From: Acidobacteriota bacterium | GTDB lineage: Bacteria; Acidobacteriota; Terriglobia; Bryobacterales; Bryobacteraceae | Direction: 5' to 3' | NCBI GenBank assembly: GCA_026394015.1 | Contig: JAPKZA010000283.1 | Location: forward strand, 1 to 45,448 | DNA length: 45,448 nt | Part shown: piece after piece, positions 1-45,448 of the stretch | How positions within the stretch are numbered: the stretch's first letter is position 1 | Layout of the letters: each line of letters opens with the position of its first letter | Notes under the pieces: model-generated | Databases searched by the model: none | Told to the model about the DNA's origin: nothing | The model's input: the letters and a program-made list of their open reading frames with translations, nothing else | Position numbers and translations under genes: made by a program

Positions 1-1
1 C

Positions 2-115
2 CGAAGTGCGGAGCAGTTGAACTGGAAGGAACGGTGGGCCCTTCTGCTGAAGATCATCTTGCGGGATTTCTATCCAAAACGGACCGGACAAGCGGCCGAT
101 CCGGCCTTGGCTTGA
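2..115 (+). CDS. C-terminal end of an unidentified protein (cut by window edge)
   Basis: An open frame runs from base 2 to a TGA at 113-115, giving 37 residues with a WALLLKIIL stretch followed by a basic RDFYPKRTG segment. The amphipathic composition looks like real protein rather than chance translation, and the stop lies 24 bases before the S9 peptidase on the same strand, so it may be the preceding gene of the same transcript. No family can be assigned from so short a piece. Confidence 0.42.
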   Translation, partial: RSAEQLNWKERWALLLKIILRDFYPKRTGQAADPALA

Positions 116-139
116 GGGTCAATTGCCGTTTTTAGGGTT

Positions 140-2800
140 ATGGGTCTTATTCGTCTTGCCGCGCTCTCCGCGCTATTGCTGCTGCCTGCCCTCGGCCAAA
201 GCAAACGGCCGATCGCCTTCTCCGACTTTGATGGCTGGAAGTCAATTCAAAGTCAGGAGCTGTCGCGCGACGGCAAGTACGTCGCCTATGCGCTGATGCC
301 GCAGGTCGGCGACGGCGAAGTGGTGCTGCGAGAGTTAGCCAACGGCCGTGAGATCCGAGTACCCATCGGCACCATGCCCCCCCGCAACGACGACGGCGAA
401 GGCGGCGAAGAGCGAACCCCCGCTCCCCGTGGCCCCCGCGTCGATTTCAGCGGCGATGGTCGCTACCTGTTCATCGGAACCTTCCCGCCCAAGGCGACCC
501 CGAAAGATAAGTCCGGGCTCGCCATCGTCGAAATCTCCACGGGAAAAGTCATCCGCATCGACGACGTCCAGACCTTCGCCTTCCCCGAAGACGTCGCCAA
601 CGCAGTCGGCTACCGCCGCACCGGCAAGGGCCCCAGCGAACTCGTCGTCCGCCCCCTGCCCGAAGGCGCCGAACGCAAATTCGCCGACGTGAACGAATTC
701 TCCTTCACCCGCGACGGCAAGGTCGTCGCCCTCGCCACCAAGGAAGCTGTCATGGTCATCGACGGCGAGTTGAAGACCCTGACCACCGTCAAAGCACCCT
801 ATGCGAAATTGACCTGGGATATGGCCCAGAATCAGCTCGCGTTCGTTTCGGAAAAAGGCCTCTTCGGCTGGAAGCGCGGCGACGCGAAGGCCGCCGAGTG
901 GGCCAAGGTCGGAACCAGCGATCGGGCGAACGTGCAATTCTCCCGTGACGGCGCACGCGTCTTCTTCGGTACCACCACCACCGAGCGCCCCGCCCCGAAG
1001 GAAGCCGCCCCGTCCGAGGAGAAAGCGGTCTTCGACCTCTGGCACTATCAGGACGACCGCGTCCAAACCATCCAAAAAGTCCGCGCCACCCAGGACCGCA
1101 ACCGCAGCTACCGAGCCGTTTTTCACATCGCCGAAAACAAGCTCGTGCAGTTGGGTTCCGCTGAAGTGCCCGAGGTAACCCCCAGCGACGACGGCCTGGT
1201 GGCCACCGCCGTCGACGATCTCCAGTACCGCAAGAACAACGATTGGGACGACCGCTTCAGCGACTTCTGGGTCGTCGATACCGTAACCGGCGAACGGCGC
1301 ATGCTCGCCCGGAAGACGACCGGCGCACCCATCCTTTCGCCCGACGGCAAGTCCGCCGTCTATTTCTCCAAGGGCGATTGGTGGGGGGTGATGTTGGCGA
1401 ACATGACGTCGACCAACCTGACCGCCCATCTGAAAGTGAAATTCTCGAGCGAACTCCACGATTCACCCGGCGGGGCAGGGAACTACGGCAACAGCGGCTG
1501 GACGAAGGATAGCCGTTACTTCTTGGCCAACGACCGCTTCGACGTTTGGGCGCTCACCCCCGACGCCGCCACCGCCAAGAACGTCACCGAAGGCCTCGGC
1601 CGCAAAGAAAAACTCCAGTTCCGCATCGTCCGACTCCGTACCGATCCCCGCGACCGCGGCGTCGACCCGGCCGAGTCCCTCCTCCTCCGCGCCGAAAACG
1701 AGGTCACCCGCGAAACCGGCTTCTACCGCGATTCGCTCGCCGGCGACGCCCTCCCGCAAAAGCTGATGATGGGGCCGAAAAACTTCCGCGCCCCCACCAA
1801 AGCCCGCACCGCCGACGTGCTCCTCACCGCCGCCACCACCTTCTCCGAATCCCCCGATCTGCTCATCACCAACTCGACATTTTCCAAAACCGAAAAGATC
1901 ACGAACGCCAATCCGCAGCAGGAAACCCTAGCCTGGGGCAAGGCCGAAATGATGAGCTTCACGAACTTGAACGGAGTGCCGCTCCAAGGCGTCCTGATCA
2001 AGCCACCTGACTTCGATCCCGCGAAAAAATATCCCCTCATGGTCTACATCTATGAGCGCCTTTCGCAGACCCTTCATAGCTTCACCGACCCCGCCCCCAG
2101 CCATCGGATGAACCCGACGTTGTACGCCTCCAACGGCTACGTCGTGCTGATGCCGGACATCGCCTATACCGTCGGCTACCCCGGCCAAAGCGGCATGAAC
2201 GCCGTCCTGCCCGCCGTGCAGAAAATCGTCGACCAGGGCTACATCGACGAAAAGCGCATCGGCATTCAAGGCCACTCCTGGGGCGGGTATCAGATCGCCT
2301 ACATGGTCACCAAAACGAACCGCTTCCGCGCCGCCGCCCCGGGCGCGCTCGTCGGCAATATGTTCTCGGCCTACTCCGGCATCCGCTACGGCACCGGCGT
2401 CCCGCGGCAGTTCCAATACGAGCGCACCCAAAGCCGCATCGGCGGCAGCATCTGGCAATATCCCCTCCGTTTCCTCGAAAACTCGCCCGTCTTCGAAGCC
2501 GACCGCGTCGAGACTCCGATCCTGATGCTGCACAACGATGGCGACGACGCCGTGCCCTGGACCCAAGGCATTGAGTTCTTCCTCGCCCTCCGCCGCATGA
2601 ACAAAGAAGCCTATTTCTTCAATTACAACGGCGAGCCCCACGGCATCCGCAAGCGAGCCAATCAGAAGGATTACTCCGCCCGCATGTTCCAATTCTTCGG
2701 ATACTACCTGAAGGGCGACCCCAAACCGGAGTGGATGGTCAAGGGCATCCCCTACCTCGAACGCGACGACCCGAAGAACCAGGCGGGCTCTCTACAATAG
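140..2800 (+). CDS. Exported S9-family (prolyl oligopeptidase-type) serine peptidase
   Basis: An 886-residue protein with an N-terminal signal peptide (LAALSALLLLPALGQ), a central region rich in SxDGKxxxF/Y-type repeats typical of a beta-propeller, and a C-terminal alpha/beta-hydrolase domain. The nucleophile is Ser713 in GHSWGG; the acid is probably Asp802 in NDGDDAVP and the base His834 in GEPHGI, all in the right order and spacing for S9. It should hydrolyse oligopeptides outside the cytoplasm. The propeller would gate access to the active site. Its length is somewhat above a classic prolyl oligopeptidase (about 700) and nearer to dipeptidyl-peptidase-like bacterial members. The gap to the next gene is only 8 bases, so co-transcription with the deoxyhypusine-synthase-like gene is likely, without any obvious shared pathway. 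Confidence 0.9.
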   Translation: MGLIRLAALSALLLLPALGQSKRPIAFSDFDGWKSIQSQELSRDGKYVAYALMPQVGDGEVVLRELANGREIRVPIGTMPPRNDDGEGGEERTPAPRGPRVDFSGDGRYLFIGTFPPKATPKDKSGLAIVEISTGKVIRIDDVQTFAFPEDVANAVGYRRTGKGPSELVVRPLPEGAERKFADVNEFSFTRDGKVVALATKEAVMVIDGELKTLTTVKAPYAKLTWDMAQNQLAFVSEKGLFGWKRGDAKAAEWAKVGTSDRANVQFSRDGARVFFGTTTTERPAPKEAAPSEEKAVFDLWHYQDDRVQTIQKVRATQDRNRSYRAVFHIAENKLVQLGSAEVPEVTPSDDGLVATAVDDLQYRKNNDWDDRFSDFWVVDTVTGERRMLARKTTGAPILSPDGKSAVYFSKGDWWGVMLANMTSTNLTAHLKVKFSSELHDSPGGAGNYGNSGWTKDSRYFLANDRFDVWALTPDAATAKNVTEGLGRKEKLQFRIVRLRTDPRDRGVDPAESLLLRAENEVTRETGFYRDSLAGDALPQKLMMGPKNFRAPTKARTADVLLTAATTFSESPDLLITNSTFSKTEKITNANPQQETLAWGKAEMMSFTNLNGVPLQGVLIKPPDFDPAKKYPLMVYIYERLSQTLHSFTDPAPSHRMNPTLYASNGYVVLMPDIAYTVGYPGQSGMNAVLPAVQKIVDQGYIDEKRIGIQGHSWGGYQIAYMVTKTNRFRAAAPGALVGNMFSAYSGIRYGTGVPRQFQYERTQSRIGGSIWQYPLRFLENSPVFEADRVETPILMLHNDGDDAVPWTQGIEFFLALRRMNKEAYFFNYNGEPHGIRKRANQKDYSARMFQFFGYYLKGDPKPEWMVKGIPYLERDDPKNQAGSLQ

Positions 2801-2808
2801 AAGCTGGC

Positions 2809-4056
2809 ATGAACCATCACGATCACCCCCGCCGCACCGTCCGCGTCAAACGCGTCGACGAAGTCAATTCGCTCGACGAAATGTTTCGGCACTGCCTACC
2901 TGCCTTCGGCGGAGCGTATTTGCGCCGTATCTACGAGATCCTCGATCGCGCCATCGGCTTGGGCTGTCCCATGACCCTCGCCATCGCCGGGCCCATCACC
3001 GTCTCCGGTCAGCACCAGACCTGGCTCATCCCGCTGCTCGAAACCGGCTGGGTCGCTTACCTCTCCACCACCGACGCCGTCTGCTACCACGACGGCCACC
3101 GCTCCCTCGATGGCCGCAAGGACCCCGTCTTTGAAGTGCCCATCTTCGGCGACGACGGTGCCCTCCGCGACGAGAAAACGATCCGCGTCACCGACATGGC
3201 CTTCGACGAAGACGTCCTTATGGACCAGGATCGGTTCCTCACCGCCCTCCTCCGCCATCCCGATTTCCAAAGCCGCATGACCGGCACCGAGATGCGCAAC
3301 AAGCTCGGCAAGTGGTACCAAGCCATTGAAGAACGCAACGGCGTCGAACAGGGCCTGCTCGCGAAATGCCACGAAATGGCCATTCCTGTCTTCGTCGGCG
3401 CGCCCGGCGACGGTAGCGTCTTCTTGAACTCGATGAAGCTGTGGGCGATGCGCGAAAGCGGTCTGATCCCGGAATACGGCTTCGATCTCGACATCCACGC
3501 CGAAGTCTTTGAAGCCTGCGCATACCATCGTTGGGGTCTCTTCGACAGCGATGCGAAATCACTCGCCACCTTCATGCTCGGCGGCGGAGTGCCGAAAAAT
3601 TACAACCTCCAGCCGGAGCCAGCCCTCGGTCAGATCCTTGGCCTCCCCGACGTCCGCGGCTACGCCTTCGACGTCCAGATCACGACCGCCCCCGTCACCG
3701 ACGGATCCCTTTCCAGTTGCCCGCCGGCCGAAGCCGTCACCTGGGGCAAAGTCGATCGCGATACCTATCTGCAATCGACCGAGAGCATGCAGGGCGACTA
3801 TTCCGCCGTTGTCCCGTTCCTGATCAAAGCGCTCCTCGACCGACGGAAAAAGTTCGAAAAACTAAAGGACGAACTCGGCGAAGAAACCCTGTTCGAACGT
3901 CACCCCGAAGCCAAAGGTTATCTCCGCCCCCGCGCCGGATATCGGCTCTTCGACCACCGCGAACCCCTCGTCGAAAAGCTCCGCGAAGCCGTCCGCGACA
4001 ACGCTGAATGGCTGAAAGAGACGCTAAACTATCCCTTGGCGGTGCCCGGCAAATGA
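2809..4056 (+). CDS. Deoxyhypusine synthase-like protein (possible homospermidine/polyamine synthase)
   Basis: A 415-residue protein of the deoxyhypusine synthase family. Its clearest signature is EAVTWGK near residues 308-314, matching the family motif that carries the catalytic lysine (here Lys314) which forms the imine with the aminobutyl group of spermidine. The GAPGDGSVF segment around residue 200 and the DLDIHAEVFEA segment also fit. In eukaryotes and archaea the enzyme modifies eIF5A; bacteria lack eIF5A, and bacterial homologues are thought to make homospermidine or related polyamines. That role is inferred here. I start at ATG 2809 because the open frame upstream overlaps the peptidase C-terminus. 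It overlaps the next gene by ATGA, implying translational coupling with an aldolase-like protein. Confidence 0.88.
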   Translation: MNHHDHPRRTVRVKRVDEVNSLDEMFRHCLPAFGGAYLRRIYEILDRAIGLGCPMTLAIAGPITVSGQHQTWLIPLLETGWVAYLSTTDAVCYHDGHRSLDGRKDPVFEVPIFGDDGALRDEKTIRVTDMAFDEDVLMDQDRFLTALLRHPDFQSRMTGTEMRNKLGKWYQAIEERNGVEQGLLAKCHEMAIPVFVGAPGDGSVFLNSMKLWAMRESGLIPEYGFDLDIHAEVFEACAYHRWGLFDSDAKSLATFMLGGGVPKNYNLQPEPALGQILGLPDVRGYAFDVQITTAPVTDGSLSSCPPAEAVTWGKVDRDTYLQSTESMQGDYSAVVPFLIKALLDRRKKFEKLKDELGEETLFERHPEAKGYLRPRAGYRLFDHREPLVEKLREAVRDNAEWLKETLNYPLAVPGK

Positions 4057-4964
4057 GACAACCGGTCCACGTCTTCTACGCCGGAGCGCATCTGTTCCGG
4101 CCCGACATCGTCGAGAAAGTCAGCGGTGTCGCGCTGCGCGCTCTGGCGAGTTTCGAAACCCCCTATCGCAAACAGGTGGAAGCGAAGCTGCGCGCCGAGC
4201 CCATAGAAGATTACCGGATCGATTTCGAAGACGGCTATGGCGACCGCCGACCCGACGAGGAAGAAGCCGACGCCTATCGCTGCGGCAAGATTCTGGCCGC
4301 TGGCGTAGGGCTGCCTTGCGTGGGGATTCGCATCAAGCGGGGCGGCATCCAAACGCTCCGCACCTTCCTCGACAGTCTCGGAACCGTCCCCCCGAACTTC
4401 CGCATCACCGTTCCGAAGGCGGAGAATCCCGAAGAGGTGGCGATGGTCGCGGCCGAATGTCCAGGTGCCCACGTCGAAGCGCTGATTGAAACCGCCCCGA
4501 TCCTCCTCCGCCTCCACGAGGTCCCGGCCGATAGCCTCCACCTCGGCCCCTACGACCTCATGGCTTCGCTCGGCATCCCTGCGGCGTTTCAAAGCCTGAA
4601 CCATTCCACCTGCACGATGGTGCGCATGCAGATGCTCGCCACCGGCAAGACCGTCGTCGATGGCCCCACCAAGACGCTCCCCGTCGGCGACAATCCTCAA
4701 CTCGGCTGGCAACGCCATCGCGAGGATATCTGGCGGTCGCTCAGCGAAGGCTACTACCAAAGCTGGGACATCCACCCCGCCCAACTCGTCTCCCGCTACG
4801 CCACGCTGATCGAGTTCTACATGGCCCACCTCCCCGCCGTCCGCGAGCGCCTCGCTAACTTCGAAGGCACCGCCACCCGACTTGGCACCCAGTTCGACGA
4901 CGCCGCCACCATGCGCGGCCTCCGCGCGTTCGCCGAACGGGCCGCTTACTTGGTATCCCGGTAG
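4053..4964 (+). CDS. HpcH/HpaI aldolase / citrate-lyase-like TIM-barrel protein (DUF6986-like)
   Basis: About 303 residues. The N-terminal part contains FEDGYGDRRPDEEE, the middle RIKRGG and a VEALIETAPILL strand, and then LGPYDLMASLG, the order seen in the phosphoenolpyruvate-binding aldolase/citrate-lyase-beta superfamily: Arg for the carboxylate, Glu and Asp for Mg2+. Proteins of this subgroup are often labelled HpcH/HpaI aldolase or 'phosphoenolpyruvate kinase' without a proven substrate. The ATG at 4053 lies within the stop of the upstream deoxyhypusine-synthase-like gene (ATGA). A longer frame from 4008 would overlap that gene by 49 bases and is less likely. The 3' end overlaps the convergent M20 gene by 19 bases. 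Confidence 0.72.
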   Translation: MRQPVHVFYAGAHLFRPDIVEKVSGVALRALASFETPYRKQVEAKLRAEPIEDYRIDFEDGYGDRRPDEEEADAYRCGKILAAGVGLPCVGIRIKRGGIQTLRTFLDSLGTVPPNFRITVPKAENPEEVAMVAAECPGAHVEALIETAPILLRLHEVPADSLHLGPYDLMASLGIPAAFQSLNHSTCTMVRMQMLATGKTVVDGPTKTLPVGDNPQLGWQRHREDIWRSLSEGYYQSWDIHPAQLVSRYATLIEFYMAHLPAVRERLANFEGTATRLGTQFDDAATMRGLRAFAERAAYLVSR

Positions 4965-6337
4965 GTCAGCGGCGGCTTCGCATTTTTCGGCAGCCGCGAT
5001 TCGTACGTGAACCCCGCCCGCCTCTTGTCGAACGCCGCCCGGACCGCTCTGAGTTGCGATGGATCGCCATACAAATCCATCGCCGTCAGCGCCAGCACCT
5101 TCGCCGCCAACACCATCCCCTTTCGGCCAATGCTCATCCCCGTGCAGGCGGTGGATTGCCACGAATGCAGTGGAATCCCCGGGGCGACGCTGGCCACGCT
5201 AAGCTCCGACGTCGGAACCGTCCACGACACATCCGCGGCATCCGTCGAAGCCGATCCGCTGCCCCCCGCGATCGGCTGAATCTGCGCTTCGCTGCCCATG
5301 GGGAGCTCGGGGTCAGTGAATAGCGTTTTCCGCACCGTGCTGGCAAACTCGGTCTCCTCGGCCCCATACTGAATCCCCCCCAGCACCCGCAGATGCCGAT
5401 CGTACATCGCCGCCAGCGCATCATTCGGCAGCATGTTGTAAACCGCCGAAAGAATCTCCACCTCACTCTTGGTCTCGGTGCCCAGCGCCGCCCCCGCCGC
5501 CGCTTTCTCAATCCGTTGCCACACGTTATCGAGCACCTTCATGGACGAGTGCCGCGCATAGACATAAACCTCCGCGAAGTCCGGCACGATGTTCGGCGCG
5601 ACCCCGCCGGCCGTAATGATGTAGTGCACCCGCGTATCTTGCGGAATATGCTCGCGCATCAGATCCACCGCATGGTTGAACAGCATCACGGCGTCCAGCG
5701 CGGACCGGCCCTGCTCCGGACTCGCCGCCGCGTGCGCCGCGACCCCCCGAAAGCGAACCTTCGCCGTGATGTTCGCCAGCGTCGTGCTGACGTTCCCCTG
5801 GTTACGATCGCTCGGATGCCACGCCAGCACCGCGTCGACGTCCTTAAACGCCCCCGCCCGAATCATGTAAACCTTGCCCCCGCCGCCCTCTTCTGCCGGC
5901 GTCCCAAACACCTTCAGCGTCCCCGCAAAGCCCTGCTCCTTCAGCGCGACGGCCGCCAGCACGGTGCCAGCACCCAGCAGATTGTGCCCGCAGCCATGGC
6001 CCGGCGCATTGGCCACCCGCGGGTCCCGCTTCGCCACATCGTTCTGCGATAAGCCCGGCAGCGCGTCGTACTCCGCCATCAACCCGATCACCGGCTTCCC
6101 GGACCCATACGTCGCCACGAACGCCGTCGGGATCCCCGCCATGCCCGCCTCCACCGCAAACCCAGCCGCCTTCAACTCCGCCTGCAGCAGCGCCGAACTC
6201 TTGTGCTCCTTGTACCCAACTTCGGCCAACTCCCAGATCTGCCGCGACAGCGCGCCGAAGTGCTCCGCGTGCGCATCGACCTTGGAAGTCACTTGCCCAT
6301 GAAGCACCGGAAGAAGGAGACAAAAAAGAATCCGCAT
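4946..6337 (-). CDS. Exported M20-family amidohydrolase (AbgB/aminoacylase-like)
   Basis: A 463-residue metallopeptidase-fold hydrolase. It has a short leader (MRILFCLLLPVLHGQ), then the M20 core: GLMAEYDALPGL (metal Asp), GHGCGHNLLG (His ligands), GTPAEEGGGGK (catalytic and metal Glu pair), a HAAASPEQGRSALDA segment marking the start of the lid/dimerisation domain, and a C-terminal catalytic return. This pattern matches p-aminobenzoyl-glutamate hydrolase and other N-acyl amino acid amidohydrolases; the substrate cannot be named. The start at 6337 is chosen for the leader; a longer frame to 6424 would run into the divergent gene. Only 18 bases separate its start from the 2-hydroxyacid dehydrogenase start, so each promoter must lie in the other's coding region or leader. 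Confidence 0.87.
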   Translation of the reverse strand: MRILFCLLLPVLHGQVTSKVDAHAEHFGALSRQIWELAEVGYKEHKSSALLQAELKAAGFAVEAGMAGIPTAFVATYGSGKPVIGLMAEYDALPGLSQNDVAKRDPRVANAPGHGCGHNLLGAGTVLAAVALKEQGFAGTLKVFGTPAEEGGGGKVYMIRAGAFKDVDAVLAWHPSDRNQGNVSTTLANITAKVRFRGVAAHAAASPEQGRSALDAVMLFNHAVDLMREHIPQDTRVHYIITAGGVAPNIVPDFAEVYVYARHSSMKVLDNVWQRIEKAAAGAALGTETKSEVEILSAVYNMLPNDALAAMYDRHLRVLGGIQYGAEETEFASTVRKTLFTDPELPMGSEAQIQPIAGGSGSASTDAADVSWTVPTSELSVASVAPGIPLHSWQSTACTGMSIGRKGMVLAAKVLALTAMDLYGDPSQLRAVRAAFDKRRAGFTYESRLPKNAKPPLTYRDTK

Positions 6338-6355
6338 TGTGATAGAACAACACAC

Positions 6356-7396
6356 ATGGTGACTCGGCGTACAGTTCTGCAAGCTTCCGGCCTCGCGGCC
6401 GCCCCGCAAGTGATGGTGGCCCAAACCGGCCCGTTAAAGATCGTCAGCACGGTGTCCTTCGAACCTGACGAACTGGCCAAGATCACCCAAGGCAAAGCCG
6501 TACCGATCCGTTTCGTATTTGCCAAGGACCGTGAAGAGTTCCGCAAGGAACTCCGCGACGCCGACGTCGTCTACGGCGGCTTGAACGCGGCCGATTTGGA
6601 CTTCGCCCCGAAAGTGAAATGGGTGCAATCGCCCGGTGCTGGAGTCGAAAGCGCCGACCCGAAGTTCATGGCCAGCCCGATTCTCTTCACCAACATGGCC
6701 CGCATCTTCGCCCCCGGCATCGCTGAGACCGCCATGGGCCTGCTCCTCTGCCTCACCCGCGGCATCACGACCTACTATATGCCCCAGTTCGCCAAGCGCC
6801 AGATGAAACCCATCGGCACCGTAAAGAGCCCGGACCATTGGGAACTCGAAGGCCGCACGATGGGCTTGGTCGGCTTCGGCGGCATCGGGTACGAGGTCGG
6901 TCGCCGCGCCCATCATGGCTTCGGCATGAAGATCATGGCCACCGACGCCAAGCCCATTCCGAAGCCCGAGTGGGTCAGCGAACTGCATGATCCCACCTGG
7001 TTCATGGAGATGGTCCCGCAGGTCGACGTCCTCGTCAGCGCCGCCCCCGCCACCAAAGAGACCCGTAAAATGTTCAACGAAACCGTCTTCCGCAAAATGA
7101 AGAAAACGGCGATTTTCTTAGGCATGAGCCGCGGCGAACTCTTCGACGATATGGCCCTCGTGAAGGCGTTGAAAGAAGGTTGGATCGCCGGTGCCGGGCT
7201 CGATGTCTTCCCGGTGGAGCCGCCCCCCGAGAACCACCCGATCTTCGATTGCAAGAACGTCGTGATGACGGCCCACACGAGCGGCTGGGGCCCCGACCGC
7301 CAGCGGCGCCTCGTCGATCTCTTCGCCGAGAACATCCGCCGCTACGCCGCCGGAATGGAGCTCATGAACGTGGTGGACAAAGCGAAAGGCTACTAG
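6356..7396 (+). CDS. D-2-hydroxyacid dehydrogenase with Tat signal
   Basis: A 346-residue NAD-dependent dehydrogenase of the D-isomer family. A twin-arginine leader (RRTVLQASGLAAAP, Arg4-Arg5) opens the protein, unusual for a family normally cytoplasmic, and suggests export of the folded holoenzyme. The Rossmann motif GLVGFGGIGYEVGRRA and the catalytic set are visible: Arg in FLGMSRGELFDD, Glu in DVFPVEPPP, His in TAHTSGWGPDRQ. The family reduces 2-keto acids with NAD(P)H; the substrate is unknown. The ATG at 6356 is preferred over longer in-frame starts because it yields the Tat leader. Its stop abuts the stop of the convergent DUF4268 gene. Confidence 0.87.
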   Translation: MVTRRTVLQASGLAAAPQVMVAQTGPLKIVSTVSFEPDELAKITQGKAVPIRFVFAKDREEFRKELRDADVVYGGLNAADLDFAPKVKWVQSPGAGVESADPKFMASPILFTNMARIFAPGIAETAMGLLLCLTRGITTYYMPQFAKRQMKPIGTVKSPDHWELEGRTMGLVGFGGIGYEVGRRAHHGFGMKIMATDAKPIPKPEWVSELHDPTWFMEMVPQVDVLVSAAPATKETRKMFNETVFRKMKKTAIFLGMSRGELFDDMALVKALKEGWIAGAGLDVFPVEPPPENHPIFDCKNVVMTAHTSGWGPDRQRRLVDLFAENIRRYAAGMELMNVVDKAKGY

Positions 7397-8332
7397 TCAA
7401 ACCTGAATGCGCGAAATCCGAGGACGGAACACTTTGTCGAACCGTTCCTGAAGCGCAAGTAAATTCGCCACAATCTCGTCCCATCCATCTCGGTCGGAAA
7501 TGCCCTTCCCAAGTATCGACTTCCTCACGATCGAGGCGCGCTTCTCATCCAAGCGAAGCCATTCCAAGGGTTCGCCAATTTCTTGCTCTATCGCTTCTCT
7601 TTCAGCCCATAAGCGGTCAAAGATCGCTTTGTTCGCCTTCCCATTGCCCTTGTCACTATCGATGTACAACTCCGCGCGATGGGCCTTTCGTGCAACAAAC
7701 AACACCACGCTCACTCCAGCTTTGCCGATGCCGGTTCCAACCCAACTACTCGGACCTGGCGTTCGCCCATTGAAGGGGTTGAAAGGGGCGCGAGGAGCGT
7801 CGAAGAGTCTTCGCCAGAACTCGAGATTCGCCTCTTCAGAAGCCGCCATCGTCTTTTTCGATCCACCTGTTGCCTTGGCTTGGGCATCCGGCCCCGCGAC
7901 GATCTGAAACAACGGAGCAATCGGAGAATCGGCAATTCGAATCGCCTCCACCTTTACCAAATAGAAGGAAAGGTTGGCAGGAGTGAACTCGTTGAGCCAC
8001 TCGATCGCCCGTTGGTGCTCCGCTCGGGGCTCGGGCGAGATCCAGATGGCGGTCGACGCTTCCAGTCCAACGAGGTAAGTGATCACCTGGCCGAGGTGAC
8101 CGTGGTCGGTCCTATCCAGCTGATTCTCGATAATCACGCGGCGCCCTTCGGCATCCCGGCAGAGAAGGTCAACTAAAAAATCACCCACCCTCACTTCGCG
8201 GCCCTCTACCTCGAGCGTCAATCCGATTCGTTCGCTCAACGCCTCGATGTGCTGTTCAAGCCAGGGCGTAAAATTCCTGGCCTCGTCCGCGAAGGCCTGC
8301 CGTATCGGAATGGTTTCAATCCTGCTAAGCAT
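7397..8332 (-). CDS. DUF4268 protein with PD-(D/E)XK-like N-terminal segment
   Basis: A 311-residue protein. The N-terminal half has VGDFLVDLLCRD followed by VIIENQLDRTDHGHLGQVITYL, which reads as a nuclease-like core where the usual E-x-K is E-x-Q (ENQ), as in several degenerate or alternative PD-(D/E)XK families. The C-terminal half (WRRLF..., SVVLFVARKAHRAELYID..., DRDGWDEIV) fits DUF4268. Such proteins are scattered in accessory regions and their function is not established. Sampled lines of this gene are about 47-58% GC against 62-70% in the adjacent aldolase, consistent with transfer. Its start overlaps the end of the upstream aldolase by 8 bases, so it is read as the last gene of the kinase-aldolase run. 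Confidence 0.75.
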   Translation of the reverse strand: MLSRIETIPIRQAFADEARNFTPWLEQHIEALSERIGLTLEVEGREVRVGDFLVDLLCRDAEGRRVIIENQLDRTDHGHLGQVITYLVGLEASTAIWISPEPRAEHQRAIEWLNEFTPANLSFYLVKVEAIRIADSPIAPLFQIVAGPDAQAKATGGSKKTMAASEEANLEFWRRLFDAPRAPFNPFNGRTPGPSSWVGTGIGKAGVSVVLFVARKAHRAELYIDSDKGNGKANKAIFDRLWAEREAIEQEIGEPLEWLRLDEKRASIVRKSILGKGISDRDGWDEIVANLLALQERFDKVFRPRISRIQV

Positions 8333-9044
8333 CGAAGCTCCTCATCTGCTCCCGCGTCGCCCGCAACGCCTGCGCCAACAAATACACGTCCGCCGAATAG
8401 TACAACCGGTCGATACCCATCTCCCGCCACCGGTCCGCCGCCTCTCCGCTATTCGCAAACGCGCTCACCGCAATCCCCGCCGCATGCGCCGCGTGGATCA
8501 CCCGCTGCCCCGCCCCCAAAACCTCCGCATGCATCACGTCCCCCGGCCGCCCCAACGCCTGCGACAAATCGTACGGCCCAATGAACAACTCGTCCACACC
8601 CGCCAGCCCCGCAATCGCGTCCACTTCCGCCAGCGCCCCCGCCGTCTCAATCTGAATCACCACCCGCACCGGCCGCCGCAGATACTCTTCCATCGGCAAC
8701 AGCGAATACCGCGCCGCCCGCACGAACCCATTCAAACCCCGCCGCCCCGCCGGATGAAACCGGCTCGCCGCCACCACCCCGGCCGCCTCCGCCGCAGACT
8801 GTATCTGCGGCACTAACACCCCATCCGCCCCCGCGTCCAACGCGCTCTGAATCAACTCATTCCGCACCGCCGCCACCCGCACAATCGTCGGCACCCGCGC
8901 CGCCCGCAGCAAGTCCGGCAACTGCGCCGCTCCAACCGGTCCGTGCTCCGTATCGATCACCACAAAATCCCATCCCGCCAGGCTCGCCATCTCGACGACA
9001 TCCGCGCACGGAATCTCCAAAAAAATGCCAACCGGAATGCTCAT
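8325..9044 (-). CDS. HpcH/HpaI-family class II aldolase
   Basis: A 239-residue TIM-barrel aldolase. Family motifs appear in order: VIDTEHGP (near residues 30-37), a pyruvate-binding Arg, VLVPQIQSAAEA, RRGLNGF, VVIQIETAGAL (metal Glu) and LFIGPYDLSQALG (metal Asp). Relatives cleave or form 4-hydroxy-2-keto acids using pyruvate or related acceptors, e.g. 2-keto-3-deoxy-L-rhamnonate or 4-hydroxy-2-oxoheptanedioate aldolase; the exact substrate is not readable. It overlaps the upstream kinase-like gene by ATGA (9041-9044) and the downstream DUF4268 gene by 8 bases, so it sits in a compact minus-strand operon. Confidence 0.85.
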   Translation of the reverse strand: MSIPVGIFLEIPCADVVEMASLAGWDFVVIDTEHGPVGAAQLPDLLRAARVPTIVRVAAVRNELIQSALDAGADGVLVPQIQSAAEAAGVVAASRFHPAGRRGLNGFVRAARYSLLPMEEYLRRPVRVVIQIETAGALAEVDAIAGLAGVDELFIGPYDLSQALGRPGDVMHAEVLGAGQRVIHAAHAAGIAVSAFANSGEAADRWREMGIDRLYYSADVYLLAQALRATREQMRSFDA

Positions 9045-9766
9045 TTCGCCTTCTTCGCCGGACGCTTCCGCGGCGCAAAATGCCCCGCAATATGCCGCTG
9101 CAACTCCCGGTAAATCTGGTCCGCCGGCTTCGCCGCATCCACCGTCACAAACCCATACCGCATCGACATCCGATCCAGCGCCCGGATCACCCGCGCCTGA
9201 TACCGCACGAAGCTTTCATACATGTCCGGGCCGAACCGCATGTCCATCCCGCTCTCCCAAAAATCGAACTGCCCCCGACCCATCACCGTCCGCGAAATCA
9301 ACGTCGGCACCTCCGCCCGCAGGTAGTAGACCGCATGGGGAACCAACGCGAACCCCGCTACTTTCTCGAGCCACAAGCTATCCTCCCCCCGCGCAATCCC
9401 CCGCGCCATCAACGAAAAAATATACCGATCCGTGATCACCACAAACCCCGCCCGCAGCGCCGGAATAATCTCATTCTCCAGCCGATCCGCGAAGTCGGTC
9501 GCATAGAACAACGTCATCGTCACCGGCCCCAGCGTATGCCCCTCTTTCGCCTGCGCAATGCCTTTGCTCGCCAGCGCGCTCCGCCCCATGCCCGTATCCA
9601 GCACCGCATGGCCCTGTTGCTCCAGCCACGCCTTCAGCCGCGCCACCTGCGTACTCCGCCCCACCGCGTCCGGCCCCTCCACCACAATCAATTTCCCTTG
9701 CAGTTCCCCCACCTCCACCCCCGGCAGCGGTTCACTATAGAACTGTAGTGGTTGCTTCGAAAGCAT
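9041..9766 (-). CDS. Thymidylate-kinase-like P-loop protein with altered Walker A (Lys to Arg)
   Basis: A 241-residue thymidylate-kinase-fold protein. The Walker A region reads EGPDAVGRST (residues 30-39): the invariant lysine of GxGKST is Arg37, encoded by CGG. The TMK-type DRY motif is present (ITDRYIFSLMARG) as are PHAVYYLRAE and the GMDMRFGPDMYESF segment. It is a divergent paralogue of the adjacent gene, with matching ATDFADR, DR and GMD blocks. A Lys-to-Arg change normally weakens ATP turnover, so it may be a regulatory or heteromeric partner, or have altered phosphodonor use; this is inference. The first 20 residues are extra relative to its neighbour, and the 32-base overlap with the upstream gene hints that a later GTG could be the true start. 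The C-terminus is Lys/Arg-rich. Confidence 0.78.
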   Translation of the reverse strand: MLSKQPLQFYSEPLPGVEVGELQGKLIVVEGPDAVGRSTQVARLKAWLEQQGHAVLDTGMGRSALASKGIAQAKEGHTLGPVTMTLFYATDFADRLENEIIPALRAGFVVITDRYIFSLMARGIARGEDSLWLEKVAGFALVPHAVYYLRAEVPTLISRTVMGRGQFDFWESGMDMRFGPDMYESFVRYQARVIRALDRMSMRYGFVTVDAAKPADQIYRELQRHIAGHFAPRKRPAKKAK

Positions 9767-10466
9767 GCGTCGTCCCCTCCTGATTTAAAATCTGCCCGCT
9801 CGCCACCGCGTCGCCGAGCCGTTCCATCACGATCCGCCGCATCTGCGCCTGCTGCTCTTCAATCGACCCCGAAGCGTCAATAATGTGAAACCCCATCTCC
9901 TCGGCCATGGCATCGTACTGTTCCAAAATCCGCCCTTGAAAAATCCGAAACGACTCTTCTTCCCGCTTCGCCAAGTTCAAATCCATCCCGGCCTCATAAT
10001 ACTTAATCGAATCCCGACCCCCCAGAATCCGACCCAACGCCACCTCCAGCGGCACCCGAAAGTAAAACGCCAAATTCGGCTGAATCGCAAACCGGTACAG
10101 GTTCCGCACCCACCGCGGCGAAACCCCCCGCACCACGTCGCGCGCAAACGCCGTATACGCAAACCGATCCGCGCATACAATCGCCCCCGCCTTCAACAAC
10201 GGAATAATGTATCGCTCCTGCCGATCCGCAAAGTCCGTCGCATGGATCAGGCTGAACGTCGTCGGCGTGAACATCATCTTCTTCTTCCCCCGCCGCGTCG
10301 TTTCGCTCACGAGCGGCGACGAGTTCCATTCGCTAAACGCCACCGCCAAGCCCTGCGAACGAAGCCACTGCGCCAGCAGCGCCAACTGCGTGGACTTCCC
10401 GGAACCATCGATCCCCTCGACGATGATTAACTTGCCTTTGAAACGATTCGGAGTGAGTTGAGTCAT
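9735..10466 (-). CDS. Thymidylate-kinase-like P-loop nucleotide kinase
   Basis: A 243-residue kinase with an intact Walker A (EGIDGSGKST, Lys24), a DRF motif (VCADRFAYTAFARD) in the position of the TMK DRY/DRH loop, PNLAFYFRVPLEVAL, and a YYEAGMDLNLAKREEESF block shared with the downstream paralogue. It is longer than typical Tmk (about 210) and the LID region is atypical, so it may be a specialised kinase rather than the housekeeping dTMP kinase. Polyphosphate kinase 2 shares this fold and a Ppx/GppA gene lies divergently 60 bases away, making a polyphosphate link conceivable but unproven. It is the first gene of the minus-strand run; a 10-base palindrome CGAAATTTCG lies immediately upstream of its ATG (10467-10476). 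Confidence 0.8.
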   Translation of the reverse strand: MTQLTPNRFKGKLIIVEGIDGSGKSTQLALLAQWLRSQGLAVAFSEWNSSPLVSETTRRGKKKMMFTPTTFSLIHATDFADRQERYIIPLLKAGAIVCADRFAYTAFARDVVRGVSPRWVRNLYRFAIQPNLAFYFRVPLEVALGRILGGRDSIKYYEAGMDLNLAKREEESFRIFQGRILEQYDAMAEEMGFHIIDASGSIEEQQAQMRRIVMERLGDAVASGQILNQEGTTHAFEATTTVL

Positions 10467-10526
10467 CGAAATTTCGCTTCGACAAGTATAGCGAGCCGCT
10501 CTATCGCACTATGATGGAGGAACAGA

Positions 10527-12056
10527 ATGCCTCGCTACGCCGCCGTCGATATCGGCAGTAACTCCACCCGTCTCGCCGTCGCCGAAGTCAACCCCGGCGA
10601 CCCCTGGAAAATGTTGGCCACGGACCGCGAAGTCACCCGCCTCGGCACCAGCGTCTTCACCGAAGGTGCCATCTCCAAGACAGCCATGGAGCTGCTGATC
10701 CGAACCCTCTCCCGCTTCGCGACCACCTACCACCGCCTCGGCGCCACCAGCGTCCGCGTCGTCGCCACCAGCGCCGTCCGCGACGCCCGCAATCAGGAAA
10801 ATTTCATCTATCGCGCCAGCCAAACCATCGGCGCCCCCGTCGAAATCATCTCCGGCCTCGAAGAAGCCCGCCTCATCCACGCCGGCGTCCAAGCCAGCTG
10901 GCCCCATCCCGATGGCCGCCTCATGATCATCGACATCGGCGGCGGCAGCGCCGAAGTCATCGTCTCCGCCGACGGCAAACTCGAAAGCGCCATCTCCCGC
11001 CCCCTCGGCGCCGTTCGCTTGAAAGAGATGTTCCTCCTCACCGATCCGCCCGTCCTCGGGCAACTCGAACGGATGCACGCCTTCGTCAACGAAAAACTCG
11101 CCGCCACTTTAAAACGAACCGGCCGCGGTCCCTTCGACCGCGTCATCGCCACCTCCTCCACCGCCGCCGCCGTCATCAGCGCCCTTAACAAAGTCCCGCG
11201 CAAAGATCGCGACCTCGCCGACCGCCTCCGCGCCTCCACCGCCGACATCGGCGAACTCGAAAACTTCCTCGCCAAAAGCACCCTTGCCGCCCGCCGCAAG
11301 GTCCCCGGCATCGGCCCCCAACGCGCCGAAATCATCGTCGCCGGCATCAGCGTCCTCCATCGTATTCTCCGCGCCTACGGCCAAACCGAAGTCTTCTACT
11401 CCACCGCCGGCGTCCGCGATGGCATCATCGCCGACCTCGCCGAACGCCGCAGCGGCAGCGACCTCTCCCGCCTCAGTAAGGAACAGCGCCAGGTCGTCGA
11501 AGCCATGGCCCGCCGCTTCGGCGTCGACGTCAAACACGCCCGCCAAACCGCCCATCTCGCCAACACCCTCTTCGTCAGCCTCCATCCCCTCCACCAACTC
11601 CCCGCCTCCGCTGGCAAACTCCTCGAAGCCGCCGCCTACCTCGCCGACACCGGCCACTACGTCAGCGACATGGCCCACCACAAACACAGCTTCTACCTCG
11701 TCGCCAACAGCGACCTCCCCGCTTTCACCACCGAAGAACGGCTCTTGATCGCCCTCCTCTGCCGCTTCCATCGCAAGTCCATGCCCCAGGCCCGCCACGC
11801 CTTCTTCCAGGACGTCACCGCCAGCGTCAAAAAGCTCGTCCTCTGGCTCGTTCCCATCCTCCGCCTCGCCGACGGCCTCGACCGCAGCCACGACCAACGC
11901 GTCGAATCCGCCAAGGTGGAAATCACCGACAAAGTCGTCACCATCGTCCTCGAAAGCGAAATCGACATGGACCTCGAACTCTGGGCCGGCGAACGAGTCG
12001 CCGAAGTCTTTCAGCAAATTTACGGTCGCCAGTTGGCGCTGCGCCAAGCTTCGTAG
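10527..12056 (+). CDS. Ppx/GppA phosphatase family protein with C-terminal HD domain
   Basis: A 509-residue protein. Residues 1-300 form the actin-like Ppx/GppA fold: phosphate-1 loop VDIGSNSTRLAV near residues 6-17 and phosphate-2 loop IIDIGGGSAEV near residue 133. Residues from about 320 form an HD-type domain (HARQTAHLANTLF, LADTGHYVSDMAHHKHSFYL) as in exopolyphosphatases and pppGpp phosphohydrolases. It should release phosphate from polyphosphate or the gamma phosphate of pppGpp; which one cannot be told from sequence. A strong Shine-Dalgarno GGAGG lies 7 bases before the ATG. It is divergent from the two kinase-like genes, and tRNA-Gln follows 21 bases after its stop. Confidence 0.9.
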   Translation: MPRYAAVDIGSNSTRLAVAEVNPGDPWKMLATDREVTRLGTSVFTEGAISKTAMELLIRTLSRFATTYHRLGATSVRVVATSAVRDARNQENFIYRASQTIGAPVEIISGLEEARLIHAGVQASWPHPDGRLMIIDIGGGSAEVIVSADGKLESAISRPLGAVRLKEMFLLTDPPVLGQLERMHAFVNEKLAATLKRTGRGPFDRVIATSSTAAAVISALNKVPRKDRDLADRLRASTADIGELENFLAKSTLAARRKVPGIGPQRAEIIVAGISVLHRILRAYGQTEVFYSTAGVRDGIIADLAERRSGSDLSRLSKEQRQVVEAMARRFGVDVKHARQTAHLANTLFVSLHPLHQLPASAGKLLEAAAYLADTGHYVSDMAHHKHSFYLVANSDLPAFTTEERLLIALLCRFHRKSMPQARHAFFQDVTASVKKLVLWLVPILRLADGLDRSHDQRVESAKVEITDKVVTIVLESEIDMDLELWAGERVAEVFQQIYGRQLALRQAS

Positions 12057-12077
12057 TAAACTGGGGTTTTCGCCTAC

Positions 12078-12151
12078 TGGGAGATCGTTCAACGGTAGGA
12101 CAACAGACTCTGACTCTGTTTATTGGGGTTCGAATCCCTATCTCCCAGCCA
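12078..12151 (+). tRNA. tRNA-Gln (anticodon CTG)
   Basis: A complete cloverleaf folds by hand. The 7-bp acceptor stem TGGGAGA/TCTCCCA pairs 12078-12084 with 12141-12147. The D stem GTTC/GGAC closes an AACGGTA loop. The anticodon stem ACAGA/TCTGT (12103-12107 with 12115-12119) holds loop CTCTGAC with anticodon CTG at 12110-12112. The T stem TGGGG/CCCTA encloses TTCGAAT. The discriminator is G and CCA is encoded. It reads CAG glutamine codons. It lies just downstream of the Ppx/GppA gene and just upstream of a low-GC phage-like gene, a common site for element integration. Confidence 0.95.
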
Positions 12152-12156
12152 TATTC

Positions 12157-12582
12157 TTAAGCAGAACAGTGGTTTTCACCACCCCTGCGAGCTTGGCTCT
12201 TCCCGAAACCGTGCAATGTCACAGCCGGGTAAAGCGTAAGTTTCTTTACTGTCGCGGTTCCGTCCTCCTCCGCGGCTTTCCGCATATCTTTTAGCAGTTC
12301 TGCCAGTCGCTTCAAGTTTGTAGGATATTCCCAGCCCCGCCGCCTTTGAATTCGGATCGTGCCCAACCGGTGACGAACCCCGGTGGCCGCCTCCTCGCAC
12401 AGCGTCACGATTCTAGGCGTAAGCAAATCAATTTCGTCTTCAATTTTTTGCCGCTGGATACGAAGTCGAAGAAATCTCTCGATTTCTTCCTCGGCCGTCA
12501 GCCCCGTAGAGGCGGTAGGAAGCGCACGAAAGGTATGTTCTGGGTTTAAGGACGGGCGCCAGGACTTTAACATAGAAGGCAT
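12157..12582 (-). CDS. Hypothetical, phage-like coiled-coil protein beside the tRNA
   Basis: A 141-residue protein. The ATG at 12582 is preceded by GGAG with 5-base spacing, better supported than the GTG at 12600. Residues 30-75 are a predicted coiled coil (EEEIERFLRLRIQRQKIEDE...), followed by a segment RHRLGTIRIQRRRGWEYP and a charged helix LKRLAELLKDMRKAAEEDGTAT. That layout, a coiled coil, then a short basic GxIxIxxRxxWEYP strand, then an acidic helix, resembles small phage proteins of the Gp157/host-nuclease-inhibitor kind; the comparison is by eye only. GC is visibly lower (about 42-52% in sampled lines) than in neighbours. No integrase or repeated tRNA end was found nearby, so it may be a lone remnant. 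Confidence 0.62.
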   Translation of the reverse strand: MPSMLKSWRPSLNPEHTFRALPTASTGLTAEEEIERFLRLRIQRQKIEDEIDLLTPRIVTLCEEAATGVRHRLGTIRIQRRRGWEYPTNLKRLAELLKDMRKAAEEDGTATVKKLTLYPAVTLHGFGKSQARRGGENHCSA

Positions 12583-12765
12583 TTTTACTCCAGCGAGCAC
12601 TCATCACTCGCATCTGTAGCAATAATCGGCGGTCCATTCACTTCCGTTATGCCAGAATTGCCCTAGCTCGACGAGACGCTTTCCGAACGTGCAGGGCTTC
12701 TTTCCTCTCCCCCATCAGGTAACATCCAACGCGTAGAAAACGTTAATCTGGTAGTGGTGTCACAG

Positions 12766-15054
12766 ATGCGTTCTTTCGCCCTCGTCGGCTTGCTGGCAAC
12801 AAGTCCCCTTTTCGGCCAAGCGCCATCCTTCGACCACACGGTTCGCTCCGTGCTGGCGAAGTCCTGCGTCAGTTGCCACAATGAGCGGTCCGCCGCCGGC
12901 GGCTTGAACATCGTCCCCTTCCAGGACCCGGCCTCCCTCGGCTCCAACCGCGACGATTGGGAACGCATTATCCAAAAGGTACGCACCGGCGAAATGCCGC
13001 CCAAAGGCATGCCCCGGCCCAACCAAACTCAGGTCGATGCCCTCCTCGCCTTCGTCGCCACGGAATTCGAACGCGCCGACAAACTCGTCAAGCCCGACCC
13101 CGGTCGCGTCACCGCCCGCCGTCTCAACCGCAACGAATACACCAACACCATCCGCGACCTCCTCGGCGTCGAGTTCCGCGCCGAACGCGACTTCCCCACC
13201 GACGACTCCGGCTACGGCTTCGACAATATCGGCGACGTCCTCACCATCTCCCCCATCCTGATGGAGAAGTACCTCAACGCCGCCGAACGCATCGCCGCCC
13301 GCGCCATCGGCGCCGACCCCCTCCCCAAGCCCGTCGAAAAGCTCTATCACAACCGCGATAAAACCATCCGCCGCGTGGACCGCAGCTCGATCGAAGCCTC
13401 CCACCGCGTCGATTTCGAAGGCGAATACACCATCCGTTTCGGCCTCCCCGGCGAACGCGCCGCCGACGCCCCGCCCGTCAAACTCGGCCTCTGGATGGAC
13501 GGCAAACTCCTCCAAACCTTGATGGCTGAAACCAAGCCCTCCAAGCTCGTCTATTTCAACCCCTCCTCCGAAGAGGAGATGCGCCTCTCCCTCCCCGAAG
13601 GCGACCACGTCTTCCGCGTCGGCTTCATCGACGACGAATTCGTCAAAACCCTCAACGATAAAGAGGCCTACAGCAACAAAAAGAACAAGTTCCTCGAATC
13701 GATTCTCTTCATCGGCCCGTTTGCCGAAAAGACCGAACGCCCCAGCCGCAAAAAACTGCTCACCTGCGATCCGAACTCCGGCCCGGCTTGCCTCGAAACC
13801 ATCCTCTCGAGCCTCGCCCGCCGGGCGTATCGCCGCCCCGTTACCAAGCCCGAAGTCGCCAGCCTACCCCGCTTCGTCGGCCTCGCCAAGCAGGAAGGCC
13901 TTTCGACCGAGCAGGGCCTCCAACTCGCCATTCAAGCCGTCCTCGTATCCCCCCACTTCCTCTTCCGCGTCGAACGCGACTCCGACCCCGCCGCCCCCCG
14001 ACCCGTCACCGACCTCGAACTCGCCTCCCGCCTCAGCTACTTCCTCTGGAGCTCCATGCCGGATGAAGAACTTTTAACGCTAGCCGAGGCCAAAAAACTC
14101 CGCCCCGTCGTCGCCGCCCAAGTCAAGCGCATGCTCGCCGACCCCAAGTCCGCCGCCTTCGCCGACAACTTCGCCGGCCAGTGGCTCGAAATTCGCAATC
14201 TCAATTCCGTCAAGCCCGACCCCGTCAAGTTCCCCGCCTGGAACGCCGAACTCCGCGACGCCATGAAGACCGAAACCCGCCTCTTCTTCCAGGGCATGCT
14301 CACCGGCAACCGCCCCATGGCCGAATTCCTCGACGCCAAGTACAGCTTCCTCAACGAAACCCTCGCCAAACACTACGGCATCGAAGGCGTCACCGGCCCG
14401 GACTTCCGCCGTGTCGAACTCGCAAATCCCCAACGCGGCGGCATCTTGAGCCAAGCCAGCGTTCTCACGGTTTCGAGCTATCCCACCCGCACCTCCCCCG
14501 TCATCCGCGGCAAGTACATCCTCCAGAACATCCTCGGCGCGCCGCCCCCCGCCCCGCCCCCGGACGTCCCGGCCCTCGACGAAGAAAAAATGGCCACCGC
14601 CGGCTCCCTCCGCCAACAGATGGAAAAGCACCGCACTAACGCCACCTGCGCCTCCTGCCACAGCCGCATGGACGTCCTCGGCTTCGGTCTCGAAAACTAC
14701 GATGGCATCGGCCAATGGCGATCCAAAGACGGCAAATTCGACCTCGACACCTCCGGCATCATGCCCAACGGCAAGTCGTTCCAGAACCCCGCCGAAATGC
14801 GCGTCGTCCTCCAAGCCGAACTTCCCGATTTCGCCCGCTGCATCACCGAAAAAATGTTGACCTACGCCCTCGGCCGTGGTCTCGAGCGATATGATCGTAG
14901 AGCCATCGAATCGATCACGAAAAAATTAGCACCCGCCAACTACCCGTTCCAGGCGCTGGTGCAGGAAATTGTCCAAAGCCTCCCGTTCTCCATGCGGCGT
15001 GGCGAAACACCCCGGCCCGACTCCAAATCCAGTAAACAGGTAGCTACCCGATAA
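12766..15054 (+). CDS. Exported DUF1592-type multidomain protein with c-type haem motif
   Basis: About 762 residues. After a signal peptide (MRSFALVGLLATSPLFGQ) comes a single CxxCH haem site (Cys34-Cys37-His38, SCVSCHNE). Then follow the arrangement known from planctomycete and acidobacterial proteins: DUF1587 (RLNRNEYTNTIRDLLG), DUF1595, DUF1592 (ELASRLSYFLWSSMPDEELL), DUF1588 (RGGILSQASVLTVSSYPTRTSP) containing a second CxxCH (CASCHSRMD), and C-terminal DUF1585 (YALGRGLERYD). These proteins are paired with DUF1552 proteins and their biochemical role is unknown; a periplasmic electron-transfer or polymer-degrading function is often suggested. Start is taken at the ATG directly before the hydrophobic leader; GTG codons lie 12 bases upstream. 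Confidence 0.88.
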   Translation: MRSFALVGLLATSPLFGQAPSFDHTVRSVLAKSCVSCHNERSAAGGLNIVPFQDPASLGSNRDDWERIIQKVRTGEMPPKGMPRPNQTQVDALLAFVATEFERADKLVKPDPGRVTARRLNRNEYTNTIRDLLGVEFRAERDFPTDDSGYGFDNIGDVLTISPILMEKYLNAAERIAARAIGADPLPKPVEKLYHNRDKTIRRVDRSSIEASHRVDFEGEYTIRFGLPGERAADAPPVKLGLWMDGKLLQTLMAETKPSKLVYFNPSSEEEMRLSLPEGDHVFRVGFIDDEFVKTLNDKEAYSNKKNKFLESILFIGPFAEKTERPSRKKLLTCDPNSGPACLETILSSLARRAYRRPVTKPEVASLPRFVGLAKQEGLSTEQGLQLAIQAVLVSPHFLFRVERDSDPAAPRPVTDLELASRLSYFLWSSMPDEELLTLAEAKKLRPVVAAQVKRMLADPKSAAFADNFAGQWLEIRNLNSVKPDPVKFPAWNAELRDAMKTETRLFFQGMLTGNRPMAEFLDAKYSFLNETLAKHYGIEGVTGPDFRRVELANPQRGGILSQASVLTVSSYPTRTSPVIRGKYILQNILGAPPPAPPPDVPALDEEKMATAGSLRQQMEKHRTNATCASCHSRMDVLGFGLENYDGIGQWRSKDGKFDLDTSGIMPNGKSFQNPAEMRVVLQAELPDFARCITEKMLTYALGRGLERYDRRAIESITKKLAPANYPFQALVQEIVQSLPFSMRRGETPRPDSKSSKQVATR

Positions 15055-16397
15055 TGTTCACCCGCAAAGCGCTTCCCCGTCGTACCTTTCTCCGCGGCCT
15101 CGGTGCCGCCATCGCCATTCCCGCCATGGACGCCATGGCCCCCGCCCTCGCCTCCAGCCAACTCCCCGGCAAGCCGCCTGTCCGCATGGCGTTCGTCTAC
15201 GTCCCCAACGGCATCGTCGACCACAAACACTGGAATATTCCGGAAGGCGCCATCGGCGAACTCCCCCGCATCTTGAAGCCGCTCGAACCCTTCAAGAACG
15301 ACATGCTCCACCTCGGCAACCTCACCCACAACGGCGGTCGCGCGCTCCTCGATGGCGCCGGCGACCACGGCCGCTGCTGCGGCGGCTACCTCAGTGGCAT
15401 CCACCCCCGCAAAACCGCCGTCGATATCCAATCCGGCATCTCCTGCGACCAGATCGTCGCCAATAAAATCGGCTCCCAAACCCGCTTCCCGTCGCTTGAA
15501 ATCGGCCTCGAAGACGGTCGCCAAGCCGGCGACTGCGACTCCGGCTACTCCTGCGCCTATACCAACAACCTCTCCTGGCGCAGCGAAACTCAGCCGATGC
15601 CGCCCATCCTCAACCCCCGCGCCCTCTTCGAACGCCTCTTCGGCACGGGCCAGGTTCTCAGCCCCGAAGCCCGCGCCCGCCAAGGTAAGTTCCGCCGTAG
15701 CATCCTCGATTTCGTCACCGACGATACCCGCAAGCTCCAGTCCGACCTCGGCCCCACCGACCGCCGCAAGCTCGACGAATACCTCTCCTCCATCCGCGCC
15801 ATCGAAAAACAGCTCGAAAAAGCGGAAAGCGATACCGCCCAAATCAACCCCGGCATGGACAAGCCCTACGGCATTCCCGCCGACTTCGCCGAGCACTTCA
15901 AGCTGATGACCGACATGGCCACCGTCGCCTTCCAAGGCGACATCACCCGCGTCCTCACCTTCCTCGTCACCCGCGAGGGCACCTCCCGCTCCTACCGCGA
16001 AATCGGCATCTCCGACGGCCACCACCCCCTCACCCACCACATGTTCAATCCGGCGTCTATCGAGAAGGTCGCCCAGATCAACACCTATCACGTCAAGCAG
16101 TTCGCCGGCTGGCTCGAAAAACTCAAAGCGTCCAAGGAAGGCGATTCCAACGTCCTCGATAACTCGATGATCGTTTACGGTGCCGGCCTTTCTGATGGCA
16201 ATCGCCACAACCACGAGGATCTCCCCACCATCATGATCGGCAAGGGTGGCAACTCGTTCAAAACCGGCCGCCGCATCATCTACCGCAAGGAAACTCCGAT
16301 GTCGAACATGTTCCTCACGATGATGGATCGCATGGGCGTCCCGGTCGAGAACTTCGGCGAGTCCACCGGTCGCCTCGACGGCCTCCAACTGAGCTAG
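15054..16397 (+). CDS. Tat-exported DUF1552 protein
   Basis: A 447-residue protein beginning with a twin-arginine leader (PRRTFLRGLGAAIAIPAMDAMAPALA, Arg9-Arg10), so it is probably exported folded. The rest fits DUF1552: RMAFVYVPNGIVDHKHW near residues 43-59, GGYLSGIHP, DCDSGYSCAYTNNLSW, and VYGAGLSDGNRHNHEDLPTIMIG near the C-terminus, the last resembling the metal-site region of sulfatase/alkaline-phosphatase-like folds. Its ATG overlaps the stop of the DUF1592 gene (TAATG), so the two are translationally coupled, as they are in many planctomycetes and acidobacteria. No enzymatic function is proven. Confidence 0.88.
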   Translation: MFTRKALPRRTFLRGLGAAIAIPAMDAMAPALASSQLPGKPPVRMAFVYVPNGIVDHKHWNIPEGAIGELPRILKPLEPFKNDMLHLGNLTHNGGRALLDGAGDHGRCCGGYLSGIHPRKTAVDIQSGISCDQIVANKIGSQTRFPSLEIGLEDGRQAGDCDSGYSCAYTNNLSWRSETQPMPPILNPRALFERLFGTGQVLSPEARARQGKFRRSILDFVTDDTRKLQSDLGPTDRRKLDEYLSSIRAIEKQLEKAESDTAQINPGMDKPYGIPADFAEHFKLMTDMATVAFQGDITRVLTFLVTREGTSRSYREIGISDGHHPLTHHMFNPASIEKVAQINTYHVKQFAGWLEKLKASKEGDSNVLDNSMIVYGAGLSDGNRHNHEDLPTIMIGKGGNSFKTGRRIIYRKETPMSNMFLTMMDRMGVPVENFGESTGRLDGLQLS

Positions 16398-16399
16398 GC

Positions 16400-17425
16400 A
16401 TGCAAGCAATCGGTATGGCCAAGCCCCCCGTCGGGGTCATCTTCGACGCCGACCTGGGCAACTCCATCGACGCGCCCCTAGCCCTCGCCCTGCTTTACGG
16501 CCTCGACGGAAAGAATGAGGCCCGCGTCGTCTCCACCAGCGTCAGCAAGCACTCGCTCGCCTCGGCTGCCCTCGCCGAAGTCATCGCCCGCTTCTACGCC
16601 GGCACCGTCAACGCCGATTTCGGCTCCGCTAGCCGATCTCTGCCCGTAGGCATGTCCATCGCCGGCAAATCCCCCGAGTCCACCCCGTTCTTAAACGCCG
16701 TCCTCGACCGCAAGAACCCCGAAGGCAAACCCGTCTACAACCACGGCATCGTGCAATTGAACGACACCGCCGACGTCCTCGCCGTAATCCGTAACGCCTT
16801 CACCTCGCAGCAGGATCAGAACTGCGTCGCTGTCCTCGCCGGGCCCGCCACCAACTTCGCCGCCGTCCTCGCCCTCCCCGGAGCCAAGGCCCTCATCGCT
16901 CAGAAGGTCCGCGCCCTCGTCTGGGCCCCCGGCCGCCTCGGCCTCGACCCCGCCGCTGCCCAAAAACTCCTCGCCGAGTGGCCGTCGCCCATCGTCGTCG
17001 TCTCCCCTGAACTCGGTGACGGCATCCGCTTCCCCGCCGCCGCCCTCGACTCCCAGTTCAATTGGACCGAAACCCATCCCGTCGTCGACGCCTACCGCGC
17101 CGCAGCCCCTATGCCCTACGACGCACCCACCGGCGCTCTCGCCGCCGTTCTCTACGCCGCCAAGCCCGAAGGCTTCTTTACCCTCTCCCCCGCCGGCACG
17201 TTCTCCCTGGCCAGCCAAAGCACGCTCGCCTTCAAGCCCGGCCCCGGCACCCACCATCTCCTCCAACTCGACCCCGCCCAGAAATCCAAAGTCCTCGAAA
17301 CCTATCTCGCCCTCGCCAGCGCCAAACCCGTCGTCCGCCAACCCCGTCGCCGCCGAACCGACGTCGCCAAACCGGATGCCGTTAAGCCTGACGCCGTCAA
17401 ACCCGCCGAACCCCCAAAACCCTAA
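16400..17425 (+). CDS. Inosine-uridine-type nucleoside hydrolase-like protein
   Basis: A 341-residue protein. The N-terminus GVIFDADLGNSIDAPLAL matches the IUNH calcium-binding motif (DTDxGxDDAxAL) with the metal aspartates kept in the DxDxGNxxDA variant; VLAGPATNFAAVL around residue 145 matches the family LAIGPLTNLA block. The final His/Asp region is not clear, so the substrate may differ from nucleosides. The C-terminus is a low-complexity basic/Pro tail with repeated KPDAVKPDAVKP. It starts 2 bases after the DUF1552 stop. There is no signal peptide, unlike the two genes before it. A decayed copy of its 3' end follows immediately (17443-17617). Confidence 0.75.
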   Translation: MQAIGMAKPPVGVIFDADLGNSIDAPLALALLYGLDGKNEARVVSTSVSKHSLASAALAEVIARFYAGTVNADFGSASRSLPVGMSIAGKSPESTPFLNAVLDRKNPEGKPVYNHGIVQLNDTADVLAVIRNAFTSQQDQNCVAVLAGPATNFAAVLALPGAKALIAQKVRALVWAPGRLGLDPAAAQKLLAEWPSPIVVVSPELGDGIRFPAAALDSQFNWTETHPVVDAYRAAAPMPYDAPTGALAAVLYAAKPEGFFTLSPAGTFSLASQSTLAFKPGPGTHHLLQLDPAQKSKVLETYLALASAKPVVRQPRRRRTDVAKPDAVKPDAVKPAEPPKP

Positions 17426-17442
17426 TCCCGCTCTGCCCCGAC

Positions 17443-17617
17443 GCCCAACTCGATCACCCCGTACACAAACGAGAGGATCGCCTCCTCAAAACCTATCTCG
17501 CGTTCGCCTCCGCCAACCCCGCTGCCTCTTCTCCCGACACCGTAACCCGGCCACTCGACACCCCGAATCCGACTCTGCTTCGCTCGCGCCAAGCCCCCCC
17601 AAACTCTAATCCCGCTC
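17443..17617 (+). repeat. Decayed tandem copy of the nucleoside-hydrolase-like gene 3' end
   Basis: The intergenic stretch repeats the end of the preceding gene. Bases 17264-17330 encode QLDPAQKSKVLETYLALASAKP; 17446-17520 in one frame read QLDHPVHKREDRLLKTYLAFASANP. The terminal string CCCCCAAAACCCTAATCCCGCTC at 17411-17433 (including the real stop) recurs as CCCCCCAAACTCTAATCCCGCTC at 17595-17617. The copy lacks a start and has lost the frame at its stop, so it is a non-coding relic. Its right edge overlaps the 3' end of the convergent gene at 17606. Confidence 0.7.
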
Positions 17618-18061
17618 GTACACCAGCAAATTATTAAACCGCTTCCCCGCCGCTCCAGTCCCCCGCGCCTCAATCGTCAGCCGCTTCCCGTCCGGCGATA
17701 CCGTCCGCGTAGCCCTCACCGTCACCACCCCATCTTTCCGAAACACCTGATCCACCCGGTCCGCGCTCTTCCAATGCAGTGCCACCGTGTTATACAGCGT
17801 CCCCCCTACAAACGGATACGGCTTGCCATCGTACTTCGCCGTAAACTCCGTATGGAACGCCTTCCCCTCCGCGCTCACCCCGTCGTGCAGAAACCGCACC
17901 CCGTCCCCGTCTTTCACCCACTGCCGCCGAGACTCCCGCGGCGCTGGCCCCGACTCGTAAGTCGAAGCCCCCGCCACAAATCGCCATTTCCCCAACCCCC
18001 GATCCTCCCGGGTCTTCGCCCCCAGCAGTCCCGCATTCAGTAGCAAAATTCTTCGAGTCAT
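17606..18061 (-). CDS. Small exported hypothetical protein (acidobacterial type)
   Basis: A 151-residue protein with a short leader (MTRRILLLNAGLLGAKT) and an all-beta looking body: GKWRFVAGASTYESGPAPRESR, FHTEFTAKYDGKPYPF, DGVVTVRATRTVSPDGKRLTIEARG and a C-terminal NNLLVYERD. I recognise this pattern from repeated uncharacterised secreted proteins of acidobacteria but know no function; a lipocalin-like or small beta-barrel fold would fit. The leader is weak, so export is uncertain. Its stop lies inside the duplicated string at 17595-17617. It is 11 bases downstream of the DUF4097 gene and may be the last gene of the ECF sigma operon. Confidence 0.68.
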   Translation of the reverse strand: MTRRILLLNAGLLGAKTREDRGLGKWRFVAGASTYESGPAPRESRRQWVKDGDGVRFLHDGVSAEGKAFHTEFTAKYDGKPYPFVGGTLYNTVALHWKSADRVDQVFRKDGVVTVRATRTVSPDGKRLTIEARGTGAAGKRFNNLLVYERD

Positions 18062-18072
18062 CGACTCACAGT

Positions 18073-19518
18073 CTACTGCACGCTCCGTTCCAGCGTCACC
18101 GGTGCCTTCGGAGCCACCGGCGGTATCGGCATCTCCGCCGGCTTCGGCGCTTCACTGCTTTCAAACCGTTCGCCCGACTTCCGAACCCGAATCGTTCCCC
18201 GGTCCGTCTCCAGAGCCAACATCGGTCCCCCGCCCACATTCCCGCTCAGAGTCGCCCCCCGCTGCTCACTCTTCACTTGCAGCGGACTGCCAAAGTCGTT
18301 CTCGATATCTCCCCGTCGTGTCTTCGCCGAAATCTCAAACTTCGCCGCCAGCGGCAGCACCAGTTCAATCTCCCCCGCGTTCGTCTTAGCGTTCATCTTG
18401 CCCACCGCCGTCCGCACCGGGCGTAACGTAATGTCCCCCCGATCCACGTCCAGCGAAACCGACTCCGTGAAATCCGTCAACTCGACATCCTTCGATTTCG
18501 CTCGCAACACCACCGGACCCGTCACCTGGTTCCCCGTCATCGTCCCTCCGGAAATCCGCAGCACCCCCGCCACTTTCTCCACGCGAAGGTTCGTCGACGC
18601 ACTTTCAAACCGCAACTGTCTGGCGATCTGCCGAAACGAAATGTCCCCCGAATAGCTCCCGTTCACCGTCACCGTTCCACTCACATTCTCAATTTCCACG
18701 TCCTGCCCCCGGCCCTTCACTTCCACGTTGCCCTTTGCGTTCACCACCCGAATCACATCGCTCTTCCGCAAATCAGCCCGGACGTTCCCGCCGACATTGT
18801 TCAAACGAATCCCCGCGTTCTCGCTCGTCACTTCCACGTCTCCGCCGATATTCTCGATATCCAAATCGCCATACCGGCTCTTCGATTCCACCCGCGCCCC
18901 CCGCGGCACCGTAATCTCCAAGTCCGCCTTCAACTGCGGACCGGAACCCACCCGCTCCAGGTTCGTCCGGATCACCAGAATCTCGCCCTGCTGCACAATC
19001 TCAAACGGCGAGTTCTTATCGTCCCGGTCCGCATCCGCCCGATTCATCGACCGAATCGTCTTCGTTCCGGTCACCTTGACATCTTCCCCGTCCGTCCCAA
19101 TCACCCGCGAATTGCCCCGCGCGTTCTCAATCAAAATCCGCGGCGCCTTCCCAGCCTTCAACGTGCCAGCCACCGGGTAGTCGTAGGCCTCCCCCATAAT
19201 CTCCCACGCCCCCAGCGAAAACCGGTTGCTCCACATGTCCCGCTGCTTCACACCCCAAAACACGCTCGAACCAATCACGCAGATGAAGATGATCATAACC
19301 CACTCCCCGCCCGACATCCCCGACTTCGACGTCAGTCGGCCGTTCTGGTTCGCCATTACAACTTCGACCAGACGCAGAACACCCCAGGCGATCACTCCAT
19401 ACGGCCAATACGCGCTCACTAAATCCAGCAGTTGAATACCGGGCAGGAAGTTCCGCAGCAGGAACAACGTGCCAATCACAATCAAAACAATCGGTCCGAC
19501 AATCGACGTGCGACGCAT
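18073..19518 (-). CDS. LiaI/LiaF-like membrane segment fused to DUF4097 beta-helix
   Basis: A 481-residue protein. The first 60 residues hold two hydrophobic helices with the DUF5668/LiaI-LiaF signature (GPIVLIVIGTLFLLRNFLPG, then SAYWPYGVIAWGVLRLVE), and a third helix lies near residues 71-88. From about residue 115 the chain is a repetitive beta region with evenly spaced strands (VEVTSENAGIRLNNVGGNVRADLRKSD..., VTVNGSYSGDISFRQI...), typical of the DUF4097 right-handed helix. Related proteins sit next to envelope-stress regulators and are thought to sense or scaffold membrane damage. It is downstream of sigma/anti-sigma genes and 3 bases after the small DUF5668 gene, so it probably belongs to that regulon. 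Confidence 0.82.
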   Translation of the reverse strand: MRRTSIVGPIVLIVIGTLFLLRNFLPGIQLLDLVSAYWPYGVIAWGVLRLVEVVMANQNGRLTSKSGMSGGEWVMIIFICVIGSSVFWGVKQRDMWSNRFSLGAWEIMGEAYDYPVAGTLKAGKAPRILIENARGNSRVIGTDGEDVKVTGTKTIRSMNRADADRDDKNSPFEIVQQGEILVIRTNLERVGSGPQLKADLEITVPRGARVESKSRYGDLDIENIGGDVEVTSENAGIRLNNVGGNVRADLRKSDVIRVVNAKGNVEVKGRGQDVEIENVSGTVTVNGSYSGDISFRQIARQLRFESASTNLRVEKVAGVLRISGGTMTGNQVTGPVVLRAKSKDVELTDFTESVSLDVDRGDITLRPVRTAVGKMNAKTNAGEIELVLPLAAKFEISAKTRRGDIENDFGSPLQVKSEQRGATLSGNVGGGPMLALETDRGTIRVRKSGERFESSEAPKPAEMPIPPVAPKAPVTLERSVQ

Positions 19519-19521
19519 GGC

Positions 19522-19755
19522 TTAGTTCCCCCCTTGCATTGGACTGCCGAATGCCGAACTCGGCGGCGGCGGAGGAGGAGGCGGAGGAGCCGATACGGTG
19601 ACCCGCTCCAAGAGCTTCAAAATGCCCGCCACCACCAACAGCAACGGCCACGATTGACGGAAGCCGTAGCCTCCGTTATGGTCCAGCGCGAACAACACAC
19701 CCACCGTGATCAAAAGAACCGGACCCCGAATTGCCCCATAAAGATTACTGTTCAC
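19522..19755 (-). CDS. Small two-helix LiaI/LiaF-like membrane protein
   Basis: A 77-residue protein. The start is GTG at 19755, chosen because AGGAGG lies 6 bases before it; the longer frame to 19827 would begin inside the upstream gene. Two hydrophobic helices (GPVLLITVGVLFALDH and WPLLLVVAGILKLLERV) match the DUF5668 pattern seen in both neighbours, followed by a run of ten prolines in a PPPPPPPPPP-S tail and a short Gly-rich end. It overlaps the upstream gene by 11 bases and is 3 bases from the DUF4097 gene. Probably an inner-membrane component of the same stress module. Confidence 0.75.
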   Translation of the reverse strand: MNSNLYGAIRGPVLLITVGVLFALDHNGGYGFRQSWPLLLVVAGILKLLERVTVSAPPPPPPPPPSSAFGSPMQGGN

Positions 19756-20434
19756 GACGCACCTCCTCCTGCACGGGCTCGACCGGCGCCTGCATCCGCA
19801 CATAGAGCAGATAAACACCCGCTCCAATCAACGCCAATGGCCAGAACCGCACAATCTGCGAAATCCGAATCAATTCAAAATTGTTCAGCAGGAAAACCAC
19901 GCCCAGTCCAATCAAAACCAACGGACCCACCGGAATCCCGCCCTTGCCCGCCTGCGCCGAAACCAACCCGGAAAACTCGTCCACCACCTCGCCCTTCTGT
20001 CGCCGTTGCGCCGTATGGTAGGCCTCAAACGCCTGGTAAATCACCCAGGCCGGAATCATAAACCCAAATAACACGTGCAATTCGCCCACGTTGTCGGAGT
20101 TGGCCAGCGTGATCAGCATCCCAAACACCACCACATGGACGAAGCCCTTGGCGTACTGCGCGTTATAAATCGCACCCACGCCCGGCAATAGACCCAGAAT
20201 AAAAGCCAGCCCAGGAGAAATACCCGCACCCACGCTGCTCACCGTTGGCGGTGGCGGCACCGTCGGAGGGGACGTCCACGGAGAACTCGGCATCTCCGTC
20301 GCCGGCACATGCTCCGCACAGTAAACCGTACCCGCCATCAATCGCTGTTCGGTCCCCGACAGTTGCTTCCCGCAGATGCGGCAAAACGCTCGACTCTCCG
20401 GTGCGGCGTTCACTTGGTTTACGTCTTCTTCCAT
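19745..20434 (-). CDS. Zinc-ribbon membrane protein with LiaI/LiaF-like C-terminus
   Basis: A 229-residue protein. Residues 18-42 contain CRICGK...YCAEH, a short Cys/His metal-binding ribbon; then a Pro/Ser/Thr linker; then helices LAFILGLLPGVGAIYNAQYAKGF (TM2-domain-like PG-G-YnaQ pattern), FVHVVVFGMLITLA and VLFGFMIPAWVIYQAFEAY; finally a DUF5668 pair GPLVLIGLGVVFLLNNFEL / RFWPLALIGAGVYLLYVR. It is the first membrane gene after the anti-sigma gene, and its end overlaps the small DUF5668 gene start. Function unknown; the context says envelope homeostasis. Confidence 0.78.
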   Translation of the reverse strand: MEEDVNQVNAAPESRAFCRICGKQLSGTEQRLMAGTVYCAEHVPATEMPSSPWTSPPTVPPPPTVSSVGAGISPGLAFILGLLPGVGAIYNAQYAKGFVHVVVFGMLITLANSDNVGELHVLFGFMIPAWVIYQAFEAYHTAQRRQKGEVVDEFSGLVSAQAGKGGIPVGPLVLIGLGVVFLLNNFELIRISQIVRFWPLALIGAGVYLLYVRMQAPVEPVQEEVRREQ

Positions 20435-20456
20435 GGTTATGTCCCCCGAACTCTCT

Positions 20457-21065
20457 TTATTTCAATGACTTGCGGTCATCAGTAGGTACGGAAATCTTCT
20501 CTGCGTCGTTCCGTGTTTTTTGCTGCCGATCTAACTCTTCTTGCTCAGACCATTCCTGCAAACGGCTCTGAATCTCAAACACCAACCGAATGTTGTCGTA
20601 GTACTTCACCGCCCGGTCCCAAGCCCGATGCGCCTGATCGTCCACACTCACCCAAATCTTCACCGGGTCCAAATCCGACGGCTTCAACTGACGCACCGGC
20701 ACTTTAAACACCTGCGCCAACATCGAAAGCGATAACACCGTCATCGCCATCCCCATCGCCATCCGCGGTGCCAACACCGGACCAAACCAGCGCCCCAACA
20801 CCGCCACCAAACCCGTTTTCGCCTTACCCACCGCCGTCTGCCGCGCCGGCAACTCAAACAAAATCTTCGTGATCAGCTCTTTCGGCGGCTCCACCACCGC
20901 CGCCCGGCTCATAAACGCGACCGCTCCTAAAACATCCGCCGCATACTCCCGGCATCCCGCACACTGCGCCCGATGCGCCTCGAAAGCAGCCTCCGCCTCG
21001 CCCCGCAATTGCCCATCGGCGGCGTCGCAAAGCAAAATCTCAAACTCGGCACAACTCAGTTTCAT
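20457..21065 (-). CDS. Anti-sigma factor (zf-HC2 type) with one membrane helix
   Basis: A 202-residue protein. The N-terminal zinc anti-sigma motif is seen as HRAQCAGC (His-x3-Cys-x2-Cys) near residues 30-40, preceded by a Cys at CDAADGQL. A single hydrophobic helix (MAMGMAMTVLSLSMLAQVF) lies near residues 103-121, so the sigma-binding part would be cytoplasmic and the C-terminal 80 residues, containing a charged helix EIQSRLQEWSEQEELDRQQ, would be outside. Its ATG overlaps the sigma gene stop (ATGA, 21062-21065), the usual coupling for an ECF sigma and its anti-sigma. Expected to hold the sigma factor inactive until an envelope signal releases it. Confidence 0.85.
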   Translation of the reverse strand: MKLSCAEFEILLCDAADGQLRGEAEAAFEAHRAQCAGCREYAADVLGAVAFMSRAAVVEPPKELITKILFELPARQTAVGKAKTGLVAVLGRWFGPVLAPRMAMGMAMTVLSLSMLAQVFKVPVRQLKPSDLDPVKIWVSVDDQAHRAWDRAVKYYDNIRLVFEIQSRLQEWSEQEELDRQQKTRNDAEKISVPTDDRKSLK

Positions 21066-21727
21066 ACTAGGGCCACCTGATACTTCCGCAGCAATCGAGC
21101 CAACTCCGCCCGTCCCCGGTTCAGCCGCGATTTCACCGTCCCCTCGGGCACGTTCAAAACCTCGGCAATCTCTCTATACTCCAACTCTTCCAAATCCCGC
21201 AAAATCACCGTCTCCCGCAACTCTGGCGAAAGCTTCTGCAAAGCACCCTGAATCAACTCACTCGCTTCCCGCCCCGCCAACAACCCGTCCGCCCGCCCCC
21301 CCATTCCCCCCGCCCGCTCCTCCAACATCGGCAACTGGTCTTCAATCGAATCCGTCACCCGCGCCTGCTTCGTCCGCCGATAATTGTCAATCAGCAAGTT
21401 CCGCGTCATTCGCGTCAGCCAGACAATAAAGGATCCCTCTCCCGCCCGAAACGTACGCAGCGTCTTGAAAAGACGCATGAATACGTCCTGCGTCAGGTCC
21501 TGTGCCTCGCTCTCGGTACCGATAAATCGATAGCAAATCGCGTACACTCGCCTCGTGTGCGTCTTCACGAGGTCCTCCCACGCCGTCTCATCTCCCGCTA
21601 GACAGCGCTCCACCAGCCGAATATCAAGGTCGAAACTTTGTTCCAAGCGATGGTTTCCGCGGAAAGTAGGCGTCAATACCTCTCCGGCCGCCCAAAAACC
21701 CAACCGAACTGGTGCGCCCGTCGCCAT
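21062..21727 (-). CDS. ECF RNA polymerase sigma factor
   Basis: A 221-residue sigma-70-family factor with only regions 2 and 4. Region 2 spans about residues 38-110 (LAGDETAWEDLVKTHTRRVYAICYR..., EAQDLTQDVFMRLFKTLRTF, FIVWLTRMTRNLLIDNYRR); region 4 about 160-215 (LQKLSPELRETVILRDLEELEYREIAEVLNVPEGTVKSRLNRGRAEL). It is followed by its anti-sigma gene with an ATGA overlap. The first 30 residues are not conserved in style, so an internal start is possible. A candidate GAACTT-N15-CGTACT promoter upstream suggests autoregulation. The downstream DUF5668/DUF4097 proteins are likely targets. Confidence 0.9.
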   Translation of the reverse strand: MATGAPVRLGFWAAGEVLTPTFRGNHRLEQSFDLDIRLVERCLAGDETAWEDLVKTHTRRVYAICYRFIGTESEAQDLTQDVFMRLFKTLRTFRAGEGSFIVWLTRMTRNLLIDNYRRTKQARVTDSIEDQLPMLEERAGGMGGRADGLLAGREASELIQGALQKLSPELRETVILRDLEELEYREIAEVLNVPEGTVKSRLNRGRAELARLLRKYQVALV

Positions 21728-21753
21728 ATCGCCTTCCCGTGTCTCCTTTGATT

Positions 21754-21769
21754 GGCTCGCTTCCGAGCC
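21754..21769 (-). other. Hairpin in the sigma-gene 5' leader
   Basis: A perfect 6-bp stem GGCTCG/CGAGCC closes a 4-base loop, read on the minus strand as GGCTCG-GAAG-CGAGCC. It lies between the candidate ECF promoter and the sigma start, about 26 bases before the ATG at 21727, so it would be in the transcribed leader and could affect translation or mRNA stability. Confidence 0.4.
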
Positions 21770-21780
21770 GCTCGAAAAGA

Positions 21781-21807
21781 AGTACGTGAATTTGCCATAA
21801 TAAGTTC
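21781..21807 (-). promoter_or_regulatory. Candidate ECF-type promoter (autoregulation of the sigma operon)
   Basis: On the minus strand GCGAACTT is followed by CGTACT, with 17 bases between GAAC and CGTA. This fits the ECF pattern of a GAAC-containing -35 and a CGTA-containing -10, as in SigW/SigM-type promoters (TGAAAC-N16/17-CGTA). It would give a leader of roughly 45 bases before the sigma ATG. ECF factors commonly transcribe their own operon. Evidence is motif only. Confidence 0.5.
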
Positions 21808-21859
21808 GCTGGAAGTTTTGGTCGCCGAAGGGCCGAACCTCATTGTAACGACTGTTTTC

Positions 21860-22912
21860 TTGAAAGTCCCCACCCCGTCCTCAATCCGTCGCTGGGCCCT
21901 CGCCCTGGCCGTCCTCCTCGTCCCCGTCCTGGTCTGGCTCTCCTGGCAGCGCCTGGCGACCTTCGACTGGGCCGCCCTTGCCGACGTCTACAATCACATC
22001 GATTGGCGCTGGATGATTCCCGGTGCCGCCATCATCATGGCCAGCTACATCAGCCGCGTCCTCCGCTGGCAGGTCATGCTCCGCCCCGTCAATCCCCACT
22101 CCTCCTTCCGCCGCGTTCTCATCAATACCCTCATCGGCTTCACCGCCATCGTCCTCCTCGGCCGCCCCGGAGAACTCGTCCGCCCCTACCTCATCGCCCG
22201 CTCGGAAAACGTCTCCGTCTCTTCCCAAATGGCTGCCTGGCTCCTCGAACGTATCTACGACCTCCTCGCTATCCTCATCCTCTTCGGCTTCGGCCTAGCC
22301 ACCTTCGATCCCGCCGGCCGCTCCCTCGGCCCCGCCCTCCTCTGGGTCCTCCAAACCGGCGGCGTCCTCATCGCCGTCCTCTGCGGCGCCTGCCTCCTCT
22401 TCCTCGTCTTCGCCGGCCTTGGCGGCGACGCCCTCGTCAATCGACTCCGCGAAGCCCTCGCCTTCCTTCCCCCCACCGCCCAATCCAAAATCAGCCTCCT
22501 CCTCGAAAGCTTCAGCACCGGCCTCGCCTCCTGCCAAAAACTCTCCGATGTCTCCTTGATCGTCTTCTACACCATCATCGAATGGGGCTCCATCCTCGCC
22601 GCCGTCTTCTGCATCTTTCGCTCCTTCCCCCAAACCAACAACTTCTCCTGGCTCGACGTCATCGTCTATCTCGGCTTCGTCTCCTTCGGCAGCATCGTCC
22701 AAATCCCCGGCGTTGGCGGCGGCGTCCAAATTGTTACAGTTCTCGTCCTCACGCAACTCTTCGGCGTGCAGACTGCTCCCGCCACCGGAATCGCCATCGC
22801 TAGCTGGCTTGCTACATGGGTAGTAGTTCTTCCCTTCGGCATCGTGCTCGCCGCCCGCCAGGGCCTCTCCTGGGGAACTCTCAAAAGCCTCGGTAAGGAT
22901 CAAAACTCATGA
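21860..22912 (+). CDS. Flippase-like (lysylphosphatidylglycerol synthase TM-region family) membrane protein
   Basis: About 350 residues and largely hydrophobic, with around eight membrane helices. Family landmarks include SYISRVLRWQVMLRP, LIGFTAIVLLGRPGELVRPYLIA (the conserved R-GE-RP), AAWLLERIYDLLAI and a C-terminal IPGVGGGVQIVTVLVLTQLFGV. This UPF0104/YbhN-like family includes glycolipid or lipid flippases and the membrane part of MprF; here there is no synthetase domain, so lipid translocation is the best guess. There is no ATG near the N-terminus: TTG at 21860 places the start just before the first helix, but TTG at 21752 is possible. It ends with an ATGA overlap into nrdR. Confidence 0.75.
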   Translation: MKVPTPSSIRRWALALAVLLVPVLVWLSWQRLATFDWAALADVYNHIDWRWMIPGAAIIMASYISRVLRWQVMLRPVNPHSSFRRVLINTLIGFTAIVLLGRPGELVRPYLIARSENVSVSSQMAAWLLERIYDLLAILILFGFGLATFDPAGRSLGPALLWVLQTGGVLIAVLCGACLLFLVFAGLGGDALVNRLREALAFLPPTAQSKISLLLESFSTGLASCQKLSDVSLIVFYTIIEWGSILAAVFCIFRSFPQTNNFSWLDVIVYLGFVSFGSIVQIPGVGGGVQIVTVLVLTQLFGVQTAPATGIAIASWLATWVVVLPFGIVLAARQGLSWGTLKSLGKDQNS

Positions 22913-23376
22913 AGTGCCCGTTCTGCACCCACTCCGAAGACAAGGTCATCGACTCCCGCGAAAGTAAAGAAGGCGATGCCATTCGCCGTCGTCGCCAATG
23001 CCTCGCCTGTGAACGTCGCTTCACCACCTACGAGAAAATCGACGAAATTCCCTACATGGTCGTCAAAAAGGACGGCCGACGCGAAAAATTCGAGCGCCAA
23101 AAAGTCCTCAACGGCCTCATCAAAGCCTGTGAAAAACGCCCTATCCCTATCTCCAAACTAGCCGCCATCGTCGACCATATCGAAAGCCGCCTAGCCGATA
23201 GCGCCGAGCGAGAACTATCAACTACAGAGGTAGGAGAAATCCTCATGGACGAGCTCCGCCAGCTCGACAAAATCGCCTACGTCCGCTTCGCCTCCGTCTA
23301 TCGCGACTTCCAGGACGAACAGGCCTTCCTCAGCGAGCTTCAAAATCTTCTCAGCAAACGAAGATCCGGCCAATAA
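22909..23376 (+). CDS. nrdR: Transcriptional repressor NrdR
   Basis: A 155-residue protein matching NrdR end to end. The N-terminal zinc ribbon has Cys3, Cys6, Cys31 and Cys34 (KCPFC...QCLAC), with the conserved VIDSRESKEGDAIRRRRQC and RFTTYEKI sequences. The ATP-cone follows (about residues 49-139: VVKKDGRREKFERQKVLNGL ... DKIAYVRFASVYRDF). It represses ribonucleotide reductase genes by binding NrdR boxes in response to ATP/dATP. No ribonucleotide reductase gene is in the window. Its ATG overlaps the flippase-like gene stop. Confidence 0.96.
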   Translation: MKCPFCTHSEDKVIDSRESKEGDAIRRRRQCLACERRFTTYEKIDEIPYMVVKKDGRREKFERQKVLNGLIKACEKRPIPISKLAAIVDHIESRLADSAERELSTTEVGEILMDELRQLDKIAYVRFASVYRDFQDEQAFLSELQNLLSKRRSGQ

Positions 23377-23496
23377 CTACTGATGTAGCTGAAACATACA
23401 ACTGAAACCAAACGCCTTAACGAGCATCTCTACCTAGTAGGAAGTGTGTTTTAGGCCTTCGGTGTTGGTTTGGGGCGCGCATGCATCACTTTAGCC

Positions 23497-23526
23497 TTTC
23501 AAAGAGGTTACTGCCGATGATACAAT
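23497..23526 (+). promoter_or_regulatory. Candidate promoter for rpoD (extended -10)
   Basis: In the 245-base gap before rpoD, TGATACAAT at 23518-23526 is an extended -10 element (TGn followed by TACAAT). A weak TTTCAA sits at 23497-23502 with an 18-base spacer. It would give a leader of about 90 bases that includes the GGGAGAG Shine-Dalgarno before the rpoD ATG. The rest of the gap shows no other clear element. Confidence 0.42.
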
Positions 23527-23621
23527 TGGATCTGACACTCCTGCTGAGTTGGTCTGTTCCGCCGATCTTTTGTCTCCTCCGACAGTTTAAGGCCAGACCC
23601 TCCACGGGAGAGTGAGTCTAG

Positions 23622-25181
23622 ATGGATCACTTCGAAGATCAGTATTCCGCTGACACCACAGAGCCCCTTGGGCTCCCTTTTGATGAAGAAGCAAACTTTT
23701 TCCACCCGGAAGAAGTACACGATGGAGACGACTTCCCAGGGCAAGCAGCCCCTGAAGAATCAATTTACACTGATGACCCGGTTCGCGTCTACTTGCGTGA
23801 GATGGGTGCTGTACCTCTCCTAACTCGCGAAGGCGAAGTTGAACTCGCCCGTCGCATGGAGCGCGGCAAACTGCGGATGCTCCGAGCCATCAGCCGTTCG
23901 GCCGTCGTGCAGCATCGCGTCGTCGAATTTGCCGAAGCATTGCGCGCCGAAACCCAGGACATCGATAACTACGTCGACCTCGGCGAGACCGAAGAAGGCT
24001 CCGCCGTCGAAGCAAAACTGCGCAAAGAAGCTGTCGAAAAGTTCTTCACCGTCGCCACCCTCTACAAGAAGTTGCAGCAGGGTTCTGAAAAAGTCGAACA
24101 ACTCGTCCCCCTCAAAGCCGCTGAGCTGAAGGATCCCGTCACCCGCAAGGCGCGCCGGAAGATCATCATGAAGCTGGCTCGGACAAAAGTAGAAACCAGC
24201 TTGGCCATCCGCGCCATCCAGTTCTACGCCTCCAAATGGCGCCAGTTCGCTCAGGAAATCGATAAAACCGTCGACGAGATTACCCATCTCGATGCCGAAC
24301 TTCATCGCCTCGAAGAACGTAAAAATCCGCAATACGCCAATCGCATCCGCGAACTAAAGCGCGAAGTCAAAAAACGGGAAGTCGCCGCCGGAGCCTCGCT
24401 CAACGACCTTCGCCACACCATCACGGTCATCCGCCATGGCGAAATCGAAGCCGAACGCGCCAAAAAAGACCTGGTCGAAGCCAACCTTCGCCTCGTCGTC
24501 TCCGTCGCCAAGAAGTACGTCAACCGCGGACTTCACCTCCTGGATCTCATTCAGGAAGGCAACATCGGCCTCATGCGCGCCGCTGACAAGTTCGAATACC
24601 GCCGCGGATACAAATTCTCCACCTACGCCACTTGGTGGATCCGCCAAGCCATCACCCGCGCCATCGCCGACCAGTCTCGTACCATCCGCATTCCGGTGCA
24701 CATGAACGAGAGCATGAACAAATTCCTCCGCGCTACCCGCGAGTTGGAAAAAGAGCTCGGTCGTGCTCCTACGAATGAAGAAATCAGCCGGCGCATGGAC
24801 ATCCCGGTCGAAAAAGTCCAAAAGCTGAAAACCATCTCCCGCGATCCCGTCTCCCTCGAGACGCCCGTCGGCCGCGATGGCGAATCCGCTCTCGGCGATC
24901 TCATCGAAGACCGTTGGGTCGGCTCCCCCGTGGATGCCGTCATCGAAGCCAACGTCCGCGACGAAACCGCTAACATCCTCAAAACCCTATCCCCGAAAGA
25001 GGAAAAGGTCATCCGTCTCCGCTTCGGCATCGGCTGCGAGCGCGAACATACCCTCGAAGAGATCGGTCAGGAGTTCGACGTCACCCGCGAACGCATCCGC
25101 CAGATCGAAGCCAAGGCCCTTCGCCAACTTCGCTCGCCGGAACGCGCCCGTCACCTCCGAGCCCTTCTCGCCGCTCGGTAA
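23622..25181 (+). CDS. rpoD: RNA polymerase primary sigma factor RpoD
   Basis: A 519-residue group 1 sigma factor. An acidic N-terminus of about 48 residues replaces a full region 1.1. Region 1.2 ([30 protein letters not shown]) spans about 50-80. A long charged non-conserved insert follows. Region 2 runs from about 285 to 365 ([49 protein letters not shown]). Region 3 follows, and region 4 is at about 450-515 ([48 protein letters not shown]). It directs transcription from housekeeping promoters. The ATG is preceded by GGGAGAG. No dnaG precedes it, unlike in many bacteria, and a strong terminator follows. Confidence 0.97.
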
Positions 25182-25205
25182 CATCTTTCCCGCAAGCCCA
25201 CAACC

Positions 25206-25244
25206 GCCGGGATTAAGACCCTCTTAATCCCGGCTTTTCGTTTT
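25206..25244 (+). terminator. Rho-independent terminator of rpoD
   Basis: A perfect 13-bp stem, GCCGGGATTAAGA (25206-25218) with TCTTAATCCCGGC (25222-25234), closes a 3-base CCC loop and is followed by TTTTCGTTTT. It ends one base before the start codon of the DinB gene at 25245. The stem is GC-rich at its base and close to the textbook form. Confidence 0.93.
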
Positions 25245-25736
25245 ATGGTACCCAACTCAACCCTCCTCACCCACCTCGATTACACCCTCTGGGCCACCTC
25301 CAAGCTCCTCGACGCCGCCACCCGCCTCACCCCCGACCAACTCTCCCTCGACCTAAAGGTCTCTCACACCTCCGTCCTCTCGACCCTCCAGCATATCTAC
25401 TACGCCGATAGAACTTGGCTCGCCCGCCTCACCGGCCAGCAGATCCCCTTCGCTGACCCCGACCCCGGCCCCTCCCTCGACGATCTCAAAGAAGCTTGGC
25501 CCCCCGTCATCGCCGGCCTCCGAACCTACGTCGAATCCGCCATCGACCTCGAAACGAACCTCACCGCCACCCGCCTCAACGGTGCCACCTTCACCTGCGC
25601 CCGCTGGAAAGTCCTCCTCCACGTCGTCAACCACGCCACCCTCCACCGCGGCCAGATCATGGCCATGCTCCGCCAACTCGACCAAGTCCCGCCCGCCACC
25701 GACCTCTTCTACTTCTACCTCCAGCAAGACGTATGA
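25245..25736 (+). CDS. DinB-family four-helix metalloprotein
   Basis: A 163-residue protein with the DinB/YfiT-like fold: LLTHLDYTLWATSKLLDAA at the N-terminus, His in TLQHIYYADRTWL (about residue 49), and the paired histidines of LLHVVNHATLHRGQIMAMLRQL near residues 126-134. These three His bind a divalent metal in the family, whose members include thiol-dependent S-transferases and uncharacterised stress proteins. The ATG lies directly after the T-tract of the rpoD terminator, so no ordinary Shine-Dalgarno is possible outside the hairpin; it may be leaderless or translated from read-through. It overlaps the haemoglobin gene by ATGA. Confidence 0.87.
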   Translation: MVPNSTLLTHLDYTLWATSKLLDAATRLTPDQLSLDLKVSHTSVLSTLQHIYYADRTWLARLTGQQIPFADPDPGPSLDDLKEAWPPVIAGLRTYVESAIDLETNLTATRLNGATFTCARWKVLLHVVNHATLHRGQIMAMLRQLDQVPPATDLFYFYLQQDV

Positions 25737-26116
25737 ATCTTAACGAACAGCAGCTCTACGCCCTGATCGGCGAAGACGGCTTCGCCCGCCTAGTCGCCGC
25801 CTTCTACGCCCAAATCCCCGCTGACGACCTCCTCGGACCCATGTACCCCGCCGACGACCTCCCCGGCGCCGAACTCCGCCTCCGCGATTTCCTCATCGGC
25901 CGCTTCGGCGGTCCTCCCCGCTACATCGAACAGCGCGGCCACCCCGCCCTACGCATGCGCCACGCCCCCTTCGCCGTCACCCCCACCGCCCGGGACCGCT
26001 GGCTCGTCCTCATGCACAACGCCTTCGCCGTCGCCGAACTCCCCGCAGAAGCCGAAGCCATCCTCCGCCCCTTCTTCCTCCAAGTCGCCAACCACATGAT
26101 CAACAGACCACAATGA
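25733..26116 (+). CDS. Group II truncated haemoglobin
   Basis: A 127-residue globin. It starts with LYALIGEDGFARLVAAFYAQI, in which the B-helix Phe-Tyr pair (Phe24-Tyr25) fits the ligand-stabilising position. The proximal histidine is His77 in RMRHAPF, and Trp90 in ARDRWLVLMHNA is the G8 tryptophan diagnostic of group II. The family binds O2 and detoxifies NO or peroxides, or delivers O2 under low oxygen. It is coupled by ATGA to the DinB gene before it and the YfiT-like gene after it, so the three are translated together. A longer open frame upstream overlaps DinB and is not the gene start. Confidence 0.9.
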   Translation: MNLNEQQLYALIGEDGFARLVAAFYAQIPADDLLGPMYPADDLPGAELRLRDFLIGRFGGPPRYIEQRGHPALRMRHAPFAVTPTARDRWLVLMHNAFAVAELPAEAEAILRPFFLQVANHMINRPQ

Positions 26117-26634
26117 CCAACTCAAACGACCCCCGCTACCCCATTGGCCAGTTCACCTGGCCCGAAGCGATCACCCCGGCCGACCGCCGCAAGCTCCTCA
26201 ACGCCCTCGCCGCCACCCCGGAACTCCTCCGCGCCGCCGTCGAAGGCCTCACCCCCGCCCAACTCGAAACGCCCTACCGTCCTGGAGGCTGGACCATTCG
26301 CCAAACCGTCCACCATGTCGCCGACAGCCACATCAACGCCTACCTCCGCTGCCGCTTCGCCCTCACCGAAGACGCCCCCGTCATCAAGCCCTACGCCGAA
26401 GAACTCTGGGCCGAACTCTCCGACGCCGCCACCGCCGAAGTCGATATCTCCCTACTCCTGCTCACCGCTCTCCACATGCGTTGGGTCCTTCTCCTCGAGT
26501 CGCTCACCGAAGCCCAGTGGCAACGGACCTTCGTCCACCCGGTCCTCGGCCCCCGCCGCCTCGAAGAAACGCTAGCTCTCTATGCCTGGCACGGCACCCA
26601 TCACATCGCCCATATCACCAACGCGCCGTTTTAA
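26113..26634 (+). CDS. YfiT/BstA-type DinB-superfamily putative metal-dependent hydrolase or thiol transferase
   Basis: A 173-residue protein very like the YfiT group: DPRYPIGQFTWPEAITPADR at the N-terminus, PYRPGGWTIRQTVHHVADSHINAYLR with the first metal His, and AWHGTHHIAHI with the C-terminal His pair. Bacillus YfiT/BstA is a bacillithiol S-transferase; acidobacteria are not known to make bacillithiol, so the co-substrate is unclear. The second DinB-superfamily member in this three-gene unit, it overlaps the haemoglobin gene by ATGA. Its 3' end overlaps the convergent gene by 4 bases. Confidence 0.88.
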   Translation: MTNSNDPRYPIGQFTWPEAITPADRRKLLNALAATPELLRAAVEGLTPAQLETPYRPGGWTIRQTVHHVADSHINAYLRCRFALTEDAPVIKPYAEELWAELSDAATAEVDISLLLLTALHMRWVLLLESLTEAQWQRTFVHPVLGPRRLEETLALYAWHGTHHIAHITNAPF

Positions 26635-27062
26635 ATCTTAACGTGCGGCGTGCAAACTGGCCACGGAGCAAACGAAATCACCTTCGTCTGCCGATCTACG
26701 TAAAGCAGGGTCTCTTTCCCCTGCACCGTTAGAAACTGGATAATCCCGCCGTCGCAGCTCTTCACCTTCACCCGGGACACCGGCCCGGCCGTCGGGCCCC
26801 AATCCTCAACGAACCGTGTGTAGCTGTAATCCCGGCACGGCGTCGCGCCCGTACAGCCCCACAAAGCGTGCGCCGCCTTGTAGTCTTTCTTCTCCAGCAA
26901 AGCCATGAAATCCCGAACTCGCGACTCCTCGGCGTAGTTCCGTAAAAAGAACCACCCCGCCAAGCTCACCACCGCCAACCCCAGCGCCGAGTAGACGACT
27001 TGTTTGATTAGCCGACCCCGCCTGGCTTCCTTGACACCATAAGTATCGAGATAACTGCCCAT
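26631..27062 (-). CDS. Membrane-anchored hypothetical protein
   Basis: A 143-residue protein with a basic cytoplasmic N-terminus (GVKEARRGRLIKQ), one hydrophobic helix (VVYSALGLAVVSLAGWFFL) at about residues 22-40, and an exported domain of about 100 residues. That domain begins with ALLEKKDYKAAHALWGC and has four cysteines that could form disulfides (WGCTGATPCRDY, KSCDGG, PVCTPH). The helical start followed by a small beta domain recalls DUF4878/NTF2-like lipoprotein domains, but I cannot assign it. It is 26 bases downstream of the OmpH-like gene. Confidence 0.7.
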   Translation of the reverse strand: MGSYLDTYGVKEARRGRLIKQVVYSALGLAVVSLAGWFFLRNYAEESRVRDFMALLEKKDYKAAHALWGCTGATPCRDYSYTRFVEDWGPTAGPVSRVKVKSCDGGIIQFLTVQGKETLLYVDRQTKVISFAPWPVCTPHVKI

Positions 27063-27088
27063 CGGATCCCCCTCGGCTAACCCAAAAA

Positions 27089-27613
27089 CTACTTAACCGG
27101 GTAAGCCTTGTCGTATTCCACGGTCGCCGTCTTCGTGATCTCGAGCGCCGGCTTAAAGAAAACCGCGTTCGTCACGTCGATCACAACGTCGTAACCACCG
27201 GCCTCGGAAACTTTCTTCACGACGTCTTCCATGCGCTTGGCGCTCCGGCCCAGCACGTCCTGCCGCTCCCGGTCCACGTCGCCCTGCAAGTCTTCGGTCA
27301 TGCGCTGCAACTCCCGCTGCCGCCGTTGACCCTTAATCGTCAACTCCTGCTCGGCCGCCGGCGTCAACTTGCCCGCCATCGTCTGCAACTGCGTCTGAAT
27401 CGTCTGCAGCTCTTTTTGGATCGCTTCCATCTGATCCTGCCGCGGCTTAAACTTGGCTTCCAAGTCCTTCTGGGCCTTGGTCAGCTCGGCCGTATCGAGC
27501 ACTGCTTTCTGCAGGTTGATAATGGCCACTTTCATCTGTGCCGAAGCAATCGAAGCACCGGCAAGCAACATGGCCGGTAACACCAGTGAACGAATCGCGC
27601 GAAACACTACCAT
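27089..27613 (-). CDS. OmpH/Skp-family periplasmic chaperone
   Basis: A 174-residue protein with a signal peptide (AIRSLVLPAMLLAGASIASAQ), the family start MKVAIINLQKAVLDTAE, and a long coiled-coil arm of Lys/Glu/Gln-rich helices (residues about 45-120, e.g. KFKPRQDQMEAIQKELQTIQTQLQ), then the C-terminal core strand YDVVIDVTNAVFF. Skp forms trimers that hold unfolded outer-membrane proteins in the periplasm. There is no bamA or lpxD beside it, unlike the common arrangement. It lies between the phosphatase gene and a membrane-anchored protein on the same strand. Confidence 0.9.
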   Translation of the reverse strand: MVVFRAIRSLVLPAMLLAGASIASAQMKVAIINLQKAVLDTAELTKAQKDLEAKFKPRQDQMEAIQKELQTIQTQLQTMAGKLTPAAEQELTIKGQRRQRELQRMTEDLQGDVDRERQDVLGRSAKRMEDVVKKVSEAGGYDVVIDVTNAVFFKPALEITKTATVEYDKAYPVK

Positions 27614-27670
27614 AAATCTTAATCGAACTCCCTATAGGAACTATCTGTTAGCCTACCACAGCCAACTATT

Positions 27671-29233
27671 TCAATACGTTAAACACTCATCCAGCACGCG
27701 CCCCATACTTCCGCTCGGCACCGCCACATCCAGCAGCGTCGCCAGCGTCGGAGCAATATCGTTCACCGCCGCCGCTCGATGATAACGGCCCGGCTTCACC
27801 CCGGCACCCATCAAAATCACCGGCACCTGCGCGTCATAGTGAAACGGTGCCCCATGCGTCGTACCCTTCGCCGCGTACATATAGTACGGCTCCGTAATCA
27901 CCACCAAATCCGGACCCCGCCCCGCGTAGTAGCCGTTCTGCACCCGGCGAGCCACGTAATCCGTAATGGGTATCCCTGCAATCATCTGATCCTTGGTGTA
28001 GACGCGCGCAATGTGCGGCAGGTTCCGAACCGTATCGGCCGCCACCCTTCTTACCTCCGCCGCATCCAACCGCCGCGCCGCGATCAAGTCGTAGTTCAGG
28101 TACGGAACGTATTGCGACTTCTCATTTGCCAACCACTTGCCCGCCCCATACTTCGCCGACAACGCCGCTTCAATCGCCGTGCCGATGTCTTTATCCTTCA
28201 ACCGCCCGCCCGGCATCTTCCGCGCCGTATTCACTTCCGGCACCGGAGCCACCCCGTGATCGGCCGTAAATACCACCAGCACGTTCTTCATCCCGATCTT
28301 CCGGTCCACAAACGCAAAAAACTTCGCCAACATCTTGTCCGTTCGCACGCTGATGTCATGCGCATGCGGCGAATCCGGCCCCTCGGCATGGCCCACGTAG
28401 TCGTTGCAAGAAAAACTCACCGAGAGCACGTCCACCCCGGCATGCGTCCCCAACTTCTCGTTCTCAATCGCCTGCTCGGCAAACTCTTCCAGCAGATCAT
28501 TCCCAAACGGGCTCGCTTCCATATTCGAATAGAACATGGTATCCGCCTTGGTCGGCATCTTTTTCAGCAGAACGTCCCCGGCCTTCCACTCCACACCCAG
28601 ATACTTCTCGCCTACTTTCTTGCCGTTGAAGCCGTCCACCCAACCCGGCATACTCTTCTGATACCACGTGCTCGATACGAAATTCCCCGTCTCGTTGTCG
28701 AACCAATACGCCGCGTCCGCCATCCGCCCCACCGGCAAAATCGCGCTCCGGTCTTTAAACGAAATCCCGATCGTCCGGCTCTCGCCCTTCGCCGCCATCT
28801 TGATCTCATCGCCCACGGTCGATACCAGCATCCGATGCGGCGACGACGCCTGCCGCTCCGGCGCGCCCAATGTTTTCAGGCTCGGGTCCGAAACACTCGT
28901 CACTTCCTTACCCGACGCCCGGTCCCACCAATCATTCCCCACAATCCCCGACAACGCCGGACTCGCCCCGCTCAAAATCGTCGAATGCCCCACCGCCGTC
29001 ACCGTCGGCGTATGCTCGTAAAACGCGTTCGTAAACACCGCGCCCTGCGTTAGCAGCTTTGCCAACCCACCCGTATACTCCCCCCGAAACCGCGTCAAAT
29101 AGTCGTACCGAAACTGGTCCACCGTAATCGCCAACAGCAGCTTATGCTTCGGCCGCGCCGCCGCCATCGGGGCCTGGCCAAACACACCGGAGGCCAGCGC
29201 CCCCGCCATCATTACGAGCTTTCTACGCTGCAT
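27671..29233 (-). CDS. PafA-type exported alkaline phosphatase
   Basis: A 520-residue alkaline-phosphatase-superfamily enzyme with a leader (residues 1-25). The site residues of PafA phosphate monoesterases are visible: metal Asp39 (AITVDQFRYDYL), nucleophile Thr79 (TPTVTAVGHSTI), Asn100 (GIVGNDWW), and the Lys160-Asp161-Arg162 pair (FKDRSAILPVGR) that contacts the phosphate. The metal-site DHGVAP and a C-terminal THGAPF His follow. It should strip phosphate from organic monoesters in the periplasm. Its ATG overlaps the stop of the DUF4920 gene (TAATG), so it is coupled to the cytochrome/DUF4920 unit. Confidence 0.9.
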   Translation of the reverse strand: MQRRKLVMMAGALASGVFGQAPMAAARPKHKLLLAITVDQFRYDYLTRFRGEYTGGLAKLLTQGAVFTNAFYEHTPTVTAVGHSTILSGASPALSGIVGNDWWDRASGKEVTSVSDPSLKTLGAPERQASSPHRMLVSTVGDEIKMAAKGESRTIGISFKDRSAILPVGRMADAAYWFDNETGNFVSSTWYQKSMPGWVDGFNGKKVGEKYLGVEWKAGDVLLKKMPTKADTMFYSNMEASPFGNDLLEEFAEQAIENEKLGTHAGVDVLSVSFSCNDYVGHAEGPDSPHAHDISVRTDKMLAKFFAFVDRKIGMKNVLVVFTADHGVAPVPEVNTARKMPGGRLKDKDIGTAIEAALSAKYGAGKWLANEKSQYVPYLNYDLIAARRLDAAEVRRVAADTVRNLPHIARVYTKDQMIAGIPITDYVARRVQNGYYAGRGPDLVVITEPYYMYAAKGTTHGAPFHYDAQVPVILMGAGVKPGRYHRAAAVNDIAPTLATLLDVAVPSGSMGRVLDECLTY

Positions 29234-29676
29234 TAGTCGACCAACACCGCGCCACTGCCCTGAATCTGATAAATCGTCACGCCCGCCTTCACCGAATCGG
29301 GGTTGAACTTCCGATGCTGCTCGTCCGCCTCATGCTTCGCCCGGGCCACCGCCTGCTCCTTCGTCAGCACCAGCTTCTTCAACATCCCCTCCGCAATCGC
29401 CGTACGCCCCACCGAATTCTTCGGAAAAATGATCTCCCCGTCGTTCACCTTCACCCGCATCGCTTTCTCGTTGTCCACCACTTGCATCCAGCACCCCATC
29501 ATTTCGCAGACTTCCGTCACCTTCCCCTTCACCTGCACGGTTTTCCCCACGTACTGGTCTGGCGAAGCCAGAATCGTCGCCACCGGGATGGGCTTATCCA
29601 GCGTCAATCCCTTCCCGAACTTCTCCGCCGCCATCGCACAGGCAGCCATCGCTAATGCCGTAGCAAGTATCCGCAT
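29233..29676 (-). CDS. Exported DUF4920-like protein
   Basis: About 147 residues. A hydrophobic leader (MRILATALAMAACAMAA) is followed by a small OB-like domain: ILASPDQYVGKTVQVKGKVTEVCEMMGCWMQVVD near residues 35-70, where the CEMMGCW pair of cysteines is typical of DUF4920, then AMRVKVNDGEIIFPKNSVG and a C-terminal charged region with KHEADEQHRKF. Such proteins are exported and unstudied; the conserved Cys-x4-Cys may bind metal or haem. An earlier ATG at 29685 is possible. It lies between the pentahaem cytochrome and PafA genes. Confidence 0.8.
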   Translation of the reverse strand: MRILATALAMAACAMAAEKFGKGLTLDKPIPVATILASPDQYVGKTVQVKGKVTEVCEMMGCWMQVVDNEKAMRVKVNDGEIIFPKNSVGRTAIAEGMLKKLVLTKEQAVARAKHEADEQHRKFNPDSVKAGVTIYQIQGSGAVLVD

Positions 29677-29693
29677 AGTCGCCATTATCGCAC

Positions 29694-30185
29694 TCACTGG
29701 CCCAGTTCGTGGCACACGTTGCACGCCGTCGCTGCCTTCTCACTCTTATGGCAGTCCACGCAAAAGTTCATCTTCAAAGCCACTCTTTCCGTCGGATGGC
29801 AACTCTCGCACTTCGCCGCCCCCTTATGCCGCACATGGCTGAAATTCACAAAATCCGGCACCACCCGCTTCCGCCCCGCCCTCGGATACTTCACCTCGGC
29901 CATATCCACATGACAAACCCGACACTGCGCCGTCGGCGGCCATCCCGCCGCGGCCGATTGCAGCACCGTCTGGTGACAAGTCACGCAAGGCAGCTTCAAA
30001 GCCGCATGCTTCGCATGCGAAAAGTCCGCCCCTAGTCCACTGCAAACGCCAACAACGAATCCGAAAACGTAGCGTTGTACTTGTTGCCGCCACCCGCCGC
30101 CACCACCACAAACTGTCGTCCACTTTTCGCCCCCCGATACGTCATCGGGTTGGCATGCGCGCTCGCTGGTATTCGCGTTTCCCAT
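29694..30185 (-). CDS. Pentahaem c-type cytochrome (cytochrome c3/c7-like); start uncertain
   Basis: The frame carries five CxxCH sites in about 100 residues (CVTCH, CRVCH, CESCH, CVDCH, CNVCH) plus extra histidines as possible distal ligands (HAKHAAL, SHVRHKG). It is therefore a small multihaem electron carrier. The start is a puzzle: between the PQQ-dehydrogenase stop and the first haem site there is no ATG, GTG or TTG in this frame. The only ATG (30185, preceded by GGAAG) lies about 150 bases inside the dehydrogenase gene. From there a hydrophobic segment RYVFGFVVGVCSGLGA just before the haem region could be an export signal. It may be a true overlapping gene, a -1 frameshift product of the dehydrogenase, or a sequencing indel. 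Confidence 0.72.
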   Translation of the reverse strand: MGNANTSERACQPDDVSGGEKWTTVCGGGGGWRQQVQRYVFGFVVGVCSGLGADFSHAKHAALKLPCVTCHQTVLQSAAAGWPPTAQCRVCHVDMAEVKYPRAGRKRVVPDFVNFSHVRHKGAAKCESCHPTERVALKMNFCVDCHKSEKAATACNVCHELGQ

Positions 30186-31861
30186 AGCTGCTTCCCATTA
30201 TCTTTATCGAACGCGCGGAACCGCGCATCATTCGTCGCCCCAATAAACAGAAGTCCCCCCGCCGTCACAAGGGAACCTCCCAAATTCGGAGCCCCCGTCT
30301 TCGGCACTCCCCGCTTCGTCAACGCGTCAAACTCCCCCAACACCACCCGCCACCGAAACGTCCCCTCATCCAGGTTGATTGCCGTCAAATGGCCCCACGG
30401 CGGCTGCTGGCACGAATACAAATTCTCATCCCAAAACCGCGACCCCGAAGTCTTCGCCCCTCGCGTCCGATAGGCCACCGTCGACCCCTCCGGCCGCTTC
30501 TCCATCTGAAACGTCATCCCCACGTCCATCGAATTCACGTACAGCGTCCGCGTCTCCGGGTCGAACGACGCCCCGCCCCAATTCGTCCCCCCGTTCGTCC
30601 CCGGAAACAGAATCGTCCGTTCCAACCCAATCGGCGTATACAACGCCCCAAACTTCGCCCCCTGCACAATCGCCTCGCAGAACTTCCGACTCTCCGGCGT
30701 CACCGTCGTCAACTCTTCGGCCTTCATGCTCTGCCGCGCAAACGCCGGCGGCTTACTCGGAATTGGCTGCGTCCTCGCCGCCCCCTCCCCCGGCACCTCA
30801 CTCGCCGGTACCGCCCGCTCCTCCACCGGAAACAGCGGCTTCCCCGTCACCCGGTCCAGTAAAAAAACGAAGCCAGTCTTCGTAATCTGCGCCACCGCCG
30901 CCACCATCTTCCCGCCGTGCTTCACGGTCACCAGGTTCGGCTGCGCCGGCAAATCGTAGTCCCAAATGTTGTGGTGCACGGTTTGGAAGTGCCACACCCG
31001 CTCCCCCGTCGCCGCGTTCAAAGCCACCAGCGAATCGCCAAACAACCCGTCCCCTTTCCGGTCCGCGCCGTACATGTCATACGCCGGCGAAGTCAGCGGC
31101 ACAAACACCAGTCCCCGCTCCACGTCCACGCTCATCACGCTCCAAGCGTTCACCGCCGCCCGCTCCACGCCCGCCCCGTCGGGCCAGGTCTCGTAGCCAA
31201 ACTCCCCCTTCCGCGGCACTGTGTGAAAGGTCCAAATCAACCGCCCGGTCTTCACATCGAAGCCCCGTATATCCCCCGCCGGCCCCTGAGGCTCCCCGTC
31301 CGCCGTCCACGCCCCGCAAATCACCACATCCCGAAAAATCGCAGGCGGCGACGTCATCCCGTAGCCTTTGTCCGGAAACTTGTCCGCCACCCCCTTCCGC
31401 AGATCAATCGATCCACCTTCCCCAAACCCACCGTCCAGCTTCCCCGTCCGCGCGTCCACCGAATACAGCCGTCCCCCCTGCGTCCCGTACAGAATCCGCC
31501 GCGCCCTCCCGTCCGTCCAGTACGAAGCCCCCCGGCTGATAAACAAGTTAATCGGCCGCGTCTTGTCGATCTTCGGGTCAAACGCCCAAAGCTCCCGCCC
31601 CGTCTCCGCGTCCAAAGCCACCAGCCGATTGAACGGCGTCGTCACATACATCACCCCGTCGACATGCAACGGAGTGGTCTCAAACGCACTCTTCGACGCG
31701 AACTCCGTCCCGTCGCTGATCTCCCCCGTCCGATACGTCCAAGCCAACTTCAGCTTCCCGACGTTGCTCCGGTTTACCTGTTTCAACGCCGAATACTTCC
31801 GCCCCCCGGCGTCCCCACCCCACTGCGCCCAGTCCTGCCCGCATAAGGGCAGGACCAGCAA
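30032..31861 (-). CDS. PQQ-dependent dehydrogenase (quinoprotein glucose-dehydrogenase-like)
   Basis: About 609 residues. A short leader (LLVLPLCGQ) precedes AQWGGDAGGRKYSALKQVNRSNVGKLKLAWTYRTG, the standard opening of the eight-bladed PQQ propeller; W-motif repeats follow (LVALDAETGRELWAFD, GDSLVALNAATGERVWHFQ, FRAFDKDNGKQLWETR). It ends LLAFAVD, the usual propeller end. It should oxidise an alcohol, sugar or aldehyde in the periplasm and pass electrons on, probably to the adjacent multihaem cytochrome. The start is TTG at 31861, 6 bases past the TPR gene end; longer frames up to 31996 overlap the TPR gene. It holds a 7-bp stem CCTGCCC/GGGCAGG just after the start (31834-31853). Confidence 0.85.
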   Translation of the reverse strand: MLVLPLCGQDWAQWGGDAGGRKYSALKQVNRSNVGKLKLAWTYRTGEISDGTEFASKSAFETTPLHVDGVMYVTTPFNRLVALDAETGRELWAFDPKIDKTRPINLFISRGASYWTDGRARRILYGTQGGRLYSVDARTGKLDGGFGEGGSIDLRKGVADKFPDKGYGMTSPPAIFRDVVICGAWTADGEPQGPAGDIRGFDVKTGRLIWTFHTVPRKGEFGYETWPDGAGVERAAVNAWSVMSVDVERGLVFVPLTSPAYDMYGADRKGDGLFGDSLVALNAATGERVWHFQTVHHNIWDYDLPAQPNLVTVKHGGKMVAAVAQITKTGFVFLLDRVTGKPLFPVEERAVPASEVPGEGAARTQPIPSKPPAFARQSMKAEELTTVTPESRKFCEAIVQGAKFGALYTPIGLERTILFPGTNGGTNWGGASFDPETRTLYVNSMDVGMTFQMEKRPEGSTVAYRTRGAKTSGSRFWDENLYSCQQPPWGHLTAINLDEGTFRWRVVLGEFDALTKRGVPKTGAPNLGGSLVTAGGLLFIGATNDARFRAFDKDNGKQLWETRIPASAHANPMTYRGAKSGRQFVVVAAGGGNKYNATFSDSLLAFAVD

Positions 31862-31866
31862 CCAAA

Positions 31867-33903
31867 CTACTTGGCTCCACCTTCCCGCGCGACCTTGGCC
31901 TTCGCGCCGTCCAGCTTCTTTTGCACCTTCGTGATGTCCACGTTTTCCCGCTCGCTCGGTGCGCTCGCTTCCCATTCCTGAATCGATTTTTGCCACGCCG
32001 CGATGGCCTCCTTCAGTTTGTTCAGCTTGAAATATACATCGCCCAAGTGATCAAAAATTGTGGAGTCCTTCCCCACCCGCTCCGCCGACTTCTGCAGAGA
32101 CACCAAAGCCTCGTCATATTTGCCCAGCCGATACTGCGCCCAACCCAGGCTATCCAGGTACGCCCCGTTGTTCGGATCCTGCTCCAGCGCCTTCGCGATC
32201 ATCTTCTCGCCCTCGGCCACCCGCACGTTCCTATCCGCCAGCATGTACCCCAAATAATTCAAAGCCCCCGGATTGTTCGGGCTCACGGCCAGCACTTTCC
32301 GGAACTCCTTCTCGGCGTCATCGAACTTCTTCTGCTTCTCCAGCATCGCGCCCCGGCTGAACCAAACGGTCTCTTTGTCCTCGTTCGATTTCGCCAGCGC
32401 CTCGGCCGCATCCAAGCTCTTGGCCATTTCGCCAAAGTTCTTCTGCCGGTCATAAAGCTGCGCCAGTTGCAGATGCGTCTCGCGATCCGCCTTGCCGTCC
32501 AGCATCTTCTTCAACTCGGCCACCGCTTCGGCCCCACGCCCGATCTCGGACAGCGAAGTCGCCCGTACCAGCCGAATCATCCGGTCGTTCGGATAAAGCC
32601 TCAGCGCCTCATCGGCTGCCTCCACCGACTTCTTATACTCCCGCGCCTGCCGCCACGTGTCGATCACCTGCGCCGCGCTCCGCGGTCCCAACTCTTTGTC
32701 CAGGTCCGCCATCTCTTTGAACTGCGCCACGGCTTCCACGGGCTGTTCATTGTTCCGGTACAGCAGCCCCAACCGCTCCACCAGCATCGCCCGGTTGTTC
32801 TTCTCCGCCGCGCTCGAGCCCCGTGCCGACTCCGCCAGCACATCTTTCAAACCGGCAATCGCTTCCTTCAGCTTCCCCTGCGATTCGTACAGGTTCACTT
32901 CGTTGTAGCGAACTTCCAAATTCTTCGGGTCAATCTTCTTCGCTTGATTGCTCGCTTCCCAAGCTTTCTCGTACTGCCCCTTCTGCCGGTAAATCTGCGA
33001 CAGCCGCAGATAGCTTAAGCCATCCTTGGCGTCTTCTTTCACCAGCTCTTCGTAAACCTTCAGCGCCTCATCGGCCTTCTCCGCCATCACCAGAGAATTC
33101 GCAAAATCGCGCTTGATGTCCAAGTTCTCCGGCTGCAACTCCAACGCCTTCCGCAGCGTCTCGCTCGCCATCCCGAAGTCGCGCATCTGCTCGTACGCCT
33201 GCGCCAAGGCCGTCAAAGTCCGCAGATTCGGGCTCTTCTCGGCCACTTTCTTCAGAATCTCCGCCGCCCGCGCCGTATCCCCGACATCGGCCAGCACCAG
33301 CGCCAAGCCGCTTAGCGCGTCCACATTCTCCGGGTCCAGCGCCAACGCCTTCTCGTACGCCTGCTTGGAGTCCACCGAATTCTGCGCGATCTTGTGCAAC
33401 CGCCCCAGCATCATCCAACTTTCGCTGTCTTCCGGGTCCAGTTCCGTGATCTTCACGTACTGCTCGGTCGCCCGCTTCAACATCTCTTCGTTCAACCCGC
33501 GCGTCTGCGGGTCGCCGACCAAGCGCGAAAAGATCCGGCCCAAAATCCGCCGCGACGTCAAATCGCCCGGATTGGCCTTGATCGTCGCCTCGGCGTCGGT
33601 CACCGCCTCCCGCAACCGCCCCGCCTGAATGTAAAGGTCCGACATCTCCTCGGCCAGGAATGTCGCCGTCGGATCTTCCTTCAAAGCGGTCTTGAAAAAC
33701 TCAATCGCCTTGTTCAGGTACTCCGCCCGGTTCCCGTACGTCTGCGCTAGGTCGGCATACAAATGCCCCATCGCATAGTTGTAGTAGGAGGCAGACCGAT
33801 TGTCTGGCCGCTTGGGTTTCGCCCCAGGCGCACCCTGCCCGTACGTTGCTGCGGCGACCGTTAGCCCGGCCAAGGTTAATGTGAAACTACGAAAAAGACG
33901 CAT
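31867..33903 (-). CDS. Exported tetratricopeptide repeat protein
   Basis: A 678-residue protein with a signal peptide (MRLFRSFTLTLAGLTVAAATYGQ) and then almost continuous TPR units: for example AVTDAEATIKANPGDLTSRRILGRIF, ATEQYVKITELDPEDSESWMMLGRL, AYEKALALDPENVDALSGLALV, AEKEFRKVLAVSPNNPGALNYLGYML and ALEQDPNNGAYLDSLGWAQYRLGKYDEAL. I count more than a dozen. The C-terminus is basic and charged. It presumably scaffolds a periplasmic or outer-membrane assembly; no enzyme domain is visible. The ATG at 33903 sits before the leader; the frame extends further upstream but overlaps the promoter region. It heads the minus-strand operon with the PQQ dehydrogenase. Confidence 0.87.
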   Translation of the reverse strand: MRLFRSFTLTLAGLTVAAATYGQGAPGAKPKRPDNRSASYYNYAMGHLYADLAQTYGNRAEYLNKAIEFFKTALKEDPTATFLAEEMSDLYIQAGRLREAVTDAEATIKANPGDLTSRRILGRIFSRLVGDPQTRGLNEEMLKRATEQYVKITELDPEDSESWMMLGRLHKIAQNSVDSKQAYEKALALDPENVDALSGLALVLADVGDTARAAEILKKVAEKSPNLRTLTALAQAYEQMRDFGMASETLRKALELQPENLDIKRDFANSLVMAEKADEALKVYEELVKEDAKDGLSYLRLSQIYRQKGQYEKAWEASNQAKKIDPKNLEVRYNEVNLYESQGKLKEAIAGLKDVLAESARGSSAAEKNNRAMLVERLGLLYRNNEQPVEAVAQFKEMADLDKELGPRSAAQVIDTWRQAREYKKSVEAADEALRLYPNDRMIRLVRATSLSEIGRGAEAVAELKKMLDGKADRETHLQLAQLYDRQKNFGEMAKSLDAAEALAKSNEDKETVWFSRGAMLEKQKKFDDAEKEFRKVLAVSPNNPGALNYLGYMLADRNVRVAEGEKMIAKALEQDPNNGAYLDSLGWAQYRLGKYDEALVSLQKSAERVGKDSTIFDHLGDVYFKLNKLKEAIAAWQKSIQEWEASAPSERENVDITKVQKKLDGAKAKVAREGGAK

Positions 33904-33924
33904 CCTGCCTACTTTCTGCCTCTT

Positions 33925-33950
33925 AGTATATACCTGGGAATTATGATTCC
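33925..33950 (-). promoter_or_regulatory. Candidate promoter/operator for the TPR-PQQ operon
   Basis: Reading the minus strand upstream of the TPR gene, TATACT at 33925-33930 is a good -10 about 22 bases before the ATG. Just upstream GGAAT-CATA-ATTCC (33937-33950) is an interrupted palindrome overlapping the spacer, so it could be an operator. No clear TTGACA -35 was seen. The same 84-base gap must also serve the divergent miaA gene. Confidence 0.38.
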
Positions 33951-33987
33951 TCCGCCACACCAACGGTTTCGAACTTAAACTGGAATC

Positions 33988-34905
33988 TTGCTTTCCCCCC
34001 TTCTCACCGTCATCGGGCCCACCGGTTCCGGCAAAAGCGCCCTCGCCGTCGCCCTCGCCCGCCACTTCGACGGCGAAATCATCAATTGCGACTCCCTCCA
34101 ACTCTTCCGCGGCTTCGACATCGGCACTGCCAAACTCCCCCTCGCCGAACGTCTCTCTCCCCCGCATCACCTCTTCGATATTCGTAGTGCGGACGAATCC
34201 TTCACCGCCGCCGACTTCGCGCGCCACGTCAACGCTCTACTCCCGGAAATAACGGCCCGCGGCCGCCTCCCCATCCTCTGCGGAGGCACCGGCTTCTATC
34301 TCCGCGCCCTTCTCCGCGGCCTCTCCCCCGGCCCCGCCGCTGACCCCCTTCTCCGCGCCCGCCTCGAACAACGCTCGAATCTCCCCCGCCTCCTCGCCCG
34401 CCTCGACCCCGAAGCCGCCCAACGCATCCATCCCAACCATCGCAATCGCGTCCTCCGTGCCCTCGAAATCCGCATTCTCACGGGCCGCCCCTCCTCCGAA
34501 ATCTTCGCCCAGGGCACCGATCCTCTCACCGGCTACCGCGTCCTCCAACTGGGCCTCGAACCGCCCCGCGAGGCGCTATATAGCACTCTGAATCGCCGCT
34601 CCGTCCGTATTTGGGAAGCCGGCCTCGTCGAAGAAGCCCGTCATCTGTTAACCCTTTACTCTCCCGCCGCCAAACCCTTCGCCGCCCTCGGCTATAAGCA
34701 AGCACTCGACTACCTCGCCGGCCGCGTCACCCAGGATGAAGCCATCGCTGACCTCCAGCTCAAAACCCGGCACTACGCCAAGCGCCAACTCACCTGGTTC
34801 CGCGCCGAACCCGAAATCGTTTGGCAACAGGATTTCGGCACTTCGCCCCAAATATTCGAACAATCGGTGATCCTCACGGAACGTTTCCTGCGCGGTTCCG
34901 TATAG
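33988..34905 (+). CDS. miaA: tRNA dimethylallyltransferase MiaA
   Basis: A 305-residue isopentenyltransferase. The P-loop is GPTGSGKS (residues 10-17), then INCDSLQLFRGFDIGTAK (substrate Asp), HHLFDI, PILCGGTGFYLRALLRG, HPNHRNRVLRALEI, LGYKQALDYLAG and the C-terminal TRHYAKRQLTWFR. It transfers dimethylallyl to A37 of tRNAs reading UNN codons. The start codon is TTG with a GGA 3 bases before it; no ATG is available in this position. It is divergent from the TPR operon and 78 bases before a small exported protein. Confidence 0.95.
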   Translation: MLSPLLTVIGPTGSGKSALAVALARHFDGEIINCDSLQLFRGFDIGTAKLPLAERLSPPHHLFDIRSADESFTAADFARHVNALLPEITARGRLPILCGGTGFYLRALLRGLSPGPAADPLLRARLEQRSNLPRLLARLDPEAAQRIHPNHRNRVLRALEIRILTGRPSSEIFAQGTDPLTGYRVLQLGLEPPREALYSTLNRRSVRIWEAGLVEEARHLLTLYSPAAKPFAALGYKQALDYLAGRVTQDEAIADLQLKTRHYAKRQLTWFRAEPEIVWQQDFGTSPQIFEQSVILTERFLRGSV

Positions 34906-34983
34906 ATAGGCATACCGGGTGATGCAACGAGTCAAGCATCCCCACCCACGTTAAAAAGATCAATTCAGGAGCCAAGTAATCCC

Positions 34984-35298
34984 ATGAAAAAGTTTATTGC
35001 CATGTTCGCATTGACGATGTCGTTCGCCTTCGCCGGCGCTTCCAACTTCAACGTCACCCTCTTCCAGCCCTCCATCATCGCGGGCAAGGAACTCAAGCCG
35101 GGCGAATACAAGGTCCAGCTCAATGGCGACAAAATGACCATTAAAAGCGGAAAGACGAGCGTAGAAACCTCCGTCAAGTCCGAACAGGTCGAGTCCAAGT
35201 TCGGATCCACCTCCGTGCGCTATACGAGCGGCGACGGCAAGTACACCGTCACCGAAATCCGCATCGGCGGCACCAATACCAAACTCGTCGTCAACTAG
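34984..35298 (+). CDS. Small exported hypothetical protein
   Basis: A 104-residue protein with a clear signal peptide (MKKFIAMFALTMSFAFAGA) and a beta-rich body: FNVTLFQPSIIAGKELKPGEYKVQL, DKMTIKSGKTSVETSVKSE, TSVRYTSGDGKYTVTEIRIGGTNTKLVVN. The GKELKPGEYKVQL pattern is common in small acidobacterial secreted proteins but the function is not known. An AGGAG Shine-Dalgarno lies about 12 bases before the ATG, slightly far. It is followed after 24 bases by the TolB-like/TPR gene. Confidence 0.8.
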   Translation: MKKFIAMFALTMSFAFAGASNFNVTLFQPSIIAGKELKPGEYKVQLNGDKMTIKSGKTSVETSVKSEQVESKFGSTSVRYTSGDGKYTVTEIRIGGTNTKLVVN

Positions 35299-35322
35299 CC
35301 ATCATCAGATAGAATAAGAGGG

Positions 35323-36510
35323 ATGCAGCGCAGTTTGGTTGTCGTAACCGTCCTGCTCGTGTCCCTCTTTCCTGTCTCTGCCGCTTCCTCCGTCGCCCTT
35401 CCTTTTTCGAATCTATCCCAGGATAAGAACCTCGATTGGATCGGCGAAAGCATCGCCGAAATGGTTCATGAGGCGATCTCGAGCGAAGGCCTCCTTGTTC
35501 TCGATCGGAACGATCGGGCCCTCGCCTATAAGCGCCTCGGCATCCGCCCCTACGCGCTCCTCACCCGCGCCTCGGTCGTCAAAATCGGCGACGAACTCGA
35601 CGCCAACCACGTCGTCTACGGGACCTTTGAACTCATTCGCGAGCCGCAAGAAGGGGCACCGCTTCTCAAACCGTCCATTCTGATCAAGGCCCGCGTCCTC
35701 GATCTCCGCCGCCTCCGCCAGAGCGACGAACTCGTCGAAAAAGGACCCCTCGACGATCTCGCCCTGCTCCAAAGCCGCCTCTGCTTTCGCGTCCTTCGTG
35801 AGATCCTCCCCGACGCCCGCCTCGACGAAGCCTCGTTCCTGGCCAAACGCGCTCGCGTCCGCATCGACGCCCTCGAATACTACATCCGCGGCCTCCTCGT
35901 CGCCGACCCCGCCTCCAAGCATCGCTTCTTCACCCAAGCCGCCCGTCTCGACGCCAATTTCTCGCAACCCTGCTTCCAACTCGGCCTCTACCATTGGGGA
36001 AAGTCCGCCTTCCTCGATGCCTCCTCCTGGTTCCTCCGCGTCCGCTCCACCGACTCCCATTACCGCGAAGCCCACTTCTACCTCGGCATCTGCAAATACC
36101 GTCTCGCCGACTACGCCGCCGCCGAAAAAGCCTTCCGACTCGTTGCCGCCACCGTACCCCTTAACGAGGTCTTCAACAACCTCGGTGCCGCTCTCATGCG
36201 TCGCAACTCCCCCGAAGCGCTGACGAACTTTCTCAAAGCCCTCGACGGCGACGACTCCGACCCCGACTACCACTTCAATGTCGGCTACGCCCTTTGGAAA
36301 AATCGCAGCTTCGATGTGGCCGCCGAACGCTTCCGCTCTGTCCTCGACCGCGTTCCCAGCGATCAGGAAGCCATCACCATGCTCGGCCGCTGCCTGAAGA
36401 AAGAAGGGCCCCGTCCCGGCGATGCCCGCACCGAAGGCCTCGAACGCATCAAAGAGGAGTACGAAGAGTCCGTTTTCCTCCAACTAAAATCGATGATTGA
36501 GAAAAAATAA
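35323..36510 (+). CDS. Exported TolB-like N-domain protein with TPR repeats
   Basis: A 395-residue protein. A signal peptide (SLVVVTVLLVSLFPVSAAS) precedes VALPFSNLSQDKNLDWIGESIAEMVHEAI, matching the TolB-N/FlgO-like fold seen in bacterial TPR and cyclase proteins, with a following GDELDANHVVYGTFEL. From about residue 175 TPR-type helices run to the end (YYIRGLLVADPASKHRFFTQAARLD, DYAAAEKAFRLVAATV, EALTNFLKALDGDDSDPDYHFNVGYAL). It likely works at the outer membrane or periplasm as an adaptor. It is followed directly by the plugless barrel gene: TAA is immediately followed by the TTG start, so they are coupled. Confidence 0.82.
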   Translation: MQRSLVVVTVLLVSLFPVSAASSVALPFSNLSQDKNLDWIGESIAEMVHEAISSEGLLVLDRNDRALAYKRLGIRPYALLTRASVVKIGDELDANHVVYGTFELIREPQEGAPLLKPSILIKARVLDLRRLRQSDELVEKGPLDDLALLQSRLCFRVLREILPDARLDEASFLAKRARVRIDALEYYIRGLLVADPASKHRFFTQAARLDANFSQPCFQLGLYHWGKSAFLDASSWFLRVRSTDSHYREAHFYLGICKYRLADYAAAEKAFRLVAATVPLNEVFNNLGAALMRRNSPEALTNFLKALDGDDSDPDYHFNVGYALWKNRSFDVAAERFRSVLDRVPSDQEAITMLGRCLKKEGPRPGDARTEGLERIKEEYEESVFLQLKSMIEKK

Positions 36511-38874
36511 TTGACGCGAATTTATCTCCTCTTCCCCCTCGCGCTCCTCGCCGCCGACCCTCGCGTCCAAATCGTCACCGAAGCCCCGGTCGAAGCCAGC
36601 TATTTCGCGAGCGAACAGGGCAACCCCGCCAGCCCCGCCGTCTTCCTCGCCGCCCCCGCCAAAATCGCCACCTGGCACGGCGAACTCTACCACCGTCACC
36701 AAAACAGCGTCTTCAACGCTCGTACTTTCTTCCAGGTCGGCGGGGTCCAGCCCAGCCGCCAAAACTCCTTCGGCGGGCGGGTCACCGGCGGGCTCGGCCC
36801 CCTCGGTGCCCTCACTGTGAACGTCGGGGAACGCCTCGTCCGCGGCATGGTCAACGGCAACATCCTCGTTCCTCTCCTCTCGGAGCGCATCCCCCTCACC
36901 GCCGACCCCGCCAAGCGCGCCTGGATCAATCGCATCTTCGCCGCCTACCCCACTGCCGCCCCCAACCGCCTCGATTTCGATCCCCGCGCCCTCAATACCA
37001 ACTCCCCCCAACGCATCGATGCCACCGACTTCGACGTCCGTCTTGATAAGGTCGTCTCCGCCTTCTACAGTCGCTCCCATCAGCACATCGACGCCTTCCA
37101 ACTCGTCGCCGGCCAAAATCCCAACACGACCCTCGACAACCACACCGGCCGCCTCACCTGGCGCAAGGCCCTCTCGCCGACTTTCAATCTCCAAACCGGT
37201 ATCACGTTTCAAAGAAACGTAGCAATCCTCGTCAGTCCGCCCAACGCCGTCGGCCCCCGCGTCCGCTTCGGCTACCAAATCGAAGAACTCGGCCCCGACA
37301 GCATGTTCCCCGTCGACCGCGCCCAGAACAGCTTCCGCTACGGCTTCGGTGCCCAGAAAACGATGGGCCGCCACACCCTCACCTTCGGCGGCGACGCGAT
37401 GCGCTTCCAACTCAACGGCATCGAAGCCAACAACCTCCGCGGTTACTACCAGTTCTCCAACAACTTCGGTCGCACCGCCATCGAGAACCTCCGCCTCGGC
37501 GATCCCACCAACTACGAAGTCACCCTGGGCAGCGTCTCTCGCGGCTTTCGCCAATGGTCTGGCCAGGCCTACATCTCGCTCCGCTCCCAGCTCCACTCTC
37601 GGCTCCAACTCTACGTCGGCGTCCGCTTCAGTCCCGATGACTCGCCCTCGGAAGTCAACAACCGCGAGCCCATCCCCTACCCCTGCGACTGCAATAACTT
37701 CGCCCCGCGTGTCTCGCTTGCCTGGCGAGCCTCCAACAACTGGACCGCCCGCGCCATGTACGCCGTCTCCTTCTCCCCCGTCCCGCCCGTCGCCTACCAG
37801 CAGGTGCGGAACAATCCGCCCAACGCCACCTACGTCTTTCTCCAGAATCCCGACCTCCTCAACCCCCTCTCCACCACCACTCAGTTCAAGCCGTCCATCC
37901 ACACACTCGACCCTGGCCTCGTCTCCGCCTACGCCCACCAGTACAGCCTCCGCCTCGAACGGCGCTGGGCTAACAATACAATGGTCCGTTTCGGCTACAC
38001 CGGCAGCCGTTCGTTTAAGCTGCCCTACGCCTTCGTCGAGAATCGCGCCGTCTTCGTCCCCGGCTTGGCGCCCACCACCGGCAATATCGACCTCCGTCGT
38101 CCCGATCCGTCCATCAGCGAACTTCGCCGTGTCGTTAACGCCGGCACCGCCTGGTACGACGGTGCCCAGGTCGCGATCGATCTCCCCTCCCGCCGCGGTC
38201 TGCTCGTCACCGCCGTCTATACCTTCGGCAAGGGCCTCGACAACGGCTCCGACTACACCGCCACCGCCGCCAATAAGGATATGCTCAACGCCCGGCCCCA
38301 GTCCATGTTCAACATGCTGGCGGACCGGAAGGGCCTCAGCAACTTCGATTCGACGCACGCCTTCTCGCTCCAAACCGTCTACGACCTGCCCCGCCTCCGC
38401 TGGGTTGGCGCCTGGCAACTCAGCGGGGTCGGTACTCTCAAGACCGGTACCCCGCTCACTCTTTTCATCGGCTCCGATGCGCCCGGCATCGGCAACGTCG
38501 ATGGCTCCGGCGGTGAGCGCCCCAATCTTCTCGATCCCTCCATTCTTGGCAAAACCGTCGGCAACCCGGACACCGCTTCGCTGATCCTGAGCCGCGATCG
38601 CTTCGCCTACATCCCCGTCGGCGACGACCGCGGCAACCTCGGCCGAGGCACGTTTCGCAAGGGGGGCATTTTCAATTGGAACGCCGCGCTCCAGCGAAAC
38701 TGGAAGCTTCCGCGGGACGGATCGCTGCAATTTCGTCTCGAATCCTACAACGGCACTAACACCCCGCAGTTCGATGAGCCCCAGCGAAACCTCACCAGCC
38801 CGGCTTTTGGTAAGATCACCAACACGCTGAATGATGGCAGGGTCTTCCAATTCAGTCTCCGTTTCCTGATATAA
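36511..38874 (+). CDS. Oar-like outer-membrane beta-barrel lacking the plug domain
   Basis: A 787-residue protein starting at TTG (36511), right after the previous stop. A short leader (IYLLFPLALLAA) is followed, near residue 50, by LYHRHQNSVFNARTFFQVGGVQPSRQNSFGGRVTGGLGP, a stretch typical of the barrel start of acidobacterial Oar/TonB-dependent receptors. Alternating beta-strands continue to the C-terminus, with FQFSLRFLI at the very end as an outer-membrane insertion signal. What is missing is the N-terminal carboxypeptidase-regulatory-like domain and the TonB plug that full-length members (about 1,000-1,200 residues) have. As the signal peptide is retained, this looks like a real plugless form and not a broken gene. 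It may be an open pore or use the upstream TPR/TolB-like protein as partner. Confidence 0.82.
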   Translation: MTRIYLLFPLALLAADPRVQIVTEAPVEASYFASEQGNPASPAVFLAAPAKIATWHGELYHRHQNSVFNARTFFQVGGVQPSRQNSFGGRVTGGLGPLGALTVNVGERLVRGMVNGNILVPLLSERIPLTADPAKRAWINRIFAAYPTAAPNRLDFDPRALNTNSPQRIDATDFDVRLDKVVSAFYSRSHQHIDAFQLVAGQNPNTTLDNHTGRLTWRKALSPTFNLQTGITFQRNVAILVSPPNAVGPRVRFGYQIEELGPDSMFPVDRAQNSFRYGFGAQKTMGRHTLTFGGDAMRFQLNGIEANNLRGYYQFSNNFGRTAIENLRLGDPTNYEVTLGSVSRGFRQWSGQAYISLRSQLHSRLQLYVGVRFSPDDSPSEVNNREPIPYPCDCNNFAPRVSLAWRASNNWTARAMYAVSFSPVPPVAYQQVRNNPPNATYVFLQNPDLLNPLSTTTQFKPSIHTLDPGLVSAYAHQYSLRLERRWANNTMVRFGYTGSRSFKLPYAFVENRAVFVPGLAPTTGNIDLRRPDPSISELRRVVNAGTAWYDGAQVAIDLPSRRGLLVTAVYTFGKGLDNGSDYTATAANKDMLNARPQSMFNMLADRKGLSNFDSTHAFSLQTVYDLPRLRWVGAWQLSGVGTLKTGTPLTLFIGSDAPGIGNVDGSGGERPNLLDPSILGKTVGNPDTASLILSRDRFAYIPVGDDRGNLGRGTFRKGGIFNWNAALQRNWKLPRDGSLQFRLESYNGTNTPQFDEPQRNLTSPAFGKITNTLNDGRVFQFSLRFLI

Positions 38875-38954
38875 ATAAACATCACAAATTTATTGATGGC
38901 TTCTTGCCGCCAATTCCGCATTTACCACTTAAGGAGCCCTGTGCTAGTTTTTCG

Positions 38955-38986
38955 GCGGTTACCGCTTAACCGATCTGGCATATAAT
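38955..38986 (+). promoter_or_regulatory. Candidate leaderless promoter with palindrome before the PP2C gene
   Basis: A consensus TATAAT lies at 38981-38986, only 10 bases before the PP2C ATG, so transcription would begin about 4-5 bases from the start codon. No Shine-Dalgarno is present in CAAAAAGTTC. A near-palindrome GCGGT-T-ACCGC at 38955-38965 covers the -35 position and could bind a regulator; no good TTGACA was found. Confidence 0.52.
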
Positions 38987-38996
38987 CAAAAAGTTC

Positions 38997-39758
38997 ATGC
39001 TCGAAGCTTTTGGCCTATCTGACCCCGGCTGCGTCCGGAGCAACAACGAGGACTATTACCTCTTAGCCCCGTCGCTAGGACTGTTTCTCGTCGCTGACGG
39101 TATGGGCGGAGCCCAAGCCGGTGAATGTGCGTCGCAACTCGCCGCCGAAACGGTAGGCGAATACGTTTGGCGAATGGGACGCTCCGATGCCGAACTTCTC
39201 CCCACCGCCTTCGCGGAAGCAAACCGTCGCGTACTGGAAGAAGCCAGCCGCGATAGCTCCCTCGACGGAATGGGCACCACCCTCGTCGCCGTTCTCGACG
39301 CCGGCCACGAAGTTTACATCGCCAGCGTCGGCGATAGCCGCGCCTACGTTTTTCATGAAGAAAAATTAACCGGACTAACGGAAGACCAAACCTGGGTGCA
39401 GGAAGTCGGCCGTAAGCTCGGCATTGAAGAGTCGCAGTTGAAGGTTCATCCCATGCGCCACGTCCTCACGATGGCCATCGGCGTCAGCGATCAACTCCGC
39501 GTTCACACCTACCGTGTCGAACTCTCGCCCGGCATGCAGATTCTTCTCTGCAGCGACGGATTGCACGGCGTCGTACCCGACGAACAAATCGAGAGAATTT
39601 TCCAGACCCAAAACGCACTAGAAGACAAAGGTAAGACTTTGATCGAGATGGCAAAAGCCGCCGGCGGCCCGGACAATGTGACGGCCGTTCTGCTTCGGGT
39701 AGTTTCCACCGAAGAGGCTCCGTTGGCCCCTGCCGAACTCGTTCCGAGCGAAGCCTAG
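38997..39758 (+). CDS. PP2C-family serine/threonine protein phosphatase
   Basis: A 253-residue PPM/PP2C phosphatase: DPGCVRSNNEDYYLL (metal and phosphate residues), FLVADGMGGAQAGE (metal Asp), GMGTTLVAVL, ASVGDSRAYVFHEEKL, CSDGLHGVV and GGPDNVTAVLLRV in canonical order. It dephosphorylates Ser/Thr-phosphoproteins with Mn2+/Mg2+, generally opposing Hanks-type kinases; no kinase gene is in the window. The C-terminus is a short Pro/Ala tail. A TATAAT box 10 bases before the ATG implies a leaderless mRNA. The gene stands alone, with AT-rich gaps on either side. Confidence 0.93.
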   Translation: MLEAFGLSDPGCVRSNNEDYYLLAPSLGLFLVADGMGGAQAGECASQLAAETVGEYVWRMGRSDAELLPTAFAEANRRVLEEASRDSSLDGMGTTLVAVLDAGHEVYIASVGDSRAYVFHEEKLTGLTEDQTWVQEVGRKLGIEESQLKVHPMRHVLTMAIGVSDQLRVHTYRVELSPGMQILLCSDGLHGVVPDEQIERIFQTQNALEDKGKTLIEMAKAAGGPDNVTAVLLRVVSTEEAPLAPAELVPSEA

Positions 39759-39779
39759 TAAATATTACTCTTCTAAAAA

Positions 39780-40445
39780 ATGCAGTTCCCATGGCGTCGC
39801 GCTGTGGCAGGCGTGTTGGCGGCCTGCTGCGCAGCCCATTCGACCTCGTTTGGTCAGGAACCGGCTCTGTTGCAGATCCGGATAATCGAAGGAGAAGGAG
39901 CCGTTCATACGGTCGGTACCCGGGCCTCCCAGGCGCTGGTGCTGCGCATCACTGACGAAAGCGGTCGCCCGGTTCCCGGCGCGTCCGTTAGTTTCCGCCT
40001 CCCCGACGAAGGGCCGAGCGGGACGTTCCAAACCGGGCTGCGCACCGAAGTCGCTTCGGCCGCTGCTGATGGCAAGGTCGCCATCCGAGGGATCCTCTGG
40101 AACCGCACACCCGGCCCCATCCAAATCCGGATCACGGCCAACAAGGGCGAAGCCCGGTCGGGGACCGTCTCGGCCCAATACTTAACGGAACCGACCGCGT
40201 CGGCAAAACGATCCGGTGAGCCGACCACGACAGCCGTCCTGCCCCAGATTAAGATCGGGCCGTCCCGCAGCAAGTGGACGATTTTGGCGATCCTGATCGG
40301 CGGCGCGGCGGCCGGCGGCGTGGCAGCCGCTTCCAACCGCGGAGCCCGGACCTCTCCCGGTGCTCCACCTTCTTCTCCGCCGGCGGCGGTCGCCCTGCCA
40401 TCGGTCACCATTGGCCCTCCCAGCATCGCGATAGGGAAACCATGA
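39780..40445 (+). CDS. Exported Ig-like (Big_1-type) protein with C-terminal membrane helix
   Basis: A 221-residue protein. A signal peptide (RAVAGVLAACCAAHSTSFGQ) precedes an Ig-like fold: LRITDESGRPVPGASVSFRLPDEGPSGTFQ near residues 50-80 and GKVAIRGILWNRTPGPIQIRITANKGEARSGTVSA near 95-130, the latter typical of bacterial Big_1/invasin-type domains. A hydrophobic segment WTILAILIGGAAAGGVAAAS follows at about 160-182, then a Pro/Ser tail. There is no Shine-Dalgarno before the ATG. It overlaps the next gene by ATGA, making it the head of a three-gene exported unit. Function unknown. Confidence 0.72.
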   Translation: MQFPWRRAVAGVLAACCAAHSTSFGQEPALLQIRIIEGEGAVHTVGTRASQALVLRITDESGRPVPGASVSFRLPDEGPSGTFQTGLRTEVASAAADGKVAIRGILWNRTPGPIQIRITANKGEARSGTVSAQYLTEPTASAKRSGEPTTTAVLPQIKIGPSRSKWTILAILIGGAAAGGVAAASNRGARTSPGAPPSSPPAAVALPSVTIGPPSIAIGKP

Positions 40446-41044
40446 AATACCTCCTGTCTCTTTTCAGTTCCACGCGCACAACGGACTCGGTTCGGCCCGG
40501 CAGGATGGGCGAGTTCCTCGCCCGTTGGTGCCGTGCCTGCGCGGCCTGTGCGCTCTTCACGTTTGCTCTCTTTGCTCAAATCGAAACTCCCCGGATCGGC
40601 TTCTGGCGGGACGCGCAGCGCCGGGTTCGCCCCCTGCACGGGGTCGCCGGAAACTTCATTCCAGGCGCAGCGGTCCGGGAAGGCGTCGTCGCTTTCGCTT
40701 GGTACGGCGACGGCGGGTGGCTTCGCTCCGCGGACGGCATCGAACGGCTCGACGCCTCCGGCGCGACGGTCGCCCGCCTGCCGGACGGCGAAGCCCGCTT
40801 CAGCACTTCCGGCGTTTGGTTGACGAAGCTTAATGTTGTCTATCGATGGGACGGACGGTCGCTCAAAAACGAACCCGTCGACGCGGCTGAGTTCGCGGTG
40901 CCGGATGTTGAGGCCGACCGGATTGAGCCGATTGGCCAGGATTGGTGGCACCTCCGGCTCAGAGGCCGGAGCTATGCCCTGCGGACGACTCCCGGACGGG
41001 AAGCCCGTTTCGAAATTCCGGAGGCCGAAGATGAAGCTCGCTAG
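40442..41044 (+). CDS. Exported hypothetical protein (beta-rich)
   Basis: A 200-residue protein beginning MKYLLSLFSSTRTTDSVRPG, with a hydrophobic stretch (ACALFTFALFAQIE) near residues 35-47 that may act as a late signal sequence. The rest is short beta-like repeats (VVAFAWYGDGGWLRSADGIERLDASG, FSTSGVWLTKLNVVYRWDG, WWHLRLRGRSYALR), suggesting a small propeller or beta-sandwich. I recognise no family. It starts at ATGA within the upstream gene and overlaps the next gene by 14 bases, so all three are expressed together. Confidence 0.65.
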   Translation: MKYLLSLFSSTRTTDSVRPGRMGEFLARWCRACAACALFTFALFAQIETPRIGFWRDAQRRVRPLHGVAGNFIPGAAVREGVVAFAWYGDGGWLRSADGIERLDASGATVARLPDGEARFSTSGVWLTKLNVVYRWDGRSLKNEPVDAAEFAVPDVEADRIEPIGQDWWHLRLRGRSYALRTTPGREARFEIPEAEDEAR

Positions 41045-42296
41045 CCTTCTGCTCTGCGCTGCTTCGGCGCTGGTTGGTCAAATTCTGGTGGAGACCCCGA
41101 CCGGCTTTCAACCCGTCGGGGCCAGTGTCTCGCTCGGGGTGACCAATCCCGGCGATCCGCTTGATACGCGGTTCCGGGGCCCGGCCCAAGCGAACATTCA
41201 GATCGGCGGAGCCGGCTTTTCGGCCCGCGATATTCTGCCGAACGGCGACTTCACAGTTCGCTTCCTGCCGACCGCTGACGGCAGCTACAGCGCCAGCCTG
41301 ACGGTGGCCGGGGTGACGATTCTGCTGCGGGCCACCGCGCTGGCCACGGTGGTCGTAACCCAAGCCGGGACTGCGTTAAGCCGAGGGTCGGTGATCGACT
41401 TCGGCGTGGTAGAAGCGGGAGTAGCCGTCGAGCAGACGTTACTGCTCGAGAACCGGTCCACTCGCACATTGACCGTCTCTCGGATCGAGACCGGGGCGAA
41501 AATCGTGAATGGCCCGGCTCTGCCCTTGAATTTGGCCGCTGGAAGGTCCATTCCGCTCAGTCTGGAGGTGACGCCGGGTTCGGTTGGGTTCCTGGAACTG
41601 CCCCTTTCGATAGACGGTCGAGAGTTTACCTTGCGGGTGACCGGGGCTATCCCACGATTGCCGGCGGCTCGGATCGTGGCCGACGCCGAGACGTTGCGGA
41701 GCGGGCAGCAGGTCCGGCTCCGGATTGAGTTTGCTGAGCCTGCCCGGGTGGCTGGTGGCGGGACGCTGGAGCTTGCGTTCAGCGGGAACGACCCCGCCGT
41801 GCGTCTCAGTACCGGACGGACAACGGTTTTTAATTTGCCCGCCGGGTCACGGGTGGCTCGCTTCGGAGAGGCTGACGACATCATGATGCAGACCGGGACG
41901 ATTTCGGATACGATCCGTCTTTTCGTTCGGGGACCAGGGCTGGAGACCGTCCGCGAGTTCCGTATTGAGCCGCAGCCGGTGGTGGTCGACGAAGCGAAGG
42001 CCACCCGGGAGGGCAGCACCATCGTCGTCGCGATTACTGGTTTCGACAACTCCCGCGGGGCGGCGTCGATGAACTTTCGGTTTGCCGACCGAGCGGGGAA
42101 CCCGCTGGGATCGGCCTTTACGGTCACCCCGGACAACGAATGGAAAAGCTACTTCCAGACGAGCGGCATGGGCGGGGTGTTCCGGCTCCGCGCTGTGTTC
42201 CCCGTCGCCGGGGATGTTAGCCTAGTGGGTTCAGTCACCGCCGAAATCGCCAACGGTGTTGGACGAACCGAGATCGGCAAACTGACCATCCCCTAA
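41031..42296 (+). CDS. Exported multi-Ig-like protein
   Basis: A 421-residue protein with a signal peptide (MKLASLLLCAASALVGQ) and repeated beta-sandwich modules: FGVVEAGVAVEQTLLLENRSTRTLTVSR near residues 115-142 is a HYDIN/ASPM-like Ig-fold motif used in choice-of-anchor proteins; GQQVRLRIEFAEPARVAGGGTLELAF near 220-250 and the C-terminal GVFRLRAVFPVAGDVSLVGSVTAEI fit further modules. It probably binds something at the surface. Start ATG 41031 is chosen for the leader; a longer frame exists inside the previous gene. Its stop overlaps the thiD ATG (TAATG). Confidence 0.72.
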   Translation: MKLASLLLCAASALVGQILVETPTGFQPVGASVSLGVTNPGDPLDTRFRGPAQANIQIGGAGFSARDILPNGDFTVRFLPTADGSYSASLTVAGVTILLRATALATVVVTQAGTALSRGSVIDFGVVEAGVAVEQTLLLENRSTRTLTVSRIETGAKIVNGPALPLNLAAGRSIPLSLEVTPGSVGFLELPLSIDGREFTLRVTGAIPRLPAARIVADAETLRSGQQVRLRIEFAEPARVAGGGTLELAFSGNDPAVRLSTGRTTVFNLPAGSRVARFGEADDIMMQTGTISDTIRLFVRGPGLETVREFRIEPQPVVVDEAKATREGSTIVVAITGFDNSRGAASMNFRFADRAGNPLGSAFTVTPDNEWKSYFQTSGMGGVFRLRAVFPVAGDVSLVGSVTAEIANGVGRTEIGKLTIP

Positions 42297-43075
42297 TGAA
42301 AGTAGCGTTAACGATTGCCGGCTCGGACCCCAGCGGCGGAGCCGGCATCCAAGCCGATTTGAAGACGTTTCACCAGCACCGGGTTTACGGCGCGGCGGTG
42401 ATCACGTTGATCACGGTACAGAATACGGTGGGGGTAACCCGAGTTGATTGCCTGGATCCAGAGCTGGTACGCCAGCAGATCGAAGCGGTGTTGACCGACC
42501 TGCCGGTCGCCGCGATCAAGACCGGCGCGCTGGGCAATGCGGCGATTATTCGGGCCGTGGCCCGGGCGGTAAATGGCCCGGTGATTGTCGACCCGGTGAT
42601 GGTTTCTAAGCACGGTGCCTCGCTGCTGGCGGCCGAAGCCGTCGCCGCGTTGCTGGCCGATCTGTTTCCAGTGGCGACCCTTGTGACGCCGAACTTGCCG
42701 GAGGCCGAAGCGCTGACCGGGATGGAGATCCGAGATCGCGCCTCGATGGCCGAAGCGGCCCGGCGGATTCCCGCGCGGGCGGTACTGCTGAAAGGCGGCC
42801 ACCTCGCCGGGGAGGCGGCCGACCTGCTTTGGTTCGAAGGGGTCGAACGGTGGTACCCCGGGGAGCGCTATCAGACCCCGCATACGCACGGCACAGGCTG
42901 CACGTACTCGGCGGCCATCACGGCGCTGCTGGCGCACGGAATTCCTCTGCCAGAGGCCGTCGGACGGGCCAAACAGTACATTGCCGGGGCGATCCGGACC
43001 AACCCCGGGTTAGGGAACGGGTCAGGCCCCGTGAATCACTTTCAGGTTGCGGAATTGAGCGGTATCGAAGAATGA
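42296..43075 (+). CDS. thiD: Hydroxymethylpyrimidine/phosphomethylpyrimidine kinase
   Basis: A 259-residue ribokinase-fold kinase with ThiD motifs: IAGSDPSGGAGIQADLKTF, GVYGAAVITLITVQNT (here YGAAVI), DPVMVSKHG, VTPNLPEAEALTG, VLLKGGHL and HGTGCTYSAAITALLA (anion hole and catalytic Asp/Cys region). It phosphorylates HMP and HMP-P for thiamine biosynthesis. Its ATG overlaps the stop of an exported Ig-like gene (TAATG). No other thi gene or TPP riboswitch is near. The end overlaps the convergent gene by 54 bases. Confidence 0.93.
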   Translation: MKVALTIAGSDPSGGAGIQADLKTFHQHRVYGAAVITLITVQNTVGVTRVDCLDPELVRQQIEAVLTDLPVAAIKTGALGNAAIIRAVARAVNGPVIVDPVMVSKHGASLLAAEAVAALLADLFPVATLVTPNLPEAEALTGMEIRDRASMAEAARRIPARAVLLKGGHLAGEAADLLWFEGVERWYPGERYQTPHTHGTGCTYSAAITALLAHGIPLPEAVGRAKQYIAGAIRTNPGLGNGSGPVNHFQVAELSGIEE

Positions 43076-43618
43076 GCCGAGGCCGATCTTTCCGGATTTG
43101 ATGCTGAGGTCGACGCCGCGCAGGGCACCGGTGGTTTGGCCATCGACGTGGACTACGACCTCGCCGGTCTGACCGGACCACACGAGCTTTACCTTGTGCC
43201 AATTCGTATCGGGTAAGCCGCCGGGGCCTTCCAGCGGGCTGATGCGGACGCGCTCTCCGCCAAAGACGTGAAAGATGCCGTTGTGCACCGGTTGCTTGGC
43301 CGGGGCGTCCACCGACAGATGGGCGTAGTTAAAATGGGCGTCGTCCTGATAGGCGTAGACGATGATCAAAGAGCCTTGCAGGCGGCGGACTTCCACTTCC
43401 ACCGTCACCTTTTCAAAGGGCCCGGCCTCCAGGAGGGCGAACTGCTTCGGGCGCCGCGGCGCCGTTTGGGGCCGGGGGACCGTCAGGCCCATGATGCCGT
43501 CGACCTCTTCCCAGTCGGCGGCGATGGGGACCGACCATTTTTGACCAAGGGCCTGGAACTTTTCGTCGGCCCAGACGGTGCCGACCAACAAGAATAGAGG
43601 GATGAGTAGCCGATGCAT
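43022..43618 (-). CDS. Exported LamG/DUF1080-like beta-sandwich protein
   Basis: A 198-residue protein with a signal peptide (RLLIPLFLLVGTVWA) and a jellyroll-like body: FEKVTVEVEVRRLQGSLIIVYAYQDDAHFNYAHLSVDA, NWHKVKLVWSGQTGEVVVHVDGQTTGAL, SGKIGLGSFFDTAQFRNLKVI. The WHKVKLVWSG...VHVDGQ run and GKIGLGSFFDTAQFRNLKV ending match concanavalin-like/3-keto-disaccharide-hydrolase (DUF1080) folds that bind glycans. It is much shorter than catalytic members and may only bind sugars. Its 3' end overlaps thiD by 54 bases in the opposite direction; it is 11 bases downstream of the CocE gene. Confidence 0.78.
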   Translation of the reverse strand: MHRLLIPLFLLVGTVWADEKFQALGQKWSVPIAADWEEVDGIMGLTVPRPQTAPRRPKQFALLEAGPFEKVTVEVEVRRLQGSLIIVYAYQDDAHFNYAHLSVDAPAKQPVHNGIFHVFGGERVRISPLEGPGGLPDTNWHKVKLVWSGQTGEVVVHVDGQTTGALRGVDLSIKSGKIGLGSFFDTAQFRNLKVIHGA

Positions 43619-43629
43619 GATTCTGTCTC

Positions 43630-45165
43630 CTAGGGTAGCGGAACCACGGGCAGAACAAGGTGCGACCCGTGAAAGACGGTGTTTTTGCCGGCGTGCGGCG
43701 CCCGGACAAACTGGGGGAAATTACTCGACGTGATGTCGACGCGGATCCGGTGGCCGGCCAGGAAAACGTTGGCGGTGCCGACCATGTCGACCTCGCATTC
43801 CCGGGCGATGCAGCGGAGCATGCCTTCGGCGATGTTATAGGCCGGGCCGTCCGGATGGACGTCGACGAGCTTGACCATCCAGTGCATGTCCGGGGCGGTG
43901 GTCGCCACGGTGAGCTTCATTTTGACCGGGCCGGCGATGGCCATCGGCGCCGCGAGCGGGACGCCGGTATAGCTGAGGACGTCGGGCCGCCCTTCGAGCG
44001 GCCGTTGGTCCATCGGGCCGGCGACGGTCGGGGTGCCGCAGCAGTTGTTGCCGCCCAGCGTTGGGACGGGATTGGCGGGGTCGTAGTTGAAGTTATCGCT
44101 GCCGGTGGACTTCTTTTCGAACGCGAGGGTCTTGTCGGCTCCGAGATAGAGCGAGGTGTACTTGGTGTTGGGCAGGGGCCAGTCGGCTTCCTTTTTCCAC
44201 TTGTTGGCACCCATGTAGAAGATCTCGACAGGCGGTTCTTTTTCGATGCCGTTAGCTTCGGCCTTCAGGTAGTGGGCGAACCAGGGGTCTTCGAACTCGC
44301 TGAGTTTGCGGTCCGCGGTGGGGCCGAAATCGAGGGCTCCGAATTTGCGGCTGGGCCCGTGTCCCCAAGGCCCAACGACCATTTTCGCGCCGCGCTTTTT
44401 CATGCCGACATAGCCGTTGATCGTGCCGGCCAGGAAGATGTCGAACCAGCCGCCCTGGGTGTGGACGGGGACCTTAATGTCGTTGAAGCGATCCTCGACC
44501 GAGGCGACGCGCCAGTAGGCGTCGTACTTGTCGTGGGCGAGCCAGTCGCGATAGTGCGAAATGCCATGATCGGGCGGATTCAGCAGGATGTTCTCGTATT
44601 TTAGCTCCGGCGGGGCGTAGGCTTCGGTGTGCCAGTACTGCGGCTGCATGATGCGATGCGGCATGCGGACAACGCCCCAGCCGTAGTTGAACGAGAGCCG
44701 GAAGACGCCGCCGAAGTAGGCCCAGTTGTGATAGATGCTGGTGGAGGCGACGGCGGGGAACATAGCCACCAGGTGGGGCGGGGCCAGGGCGCCGGCCAGC
44801 CATTGGTTGTTCCCGAGATAGCTGCCGCCCTGCGAGGCGACCTTGCCCGTGGACCAAGGCTGCTTGGCGGCCCACTCGATCGTGTCGTAACCGTCGCGGC
44901 CTTCGTCGCGGAAGGGCTCCCACTTGCCTTCGGATTCGAAGCGTCCGCGGACATCCTGCATGACGACGGCATAGCCATTCTGGGCGAAGCGGATCAAATT
45001 TTGATGGACGCCGTCCCGCTGGACTCCGTATGGGGTCCGGATCACAATGGTGGGATATTTCCCGGGGGCGCTGGGCCGGTAGACGTCGGCGTAGAGCTTG
45101 ACGCCGTCGCGCATGGGCACGGCGACGTGGGGTTCGATCATGATGGCAAGGGCAAGGAGCAGCAT
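43630..45165 (-). CDS. CocE/NonD-family (X-Pro dipeptidyl-peptidase S15-like) hydrolase
   Basis: A 511-residue alpha/beta hydrolase. VAVPMRDGVKLYADVYRP opens the domain; the nucleophile is Ser115 in QGGSYLGNNQ (family GxSYxG); the acid is likely in GGWFDIFLAG and the base His in VVGPWGHGP. A C-terminal jellyroll (RPDVLSYTGVPLAAPMAIAGPVKMKLTVA ... HRIRVDITSSNFPQF) matches the CocE/XPP_PeP C-domain. The substrate could be acylated or X-Pro peptides, or esters. The leader is short (MLLLALAIM), so export is uncertain. Its ATG overlaps the stop of the frameshifted terminase-like gene upstream (TAATG). Confidence 0.88.
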   Translation of the reverse strand: MLLLALAIMIEPHVAVPMRDGVKLYADVYRPSAPGKYPTIVIRTPYGVQRDGVHQNLIRFAQNGYAVVMQDVRGRFESEGKWEPFRDEGRDGYDTIEWAAKQPWSTGKVASQGGSYLGNNQWLAGALAPPHLVAMFPAVASTSIYHNWAYFGGVFRLSFNYGWGVVRMPHRIMQPQYWHTEAYAPPELKYENILLNPPDHGISHYRDWLAHDKYDAYWRVASVEDRFNDIKVPVHTQGGWFDIFLAGTINGYVGMKKRGAKMVVGPWGHGPSRKFGALDFGPTADRKLSEFEDPWFAHYLKAEANGIEKEPPVEIFYMGANKWKKEADWPLPNTKYTSLYLGADKTLAFEKKSTGSDNFNYDPANPVPTLGGNNCCGTPTVAGPMDQRPLEGRPDVLSYTGVPLAAPMAIAGPVKMKLTVATTAPDMHWMVKLVDVHPDGPAYNIAEGMLRCIARECEVDMVGTANVFLAGHRIRVDITSSNFPQFVRAPHAGKNTVFHGSHLVLPVVPLP

Positions 45166-45448
45166 TAAGAGAGTTCTCCCTTAAATCGTATAACTTGTTG
45201 GGGGTGCGGTTGGCGCAGCGCCGGAACTTCGCGGGTCGCACGCCAAGCGGCCAGGGCGACGGCGATGGCCACATCGTCATGATCGCGCTGTGGCGGTGAG
45301 TAGCTCTTCGAGCAGGGCCTTGTAACCCGGTAGATCGTGCGCGATGCGCAGATTGCCGGTTTCGAACAGGATGCGAAGATTCGAGAAGAGCACCGATGAC
45401 ACCGGCTGGCGAGTCGGCGGGAAAACGGCCTTTCTGATGGGCTTTGAG
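45165..45448 (-). pseudogene. Frameshifted terminase-like gene, C-terminal part (cut by window edge)
   Basis: Reading minus from 45447, one frame gives VSSVLFSNLRILFETGNLRIAHDLPGYKALLEELLTAT and stops at 45277-45279; the frame shifted by one base continues RDHDDVAIAVALAAWRATREVPALRQPHPQQVIRFKGELS to a stop at 45165-45167. Together they resemble the nuclease end of phage terminase large subunits: an LxxxxxxGNLRIAxxLPxxxxLxEEL block followed by HDDxxxAxALAxW. The spacing is shorter than in intact terminases, so a small deletion may have broken the frame near 45285. The shifted frame ends with TAATG overlap into the CocE gene, so it was once translated. Confidence 0.55.

Follow-up and report, generated by a model that had tools for sequence, protein, structure and literature searches.

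Why does an acidobacterium carry, side by side, two proteins of the thymidylate kinase (Tmk) fold, one of them with Arg in place of the Walker A Lys, next to a gene of the Ppx/GppA phosphatase family? The locus lies in a stretch of 45,448 nt from the Bryobacteraceae (contig JAPKZA010000283.1 of assembly GCA_026394015.1), which as a whole is called the window here. An earlier note on its sequence had suggested a kinase and a pseudokinase that together handle nucleotides and polyphosphate (polyP), or (p)ppGpp.

A pair of Tmk-like genes

Both Tmk-like ORFs of the earlier note are real, and both lie on the minus strand. Gene B (positions 9735..10466, minus strand) encodes a protein of 243 aa with an intact Walker A motif, which matches PF02223 with 79.6 bits and is the proposed catalytic subunit. 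Gene A (9041..9766, minus strand) encodes its paralogous partner of 241 aa, with Arg in Walker A and a PF02223 score of 62.8 bits, the proposed non-catalytic subunit. The two proteins share 36% identity (AF2 models with pLDDT of 92.5 for A and 87.1 for B), and the end of B overlaps the start of A by 32 nt (9735..9766, minus strand), which suggests that their translation is coupled. The Ppx/GppA gene (10527..12056, plus strand; PF02541, 194 bits) encodes an HD-like domain III (PF21447, 101 bits) and indeed starts 60 nt from B in the divergent direction; the 60-nt intergenic region (10467..10526) may serve B and ppx as a shared promoter region. The best NCBIfam match of this phosphatase was exo_poly_only (TIGR03706, 262 bits, below its cut-off of 307), followed by the exopolyphosphatase PRK10854 (172.9) and GppA PRK11031 (162.2). 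At the other end, an HpcH/HpaI-type aldolase gene (8325..9044, minus strand; PF03328, 120 bits) overlaps the stop of A by 4 nt. Aldolase-related ORFs were clustered in 14 of 80 loci, exclusively in Acidobacteriota, and the gene is probably an incidental neighbour.

PF02223 (Thymidylate_kin, cut-off 27 bits) was the sole Pfam match of A and B at E <=0.001. Since it alone matched, membership of the PPK2 family (PF03976, matched by neither protein at this threshold) was rejected; the PPK1 domains (PF02503/PLD-type) likewise had no match in A or B. Against the NCBIfam model of dTMP kinase (TIGR00041, cut-off 83.25), B scored above the cut-off (88.3) and A below it (62.1). Every row of the A alignment (47) and of the B alignment (21) matched this model at E <=0.001, whether or not it passed the cut-off. 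Alignments A1 and A2 retained 47 of 81 and 21 of 77 rows after an 80% identity cut and the exclusion of ORFs above 300 aa. The shared E(S/A)GMD...ESF block that had been noticed in the two proteins is conserved in the A family and the B family and is absent from the housekeeping Tmk of the genome.

That housekeeping enzyme is encoded by a separate tmk (at C19; PF02223, 158 bits), so the possibility that the pair is the only tmk of the genome was rejected. In a tree of 92 rows (34 hand-picked loci together with second-group, Tmk and ST1543 rows), A and B formed a clade apart from 10 housekeeping Tmk rows (SH-aLRT 99), and the A and B subtrees, compared by eye, largely match. Judged by sequence, A and B are old lineages distinct from housekeeping Tmk: they have the fold and PF02223 in common with it, but they stand as a separate lineage, nearly always paired and in a polyP neighbourhood.

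A relative of A is encoded in 484 confirmed stretches; the 80 best were retained. A and B were assigned by score (in one later assignment, 100 bits were required). Among 146 loci, 141 had an adjacent pair, with both ORFs longer than 150 aa and a gap below 1500 nt; the other five were L063, L111, L112, L113 and L144. All 141 adjacent pairs have the order B to A on the same strand, and 135 of them overlap or are separated by at most 20 nt when the first possible A start is used. In two genomes A and B are both present and unlinked. A had no detectable B in three draft genomes: in G297 (locus L144) no B was found within 0.95 kb upstream of A, and in G352 and G307 A sits at a contig start. For the kinase of L199, no partner was found downstream. 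A mean-field DCA of A against B (142 rows, Neff 88) gave no enrichment at the helices where a Tmk dimer interface was expected, with helix positions read from the AF2 models and the choice of interface helices assumed. A and B, nearly always paired, may form a heteromer.

The Walker A motif reads GIDGSGKST in B (K24, codon AAG) and GPDAVGRST in A (R37, codon CGG). Position 37 was Arg in all 141 readable aligned A rows, and each of the six Arg codons occurs there; because the position is conserved across the rows, chance or a sequencing error at Arg37 was excluded, and the change of Lys to Arg that the earlier note had singled out is a fixed feature of the family. Position 24 was Lys in 140 of 141 readable aligned B rows, the exception being a Leu in L048, whose B matches in its C-terminal part alone and is apparently frameshifted. 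In the set of 142 A-B rows, the window is duplicated (as L125), and so are some genomes (e.g. L085/L154 and L102/L155; L085 is from the cultured isolate Thermanaerothrix daxensis). The gaps of the set are L180 at A position 37, where the called ORF begins after the P-loop, and L172 at B position 24, where a contig end cuts B. DRY and several arginines of A are invariant across the 142 rows; A does not vary at R122, R126, R159 and D175 either. In the Chloroflexota sample, two genomes had Tmk-like proteins with GSGTTT or GAGTTT P-loops (Lys to Thr) as the sole matches of the A1 profile; since such proteins exist, we rejected the change of Lys to Arg alone as proof that A is inactive. Among related partners, the P-loops are degenerate or missing (GPDIGPRPR, GPEGAGRRE, or none); the B proteins paired with them retain the GK of this motif. 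These sequences would fit a non-catalytic A.

Polyphosphate genes and the distribution of PPK1

The earlier note had proposed to search for co-occurrence of the pair with ppx, CHAD and ppk genes; recurrent linkage to Ppx/GppA-type and CHAD genes was found, and a negative association with PPK1. CHAD is a polyP-binding module (PMC6537752). Among 82 long loci with an adjacent pair (76 of L034-L113 and the six stretches L118-L123, many cut by contig ends), a Ppx/GppA-type gene was found in 48 and a CHAD gene in 48, and 68 loci from many lineages had one or both, with neighbour families named from Pfam matches of representatives. Neither was found within the stretch examined at 14 of the 82 loci. 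Other neighbours were SixA-like genes (15 loci), PstB-like ABC ATPase genes (15) and PhoU (11). The window's own genome had no CHAD match, and ppx is its only neighbour of this kind. The Chloroflexota sample includes two genomes (loci L196 and L197) in which a partner with a broken P-loop is fused to a Ppx-GppA domain III. A second set of diverged pairs in Acidobacteriota has lost the P-loop of the partner and often has PLD-like, porin O/P and CotH genes as neighbours; this set may be a separate phosphate-polymer system.

PPK1 (PF02503) was rarer in genomes with the pair in three samples. Among the relatives, it was present in 1 of 41 pair genomes versus 16 of 20 genomes without the pair (Fisher p 4e-10, uncorrected for relatedness), or in 1 of 11 versus 16 of 20 when counted by genus (p 4e-4). 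The corresponding numbers were 3/34 versus 132/213 in Acidobacteriota (Fisher p 3e-9) and 8/35 versus 84/166 in Chloroflexota (Fisher p 0.003), again uncorrected for relatedness. Pair genomes were defined by E <1e-50 in the relatives and by an A score of at least 250 bits in Acidobacteriota, with at least 270 bits in Chloroflexota. The Acidobacteriota set consists of 33 genomes at 250 bits or more and G188, in which A is cut by a contig end, and the counts include the centre genomes G000, G324 and G312, which were picked as pair-bearing. Of the 46 pair genomes that were identified from their loci, 13 have PPK1 as well; thus, the exclusion is partial. The genome of the window had no PF02503 match. 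PPK2, on the other hand, was found in 53 of 61 relatives, the window genome among them, so that a genome may have both the pair and a PPK2 gene of its own.

Since the pair usually lies in a neighbourhood of polyP genes and PPK1 is usually missing, we infer that it probably makes polyP, like the archaeal family described below. The idea of a kinase and a pseudokinase acting on polyP thus gains support from the Ppx/CHAD context, the fusion of a partner to Ppx domain III and the negative association with PPK1; its (p)ppGpp part found no specific support.

Related enzymes and alternative explanations

A family 3 polyphosphate kinase of Sulfolobus acidocaldarius has reportedly been described (Hofmann et al., bioRxiv 2024, and J Biol Chem 2026, 302:111283). 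The archaeal enzyme is reported to belong to the Tmk family and to form a heteromer of a catalytic and a non-catalytic subunit. A literature search, which did not cover these two reports, found no publication on the bacterial A-B pair among the results listed. For the polyP-synthesising enzyme of Crenarchaeota, PMC11677633 and PMC13318637 cite a report whose title names a 'family 3 polyphosphate kinase'; by comparison, the window and the relatives that we found are bacterial. According to PMC10892726, CHAD loci of Sulfolobales include SixA, PPX and 'dTMP kinase' genes, and in this they resemble many A-B loci. S. tokodaii ST1543 (PDB 2plr, 4nzy, 4rzx and 5h70, deposited as dTMP kinase) matches both A and B best, in structure as well as in sequence, with about 48% identity to B and about 32% to A. 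It was the best PDB match of B (201 bits, the next 51), grouped with B in the tree (SH-aLRT 88) and has a canonical P-loop of the B type; the PDB matches listed included no chain of the A type. Its deposition as dTMP kinase does not settle the substrate in vivo, and ST1543 may be a PPK3 orthologue. Class II PPK2 (P. aeruginosa PPK2C/PA3455), according to PMC8776046, is a P-loop kinase of Tmk-type fold in which an inactive unit is joined to an active one, as is proposed for the A-B pair; there, however, the two are domains of one chain, whereas A and B are separate chains without a PF03976 match.

Could the pair use polyP instead of making it? A polyP-dependent nucleotide kinase, converting polyP and an NMP or NDP to an NDP or NTP with A as a regulator, would fit the polyP neighbourhood and would agree with the Tmk-like nucleotide-kinase fold, with the closeness of B to a deposited dTMP kinase and with the Tmk-type fold of PPK2 (PMC8776046). 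Nevertheless, we consider it unlikely, as PPK2 is already present in those 53 relatives and the pair alternates with PPK1, which is the synthase. Still less probable is an accessory dTMP or NMP kinase with a structural pseudo-subunit, brought near polyP genes only by co-regulation in the phosphate regulon: the TIGR00041 matches of both families, the score of B above the cut-off and the deposition of ST1543 would suit it, but the genome has a separate tmk, and the Ppx/CHAD linkage, the domain III fusion and the PPK1 association would be unexpected.

A comparably small chance is given to A being a second active kinase in which Arg37 takes the role of Lys, so that the two subunits differ in specificity, for example as chain initiator and elongator. 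The strict conservation of R37 without drift, the invariance of DRY, R122, R126, R159 and D175, and the GSGTTT proteins, which suggest that the Lys is replaceable, speak for an active A; the degenerate or missing P-loops of related partners, beside B partners that keep the GK, speak against it. Hardly credible is an action of the pair on (p)ppGpp or guanosine nucleotides together with a GppA-type phosphatase. The neighbour does belong to the Ppx/GppA family, but exo_poly_only ranks ahead of GppA among its matches, and the CHAD and phosphate-uptake neighbours favour polyP.

A candidate bacterial polyphosphate synthase

We therefore consider it probable that the pair is a bacterial polyphosphate kinase of the family-3 type (PPK3-like), with B as catalytic subunit and A as non-catalytic partner. 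B would be a P-loop kinase that moves phosphate from ATP onto the growing polyP. A, nearly always co-inherited, would take no part in catalysis; its role would be to complete, activate or position the active heteromer, and it might do so by binding either a nucleotide or the polyP chain. The divergent Ppx/GppA would degrade the polymer. The window genome had no detectable PPK1, and there the pair would serve as the main ATP-driven synthase of polyP, which PPK2 would use. The archaeal family is already in print; what is documented here is that the partner has a fixed Arg and that the pair alternates with PPK1.

More tentatively, with the chances somewhat against it, the pair may represent a third class of bacterial polyP synthase, found in Acidobacteriota, Chloroflexota and others, scoring as 'dTMP kinase' and replacing PPK1, with a heteromer of kinase and pseudokinase whose fixed Arg perhaps grips polyP. 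If so, many bacterial genes scored as thymidylate kinases would be polyphosphate synthases, and possible polyP synthesis in the many members of Acidobacteriota and Chloroflexota without PPK1 would be accounted for. The archaeal family-3 enzyme would then be tied to a broad bacterial reservoir, and the pair would pose the pseudokinase problem of why a P-loop Lys is fixed as Arg across such distances.

The two window genes and their P-loop residues

Gene B (10466-9735, minus strand) and gene A (9766-9041, minus strand) overlap in the window and encode thymidylate kinase fold proteins that are 36% identical. As the earlier note had read from the sequence, the genes are adjacent and one has lost the Walker A lysine: while B carries GIDGSGKST with a Lys codon (AAG), A carries GPDAVGRST with an Arg codon (CGG). 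The Ppx/GppA gene reported 60 bases away was likewise found, divergent and 60 nt upstream of B. On the other side, an HpcH/HpaI-type aldolase gene (8325-9044) overlaps the stop codon of A by 4 nt; ORFs akin to it were clustered in 14 of 80 loci, every time in Acidobacteriota.

Both predicted structures were confident (pLDDT 92.5 for A and 87.1 for B). The closest solved structure to both proteins was S. tokodaii ST1543, whose deposited annotation is dTMP kinase (it shares about 48% identity with B and 32% with A), with a Foldseek E-value far better than that of ordinary Tmk in each case. A canonical tmk, which the note had proposed to look for, is present on another contig of the window genome (158 bits against PF02223).

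When the genome collection was searched, 484 stretches were confirmed to encode an A relative, and in the best 80 of the 484 the P-loop was GR[ST] without exception (80/80). In an alignment of A and B with 142 rows, in which the window and some genomes are present twice, position 37 of A was Arg in 141 rows and a gap in one. Position 24 of B was Lys in 140 rows, the sole Leu belonging to an apparently frameshifted ORF and the sole gap to a B cut by a contig end. Because each of the six Arg codons occurs at position 37 of A (the codon could be read in 140 of 141), the amino acid itself has been kept at this position. Thus, the Lys-to-Arg change is real and not the sequencing error that the note had considered.

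Pairing, phylogeny and distribution

B preceded A on the same strand in all 141 adjacent pairs, with an overlap or a gap of at most 20 nt in 135 of them when the first possible start codon of A was taken. Two MAGs labelled Melainabacteria and Poribacteria had no B adjoining A, but had B on another contig; the genomes with both genes present but unlinked are G351 (loci L112 and L184) and G350 (L111 and L187). B was not found in the draft genome G297, including the 0.95 kb upstream of its A (L144), nor in G352 and G307, where A lies at the contig start. Genome G152 had two copies of the pair (contigs C5 and C51).

In a tree of 92 rows, with SH-aLRT as the only support and some branches long, three separate groups were formed by A, B and housekeeping Tmk, the exception being a single A row on a long branch. 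The A and B subtrees mostly agreed as judged by eye, and the tree indicates that the A/B split predates the spread across phyla. A-type matches occurred among the relatives (41 of 61), the Acidobacteriota (34 of 247, drawn from 13 family codes), the Chloroflexota sample (35 of 201 genomes) and the phylum to which locus L073 belongs (3 of 148 genomes; NCBI label Myxococcota), counts that include the centre genomes selected for carrying the pair. A B-type match accompanied the A-type match in every counted genome except G297, although it was partial in G033 and split across two contigs in G540. Contig titles further named Armatimonadota, Ignavibacteriota, Bacteroidota, Planctomycetota, Melainabacteria and Poribacteria. 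Such MAG labels are unreliable, as locus L102 is labelled Proteobacteria yet belongs to the Chloroflexota sample; the cultured Thermanaerothrix daxensis (L085) is the safe taxonomic case. A contig titled Acidimicrobiia (L066) has a gene whose product shares 72% identity with the window A, with Ppx and CHAD nearby, and is probably a misbinned or misnamed MAG.

A second group comprised ten Acidobacteriota loci (L114-L117, L199-L202, L204 and L206) with a B-like kinase (GPDGSGKTTQ and similar), followed in nine by a partner that lacks both P-loop and DRY; about 4 kb of sequence downstream of the L199 kinase showed no partner. The B-like proteins of this group and ST1543 fell on the B side of the tree (SH-aLRT 88). 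No Ppx or CHAD match was found in the 5-13.5 kb examined at each of the ten loci. Clustering of the neighbouring ORFs grouped related PLD-like (7/10), porin O/P (6/10), CotH (6/10) and DUF4956 (3/10) genes. PPK1 was present in eight of the ten genomes and not found in G191 and G176; G176 carries both a GR-type and a second-group pair (C218 and C37).

Gene neighbourhood and polyphosphate kinases

Among 82 loci with an adjacent pair, counted within the stretch fetched around each, Ppx/GppA-type genes and CHAD genes each occurred in 48, and at least one of the two in 68, which bears out the co-occurrence with ppx and CHAD that the note had suggested checking. The fraction was 45/52 for loci at least 10 kb long. 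SixA-like (15/82), PstB-like ABC ATPase (15/82) and PhoU (11/82) genes were also found, some PstB-like matches being weak and possibly other ABC transporters. Pfam confirmed representatives of the neighbour families, the PstB-like one as an ABC transporter only, and part of the Ppx-type matches covered the HD-like domain III alone (e.g. L085). Nine Chloroflexota-labelled loci had PhoU (9/9), CHAD (9/9), PstB-like (8/9) and Ppx-type (6/9) genes; the order in L085 is PstB, PhoU, B, A, CHAD and Ppx domain III. In two genomes of the Chloroflexota sample, a partner with a broken P-loop is fused to the HD-like Ppx/GppA domain III (L196:3591-4910 and L197:5627-6940). CHAD domains are described as binding polyphosphate (PMC6537752), and a Sulfolobales CHAD locus is described in PMC10892726 as containing SixA, PPX and a 'dTMP kinase', resembling the Ppx-type, CHAD and SixA-like neighbours of the pair.

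The relation to ppk, also raised in the note, was that PPK1 (PF02503) was rarer alongside the pair in all three samples: 17 of 61 relatives had it (1/41 with the pair and 16/20 without), against 3/34 and 132/213 in Acidobacteriota and 8/35 and 84/166 in Chloroflexota (Fisher p 4e-10, 3e-9 and 0.003, respectively, uncorrected for relatedness). Counted by genus, the relatives gave 1/11 with the pair and 16/20 without (p 4e-4). Since PPK1 occurred in 13 of 46 pair genomes reached via loci, the pair and PPK1 tend to exclude each other but do not do so strictly. Of the 61 relatives, 53 had PPK2. A search of the window genome gave a PPK2 match and no PPK1 or CHAD match.

A putative two-subunit polyphosphate synthase

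Judged from sequence and gene context, the pair is most likely a two-subunit polyphosphate synthase, in which B would be the catalytic subunit and A a partner without catalysis. A is taken as non-catalytic because Arg is fixed in place of the P-loop Lys and because the P-loop of related partners is absent (L114-L117, L200-L202, L204 and L206, read by eye) or broken; the B proteins next to such partners, including those of L196 and L197, keep GK in the loop (also by eye). Against a loss of catalysis in A, DRY and several arginines of A are invariant in the 142 rows. The Walker A Lys may also be replaceable, as two Tmk-like proteins (L210:431-1111 and L211:573-1214), each the only match in its genome to the profile built from A, have Thr in its place (GSGTTT or GAGTTT). 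Coevolution analysis of A with B (mean-field DCA, 142 rows, Neff 88) showed no excess of couplings at the helices that form the interface in Tmk dimers.

The archaeal family 3 polyphosphate kinase of Hofmann is reportedly a Tmk-family heteromer with its gene adjoining ppx. For the enzyme that makes polyphosphate in Crenarchaeota, PMC11677633 cites the 2024 report, whose title names this family, and PMC13318637 cites the J Biol Chem version of 2026 for a PPK-type enzyme in its own right. A class II PPK2 described in PMC8776046 combines two PPK2 domains, one inactive and one active, in a single chain, whereas A and B are two separate genes; the same source records that the name PPK3 was earlier given to a class I PPK2 of Ruegeria. 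We regard the pair as a probable bacterial representative of the family-3 polyphosphate kinases, with which it shares the traits of sequence and gene neighbourhood that could be compared.
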